Source of the DNA: a virus
IMG/VR virus record: IMGVR_UViG_3300032047_002681
Location: 1 to 21,201 of that record
Direction: 5' to 3' (one strand)
DNA: 21,201 nucleotides
Shown: piece by piece, positions 1 through 21,201 of the stretch
Position numbering within the stretch: position 1 is the stretch's first letter
Layout: each line of letters opens with the position of its first letter
Made by a program: the position numbers and the translations under genes
Notes under the pieces: model-generated
The model's input: only the letters and a program-made list of their open reading frames with translations
Told to the model about the DNA's origin: nothing
Databases searched by the model: none

Positions 1-3
1 CAT

Positions 4-37
4 AGTGATATTGAGACCTTTTTACTATAAATAGTAT
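4..37 (-). promoter_or_regulatory. Leader of a gene starting at the left edge, with inverted repeat
   Basis: An ATG occupies positions 3-1 on the minus strand, so a further gene very probably starts at the edge and runs out of the window; only its start codon is visible. Its leader carries an inverted repeat at 23-36 (arms TACTAT/ATAGTA around a two-base centre) and a weak AAGG about 13 bases before the ATG. An almost identical element lies at 7343-7354 and a related one at 1677-1688, each upstream of a minus-strand gene. It could be a phage promoter element or an operator. That function is inferred only from repetition and position. Confidence 0.4.
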
Positions 38-376
38 TTACCAAAACAATTGGATTAGGATTATAAGAATAGCAAGGCTAAAACAAATCATAGTCTTCGG
101 AGTAAACATTGATTCACCCAGCAAAAACCACGTCAAGATAGGAAATATGATTAGGCCAGCAGAGGAGCCGATAAATCTGGCAGTCCATGCAGATCCTGTC
201 TCATCTACAATAAATTTCCAAGAATACCAGAACGCTACAGAGCATGGGGCACCGAGTAAGAACGCAGTGATCCAGGGCTTGTTTGCCCACCAATCAGATA
301 AATACTGAGAGTTCAGTTGGAACCATCCTATAATTTGACCAACAAACACAAGTGCTATGCCAATGTACAAGTTCAT
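38..376 (-). CDS. Small multi-span membrane protein (SMR/DMT-like)
   Basis: A 112-residue, strongly hydrophobic protein with about four predicted membrane spans and short polar loops. The last third, an 'LTWFLLGES' segment followed by a final hydrophobic helix, resembles the end of small multidrug resistance / EamA drug-metabolite transporter repeats, where a Glu closes a helix before the last span. I chose the ATG at 376 because it overlaps the stop of the upstream gene as TAATG, a junction used repeatedly in this window, and has a GGA seven bases upstream. An in-frame ATG at 400 (120 residues) has no visible ribosome site. Transport activity is not shown: the protein is only one half-length unit and would need to dimerise. 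Last gene of the groEL-downstream run. Confidence 0.7.
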   Translation of the reverse strand: MNLYIGIALVFVGQIIGWFQLNSQYLSDWWANKPWITAFLLGAPCSVAFWYSWKFIVDETGSAWTARFIGSSAGLIIFPILTWFLLGESMFTPKTMICFSLAILIILIQLFW

Positions 377-711
377 TAGTGTGTCCAAAGTCCCGAGCAT
401 GCTATGGCTGATCTAAAAGATGTCTCTATTGTTTTCGAAAGGTCAAGCACTAATCTAAATTCTGGTCCTGGTAAGTACAAAGTGTCTACATTGTGTTCTT
501 CCACTTGGTCAAAGTAATCATCGAATAGAAGTTGCAATGTTGCAGCGGCGCCTCTAAACTCTAACAGTGCTGTATACTCTGCTTGAGAAAGCTTTATCAT
601 GCCTGAGTGGTAGTCTTTCATTAGAGATTCCAACCTGTATTTGGCTGGCTGCATTGCGCTGTTTATAACTCTTAGTACATTTACTTTGACTGGGGTCGTC
701 TTCTCATCCAC
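376..711 (-). CDS. Hypothetical protein, mostly helical
   Basis: A 111-residue protein I do not recognise. It has no signal peptide or membrane span and reads as mainly alpha-helical: a helical N-terminal half with a 'GMIKLSQAEYTALLEFRGAAATLQLLFDDYF'-type stretch (roughly residues 37-67), then an acidic loop and a C-terminal helix. The start is a GTG at 711 that overlaps the TAG of the glutaredoxin gene (TAGTG), which suggests translational coupling. The 3' end likewise overlaps the membrane-protein start. The tight coupling on both sides supports a real gene, but nothing in the context assigns a role beyond membership of the small-gene cluster below groEL. Confidence 0.7.
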   Translation of the reverse strand: MDEKTTPVKVNVLRVINSAMQPAKYRLESLMKDYHSGMIKLSQAEYTALLEFRGAAATLQLLFDDYFDQVEEHNVDTLYLPGPEFRLVLDLSKTIETSFRSAIACSGLWTH

Positions 712-953
712 TACAAATACTCCAACAGATCTGAATATCCACCTATCTTCTTAGTATATCCTGTTTCCAGGTTATTTGCAAGGATAATCGGAACTGTTGC
801 TTGGTCGTGAAACTCTTTGTATTCCTCTAGGATTGCCGGAACTAGCGTGTAGTCTGCAAAGAAATACTCAGCTTTGTTCGCTGAACAGTAGTCTATTGCC
901 CGCAAACAAAACGGACAATTCGATCGACCTATAATAATAAATCTATCAGTCAT
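711..953 (-). CDS. Glutaredoxin-like thiol oxidoreductase
   Basis: An 80-residue thioredoxin-fold protein of glutaredoxin size. It has the CPFC active site (Cys13, Cys16) after the first strand ('FIIIGRSNCPFC'), the cis-proline signature TVP at 53-55 and a GGY/SD element at 71-74 that in the family binds glutathione. In phages such proteins typically reduce ribonucleotide reductase or other host thiol enzymes; the reductase encoded near the right end (C-terminal Cys pair) is a natural partner, though it lies far away. The start at 953 gives the standard family N-terminus and an AGGA site upstream, and it overlaps the previous gene by eight bases (ATGACTGA). A longer in-frame extension to 1046 runs inside the upstream gene and is unlikely to be used. 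Confidence 0.88.
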   Translation of the reverse strand: MTDRFIIIGRSNCPFCLRAIDYCSANKAEYFFADYTLVPAILEEYKEFHDQATVPIILANNLETGYTKKIGGYSDLLEYL

Positions 954-1230
954 TGAGTAATTGCTTTCCTGTTTTATTGCCGACTGCTGCGTAGATTTGA
1001 TCAGCTGACCCATAAGCAATGATATCTTCGGTTTTTCCGCCTTCATTTATTTTTACGAGGGAGAAACTTTCTTCTGATAATCTGGAATTTTCTCTCAACA
1101 AAAATTTCTGGGCTCCGTGATAATCCGAAATGGAAACAATACTGCTGGAGTTGATATACATTCTTTGTAGTGAAACATTTCTGTTGTACCCGTCGTTCTC
1201 AATAAGAAGTCTCTTGATTTCTACTAGCAT
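946..1230 (-). CDS. Small hypothetical protein, possibly FlbD-like
   Basis: A 94-residue protein. The start at 1230 is set by an excellent GGAGGA site seven bases upstream and overlaps the previous small gene by seven bases (ATGCTAG); the longer frame to 1263 would bury that site. The pattern is beta-rich: 'MLVEIKRLL', then an 'INSSSIVSISDYHG' strand pair, then a segment ending in a short C-terminal helix ('GSADQIYAAVG'). It loosely recalls the small FlbD-type fold (lead strand, 'I..I......T.I.L..G', C-terminal helix) that also turns up in phages. The likeness is weak and I would not assign a function from it. It sits in a coupled cluster with the glutaredoxin gene. Confidence 0.68.
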   Translation of the reverse strand: MLVEIKRLLIENDGYNRNVSLQRMYINSSSIVSISDYHGAQKFLLRENSRLSEESFSLVKINEGGKTEDIIAYGSADQIYAAVGNKTGKQLLND

Positions 1231-1391
1231 CGATAGTCCTCCGTAACAGACACTATAGACCAAGTCTTACCCATCTTTATTTTTTCCATGAATGCCCAAG
1301 AAGCTGCTTCGGGAAAAGTGAGAAACTCTGCTCTTCTAATACAATGCTCTTGAGACGTAGTACTCTTCAGTTTTATTGAATAAGTTTTCAT
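1224..1391 (-). CDS. Small hypothetical protein (55 aa)
   Basis: A short reading frame filling the gap between the XhlA-like gene and the FlbD-like gene. It starts with an ATG at 1391 that overlaps the TAA of the upstream gene (TAATG) and ends with a TAG at 1224 that overlaps the next start by seven bases, exactly the coupled arrangement of its neighbours. The product begins MKTYSIKLKS and contains an 'FPEAASWAFMEKI' helix and a 'TWSIVSV' strand, a plausible small alpha/beta protein with no membrane span or signal peptide. The coupling at both ends is the main evidence that it is translated. Function unknown. Confidence 0.62.
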   Translation of the reverse strand: MKTYSIKLKSTTSQEHCIRRAEFLTFPEAASWAFMEKIKMGKTWSIVSVTEDYRC

Positions 1392-1660
1392 TATGTTCCT
1401 AAGTTTTTGAGTATAAAGGCGCTTATGAGACCGACTACGGTTGTGAACAAGGTCCAGATCATTCTGGAAGAGGTTTGCTTCCAGGACTCTAGCTCTCTCA
1501 GCCTAGCATACAGACCCTGATCTGGGTTATATACAGCTTCTTTGATTTTTGAGATGTCATCGGACATAAGCTCTTGCTTATCTTGTACGACGTCTATTCC
1601 AGTACAGACTCTATCTAGTTTCCTTTGCAGTTCTGCTAGGTGTTCTTGTTGATCAACCAT
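1391..1660 (-). CDS. XhlA-like coiled-coil protein with C-terminal membrane anchor
   Basis: An 89-residue protein with a charged helical N-terminal two thirds (coiled-coil-like heptads, residues 5-45), a conserved-looking 'NPDQGLYARLRELESWK' turn (46-61), and one C-terminal membrane span (about 67-86) that ends just before the terminus. This layout matches XhlA/hemolysin-type phage proteins, which sit at the inner membrane and in some phages act with a holin in lysis; similar small proteins of unknown job are common in marine phages. The start is supported by GGAGGG about eight bases upstream. It follows groEL by 31 bases, and that gap holds a copy of the ACTATTTA element. No endolysin is adjacent; the SLT enzyme lies some 15 kb away. 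Confidence 0.72.
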   Translation of the reverse strand: MVDQQEHLAELQRKLDRVCTGIDVVQDKQELMSDDISKIKEAVYNPDQGLYARLRELESWKQTSSRMIWTLFTTVVGLISAFILKNLGT

Positions 1661-1676
1661 AGTACGGCCCTCCGCA

Positions 1677-1688
1677 CTAGTAAATAGT
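1677..1688 (-). promoter_or_regulatory. ACTATTTA-type element upstream of XhlA-like gene
   Basis: The 31-base gap between groEL and the XhlA-like gene contains, on the minus strand, ACTATTTACTAG, sharing the ACTATTTA core with the elements at 23-36 and 7343-7354. It lies 17-28 bases before the ATG, just ahead of the GGAGGG ribosome site. Its recurrence at three gene starts suggests a transcription signal. The role is inferred. Confidence 0.3.
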
Positions 1689-1691
1689 CAG

Positions 1692-3260
1692 CTATTGCTG
1701 GACAATGCTATGGTTTGTCAATAAAAGTGTACCCGCAACTGACACTGCATTCTTTAGAGCGCAGCGAGTGACCTTTGCTGGGTCGATGACACCATCTTGT
1801 AACAAGTTTGTTTTTTCTCCCGAGGAAAAGTTGATGCCCTCAAAATCTTCACAACCTTCCACGGTGAGCCTGGCGACATCGGGAGACATGCCGGCATTAG
1901 TTGCCATGGTGTTGAATGGTGCCTGAAGTGCCTTTCGGAAGATAGACAGAGCTGTGCCCTGCTCCTCGGTGACAAAATTAGGAGCGATAGAGTTAGACAC
2001 ACGTAGAAGTGTCATGCCTCCACCGGGGACGACACCCTCTTGCTGTGCTGATCTGACTGCTTCCAAAGCATCTTCGATACGATGCTTCTTCTCAATCATC
2101 TCTACTTCAGAAGAAGCGCCAACACGGATGATAGCAACCCCAGAAGAGAGGCGAGTAACACGGTCTTGGAGCCGTCCCGCTTCATGGATATCATCTGTTC
2201 GCTGTATCTCCGTCTTAATTTTCTCAATGGTCTCATCAACCTTTTCATAGTCGCCTTCACCATCCACAACCGTAGTCATGTTCTTGGTGATCTCCACACT
2301 ATTAGCTTTGCCAAAGTCAGCCAGCGATACTTCAGTCAACTTGTGACCGAGTGATTGCTGAAAAAACTTTGCTCCAGTCGTAACTGCAAGGTCGCTCATG
2401 ATGGCCCGGCGCTCTTCCCCATAACGAGGAGCTTTCACCGCTGCGACCTTCATCGAGCCACGCATAGTATTCATAATTAGTGCGGCCAAAGCCTGACCTT
2501 CTATTTCTTCTGCTACAATCACAAAGGGTCGACCCTCACGGGCTGCAATCTCTAATGATGGCAGAATATCATTGACTTGATCGATTTTTGAGTCAGTAAT
2601 GAGGAACATTGGGGTCTCATAGCGGCAGGTTCCCCGTCTCTCGTCCGTTACGAAGGCTGTTGCGGCATACCCACTATCAAAACGAAAACCCTCTACAAGG
2701 TCCAAACTCGTCTCGTGAGAGCGTGCCTCTTCGATTGTGATGGAGCCGTTCTTTCCTACCTTATCTACCGCTGTGGCGACAAGTGTTCCGATAGTTTCGT
2801 CGTTGTTGGCTGAGATTGTAGCAATATGCTTTACATCTTCAGCTGAAGAGATAGGTTTTGCAATCTCTTCAATGATGCCAACTGCTTGTTCGAGGCACTG
2901 CTCTAGACCTCGCTTGATTTCAATGGGAGATGTCCCTGAAGCAATGTGTTTGTTTGCTTGGTTTAGGATCTCTCGTGCAAGGACGGTGGATGTTGTAGTT
3001 CCATCCCCTGCTTCTGCGTTGGTCATTGATGATACTTGCTTTACTACTTCTGCTCCCGCATTCATATGTGGATCTTCAAAGTTGACGTGCTGTGCTACGG
3101 TCACTCCGTCCTTTGTGACAAAGGGTCGTCTATCCTTTTGGTGGATAAGAACATTTTGTCCTTTGGGTCCGAGTGTTGTTGCTACGTAGTCCGCTAGAGT
3201 GTTTACGCCGTCGAGAACCTTGTTGCGGAGTTCAGGTCCATGGCTGAGTTGTGTGGTCAT
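1692..3260 (-). CDS. groEL: GroEL-type chaperonin (Hsp60)
   Basis: A 522-residue group I chaperonin that would form ATP-driven folding rings. All three domains are present: the equatorial domain with TLGPKG (29-34), the ATP-site Asp51 in the KDGV loop and GDGTTT (85-90); the apical domain (about 190-375, 'SLEIAAREGRPFVIVAEEIEGQAL'); and a C-terminal equatorial part with 'IEDAL' (catalytic Asp397) and PGGGM (412-416). It aligns over almost the whole length of bacterial GroEL (about 548) but stops without the GGM-rich tail that lines the cavity floor. Fixed start: ATG at 3260 with GAGG just upstream. It has its own consensus-like promoter and is separated from the GroES-like gene by 15 kb, unlike the bacterial groES-groEL pair. 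Numerous third-position differences from bacterial GroEL-style protein sequence suggest long phage residence, but I cannot quantify this. Confidence 0.97.
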   Translation of the reverse strand: MTTQLSHGPELRNKVLDGVNTLADYVATTLGPKGQNVLIHQKDRRPFVTKDGVTVAQHVNFEDPHMNAGAEVVKQVSSMTNAEAGDGTTTSTVLAREILNQANKHIASGTSPIEIKRGLEQCLEQAVGIIEEIAKPISSAEDVKHIATISANNDETIGTLVATAVDKVGKNGSITIEEARSHETSLDLVEGFRFDSGYAATAFVTDERRGTCRYETPMFLITDSKIDQVNDILPSLEIAAREGRPFVIVAEEIEGQALAALIMNTMRGSMKVAAVKAPRYGEERRAIMSDLAVTTGAKFFQQSLGHKLTEVSLADFGKANSVEITKNMTTVVDGEGDYEKVDETIEKIKTEIQRTDDIHEAGRLQDRVTRLSSGVAIIRVGASSEVEMIEKKHRIEDALEAVRSAQQEGVVPGGGMTLLRVSNSIAPNFVTEEQGTALSIFRKALQAPFNTMATNAGMSPDVARLTVEGCEDFEGINFSSGEKTNLLQDGVIDPAKVTRCALKNAVSVAGTLLLTNHSIVQQ

Positions 3261-3286
3261 TATGCCTCGCTTTCATTGATAGTTAT

Positions 3287-3314
3287 ATAATAACACACTT
3301 TCTAGATTTGTCAA
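3287..3314 (-). promoter_or_regulatory. Sigma70-like promoter for groEL
   Basis: In the 70-base gap before groEL the minus strand reads TTGACA (3314-3309), a 16-base spacer, then TATTAT (3292-3287). An alternative -10, TTATAT, sits 18 bases from the -35. The start codon follows about 27 bases after the -10. The hexamers and the flanking TTATTATAT run closely match the promoter at 18776-18804 ahead of the groES-like unit. Confidence 0.72.
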
Positions 3315-3330
3315 GGGGTTTGTTCGATTT

Positions 3331-5247
3331 TTATTCAGCGCCAGACTGCTTAAGGTCTTTCGTTCTCTTGATGATATCATTAGAAGCTTCGATTGCTGCA
3401 TTGGCTCTCTCCTCTTCTTGCATGCCTCCGGCCATATAAGCGTAGGTGTTATCCTGAACGTTCTTTACGCTCAGGAAGATACCAAAGATGGCATCGTTAA
3501 TGAGACCTGTCATCTTGTTCAGCATGTTTTGTGTATTTTGCATTCCGACCGAAAGCTCTGCAAATTTAGGTTCTGACTGTCCCTCTGGAAGAGTTCTTCT
3601 TTTCGTCAAAGTATGCACCTTTGCGACTATCGATTGATTTAGATTGAACTGTTCTGTTGTTAGATATCCGTAACACTGAGTAAGTGCCGCTTTCCTTTCA
3701 TCGTCTGTGCGACCTTTTTCATTGTACCATTTTACAGATTCTTCGATAGAAGCAAAGACGTCTGATGGTCCGTTAGCCTTTCGCAGGATACCTATTCGCT
3801 TGTCTTTTAGTTTTGATTTAGAATAAACTGAGAGAACACTATCTTCTGCAGAGGCTGTACCCTTTCCTCCGTTGTTGGCCAACTTAGCTCGGGTTGCTAT
3901 GTTCTTGGCCATAATCTTGAAGCCACGGGCATCAAGACCTTCGACGGCAGGGTGACCCGCGTTTTGAGCCTGGCCCAAAGCTCCCTTGATAACATCCTGC
4001 AAAGCTTGCCATTTTGGACCTTTACCCGCCATTGGTGAGTCACCTCTTGAAACAAAGGCGGGACGGACTTCAAAGTCCTCTGGCGGCTCAAGACCCTTCT
4101 TTTCAAGCTTGGCAAGATATTCTTTATCTGGACTATAAAGACCAAAGTAAGTATCTTCCGTGGACCAATTGATTGCTGCCGTAATCATACTGAATAAGTC
4201 TTCATCTACTTGACGCTGTTCATCACCATCAGAGACTAAAACTTCGTTGTAAGCTGCTATCTCTTTTTTGAATGCATTTATGAATACACTCTCAAGCTGC
4301 TCTGGTGAGGGAATAGCTGAACCTGGTAGTGTCGAAGCGTAGTCTAAGTTTTCTCCCGAAATGAAAGCTCTTGGCAACTGAATGCACTTCTGAGATTTCG
4401 CTGAGGACTGTGCTAGAAGGTCGAACACGTTTTCGAGCGTGAAGTCGAATTGGTACCAACGCAAGGTTCCGTTGATGTCCAGGCCTTCTTTCTGTCCTCC
4501 ATCAAATTCTTTTGTGACGGCAAGGTAGCGCATGAATGGATGGTCAAACGCCTCTTTCTGCTCTCTAAGGTCGTTGGCCAAGTCAGTAAAGGAGCCACCG
4601 ACGTGAAGCTTGCCTTCTTGATAAAGCTTTAGAGAAATGGGAGTATTCGTGCCATCTGCTCGCGAAACAAAGTCAGCAATAGTGCCCGTATTTGCTTTTA
4701 CTTGATAGCCAGATACAAGAACCGCCAGGAAAGCTTCGAAGTTAAACCCAGCCGATGCTGCGTTGAAGTTGGAGATGACCTTTGTAAGTGTTTTGAAGAA
4801 GGTTAGGTACCCAAGTGCTGCTGCAATTTGTTTTGGCATTGAATTATTGCCCTCTGGGAACATCTCTTGGAGTGCTGCGTCCGGGTTGTCATAAAAATTC
4901 GCAAGAGACGCAACTTTTGTCTGAAAACTGTCACCCTGAATCTTAGAAAGGAATTGCTCAAGCTTTGCCCTCTCCGGGCCCGAGACTGCGGTATCTCCCT
5001 CTCCTGTAAGGTTTGTCCACCCAAGCTCCGAGACTGCAATTTCGGGGATTGCCTGCAAAGTCATAGAGACTTCTTTTCTCTCATTAACAAACTGTTCTCT
5101 TAGTAATTCGTTCTCCGACTTTTTAGGCGAAAAAAGAGTACCCTTTTCCACCTCGTAGACTTCCTCGATAAGATTGAACAAGTCTCCCATTGTAGAAAGT
5201 GTCTTTTTCTTGTTGTTTTCTGATAGAAATTCTTCATGCCAGCTCAT
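3331..5247 (-). CDS. Large hypothetical protein with PD-(D/E)XK-like motif
   Basis: A 638-residue soluble protein, not recognised as a whole. Residues 160-220 hold a suggestive pattern: 'AGFNFEAFLAVL' (Glu171), 'TIADF' (Asp192) and 'PISLKLYQEGKL' (Lys207), the E-D-xK order and spacing of PD-(D/E)XK nuclease folds, with Ser in place of the usual second acid two residues before the Lys. The N-terminal 60 residues are charged and helical. The middle and C-terminal parts include 'GPSDVFASIEESVKWYNEKG' and a helical tail ('MLNKMTGLINDAIFGIFLSVKNVQ') before an acidic/basic end. Its place directly after the ClpP-like gene (24-base gap, GGAGGAG ribosome site) would also suit a virion protein. I regard the nuclease idea as a lead, not an assignment. 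Confidence 0.85.
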   Translation of the reverse strand: MSWHEEFLSENNKKKTLSTMGDLFNLIEEVYEVEKGTLFSPKKSENELLREQFVNERKEVSMTLQAIPEIAVSELGWTNLTGEGDTAVSGPERAKLEQFLSKIQGDSFQTKVASLANFYDNPDAALQEMFPEGNNSMPKQIAAALGYLTFFKTLTKVISNFNAASAGFNFEAFLAVLVSGYQVKANTGTIADFVSRADGTNTPISLKLYQEGKLHVGGSFTDLANDLREQKEAFDHPFMRYLAVTKEFDGGQKEGLDINGTLRWYQFDFTLENVFDLLAQSSAKSQKCIQLPRAFISGENLDYASTLPGSAIPSPEQLESVFINAFKKEIAAYNEVLVSDGDEQRQVDEDLFSMITAAINWSTEDTYFGLYSPDKEYLAKLEKKGLEPPEDFEVRPAFVSRGDSPMAGKGPKWQALQDVIKGALGQAQNAGHPAVEGLDARGFKIMAKNIATRAKLANNGGKGTASAEDSVLSVYSKSKLKDKRIGILRKANGPSDVFASIEESVKWYNEKGRTDDERKAALTQCYGYLTTEQFNLNQSIVAKVHTLTKRRTLPEGQSEPKFAELSVGMQNTQNMLNKMTGLINDAIFGIFLSVKNVQDNTYAYMAGGMQEEERANAAIEASNDIIKRTKDLKQSGAE

Positions 5248-5271
5248 AATGTGTAGTTCTCCTCCATATAA

Positions 5272-5985
5272 TTAGATAATTTGGTCTGCAATGCCCATTT
5301 TTATTGCTTCCTCCGCAGAGATGTAAACATCCTTTTGAGTCTTTAGCAGCTTCTTGATTTTTGATGGGGTCAATTTTGTGTAGTTCGCAAGTGTCTCGAT
5401 GTACCTCTCCTGAACCCACTTGATTTCCTCAAGCTCGTTCTCCATTGAGAAAATTGTTCCGCCTGTTCCGGCCATTACATTGTGAAGCATGATGCGACAG
5501 TTGCGACCTACCGCTCTCTTGCCTGGTGTGCCCGCTGCAAGGATAGGAACCCCTGCTGACATTACCTTACCGATACCGATAGTTTCAATGTCGCACGTTC
5601 TCTCTTTGATCATGTCCATGACATCAAGGATAGAGAACATGTCCGAGGCTGAACCTCCGTGTGTTGACACAAGCATTGCAATCGAGCGAGCGACAATGAT
5701 AGGCATCTCTTCTGTGTTGTCTGGGTGCTCTGGCACCTCCATGTGAGATGAGTTCTCCAGATAGAGTAATGCCGCTACAACATCTGCTCCAACTCTCTCG
5801 TTTATATCTCCATAAAGGTTTATAGTTCTAAGTTCTTTGTCAGTTGGAAGAGTGGGGTGCTGGATGTTGTTGATAATAACAATCTGGTTTTCATCTAACT
5901 GTTCTTCCTTCTTTTTCTTTTTGTCTTTAGACTTTTGCTTTTGCTTCTGCTTCTTTTGGGGCAGTCCCGAAATTCTCTTCACCAT
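5272..5985 (-). CDS. ClpP-like serine protease with basic N-terminal tail
   Basis: A 237-residue member of the ClpP/S14 fold. After a lysine-rich tail (residues 11-26 almost all Lys/Gln) the core begins with 'RTINLYGDI' (53-61). The triad is readable: Ser143 in 'VMSAGVPILAAG', His168 in 'CRIMLHNVMAG', and Asp219 in 'KDVYISAEEAIKMGIADQI', matching the usual 'DRFLSAPEA..YGLVD' ending. The oxyanion glycine loop is 'THGGSASD' (108-115). ClpP itself needs a ClpX/A partner, which is absent here, so it either borrows the host ATPase or works alone, for instance as a head-maturation protease, a job ClpP-fold enzymes hold in several phages. Start at 5985 with GAGAGGT upstream, touching the previous gene's stop. 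The acidic protein at 6725-7297 is a near neighbour. Confidence 0.93.
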   Translation of the reverse strand: MVKRISGLPQKKQKQKQKSKDKKKKKEEQLDENQIVIINNIQHPTLPTDKELRTINLYGDINERVGADVVAALLYLENSSHMEVPEHPDNTEEMPIIVARSIAMLVSTHGGSASDMFSILDVMDMIKERTCDIETIGIGKVMSAGVPILAAGTPGKRAVGRNCRIMLHNVMAGTGGTIFSMENELEEIKWVQERYIETLANYTKLTPSKIKKLLKTQKDVYISAEEAIKMGIADQII

Positions 5986-6234
5986 CTATACCTCTCTCAG
6001 TTCTATTAGTTTGATAATAGTATCAGTTTTTGTAAAGTTTGTCCAGTCTTTTTCTGTGTCAAATTGTTTCTCAAACACAAGAATATCCTCTTGTGTTGTA
6101 GGTACATATCCAAAGGATACACACTCCCAGCCAGGCAAAATAGCTGTCGCTTCCTGGTGTTCTAGTGTAGTTTTGAATTGTATTCTATATTTAGTGTTTC
6201 CTGTTTTCCAATATTTAGCTTTTATCCTTCCCAT
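5986..6234 (-). CDS. Hypothetical protein (82 aa)
   Basis: An 82-residue protein I do not recognise. The sequence looks beta-rich ('KYRIQFKTTLEHQ', 'GWECVSFGYVP', 'DILVFEKQF') with a short C-terminal helix ('TDTIIKLIEL'), no signal peptide and no membrane span; a small barrel or sandwich is a fair guess. It starts at 6234, 20 bases inside the end of the upstream membrane-protein gene, with a GAGG site, and its stop directly abuts the ClpP start, so the three are co-transcribed from the promoter at 6629-6657 and probably translationally linked. No role can be stated. Confidence 0.7.
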   Translation of the reverse strand: MGRIKAKYWKTGNTKYRIQFKTTLEHQEATAILPGWECVSFGYVPTTQEDILVFEKQFDTEKDWTNFTKTDTIIKLIELREV

Positions 6235-6622
6235 TTTGCATAATACCTCGCAGTTTTTCTATGAGGAGACTAGCTTCGGGCCAATTACTATAGTTTATAT
6301 ACTTCCTTCCAGCTTCTGGAATCGCTTTTATGAGAACCAAAGTATACAACTCCATAAAAATAGAAACCTTACTGTTCTCCTGTTCTAAATACTTTTCTAT
6401 ATCAGTTTCGTCTTTGGTTTCTAGTTTTTTTAATTCATGCGTAGCCGTGTCTATAGCTGCCAAGTGTACTGAGTGCACTGAATCGAGAATTTGTAGTACT
6501 GTTGCTGACACCACTAGGAAAAAATCTCTTTGCTTTTTCTTTTGATCGAGATAAAACACAGCCTTGCTCAGGCCGACACCTGCAAAAAACATAATGATTG
6601 AGTAGATTTGTATTTCGTTCAT
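6215..6622 (-). CDS. Hypothetical protein with N-terminal membrane anchor
   Basis: A 135-residue protein with one hydrophobic N-terminal span (about residues 5-24, 'IYSIIMFFAGVGLSKAVFYL') followed by a basic 'DQKKKQRD' stop-transfer stretch, then a largely helical domain with long amphipathic helices ('ATVLQILDSVHSVHLAAIDTATHEL'). It likely sits in the inner membrane with the C-terminal part in the cytoplasm, on the positive-inside rule. First gene after a strong promoter, with the -10 box only about six bases before the ATG and no proper ribosome site in between, so the mRNA may be leaderless. No family recognised. Confidence 0.74.
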   Translation of the reverse strand: MNEIQIYSIIMFFAGVGLSKAVFYLDQKKKQRDFFLVVSATVLQILDSVHSVHLAAIDTATHELKKLETKDETDIEKYLEQENSKVSIFMELYTLVLIKAIPEAGRKYINYSNWPEASLLIEKLRGIMQNGKDKS

Positions 6623-6628
6623 GGTATT

Positions 6629-6657
6629 ATTATACTACCTTTCAGTATGGAAGTCAA
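6629..6657 (-). promoter_or_regulatory. Strong sigma70-like promoter for the ClpP-containing unit
   Basis: On the minus strand TTGACT (6657-6652), a 17-base spacer and a perfect TATAAT (6634-6629) lie right before the gene starting at 6622. The expected transcription start, about 6-8 bases after the -10, falls on or next to the ATG. The -35 box adjoins the T-run of the preceding terminator, so one unit ends and the next begins within 70 bases. Confidence 0.82.
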
Positions 6658-6696
6658 TAAATAAAAAGCCCCAGTGACCTTAGAGGTGTGGGGCTT
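6657..6696 (-). terminator. Rho-independent terminator after the acidic-protein gene
   Basis: On the minus strand AAGCCCC (6696-6690) pairs with GGGGCTT (6672-6666); within the loop ACCT and AGGT (6687-6684 with 6680-6677) can extend the hairpin. The stem is followed by TTTTTATTTATT. It lies about 30 bases after the stop of the 190-aa gene and would end that transcript just before the next promoter. The opposite strand lacks a T-run, so it works one way. Confidence 0.9.
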
Positions 6697-6724
6697 GTAG
6701 TAAGTGATAACGTATTATTTTATC

Positions 6725-7297
6725 TTACTTTCTATTCTGAAGTTTTGCTGCCACGATTCTCTTAGTTACTCTCTTGAGCACTTCATTTACAAGAGCTTCT
6801 TGCATTACTTCTTCATCTTCCTCGTCAGCTGGTGCGTCCATTTCCGGCTCGTCCATGTCCATTTCTGGCTCGTCCATGTCCATTTCTGGCTCTTCGCCCA
6901 TTTCTCCGCCAATGGCTTCTCCGAGTCGCTTGCCTAGGTCAATGAGAAGTTGTGCTTCTTCCTCAGTAAGGCTCATATCTGCTGCGCCCATTTCTGGTTC
7001 GTCCATTGCTGGCGCGGCCGCATCCATTTCTGGCTCGCCTGCGTCGAGGTCCATTTCCATGTCTTCCTCTTCGTCCTCTTCCTCGAAGAGGGCGTTGATG
7101 TCCTCGTTTACCTCATCGTCTTCTTCGTTGACCTCTTCCTCTTCGGTTACGGCCTCTTCTTCGAGATTCTCTTCCTCTTCGTCTTTCTTGTACTTCATGC
7201 CCATTTCTGAGATAAAGTTGTCAGTCATCGTATCTACGCTTGCAAGTTTCATGAAGCGTCTGATTGTGTTTTCTGCTAATAATTTGTTACCACTCAT
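6725..7297 (-). CDS. Very acidic repeat protein, candidate head scaffold/core protein
   Basis: A 190-residue protein with a highly acidic, low-complexity centre (about 37-165, runs of Glu/Asp and repeated 'MDEPEMD' units) flanked by two ordered helical ends: a basic N-terminus ('NKLLAENTIRRFMKLASV', 4-21) and a basic C-terminus ('EALVNEVLKRVTKRIVAAKLQNRK'). A 'LTEEEAQLLIDLGKRLGEAIGG' helix lies inside the acidic part. Acidic helical proteins of this kind serve as prohead core or scaffolding proteins in T4-like and other marine phages; that role is inferred from composition, layout and the nearby protease gene, not from a recognised domain. It stands alone between an upstream regulatory element and a strong terminator, as expected of a separately and highly expressed structural gene. 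AAGGAG sits eight bases before the ATG. Confidence 0.85.
   Translation of the reverse strand: MSGNKLLAENTIRRFMKLASVDTMTDNFISEMGMKYKKDEEEENLEEEAVTEEEEVNEEDDEVNEDINALFEEEDEEEDMEMDLDAGEPEMDAAAPAMDEPEMGAADMSLTEEEAQLLIDLGKRLGEAIGGEMGEEPEMDMDEPEMDMDEPEMDAPADEEDEEVMQEALVNEVLKRVTKRIVAAKLQNRK
6837..6899 (-). repeat. In-frame 21-bp tandem repeat, about three copies
   Basis: Three consecutive 21-base units (from 6837, 6858 and 6879; the last diverges at its end) differ at very few bases and encode repeated EPEMDMD-type heptads in the acidic protein. Degenerate versions of the unit recur around 6985-7065. Copy number could change by slippage without breaking the frame. Confidence 0.85.
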
Positions 7298-7326
7298 TTT
7301 ATGTTCTCCTTGTTGTGAAAGTAGTG

Positions 7327-7355
7327 ATTATATAATAATACAACTATAAATAGTA
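7327..7355 (-). promoter_or_regulatory. Probable promoter with palindromic element for the acidic-protein gene
   Basis: On the minus strand a perfect TATAAT (7332-7327) lies 30 bases before the ATG at 7297. No TTGACA-like -35 is present; instead the palindromic ACTATTTATAGT element (7354-7343) covers the -25 to -35 zone. A -10 with an unrelated upstream box is the plan of activator-dependent phage promoters such as T4 middle promoters, so a phage regulator binding here is a reasonable guess. Confidence 0.5.
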
Positions 7356-7372
7356 AGTTTTGACTAGAAAAG

Positions 7373-7618
7373 TCATAATTTTATTCTCTTCGAAAGCTTC
7401 TTCATCGCTTCCTTTTCTATTTGTGAGACACGGACTAAAGAAATCTTCAATCTCTTAGAGACTTCATCCAGGGTCATCGGGCCGTTTTGGTATATTGCTA
7501 CTAGCGAGCAGTTGCTGTCCTGTTCATAATCTATGAACATTGGGCACTCTGATTTTTCGCAACTTTTGTTGTCCCTCATGCAACTTCTAGAACACTGAGG
7601 TAGGTGATCGTCACTCAT
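7373..7618 (-). CDS. Sigma-70 region 4-like DNA-binding protein with Cys cluster
   Basis: An 81-residue protein in two parts. The N-terminal half carries five cysteines (9, 13, 20, 25, 37) in a pattern that could hold zinc or an Fe-S cluster. The C-terminal half (about 45-78, 'GPMTLDEVSKRLKISLVRVSQIEKEAMKKLSKR') is a clear sigma-70 region 4 helix-turn-helix, the part that normally reads the -35 box and touches the RNA polymerase beta flap. Regions 1-3 are absent, so it is not a full sigma factor; it may act as a regulator or anti-sigma-like competitor that redirects host polymerase. Start at 7618 overlaps the upstream gene by eight bases (ATGAGTGA). It is the last gene before the acidic-protein unit, which has a promoter without a -35 box. 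Confidence 0.85.
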   Translation of the reverse strand: MSDDHLPQCSRSCMRDNKSCEKSECPMFIDYEQDSNCSLVAIYQNGPMTLDEVSKRLKISLVRVSQIEKEAMKKLSKRIKL

Positions 7619-7940
7619 AGTCCTCCAAATTCATCTCTATCATATCAAATATATCTTGTTTATCAGAATCTGTGATTCCAAGTTCTTCTAGAACTGTTTT
7701 TCCGGATTCATAATCCTTCTTGGTCTTGTTTAATCTCTTTTTACCCATTGAGGTTTTTTCCTGTTTTATCTCCTCCACTATTTGCAACATAGTGGGATCT
7801 TTGCTGATGTATTTTATTAGTAGTGTTCTAAAAAACTCGCTTTGAGTTAGACCATCATATCGAAGTCTTATCTTCAAGTCTGCTGATTCCTTCTCATAAC
7901 AATAGAACACAAATTTTGTACTTTTATTTGGATCTCTCAT
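7611..7940 (-). CDS. Hypothetical protein, possible ribbon-helix-helix
   Basis: A 109-residue basic-then-acidic protein. The first 45 residues ('KFVFYCYEKESADLKIRLRYDGLTQSEFFRTLLIKYIS') follow the strand-helix-helix order of ribbon-helix-helix DNA-binding proteins, with the 'LTQSEFFRTLLIKYI' helix pair as the best match. The middle is lysine-rich (65-80) and the tail acidic ('DKQDIFDMIEMNLEDYE'). It starts at 7940 through a TAATG overlap with the IMPDH/GMPR-family gene and overlaps the sigma-like gene by eight bases, so two possible transcription regulators are made from the same stretch of message. The fold is a guess from pattern only. Confidence 0.7.
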   Translation of the reverse strand: MRDPNKSTKFVFYCYEKESADLKIRLRYDGLTQSEFFRTLLIKYISKDPTMLQIVEEIKQEKTSMGKKRLNKTKKDYESGKTVLEELGITDSDKQDIFDMIEMNLEDYE

Positions 7941-8959
7941 TACAGCAAAATGTGAGTCTGACTCTCTGAAAGACCGGCGGAGGTCTGCGTAATCATCCTA
8001 ACTTTGTTTCTAAATTCCTTGATGTTTCGAGAGCCGCTGTAAGAAAGTCCTGATCTAATGTTTTGGTGCAAGTCTGGGAGAATCTCTGATACGCTTCCCT
8101 TGTATGGGATTGTAGTGGAAACACCTTCCAATGAACTCGCTTTACCTCTCCAGGCAACTTGAGCCTCTCTTGAAGCCATGCCCCTATAAGCTTTGTACTT
8201 TCTACCGTCACTAGCTTGAAACACTTCTCCTGGGGACTCTTTTGTCCCTGCGAGCAAAGACCCCAGCATGACAAAATCTGCGCCTGCTGCAAGACATTTT
8301 ACAATATCTCCCGCGTTTTTGATTCCGCCATCTGCGACTAGCGCAGCGGTGTTGACCACTCTGCTGCAGTCCAATACAGACTGAAAAGTAGGCACACCGT
8401 GAGCGGTTTGAATACGAGTGCTACAAATACTACCGCCACCAACTCCAACCCTGATAACATCAGAACCCCATTCCTGTAAGTCCGCGAAGGCTTTTGCAGT
8501 CGCGACATTGCCTGCCATAACATCAACTGAATCTCCAAATTTGTCTTTAATTGTTTTGATAGCGCGTTCGACATTTGTGTGGTGGCCATGGGCCACATCA
8601 ACACACAGTAAAAAAGCACCTGAAGAAACTAACGACTCCGCTCGTTTCATGAAATCGTCTGATACGCCGATTGCTGCTGCAACCCTATAATCTCTTCCAG
8701 ACTGCGCCCGTTTGACTAATTGCGATTGCTCCTTAATGGAGTTGTATCTATGTACGACTCCGAAGCCGCCGGCTTCTCCCATTGAGAACGCCATGTCCTC
8801 TCCTGTAACTGTATCCATGGGAGATGAAATGATCGGTAAACTAAATTTTTCACTTCCAATGATGGAAGTGGTGTCAATCTCTGATCTGGATTCTATATCA
8901 GATTTCTGAGGTACCAGGAGGATGTCGTCGAAACTAAAGGTTTTCTTGAATTTCTTCAT
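7940..8959 (-). CDS. IMP dehydrogenase / GMP reductase family enzyme
   Basis: A 339-residue TIM-barrel enzyme of the guanine nucleotide pathway. Visible: '[10 protein letters not shown]' (8-17), 'SSPMDTVT' (45-52), 'DVAHGHH' (121-127), the catalytic loop GGGSICSTR with Cys179, '[25 protein letters not shown]' (210-234) and '[10 protein letters not shown]' (258-267), then 'EGV..TIPYKG'. The regulatory CBS pair that IMPDH carries after the first quarter is absent, giving GMP-reductase length (about 345). The C-terminal '[10 protein letters not shown]' resembles IMPDH ('AGLRESHPHD'), but the Arg-Tyr flap dyad of IMPDH is not evident, so direction (IMP to XMP, or GMP to IMP) is open. Start: ATG at 8959 gives the usual family N-terminus; a GTG at 8971 is possible, and neither has a strong ribosome site. 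It overlaps the zinc-ribbon gene. Confidence 0.93.
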
Positions 8960-9194
8960 TTGTTTTTTCACTTTCTTCTTTATTATAGCAGGTTTTGCAT
9001 ATCAAGTCAATGTTTTCTGAATATTTATTTACATGCCAATCATCAATATTTTCATCCTTTGCTGGCGGGCGGTCACATTCTGAACACTTTACTTGTTTTT
9101 TGAAGGTTGCCATTTGAGTCTTGAAGTCTTTCATAAACTGCTTTCTCGCCCGGACAAATTGCTTTCTTTTTATTTTCCTTGCAAAGCTTCCCAT
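8934..9194 (-). CDS. Small zinc-ribbon protein
   Basis: An 86-residue protein with a very basic helical N-terminus (residues 5-35, 'FARKIKRKQFVRARKQFMKDF') followed by a four-cysteine ribbon: CSEC (Cys37, Cys40) and CKTC (Cys66, Cys69) around 'NIDDWHVNKYSENIDLI'. It would bind one zinc and, given the basic helix, probably nucleic acid or ribosome/RNA polymerase. Proteins with this layout are frequent in large phages but have no established role. It ends in an acidic tail. The ATG at 9194 overlaps the dUTPase stop (TAATG). The 3' end runs 26 bases into the next gene. Confidence 0.8.
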   Translation of the reverse strand: MGSFARKIKRKQFVRARKQFMKDFKTQMATFKKQVKCSECDRPPAKDENIDDWHVNKYSENIDLICKTCYNKEESEKTNEEIQENL

Positions 9195-9661
9195 TACTTA
9201 TCCCCTGTTGAGCCAAGTGCGCCGGCGCCTCTGGTTGTCTCTTTTCCATAGATATTATCGTCCTGAATTTCTCGCAGCGGTGGTTTCTCAATTCTTACGA
9301 ATACGCCTTGTGCAACCTTTTGTCCTGGTTCGATAAACTCTACGTCCTTTCCGATATTATGAAGGTTCACAAAGATTTCTCCTGTGTATCCCTCGTCCAC
9401 AACGCAAGCACCCGTGATGAGGTGTAACTTACTAGCCACACCTGACTTGTTCATGATTTGAAGCATGCAGTCTGGTGGGACCTCCATCTTGATTCCTGTC
9501 TCCAACAAGACACTTTGCCCGGGCTGAATTCTACATGCTGCTCCTTCGATAGGGCAGAAGAAAAAATCCATCCCCGCGTCTGTTCTATGCGCCCTAACTG
9601 GTAGTTTCGCGTCGGGCCTAGTGCGAAATACTCTTACTCTATTGTTGTCTAATGATGCCAT
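9194..9661 (-). CDS. dut: dUTPase (deoxyuridine 5'-triphosphate nucleotidohydrolase)
   Basis: A 155-residue trimeric-type dUTPase, which hydrolyses dUTP to dUMP and pyrophosphate, keeping uracil out of DNA and feeding ThyX. All five motifs can be seen: I 'TDAGMD' (27-32), II 'NKSGVASK' (71-78, in place of the usual RSS/RSG), III 'VVDEGYTGEI' (87-96, with the catalytic Asp89 and the uracil-side Tyr92), IV 'GQKVAQG' (113-119) and V 'RGAGALGSTG' (144-153). Motif V has Leu149 where an aromatic residue normally stacks on the uracil. The start at 9661 is set by AGGAG seven bases upstream; a 21-residue extension to 9724 would run into the DnaE gene. It sits 11 bases after dnaE, a natural pairing. 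Confidence 0.95.
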   Translation of the reverse strand: MASLDNNRVRVFRTRPDAKLPVRAHRTDAGMDFFFCPIEGAACRIQPGQSVLLETGIKMEVPPDCMLQIMNKSGVASKLHLITGACVVDEGYTGEIFVNLHNIGKDVEFIEPGQKVAQGVFVRIEKPPLREIQDDNIYGKETTRGAGALGSTGDK

Positions 9662-9672
9662 TGCTTTCTCCT

Positions 9673-12600
9673 TTATGCTAATAGTCTGAACATCTTTCTC
9701 ATACTGAATGTGGAAAAACCCCACTGTTGATTATAATTTAGTCTGGCCATATATGGCCGGTTGATTTGGACTATATCTTTACTTGGGTCTACACCCCAAC
9801 ATCTGATAGTCGTTGTCTCATTGTTATCGTCAATAACCTTTACTACATAAAAGTTTTTTCCGTTCTTTGATTTCTTTAGTTTGCATTCCCGAGGAATAAA
9901 CCAAGTCACACCTAACTCAGGGTCGAACTCTGAAATAGGCGGAACGTAAAGTTCATCTAGCTTTTGTCTGACTCTTGGCGTTACCACGGCACTGATTGGG
10001 AAGACTCCAGTTAGGTTGACCAGGTATTCTAGCTTCTCCTCCTCAGAGAAGTCACCCTCTGGCTCATATCGCTCTATGTTTTCAATCAGGTTCTTCTCTT
10101 TTCGGGGACGGTCTTCTGCAACGGCTGAATAGAAATGCTTCATGCCTGAAAACCTGTCATCCATAAGAGTGTTTAGTGCCTGAGATAAACACAGGGCTGA
10201 AATGGATTTCTTGTTCAACTTCGAGTAAGTGATCTTCTCATGGAACAAGAACTCTTCAATTGTATTGAACGGCCGGTTCTCAATGATTTGTTCAATAGCC
10301 TTGATACCCAAACCCTTGATAGATGACAGTGGTTGAATCAGAGTTTTGCCGTCGTCGCTGATTTCCCAGTCGACGCCTGATGTATTCACGTTGAGTTGTT
10401 CTACATTGTAACCAAGTGATTTCGCTGTTGCGATTGCTCTTTCTTTTCTTGTCTCCGGCTCCTTGTCTAAGAAGGCCGCTAGCCATTCTGCTGGATAGTA
10501 ATTAAGTAAATAAGCACACTGATAGGATAGTACACAGTAGGATACAGCATGTGATTTGTTGAAACCATATCCTGAAAAGTATTCAAATGTCTCCCAAAGT
10601 TCTCTAGCCTCATAATCTTTCATTCCTTTCTCCAAGCATCCGCGCTTGAACTTGTCAAAGATTTTGTCTTTCTGAGCCTGGACTTCGCCAGTGCCCTTCT
10701 TAGTAAGTAGTTTTCTGAGCTTATTACCCTCATCCAGGGACAGGTCCTTGCCCAGTTTGTGAGCCAACATAGCAATCTGTTCCTGAAAAATAAGGAAGCC
10801 GTATGTTTCTTCCGTTACTTCTCGGACATACTTGTTGACGTACTCCACATCCTCTGGATTTGACTTTGCTCCAATGTACTTTCTATCTACTCCCGCACCT
10901 AGTGGGCCTGGTCGATAGATAGAAGTGATAGCCGACAAGTCAATGATGTTGTCCGGCTTCGCATTCTTACAGAACGATTGGGCCCCAGACTCTGTGAACT
11001 GGAAGATACCTGCCCACTTACCTTTGTGGAACACGTTCTCCCAGACTTCTCTGTCATCCAGGTCAATCTTCTCTGGATGTAGATTCTTGTCGTAGAATTC
11101 CTTGATGTCCGCAAACGTAGGGTTTTCTATTCCGTGATGTCGTTTTAGGATGCGCTCGATGGCGCCTTCCAACATACGAAGAGAAGCGAGACCCAGGATG
11201 TCAAACTTGATGAAACCCATGGGCTCAAGGTGTCTTACGTTCATACCCTCGGACCAAGGTGTTTGTCGAACTCCTCCTGAGTTGATAAGCGGCATCCACT
11301 GATCTAGGTTCTCACCCACAACAACACCACCAGCATGGCGTGAGGCTGAACGTGTCTGTCCATACAACTTCTCAATGTGGGTCTTGATGTGTGGATACTT
11401 CGCCAGGAATGCCTGCAAAGACTCCGAGAACTCCATCAACTCCTCAAACGTGGGAGCATACACGCCAGCCGTAATACCATGCTTTGCCTTGGCCCGAGGT
11501 GTTGCCTCATAAACCATCTTGCTTGTTACATTGTTTACTTCCGTGAACTCGATACCGTAGAACTTAGAGATGTCTTTGATGAGCGAGCGCAACTGAAGCG
11601 TGTTCCAGTTAGTGATAGGGACCACAGAGTTGTCACCCCACTGGTCGATAAGGACTTCCTTGAGCACCATTGGATCAGATACATCGTAGTCGATGTCTGG
11701 ATAACCCGAACCTCCCTTAGTCAAGAACCTTTCGAACTGAAGTCCGTATTTGATAGGGTCAACCTGAGTGATGTTCAGAACATACGCCACTAGTGATCCG
11801 GCAGCAGAGCCTCGCCCTGCTCCAACTAGTTGTTTCTCTACCGCGACGTCAGCGATAGATTTCATCGTCAAGAAATACTTGGAGAAACCTCTCTCTTCGA
11901 TAACGCTAACCTCACGCTTGAGGCGATCCACATACTCCTGGTTTGTATGGAGTTCAAGGGACCGAAGACCCTCAACGCAGAGGGCTGCCAAGGTTTGGCC
12001 AGCAGTTGAGCCCTCTGGGACAACGAAGTCCGGCAATCGAACTGTGTTGTCTGGTAAGAACGTCTCAATCCTCTCGTGCGCAATCTGATGCGTACGTTTG
12101 ATTGAGTTGAGTACCAATTCATCATCGTATTCTACCCCACACTCTTTCGAGTATTTCTTGTAAGATTCGAACATCTGGTCGCCGTTCTTTGGATACAGTT
12201 CGTAACCAACTTCTTCAACGGAAAGCGGAAGCTCGTCTGATAAGTAGTCTGGCTTGCCCTTACCTAGCCAACCTAATCGCTTGTAAAGTTCACGATCTTT
12301 CCAAACGTCTGCGTTGTAGTAGTGCGAGTCTGCAGTAGAGATAAGGTCAATGCCAAACTCTTGGTGCATCTGAATGATGTATTGATTGAGGTCGTGCTGC
12401 TCTGGAACATTGTTCCACTGCAACTCGCCATACCATCGGTCACCGAAGATAGATTGCATCTTCTGTGTTGTTTGTCGCATTGCTCCCAAGATAGCATCAG
12501 GTCCAGTGTCTCGGTTCTCCCAGTAGTTTCCAGCATAGACGCCACCAAGACAAGCTGATGCTGCGATAACACCTTCGTTGTGCTTCTTGAGCATAGCGTA

Positions 12601-13104
12601 ATCGACACGAGGATAGCGATAAAAGTTATCACTGGTATAAGACTTAGAAATCATCTTGAAGATATTCTGTAGTCCCGTTTGGTTCATAGCCAGCAGGATA
12701 AGGTGTCGTCTTCTGTTGAGCACAGACTTGATGCGCTTCTTGGAAGAGCCCTCATCTTCTACCGTAGTCCCAGAGTTGTCGGCCTCATAGTCAGACTTCT
12801 TCTTGGAAGCAGCCTTGATCTCCTCATACTCTTCTTTCCACTTCGCGACGGATGGGATGAAGTAAGCTTCACAGCCAAAGATTGGCTTGAACTCTTTGCC
12901 GGCCTTCTTCATCTTCTTGGCGTGCAGAACCTGCCAGGCCAAACCATTCATGTTTCCGTGGTCGGTAAGGGCTAGTGCATCCATGCCGTTTTCATAGGCA
13001 AAGTCCATGTGCTCTGGCGGATAACCAAGGGCGTCGAATGGGGAGCCCGCAACTGAGTGGGCATGTAGTCCTACGAATGGGATGTTTGATTTCTTAGATG
13101 TCAT
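9673..13104 (-). CDS. dnaE: DNA polymerase III alpha subunit, family C (DnaE type)
   Basis: A complete 1143-residue replicative polymerase (bacterial DnaE is about 1160). Order: PHP domain (1-270) with 'HAHS' (His14, His16), 'LTDHG' (Asp48, His49), 'CEAY' (Glu79), 'RRHLILLA' (His134), 'ACLGG' (Cys185) and 'DSHY' (Asp259, His261); palm/thumb/fingers with 'GAGRGSAAGSLVAY' (428-441), the catalytic Asp472 and Asp474 in 'PDIDYD', and Asp635 in 'FDILGL'; 'HAGGVVV' (590-596), 'RPGPL' (731-735) and 'GYGFNKSHAVSY' (846-857); then a helix-hairpin-helix ('PLSSIKGLGIKAIEQI') and a C-terminal OB fold. The PHP metal residues, lost in E. coli DnaE, look intact, so an in-built proofreading nuclease is possible. 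No intein. It is shorter at the C-terminus and lacks an obvious tau-binding region. Starts at 13104, overlapping the 65-aa gene by 11 bases. Confidence 0.97.
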   Translation of the reverse strand: MTSKKSNIPFVGLHAHSVAGSPFDALGYPPEHMDFAYENGMDALALTDHGNMNGLAWQVLHAKKMKKAGKEFKPIFGCEAYFIPSVAKWKEEYEEIKAASKKKSDYEADNSGTTVEDEGSSKKRIKSVLNRRRHLILLAMNQTGLQNIFKMISKSYTSDNFYRYPRVDYAMLKKHNEGVIAASACLGGVYAGNYWENRDTGPDAILGAMRQTTQKMQSIFGDRWYGELQWNNVPEQHDLNQYIIQMHQEFGIDLISTADSHYYNADVWKDRELYKRLGWLGKGKPDYLSDELPLSVEEVGYELYPKNGDQMFESYKKYSKECGVEYDDELVLNSIKRTHQIAHERIETFLPDNTVRLPDFVVPEGSTAGQTLAALCVEGLRSLELHTNQEYVDRLKREVSVIEERGFSKYFLTMKSIADVAVEKQLVGAGRGSAAGSLVAYVLNITQVDPIKYGLQFERFLTKGGSGYPDIDYDVSDPMVLKEVLIDQWGDNSVVPITNWNTLQLRSLIKDISKFYGIEFTEVNNVTSKMVYEATPRAKAKHGITAGVYAPTFEELMEFSESLQAFLAKYPHIKTHIEKLYGQTRSASRHAGGVVVGENLDQWMPLINSGGVRQTPWSEGMNVRHLEPMGFIKFDILGLASLRMLEGAIERILKRHHGIENPTFADIKEFYDKNLHPEKIDLDDREVWENVFHKGKWAGIFQFTESGAQSFCKNAKPDNIIDLSAITSIYRPGPLGAGVDRKYIGAKSNPEDVEYVNKYVREVTEETYGFLIFQEQIAMLAHKLGKDLSLDEGNKLRKLLTKKGTGEVQAQKDKIFDKFKRGCLEKGMKDYEARELWETFEYFSGYGFNKSHAVSYCVLSYQCAYLLNYYPAEWLAAFLDKEPETRKERAIATAKSLGYNVEQLNVNTSGVDWEISDDGKTLIQPLSSIKGLGIKAIEQIIENRPFNTIEEFLFHEKITYSKLNKKSISALCLSQALNTLMDDRFSGMKHFYSAVAEDRPRKEKNLIENIERYEPEGDFSEEEKLEYLVNLTGVFPISAVVTPRVRQKLDELYVPPISEFDPELGVTWFIPRECKLKKSKNGKNFYVVKVIDDNNETTTIRCWGVDPSKDIVQINRPYMARLNYNQQWGFSTFSMRKMFRLLA

Positions 13105-13291
13105 TCACTAATTCTTTCATTTCTTCTACTGTTTCTAGCAATGTGGCTTTCACCACTTCTCTATCAATTTGGAACATCTCCATTATAAACCTTTCCTGGT
13201 CGTTTGTCAAGTCTTTATATAAGTCTGGCATGCCAGCATGCTCTTTAATAATGCTTGGCATCATGTCGTAAGTTTCTTCAATTTTCTTCAT
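13094..13291 (-). CDS. Hypothetical acidic helical protein (65 aa)
   Basis: A 65-residue, acidic, Met-rich helical protein ('NDQERFIMEMFQIDREVVKATLLETVEEMKELVNDI') with no membrane span or Cys motif. It overlaps the upstream nucleotidyltransferase-like gene by 14 bases and dnaE by 11, so it is translated as part of the replication run. A small partner of DnaE or of the replisome would fit the position, but no sequence feature shows it. Unknown family. Confidence 0.66.
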   Translation of the reverse strand: MKKIEETYDMMPSIIKEHAGMPDLYKDLTNDQERFIMEMFQIDREVVKATLLETVEEMKELVNDI

Positions 13292-14141
13292 CTTCTTGTA
13301 ATCCTCTCTTAAAGTGATATGGTTTTATGAATTTTTTGGACGGGTTATATAATTTACTCTCTGATCTAAAACACTCTTGAATTGACTCCCAGCTATCTAG
13401 AGTGTAAAACTCCGGAACCTCAAAAGTATCTTGTATATCTATTATATCTAATCCGAAGATTTTGTCAAGCGTAAAATTACGACTAGACCATCGTTCATGA
13501 GGTGGTAAGCTCTTGTCTCCTCGGGTGCAAGATCTCTTTATATGCCATTTGTATGTGTTCCAATCTTCTGGGAAGAAAGTAAATGCTAAGGGCTTTCCGT
13601 CTTTCACTGTCTGGCCGTTATGAGTGACATAAAACGATTCATTTCCTCTGATTCTAGTTCTGCATTTCACTAATGGATATGGACTATAGATACCATTTGG
13701 AAACGAAACAAAGTATTTTGAAGGGACAACCCATGAACTCATTTTGCTAGATATGACAAATGCAGTAATAGCTCCGTGTAACACGGACCATCCTAGAGAA
13801 TCCCTTCTATCTCTGTCTTTTTGAGAAACAGGAGTATAATATATTGGTATGTATTTTTCATAGTCAGCTTTCTTTTTGACAAAGTTCCAATTTTCAAACA
13901 AGATCGGATCTAGCACATAATCCCCTAATCTCTTCTTTAGTAATGGAGCCACGTCATCATTGCAAACGATCCAGATACTATCGCAGCCGGCCAAAGCAGC
14001 TTCTGTTACAGATCTTTCAACTGCAAGGTAACCCTCTCCTATTGGCATCAGGTAATCTGGCCAAGGAAACCCCAATGTGTCTTCTCGGCCGGATAGTGGT
14101 ATTATCCCAGCCATGTGCTTTCCTTTTGGCGGCTTATTCAT
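13278..14141 (-). CDS. Nucleotidyltransferase-like protein
   Basis: A 287-residue protein whose first 80 residues resemble the nucleotide-binding half of sugar-1-phosphate nucleotidyltransferases (GT-A-like Rossmann fold): 'MAGIIPLSGRE' (10-20), 'WPDYLMPIGEGYLAVERSVTEAALAGCDSIWIVCNDD' (27-63) and 'LGDYVLDP' (72-79). The classic GxGTRLxPxTxxxPK signature is only partly kept, so the substrate cannot be named and activity is uncertain. The remaining two thirds include 'PNGIYSPYPLVKCRTRI', 'LAFTFFPEDWNTYKWH' and a basic C-terminal tail. Start: the ATG at 14141 overlaps the upstream stop by eight bases (ATGAATAA); an ATG at 14114 with a better AGGA site and the natural family N-terminus is a strong alternative. 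It is paired with the unknown gene at 14134-14904. Confidence 0.83.
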   Translation of the reverse strand: MNKPPKGKHMAGIIPLSGREDTLGFPWPDYLMPIGEGYLAVERSVTEAALAGCDSIWIVCNDDVAPLLKKRLGDYVLDPILFENWNFVKKKADYEKYIPIYYTPVSQKDRDRRDSLGWSVLHGAITAFVISSKMSSWVVPSKYFVSFPNGIYSPYPLVKCRTRIRGNESFYVTHNGQTVKDGKPLAFTFFPEDWNTYKWHIKRSCTRGDKSLPPHERWSSRNFTLDKIFGLDIIDIQDTFEVPEFYTLDSWESIQECFRSESKLYNPSKKFIKPYHFKRGLQEDEEN

Positions 14142-14904
14142 TAATGATTTCCAACAGTGATGGCGCCAGAAACTTTACGTGTTCACTGTCCTTGTAAGTG
14201 TTTCTATCTTCTTCAAAAACTAATCTTTTTACATGTTTCACTGCAGGTCTTCTGTATTTTGTTGTGCCATTTTTGTTCATTCCTGCAACGGTACCGTTTA
14301 CCCCTATAGATCGAAGGTACCTCTCCACAACAAACTTGATTGTACTGTCTGAGTATTCAAAATTTTGCAGCTGGTCCAGGGTGAGGTGTGAATCTGTAAC
14401 GCAATCTGTTATAAAGCTAGCTCCGTCTACTCTGTTTGATGTATAAAAATGTATGCTCGAAACAAATCTATCGTCCTGATTCATCGATGGTATGTTTTTG
14501 ACAGCTCTTCCTAAATTTTTCAACTCAAAATCATCTATTACATGATACATAGGTGCACTTGGGTGAGAGATTTCATTTTCATGTATTACTCCTGTTGGAT
14601 CAAAGATCTTGCACTGACCAAACTGGTAACTATAAGTCTGATTTTCAGCAAACAGTTTGAGGACGTCTCCAGTTATCCTAATATTTTCTATATTTTCAAA
14701 CTGAATGACTTTGCCTATCAAAGATAAGGACAATAGTAGTCTGGATATTACCTTTGGTTCTCTAGAATCTCCCATTATCGAAAGTGGGAATTGCCTGTAG
14801 AACAAGTGAGGCCTCTTACGATTATATACGATAAATGAATCAGTCTTAATTGCATAGAACAAAGACTCGACCGTGTTACCTATCACTACCTTTTCTAGTA
14901 GCAT
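14134..14904 (-). CDS. Hypothetical protein, possible Rossmann-type N-terminus
   Basis: A 256-residue soluble protein I do not recognise. It opens with a beta-alpha-beta stretch ('EKVVIGNTVESLFYAIKTDSFIVYN', 4-28) like the start of a dinucleotide-binding fold, though with GNTVES rather than GxGxxG. Further blocks are 'HPSAPMYHVIDDFELKNLGRA' (142-163), 'DDRFVSSIHFYTSNRVDGA' (near 173-191) and a C-terminal 'NKNGTTKYRRPAVKHVKRLVFEEDRNTY'. The start at 14904 overlaps the end of the lipoprotein gene by 10 bases; a 33-residue extension to 15003 lies wholly inside that gene. Its stop overlaps the nucleotidyltransferase-like start, so the two are expected to be made together and may share a pathway. 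Confidence 0.76.
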   Translation of the reverse strand: MLLEKVVIGNTVESLFYAIKTDSFIVYNRKRPHLFYRQFPLSIMGDSREPKVISRLLLSLSLIGKVIQFENIENIRITGDVLKLFAENQTYSYQFGQCKIFDPTGVIHENEISHPSAPMYHVIDDFELKNLGRAVKNIPSMNQDDRFVSSIHFYTSNRVDGASFITDCVTDSHLTLDQLQNFEYSDSTIKFVVERYLRSIGVNGTVAGMNKNGTTKYRRPAVKHVKRLVFEEDRNTYKDSEHVKFLAPSLLEIINE

Positions 14905-16976
14905 ATCCCTATCTCGAAGTCGTATCGTGAACCTAAGTTTGCTCTTTGGTAACCGTTTCTGCCGAGAATGGTACGCTGGGCTGATTGGTCTGATGGCAAA
15001 CAAATCTCATCAAGTATCGACATGAGATCATTGTACATCTGTTCGGAACGCGAAGTTAGAACAAATACGCTGCCGCCGGTTGGATCAATATACCTTCTCC
15101 ACTGAGACCTGTAATAAGTCTGCGTAAAAACATAAAGTTTCACATCTGGCGATGCAGTGATTGCAGTAATCAAATCACTAGGTGCCAGTGTTGGACTCAG
15201 ATACGACTGGTCATCCTCATCCGAGAAAACAATAATTATTCTGTCTGCATCTTGCCTCCAGTCAACCTTGAACTGCTGTAGAGGGGGGATGGAATCTATG
15301 TTTGTCGAGAGTCGGTTCACCCAGCGTGCTGATGATACATCATATGGTCTGTTGGTTGATAAGTTATCGATTGAGAGATAGATAGCATCACGCAACATCT
15401 CATTACTAGACCCTGCGGCAAAAGATCCTGCATTTGAGAATGCAGTCATAAAGTTCTGAAAACTCGTGATGTTAGTTTCCATTCTCAAATACTCTGCCGT
15501 GTCTATGTCATCCTGACCTGACGCTGGTAGTATTCGCGGACCTGTGATGAGTCCCCATTTCAGTTTATCCTCTGCGGCGAACTGTGTAGCGAACCTGTTC
15601 ATTGCCATCCTAACTGCACTTATGCTATTAGACATTGATCCAGACCAGTCTAGAATAAAAAGAATATCCGTGTCGGGTATCTCTTCTCCAAAGTCCGTAG
15701 TTCCGTCACAGTCATTGTCTGCTCCATCACAGATCTCTCTGCTTGGAACTACCTCTCCAGCACAAAAGTCAAGCAACAAGTCTCCGCTTGATACCTCACC
15801 ATACCACTGACCTTCTTTACAAATCATCTCACCTGATTGACACACTCCCGTACTTGAGGTGCCTTCTGGTCCAGAATAGCAAGGTTTTGTCAAGTCTTCA
15901 TCAATCAATCCATCACAATCTTCATCGAAGTTGTTGCAAACTTCCGGGTTTACTGCCACCCCCAGCAGTTCATCGCAGGTCTCTGGAGAGTCAGCAGGGA
16001 CAATCTCTGGTGGCAACCAGGCGCAAATAGCGAGACAGTCTGTCATCTTCGTCAGAGAACAGTCTTCATTGTCGCATTCACAAGTCTTGAACCCCATACC
16101 ACAAGAAAGTGGCGGTTCCATACAGGGTATGAGAGCGCCTATCATTTCAGGTGGACAATCACAAGTAAGTGCTTCATCAACGAGGGCATCGCAATCATTG
16201 TCAAACCCGTCGCAAGACTCATCCATCGGTTGTCGTGCGGTGCATCCGATCCATCTACCATCCACACACGCTTCAATGCCCCGCTCGCACTCAGTAACAC
16301 ATTCTTGAACCAAAGACTCGTCGATAGATCCGTCGCAGTCATTATCTAAACCGTCGCAAGTATCTTGCTGAAGCGGCCCACACTCTCCGCACTCATTCAA
16401 TTGGTGTTCGTCTGTTTCATCATCGCAGTCATTGTCAATTCCGTCGCAAATCTCATCTGAAGGGATACAAGTCACGCATTCTCCATAGTAAAGTCGCCCC
16501 TTATCACACCTTACCTCTTGTCTTCCCGGTATACCATTGGCATCACAATCATAATACATTGTAAAATCTTCGTTGATTCCTGGCGGACAGTCAAAGGCGT
16601 GAGTACATGGGCTCTCATAGATGATTTCTGCTGGTGGACAAGTGTCATCTAAATTTCTATCGCAGGGAACATAATCCTCCCCACAGATATCCAAAAGCGC
16701 TTGCTTTGCCTGAATTTCCGTACCTGTCGGGGGGCAATACCAGGTTTGCTGTTGGCAACATCTTGGATGACATTCACAATAGTTGTCATCAGTATTTCTC
16801 ACACCTTCACAAGGGTCAACGTAAGCGTCGACAGTGATGTCTGGGATTTCTATGATTTGTATATCTTGAGACATAATGTCTGCACTTATGCCTACTTGTA
16901 GGTCATTTGTCTCACTCTGTTGTGGAACTGTGTCTGCGCAGGATGCTAAGACTAACAGTAAAGGTAGGTATCTCAT
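14895..16976 (-). CDS. Lipoprotein with MopE-type Cys/Asp repeats and a VWA domain
   Basis: A 693-residue exported protein. Residues 1-13 form a short lipoprotein signal with lipobox L-A-S-C (Cys13 would be lipidated). A Cys-rich region follows with five 'CDGxDNDCDGxxDE' repeats (about 176-190, 206-220, 254-268, 346-360 and 415-427), the MopE-like, probably calcium-binding, motif known from surface proteins of Myxococcota and other environmental bacteria. Then comes a von Willebrand A domain (about 435-660) with a MIDAS DWSGS (Asp443, Ser445, Ser447) and 'VFSDEDDQ' (583-590), an adhesion or metal-dependent binding module. It should sit on the cell envelope of the host, or be displayed by the particle if the lipid is not added. 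The SLT gene lies five bases upstream. GAGGA before the ATG supports the start. This is unusual cargo for a phage and a likely host acquisition. Confidence 0.93.
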   Translation of the reverse strand: MRYLPLLLVLASCADTVPQQSETNDLQVGISADIMSQDIQIIEIPDITVDAYVDPCEGVRNTDDNYCECHPRCCQQQTWYCPPTGTEIQAKQALLDICGEDYVPCDRNLDDTCPPAEIIYESPCTHAFDCPPGINEDFTMYYDCDANGIPGRQEVRCDKGRLYYGECVTCIPSDEICDGIDNDCDDETDEHQLNECGECGPLQQDTCDGLDNDCDGSIDESLVQECVTECERGIEACVDGRWIGCTARQPMDESCDGFDNDCDALVDEALTCDCPPEMIGALIPCMEPPLSCGMGFKTCECDNEDCSLTKMTDCLAICAWLPPEIVPADSPETCDELLGVAVNPEVCNNFDEDCDGLIDEDLTKPCYSGPEGTSSTGVCQSGEMICKEGQWYGEVSSGDLLLDFCAGEVVPSREICDGADNDCDGTTDFGEEIPDTDILFILDWSGSMSNSISAVRMAMNRFATQFAAEDKLKWGLITGPRILPASGQDDIDTAEYLRMETNITSFQNFMTAFSNAGSFAAGSSNEMLRDAIYLSIDNLSTNRPYDVSSARWVNRLSTNIDSIPPLQQFKVDWRQDADRIIIVFSDEDDQSYLSPTLAPSDLITAITASPDVKLYVFTQTYYRSQWRRYIDPTGGSVFVLTSRSEQMYNDLMSILDEICLPSDQSAQRTILGRNGYQRANLGSRYDFEIGICY
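15696..16451 (-). repeat. Five MopE-type repeat units inside the lipoprotein gene
   Basis: Five dispersed copies of a coding unit for C-(D/N)-x2-D-x-D-C-D-x3-D, recognisable on the plus strand by recurring tcgcaatcattgtc-like words (near 15709, 15916, 16191, 16339 and 16429). Spacing is uneven (30 to 92 residues), so the repeats are diverged domains rather than a fresh tandem array. Confidence 0.85.
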
Positions 16977-16981
16977 TGTGT

Positions 16982-17461
16982 CTATTCCTCGTATGCTCTC
17001 TTTATTCTATTTCTGATCTTCTTTACTAATTTGACGTAGTAAAGGTTCTTGTAAAAAACCTCTCTCTCACATATTGTTCCCGCATTATAAAAACACAAAC
17101 CTTGATCTAGATTACCTTTTGCATAAATATTGATTGTCCAGTTCAAGATTTGAGTACCGACGCGAATTGCGGTTGTGGGCTTTTTCAGTTGTTCGCAGGT
17201 GTATTTCTTACCAGCAGTAGATGGTCCGCCGGTCCATTTTGGTATGACTTGCATCAAGCCACAAGCATCAGCATGTGAAACGACGATCGGATAGTATGAA
17301 CTCTCCACATACATCAAGCCGGCCACTAACTCTGGTTCTAGATTATACTTATTTGCATTCTCAATGATGTCTTTTTCGTACCTGCAAATGTTTCTTTGTT
17401 GGACAGGATTTAGTTGTAAAGCTAAACCAGCAGCGAGACACAGAGTCATTATGGATTCCAT
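16982..17461 (-). CDS. Lytic transglycosylase (SLT family)
   Basis: A 159-residue soluble-lytic-transglycosylase-fold enzyme that cleaves the glycan strand of peptidoglycan. The N-terminus is a short hydrophobic export signal ('MTLCLAAGLALQL', 5-17). The catalytic Glu53 lies in 'MYVESSYYP', followed by 'GLMQVIP' (68-74) and 'FYNAG' (124-128), all standard for the family. It also has an extra Cys set (26, 67, 89, 123, 131) that could form disulfides outside the cytoplasm. Start at 17461 with GGAG six bases upstream and a TAATG overlap with thyX. Because it carries its own signal it may act as an endolysin released through the Sec route or as an entry/remodelling enzyme. Its close link to the envelope lipoprotein gene suggests a shared envelope task. 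Confidence 0.93.
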   Translation of the reverse strand: MESIMTLCLAAGLALQLNPVQQRNICRYEKDIIENANKYNLEPELVAGLMYVESSYYPIVVSHADACGLMQVIPKWTGGPSTAGKKYTCEQLKKPTTAIRVGTQILNWTINIYAKGNLDQGLCFYNAGTICEREVFYKNLYYVKLVKKIRNRIKRAYEE

Positions 17462-18165
17462 TATTTCTCCATTTTACTTTTGATGAAAGATTGTACCGAG
17501 TGGGGGAACAATTCTTCTGCAATCTCAAGGCAAGCTTCTGCCACCTGTTGAATCTCCCACTGCGCACCTGCGTGAGAACGAAGTGCAACAAACTTCAACA
17601 GATTGTGAAGATTTACCGTTCCGTAATACTGAGTGTACAAGTTTTGAGGCAGAACACCTCTTGCTTGCTCTCTGCAGACGCCTGATTCGAGCATCTTTTC
17701 AAAGAGTTTTATGCACTCTTGATGGTGTGTCTTCACTAAAGTCGAAGCGCTGGCGGAGACAGGAAACCCTGCTCTGTTATATTCAACAATTGGATTTATC
17801 AAATCATCAGTACTAGCCTGTCTGTTGCTCTTGTGTTGTTGTCTGAAGTCTTTAGGCTCATAAAAGTTAATGTCTACGGATGTATATCTCCTAGATATCT
17901 CATTATAGGCCCAAGTACGATGTCTATGGTGTTGACTACGTATGAAGAGAGGCACTGTAAACCTAAACGTGATAGCACAATGCTCAAAAGGAGAGCTGTG
18001 GTTATGGTCCATAAGGTAGTTGATAAGTTTAATATCCTTTTCATCTACTTCTTCTTTTTCTGAACCAAAGGAGACCCGCGCTGCGTTAACAACCGACAAA
18101 TCTGAACCCATATGTGAAATGTACTCAACCGCACCTAATCCATCGTCAAAGAGTTCAACTCTCAT
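17461..18165 (-). CDS. thyX: Flavin-dependent thymidylate synthase
   Basis: A 234-residue ThyX, which makes dTMP from dUMP using methylene-tetrahydrofolate, FAD and NADPH. The signature RHRx7S is exact: Arg81-His82-Arg83 then Ser91 in 'RHRTWAYNEISRRY'. Also typical are 'NHSSPFEHCAITF' (55-67), 'REQARGVLPQNLYTQYYGTVNLHNLLKFVALR' (165-196) and 'AQWEIQQVA' (201-209). Length is normal. The ATG at 18165 has an ideal AGGAGG site five bases upstream and overlaps the GroES-like gene by 11 bases; the extension to 18192 would remove that site. It works downstream of dUTPase, and unlike ThyA it regenerates tetrahydrofolate, so no phage dihydrofolate reductase is needed. Confidence 0.97.
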   Translation of the reverse strand: MRVELFDDGLGAVEYISHMGSDLSVVNAARVSFGSEKEEVDEKDIKLINYLMDHNHSSPFEHCAITFRFTVPLFIRSQHHRHRTWAYNEISRRYTSVDINFYEPKDFRQQHKSNRQASTDDLINPIVEYNRAGFPVSASASTLVKTHHQECIKLFEKMLESGVCREQARGVLPQNLYTQYYGTVNLHNLLKFVALRSHAGAQWEIQQVAEACLEIAEELFPHSVQSFIKSKMEK

Positions 18166-18478
18166 CCGGCCTCCTGTATACTCCCACCACATAGTTCTCT
18201 AGGATCATGTGGTGAGTCTTATCTTTCAACTTCACTTCCTCGATCATGGTTCTGTCGACAATAATTTTCTTATTATCAATATTGCCAAGTCTAAGGTATT
18301 TGAACTGAGGGCTGCAATCAGAAGCGACGTCGATTACAGTTGCTTCAATATACCTATCTTCATCTGGCTTGAAGTCGTCTGGAAGCAGCACACCTGCTGT
18401 GGTTTCATTCTTTGCTACATGAGGTACCACCAGGAGATGTCGATTTACTGGCTTGAGACTGAATGGTACACTGCTCAT
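18155..18478 (-). CDS. GroES-like co-chaperonin
   Basis: A 107-residue protein with the GroES/gp31-type layout: 'LKPVNRHLLVVPHV' (8-21, like 'IRPLHDRVIV'), then a mobile-loop segment 'KNETTAGVLLPDDFK' (23-37) holding the hydrophobic tripeptide VLL in place of GroES IVL, then 'YIEATVIDV' (43-51), 'KKIIVDRTMIEEVKL' and a final 'HHMILENYVVGVYR' strand matching the GroES ending. Divergence from cellular GroES is large, like T4 gp31, so it is named GroES-like. It would cap GroEL, either the phage's own or the host's. Start at 18478: GGGGAG upstream and an ATGA overlap with the previous gene. First recognisable gene of the unit behind the promoter at 18776-18804. Confidence 0.85.
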   Translation of the reverse strand: MSSVPFSLKPVNRHLLVVPHVAKNETTAGVLLPDDFKPDEDRYIEATVIDVASDCSPQFKYLRLGNIDNKKIIVDRTMIEEVKLKDKTHHMILENYVVGVYRRPDES

Positions 18479-18744
18479 GCTAAGATTCTCCCCATAGAGC
18501 GCTGACACTTATTTACATAGTCAGTCAGAACTTCCATATCTGTCTCTGACTTGTAAAGACGATACGCTTTTACGGCCAGCCTCATCTCTTCCTTTGTTAG
18601 CCATCCATTTTCGTTGTAAGACTCTCGAAGGTCGGAACGCTGTTCCTTGAACGGTTCCATGGCGTCTTCGATGGCCACGAATGTTTTGATATAGTTTGAG
18701 AGGTGCTCCTCTTTGGTTAGCAATTTGTCGTTGTTAGAACTCAT
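18475..18744 (-). CDS. Hypothetical helical protein (89 aa)
   Basis: An 89-residue, charged, all-helical protein ('LTKEEHLSNYIKTFVAIEDAMEPFKEQRSDLRESY' and 'LTKEEMRLAVKAYRLYKSETDMEVLTDYVNKCQ'). It has no membrane span and one Cys. The two 'LTKEE' starts hint at an internal duplication of a helical unit. The ATG at 18744 has a perfect AAGGAG site and lies just behind a promoter, making it the first gene of the GroES-ThyX unit; the extension to 18804 would overlap the promoter. Small helical proteins in this position are common in phage replication clusters; function unknown. Confidence 0.75.
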   Translation of the reverse strand: MSSNNDKLLTKEEHLSNYIKTFVAIEDAMEPFKEQRSDLRESYNENGWLTKEEMRLAVKAYRLYKSETDMEVLTDYVNKCQRSMGRILA

Positions 18745-18775
18745 AATTTCTCCTTTATTGTTGAGTTGTTCTATA

Positions 18776-18804
18776 ATAATAATACATTTTATCAGTTTTG
18801 TCAA
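18776..18804 (-). promoter_or_regulatory. Sigma70-like promoter for the GroES-ThyX-DnaE unit
   Basis: On the minus strand TTGACA (18804-18799), a 17-base spacer, then TATTAT (18781-18776), followed about 30 bases later by the AAGGAG site and ATG at 18744. The intergenic stretch (18745-18809) holds nothing else. Same hexamers as the groEL promoter. Confidence 0.78.
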
Positions 18805-18809
18805 GTGTT

Positions 18810-19124
18810 TTAAATCGAAAAACTTTCACCGCAGCCACAAGTTCTCTTTGCATTAGGGTTCACAAATTTGAATCCGGCTTGATTTAGCTCATCTACAAAG
18901 TCTATTTGTGTTCCCATCAAATATAGAAAACTTTTAGCATCTACATAGATTTGAATTCCTTGGTCCGTTATAACACGGTCATCGGCATTTTGATTGTCAA
19001 AATCCAATTTGTAAGTGAAACCGGAGCAACCGCCACCTCTAACTGCAGCCCTTACCCCGGTCTCTTCTTTGCTTTCGAGAAGCTCTGTCAATTTCCTTGC
19101 GGCACTTTCAGACAAAGTAATCAT
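18810..19124 (-). CDS. A-type iron-sulfur carrier (IscA/ErpA/HesB family)
   Basis: A 104-residue protein matching the A-type Fe-S carrier family end to end: 'ITLSESAARKLTELL' (2-16), 'GVRAAVRGGGCSGFTYKLDF' (23-42) with Cys33, 'VDAKSFLYLMGTQIDFV' (61-77) and the C-terminal 'CGCGESF' with Cys96 and Cys98. These three Cys hold the cluster or iron. The role is delivery of [2Fe-2S]/[4Fe-4S] clusters to apo-enzymes; phage copies probably support cluster proteins during infection. The start overlaps the reductase stop as ATGA, so it is made together with the ribonucleotide reductase. That enzyme itself needs B12 rather than Fe-S, so the client is not obvious; the Cys-rich sigma-like protein is one candidate. 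Confidence 0.94.
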   Translation of the reverse strand: MITLSESAARKLTELLESKEETGVRAAVRGGGCSGFTYKLDFDNQNADDRVITDQGIQIYVDAKSFLYLMGTQIDFVDELNQAGFKFVNPNAKRTCGCGESFSI

Positions 19125-20983
19125 ACAAATTTTATTTCACAAGCTCCGCCGGCACAAGCAACTTCACCAGCTAGGTTTGTGTTGTCCTCATCCTCAGAAA
19201 CTTGAGTGAGGTCGATATTAGTAAGTGAGGCCATCATAGCTTCGTAAGTCTCCTTTGAGCAATCTTCGAATGGTGCCTGCGTATAGGTTCCGCCGTTATA
19301 TGGAAGAACCGACAATCCGTTATAGCTACTTCTATTATCCCACATCCACTCGCCTACGTCAACCCATTCCGCGTCTTTTATTGATACAGTTGCTGAGATG
19401 TTGTGAGTGTTCTGTCCCTTGCGAAAACCTGGCTTTACCCATTCGTCTGTCACGAATTTTACTCTCTTGAGCAACTGTAGTGCGGACTCTGTTCTCATTA
19501 TAGAGCCTTCTGGGGCCTTCTGAGGAATAGATATAACAGCAGTAGTGTGAGGGCTAAAGTATTCATCCTCCACTAACTCTGGGTGGTTATTCAGTAGATG
19601 CGTATAGATAGGTTCGTTTTTACCTACACGGATTCTGCGGATATAGTAGTCGTTATGCCAAGCGTGAATACCTGAAGAGGTGCCAAGCGTCAGGCTTGTA
19701 GTTCCCGCCGGCTTAACGCAAGTCGTTCTGGCTGCTGGCTTGATACCAAGCAATTCTGCGACTCTTGCGTTCTCCGCCTTTACTCCGTTGGCTGCCTCTT
19801 TCATGTCAAGCTCTAACACGGCACCTGATGCAATACCGGTCATAGACACGCCTATCAGGGCGTCTTTCTCTGTTGTTCTTCTCCAGATATCACGAAGATA
19901 GTGGAAATCTGTATAACTGGCCTGTAGTGTGCCAATGAAAGTTGCTGCTCGAACTCTTTCGTTCAGGTCTGCTTGATCCTCTACGTTAGACACATTTACT
20001 TCTGTAAGATTACAGAACTGATATGGACGTAAACCAATCTCACAACAAGGGTTGGTTCCCCAGTCTTTATCGTTTGAAAAATAAAAACCAGGCTCTCCAG
20101 CGCCAGAAGCCTTTACTCTGTCCCAAAGGTTCATAAAGTAATCTTTATCGATCTTGTGGCGTAATAATACAACAGAATTATTAGCTCTACCTCGTTGTGG
20201 ATTGGTTTCCCACCAATTTCCTGTTTTGGCTGCAATCATGTCCTCATCATCTGCTGAGAACAAAGAAATGAGTGCTGCTCTTCTAATGCCGCCTGCAAGA
20301 ACTGCGTCTGCGATGTGGCAAATCATGTCGTGTACTTCGATTGTAGAAAGTTTCTCGCCGTTTTCACGGTTTGAGAGAATGCCCTCTAGTTTGACCAAAC
20401 ACTCCTTGAGAGGCTGTGGGCCCGGAGCCTTACCGCCTGAAGTGATTAGTGCTGCTCCCTTTGGCCGAATGTCTGTAAAGTCAAAGCGAAGGTGTGATCC
20501 GCCCTGAAAGTAAGAGCGAACAAGTGCTTTTACTGCGTCTGCCCAGCCTTCAATTGAGTCGTTGACTAGGAAGCGTCGGGTTCGATTCATGTTTGGTCTT
20601 GTGATCTCTGGTAGCTTCTCTACGTGATGCTTCTGCACAGAATAGCCAACACCTGTTCCACCTAGGAGAAGAAACATGGCTTCACCAAAACAACGCCAAT
20701 CATCAGTAGGCATAAATGCACAGTTGAAGATACGGTTTGGAGCTACTTCGATTGGTTTTCCGCCAAATTGCATAGATCTCATCGAGGGTAAAACTTTTTT
20801 ATCGAAGACCATCTTATAAGCCTTGATAATTTGAAGTTCCAGTTCAGGAAACTTCTTTAGATGCATGTTCATGTTACGTGTTACTAACTCGTCCCACGTC
20901 TCTCTTCTTTGTTCACTCTCCAGGTACCTGGCGTACTTCATGTGCACTGTTATTTCTGATAATATTTGATTCGATAATTCCAT
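19121..20983 (-). CDS. nrdJ: Class II (adenosylcobalamin-dependent) ribonucleotide reductase
   Basis: A 620-residue reductase resembling the monomeric class II enzymes (Lactobacillus leichmannii type, about 739), reducing ribonucleoside triphosphates to deoxy forms with a B12 radical. Redox/catalytic residues are readable: Cys88 in 'FNCAF', thiyl Cys313 and Glu315 in 'NPCCEIGL', Cys324 in 'FCNLTEVN' (the Cys313-Cys324 gap of 11 equals that of the L. leichmannii pair), 'LLGGTGVGYSVQ' (106-117), 'KPAGTTSLTLGTSSGIH' (424-440) and the C-terminal swinging pair Cys610/Cys615 (CX4C). No N-terminal ATP-cone is apparent, part of why it is short. Needs no small subunit or oxygen. Start at 20983 with GGAGGA upstream, directly after the helicase stop. 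Cobalamin must come from the host. Confidence 0.95.
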   Translation of the reverse strand: MELSNQILSEITVHMKYARYLESEQRRETWDELVTRNMNMHLKKFPELELQIIKAYKMVFDKKVLPSMRSMQFGGKPIEVAPNRIFNCAFMPTDDWRCFGEAMFLLLGGTGVGYSVQKHHVEKLPEITRPNMNRTRRFLVNDSIEGWADAVKALVRSYFQGGSHLRFDFTDIRPKGAALITSGGKAPGPQPLKECLVKLEGILSNRENGEKLSTIEVHDMICHIADAVLAGGIRRAALISLFSADDEDMIAAKTGNWWETNPQRGRANNSVVLLRHKIDKDYFMNLWDRVKASGAGEPGFYFSNDKDWGTNPCCEIGLRPYQFCNLTEVNVSNVEDQADLNERVRAATFIGTLQASYTDFHYLRDIWRRTTEKDALIGVSMTGIASGAVLELDMKEAANGVKAENARVAELLGIKPAARTTCVKPAGTTSLTLGTSSGIHAWHNDYYIRRIRVGKNEPIYTHLLNNHPELVEDEYFSPHTTAVISIPQKAPEGSIMRTESALQLLKRVKFVTDEWVKPGFRKGQNTHNISATVSIKDAEWVDVGEWMWDNRSSYNGLSVLPYNGGTYTQAPFEDCSKETYEAMMASLTNIDLTQVSEDEDNTNLAGEVACAGGACEIKFV

Positions 20984-21201
20984 TTATTTCTTTCCTCCTT
21001 CTTTCTTGAATACTTGGTATTTTTCCTTCAAAGCATCTAACCTGTCCTTCGAAGATTTTTCGATTATATCATTCACTGTTTCACCTGTCTGGGACAGGAC
21101 TTTGATGGTCACGCTGCTGGTATCCATGAACAAAGGATACACGAGTCCATCCGGGCCGTTCCTATTCTTCGCTACGAAGATACGACCAGTGTTATTGTTC
21201 T
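20984..21201 (-). CDS. DnaB-like replicative helicase, C-terminal fragment
   Basis: The last 72 residues of a protein that enters from the right edge. 'GRIFVAKNRNGPDGLVYPLFMDTSSVTI' matches the end of the RecA-like ATPase domain of DnaB-family helicases ('..VAKNRNGPTG.V...F'), with the arginine-finger-type 'AKNRNG'. A charged helical tail follows ('RLDALKEKYQVFKKEGGKK'). The Walker motifs lie outside the window, so a related RecA-fold ATPase cannot be ruled out. It is immediately followed by nrdJ (TAA directly before the ATG), placing helicase, reductase and polymerase in one replication region. Confidence 0.8.
   Translation of the reverse strand, partial: NNNTGRIFVAKNRNGPDGLVYPLFMDTSSVTIKVLSQTGETVNDIIEKSSKDRLDALKEKYQVFKKEGGKK

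Follow-up and report, generated by a model that had tools for sequence, protein, structure and literature searches.

The window, that is, the whole stretch of DNA analysed here, is a virus record taken whole from IMG/VR (21,201 bases) and clearly forms part of a larger phage genome. It carries a minus-strand gene for a 693-residue VWA/MopE-repeat lipoprotein (hereafter the VWA protein) within an operon transcribed in the order g25, GroES, ThyX, SLT-type transglycosylase (SLT), VWA, g20 and g19, followed by DnaE. The first-pass annotation had described a lipoprotein of surface type that a phage encodes within its replication block, and this description is supported; two details of its setting were revised. 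The transglycosylase is indeed the neighbour, but it lies upstream of the VWA gene in the direction of transcription. The overlap with a phage gene is likewise present, but it amounts to 10 nt at the ATG of g20 (position 14904) and not to a large nested overlap, and the same 10-nt overlap was observed in the relative G001. The plus strand of the VWA gene contains 27 stops. The coordinates of all features are collected in Table 1. Two further observations concern the other genes of the window. Both g19 and g20 (13278-14904) are found clade-wide and in many outgroups. The phage also encodes a GroEL (1692-3260) besides its divergent GroES, and the nearest GroEL from an isolate is just 44% identical.

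Table 1 Features of the VWA operon and of the VWA protein.
Feature	Position	Strand	Evidence or remark
g19, downstream gene	13278..14141	minus	no family match
g20, downstream of and overlapping VWA	14134..14904	minus	no family match
VWA/MopE-repeat lipoprotein gene, 693 aa	14895..16976	minus	ORF list, Pfam, alignment of relatives
Signal peptide and lipobox, aa 1-13, predicted lipid-bearing Cys13	16938..16976	minus	lipobox common to all members
Disordered, weakly conserved linker, aa 14-55	16812..16937	minus	AlphaFold pLDDT 30-40
Cys-rich N-terminal domain, aa 56-170, among the best-conserved parts	16467..16811	minus	alignment
MopE-type repeat 1, aa 178-190	16407..16445	minus	PF11617
MopE-type repeat 2, aa 207-220	16317..16358	minus	PF11617
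MopE-type repeat 3, aa 255-268	16173..16214	minus	PF11617
MopE-type repeat 4, aa 347-360	15897..15938	minus	PF11617
MopE-type repeat 5, aa 416-428	15693..15731	minus	PF11617
VWA domain, aa 434-660	14997..15677	minus	AlphaFold and PDB comparison, Z 17.9
MIDAS loop 1, DWSGS, aa 443-447	15636..15650	minus	invariant, 25/25
Variable C-terminal tail, aa 661-693, conserved C692	14898..14996	minus	alignment
SLT-type transglycosylase, exported-type N-terminus, directly upstream of VWA	16982..17461	minus	PF01464, 8.5e-18
thyX	17461..18192	minus	family match
GroES-like cochaperonin	18155..18508	minus	PF00166, 3.8e-5
g25, opening gene of the operon; true start codon ATG 18744	18475..18744	minus	listed TTG 18804 is the -35 box
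sigma70-type promoter, TTGACA-N17-TATTAT	18776..18804	minus	exact 17-nt spacing, 21/21

The reading frame, the lipobox, the five Cys/Asp repeats and the MIDAS-bearing VWA domain claimed for this protein were all confirmed by the ORF list, Pfam, AlphaFold and the alignment of relatives. The MopE match (PF11617) passed its cut-off, with 48.4 bits against 27 (1.1e-12). The Pfam VWA scores stayed under theirs (15.1 and 14.0 bits vs 27 and 23.8); the modelled fold of the C-terminal domain is nevertheless a clear VWA fold. The AlphaFold model of this part had a pLDDT of 79-91 over residues 521-640, Foldseek matched it to integrin I-like domains, and comparison with the PDB returned VWA folds of integrins and of TFIIH (Z 17.9 and rmsd 2.7 over 190 residues, model range 422-661). 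The MIDAS residues are nearly invariant among the aligned members: D443-x-S445-x-S447 and D586 were found in 25/25 and the loop-2 residue S/T523 in 24/25. When the N-terminal part was modelled alone, the confidence was low (pLDDT 69, pTM 0.34) with no PDB match at E 0.001, and therefore we make no claim of a new fold. The protein is acidic in composition. Full-length members have 48 Cys, or 49 where the signal peptide holds one, and this constancy fits oxidative folding outside the cytoplasm.

The N-terminus reads MRYLPLLLVLAS immediately before Cys13 and shows a basic n-region, a hydrophobic core and the lipobox Cys expected of a lipoprotein signal. Outside the lipobox the signal varies among members (mean pairwise identity 0.30), with Cys13 kept, and the lipobox was also present in all divergent relatives whose N-terminus is complete. 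Asp occurs at position +3 after the lipobox Cys in nearly all aligned members. According to the sorting rule of E. coli, Asp at +2 is needed for retention in the inner membrane. The VWA protein lacks Asp at +2, which by E. coli rules suggests an outer-membrane location.

The VWA gene is a phage gene: all the relatives found lie on viral contigs and none was found in the bacterial and archaeal scans. Full or partial relatives were detected in 25, and then in 36, viral loci at 55-84% identity, whereas two GTDB pattern scans covering 84,980 species of bacteria and archaea gave no relative. A bacterial donor or distant bacterial relatives may exist outside the scanned patterns. A MopE-related protein on the Sandaracinus plasmid pSa001 shares the MopE repeats only, at 26.8% identity over the repeat region; no bacterial relative having been found beyond this, the Myxococcota-like bacteria named in the first-pass annotation are at most a possible host. 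The VWA protein had no match in a tblastn search of 50,697 INPHARED phage records, in PHROGs at E 0.01 or in NCBIfam, and our literature search recognised no published report describing this gene.

The viral contigs carrying relatives reach 144-281 kb. Among them, G001 (143.9 kb) encodes a T4-like sheath, major head protein, portal, baseplate wedge, terminase and late sigma factor. A bacterial origin of the window was accordingly rejected, as the whole record is viral and its relatives are T4-like; nor is any relative an ordinary tail protein. A lysogenic role had also been proposed, but no integration genes were noticed among the G001 ORFs, and the genome is composed like that of a virulent T4-like phage. 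The large terminase subunit is 46.5% identical to that of its nearest isolate, Flavobacterium phage immuto, and 43.8% to that of Microcystis phage Mel-JY01; both are too distant to assign a host, and this route was rejected. Shine-Dalgarno cores precede 63 of 106 genes, compared with about 17 in shuffles, and this usage argues against a Bacteroidota host.

Several other genes of the relatives deserve mention. G001 contains a complete tmRNA (L040:721-1028; Rfam RF00023, E 7.5e-48) with the tag ANDDVENFEDYALAA, which could point to the host; tmRNAs are known in phages (PMC8928761). The same genome encodes a lipoprotein with a trypsin-like peptidase domain (L040:10956-11720, minus; Trypsin_2, 2.6e-9). 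In G006 (281 kb) we observed a second, different VWA-like lipoprotein with DTSGSM and a Val/Glu/Pro-rich tether (L051:6320-7282, minus), an exported cytochrome c-like protein with CxxCH (L031:4709-5125), and two short proteins with pilin-like N-termini, mutually similar by eye (L031:3509-3874 and 12084-12473), one of them right after the VWA gene.

The history of the gene was examined with DnaE as the anchor. Among loci whose DnaE is at least 75% identical and whose upstream sequence is long enough, the VWA gene occupies the same spot in 24/24, some of these 24 being near-duplicate contigs; among loci with DnaE at 59-70% identity it was found in 0/23 by tblastn and a motif search for MopE or D.SGS. 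It follows from this distribution that one clade acquired the gene between SLT and g20 and then retained it. In the outgroup L135 the SLT gene directly abuts g20, presenting an empty site. Two other phage lineages (G005 and G006) carry the VWA gene in different neighbourhoods, and their VWA proteins are 65% and 61% identical to that of G001, whereas their GroEL proteins are only 50% and 36% identical; phages have thus acquired the gene at more than one position.

Within the clade, VWA alleles diverge down to 28-47% identity with DnaE at 76-94%. The divergent alleles keep the lipobox, four to six repeats, a MIDAS of DWSGS, DTSGS or DVSGS, and in most cases 49-57 Cys (36 in L107). The downstream gene g20 is at least as divergent as the VWA gene, and hence the divergence is not special to the latter. 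Exchange of alleles by recombination inside the VWA gene is indicated by L015 and L016, which are near-identical except for a segment from thyX to the 5' part of VWA, the exchange also removing SLT. A similar pattern was seen in L002, L004 and L007, but one of them, L004, could be a chimera of the assembly, and the claim therefore leans on L015 and L016. In close pairs the dN/dS was 0.12-0.24, which means purifying selection; positive selection was not found in the VWA gene, synonymous sites being saturated in most pairs. Divergence of the alleles together with exchange inside the gene would suit an interaction specificity under contest.

The gene order is kept across relatives with SLT optional, and this neighbourhood bears on a possible role in lysis. 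At the time of lysis the VWA protein could act at the outer membrane together with SLT and, in some phages, with small lipoproteins and an i-spanin of Rz-like type; it would then weaken the membrane or resemble an o-spanin of unusual size. Such a role is hinted at by the order ThyX-SLT-Rz-like-VWA in L012, L013 and L021, where the Rz-like protein just before VWA in L012 matched a spanin family (phrog_9841, E 0.0013), by the overlap of about 50 nt between SLT and VWA in L007, L014, L015 and L018, and by small lipoproteins adjoining the VWA gene in L006 and L028. However, several relatives have no SLT between ThyX and VWA, the gene was not found in the 54-87 kb contigs G004, G008, G011 and G013, and in outgroups SLT occurs without VWA; an obligate partnership of the two was rejected on these grounds. 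Moreover, G001 has a separate endolysin (phrog_2649, 1.8e-17), the length of 693 aa and the VWA head are unlike spanins, the Rz-like neighbour is confined to loci of the L012/L013/L021 type, and the operon has an early-type promoter as described below. We consider a role in lysis improbable.

A sigma70-type promoter of the VWA operon lies 1.8 kb upstream of the VWA gene. The exact 17-nt spacer was found in 21/21 lineage-1 loci as compared with 3% of shuffled upstreams. In G001, TTGACA with a spaced TANNNT occurred 18 times vs 3 (expected about 4), ahead of GroEL, DnaE and others. The coding strand carries 15 copies of a second motif, CTATTTAT, and the opposite strand one, where about 3 would be expected; nearly all stand just before genes, among them the sheath gene, a baseplate gene and the operons that lead to the capsid and terminase genes. 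G001 also encodes a gp55-like late sigma factor (phrog_234). The T4-type late promoter TATAAATA was tried and was not enriched on the coding strand; CTATTTAT(A) is approximately its reverse complement, which was the clue to this motif. We assign the two motifs to putative early and late classes from the genes that they precede and from T4 biology. In all lineage-1 loci tested, CTATTTAT was absent from the 3.6 kb upstream of VWA. Early expression of the VWA gene is predicted from these motifs for lineage 1, to which the promoter reading applies and not to the G005 and G006 lineages; internal promoters are possible. In the window itself, the putative late promoter CTATTTAT(A) is also seen at 7353 and 34 on the minus strand.

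A sigma70-type promoter with no late-type motif would mean early expression, and this favours an envelope protein of the infected cell over a lysis protein or a virion adhesin. The last of these, a VWA protein carried on the particle and binding the host at adsorption, had been among the original suggestions and has become less likely. VWA heads do bind ligands, and strong allele divergence is typical of receptor-binding proteins too; yet the lipobox is conserved throughout, the gene belongs to a replication operon at a distance from the tail genes, and the late-type motif found ahead of structural operons is missing from its operon. Carriage on the virion is thus quite unlikely.

Taken together, these findings are best read as follows, with a probability of about 0.4: the VWA protein would be an early lipoprotein of the infected cell whose metal-dependent VWA head covers or ties up a target on the surface, superinfection exclusion being the most likely purpose. 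The protein would be made early, exported by Sec and lipid-anchored at Cys13, with probable sorting to the outer membrane. From there a disordered tether of about 40 residues, followed by a disulphide-rich stalk with the MopE-type metal-binding repeats, would carry the VWA head, whose MIDAS could bind an acidic group of a ligand through a divalent metal in the manner of an integrin I domain. The head, being made early, might thereby occupy or mask a surface component that other phages need. Of the roles offered at the outset, an infection-time surface protein acting in superinfection exclusion thus remains the best reading and has gained an early-type promoter; the block of a receptor is proposed by analogy, as are ligand binding by the head and exclusion as the benefit. 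Known exclusion lipoproteins are small, and the size of the VWA protein counts against this role. A defence-system role was rejected because PADLOC gave no match for the gene.

The same anatomy (VWA fold, MIDAS, lipobox and Cys pattern) would also serve an adhesin by which the infected cell sticks to other cells or particles, changing aggregation, grazing or encounters with hosts. VWA/MopE designs are bacterial surface proteins, and the Sandaracinus plasmid protein shares the repeats. On the other hand, long-term cell adhesion would be of little gain to a virulent phage, and the two scans gave no bacterial relative showing an ancestral role. We regard adhesion as a less likely alternative, although it comes ahead of help in lysis and use on the virion. 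Least likely appears a captured host gene that continues a host task such as metal acquisition through the MopE repeats. These repeats and the acidic composition speak for it, as does the MopE protein of Methylococcus, a copper-binding protein that calcium makes more stable (PMC3423442). However, the copper site of MopE consists of two His and a kynurenine (PMC3423442), and H126 is the only invariant His of the VWA protein; furthermore, the scans yielded no bacterial homologue, and the gene is fixed and diversified in a phage clade. We consider this reading very doubtful.

Returning to the exclusion reading, we tentatively propose that the early integrin-like lipoprotein represents a new class of large, metal-dependent proteins for superinfection exclusion, or for conversion of the infected-cell surface, with diversified alleles across one clade of uncultured T4-like phages and further occurrences, at other positions, in two other lineages. 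To our knowledge, virulent phages are rarely credited with large multidomain proteins on the surface of a doomed cell. If true, a fixed, early and allele-diversified lipoprotein of this kind would extend what is known of superinfection exclusion in both size and mechanism, and would offer a testable way into the competition between uncultured phages. The locus also shows how a surface gene can enter a phage replication operon and stay there.

With respect to known systems, the VWA domain shares its fold (Z 16-18) and the MIDAS residues with integrin I-like and other VWA domains (PDB 5ffo and 1mf7; TFIIH p34), but the identity is only 12-19%, and likeness of fold shows no function. Bacterial MopE-repeat/VWA surface proteins such as that of Sandaracinus pSa001 have in common the Cys/Asp metal-binding repeats and the extracytoplasmic design, whereas only viral contigs showed the conserved N-terminal domain and the 48-Cys pattern. 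PilY1-type adhesins of the pilus tip also present an extracytoplasmic VWA domain with a MIDAS, and the gene next to VWA in G006 is pilin-like by eye, a likeness that Pfam did not confirm; unlike them, the VWA protein is predicted to be lipid-anchored, has no C-terminal propeller and ends 33 residues past the VWA domain. The closest functional precedent, by analogy, would be Llp of phage T5, an early-expressed exclusion lipoprotein (PMC9586334). Llp, and Cor-type proteins, resemble the VWA protein as phage-encoded lipoproteins of the outer membrane made early in infection (PMC9586334), properties predicted for the VWA protein. Llp is, however, a small plug jammer of FhuA on the periplasmic face, encoded beside the receptor-binding protein gene, whereas the VWA protein has 693 residues and a VWA head and is encoded in a replication operon between SLT/ThyX and g20.
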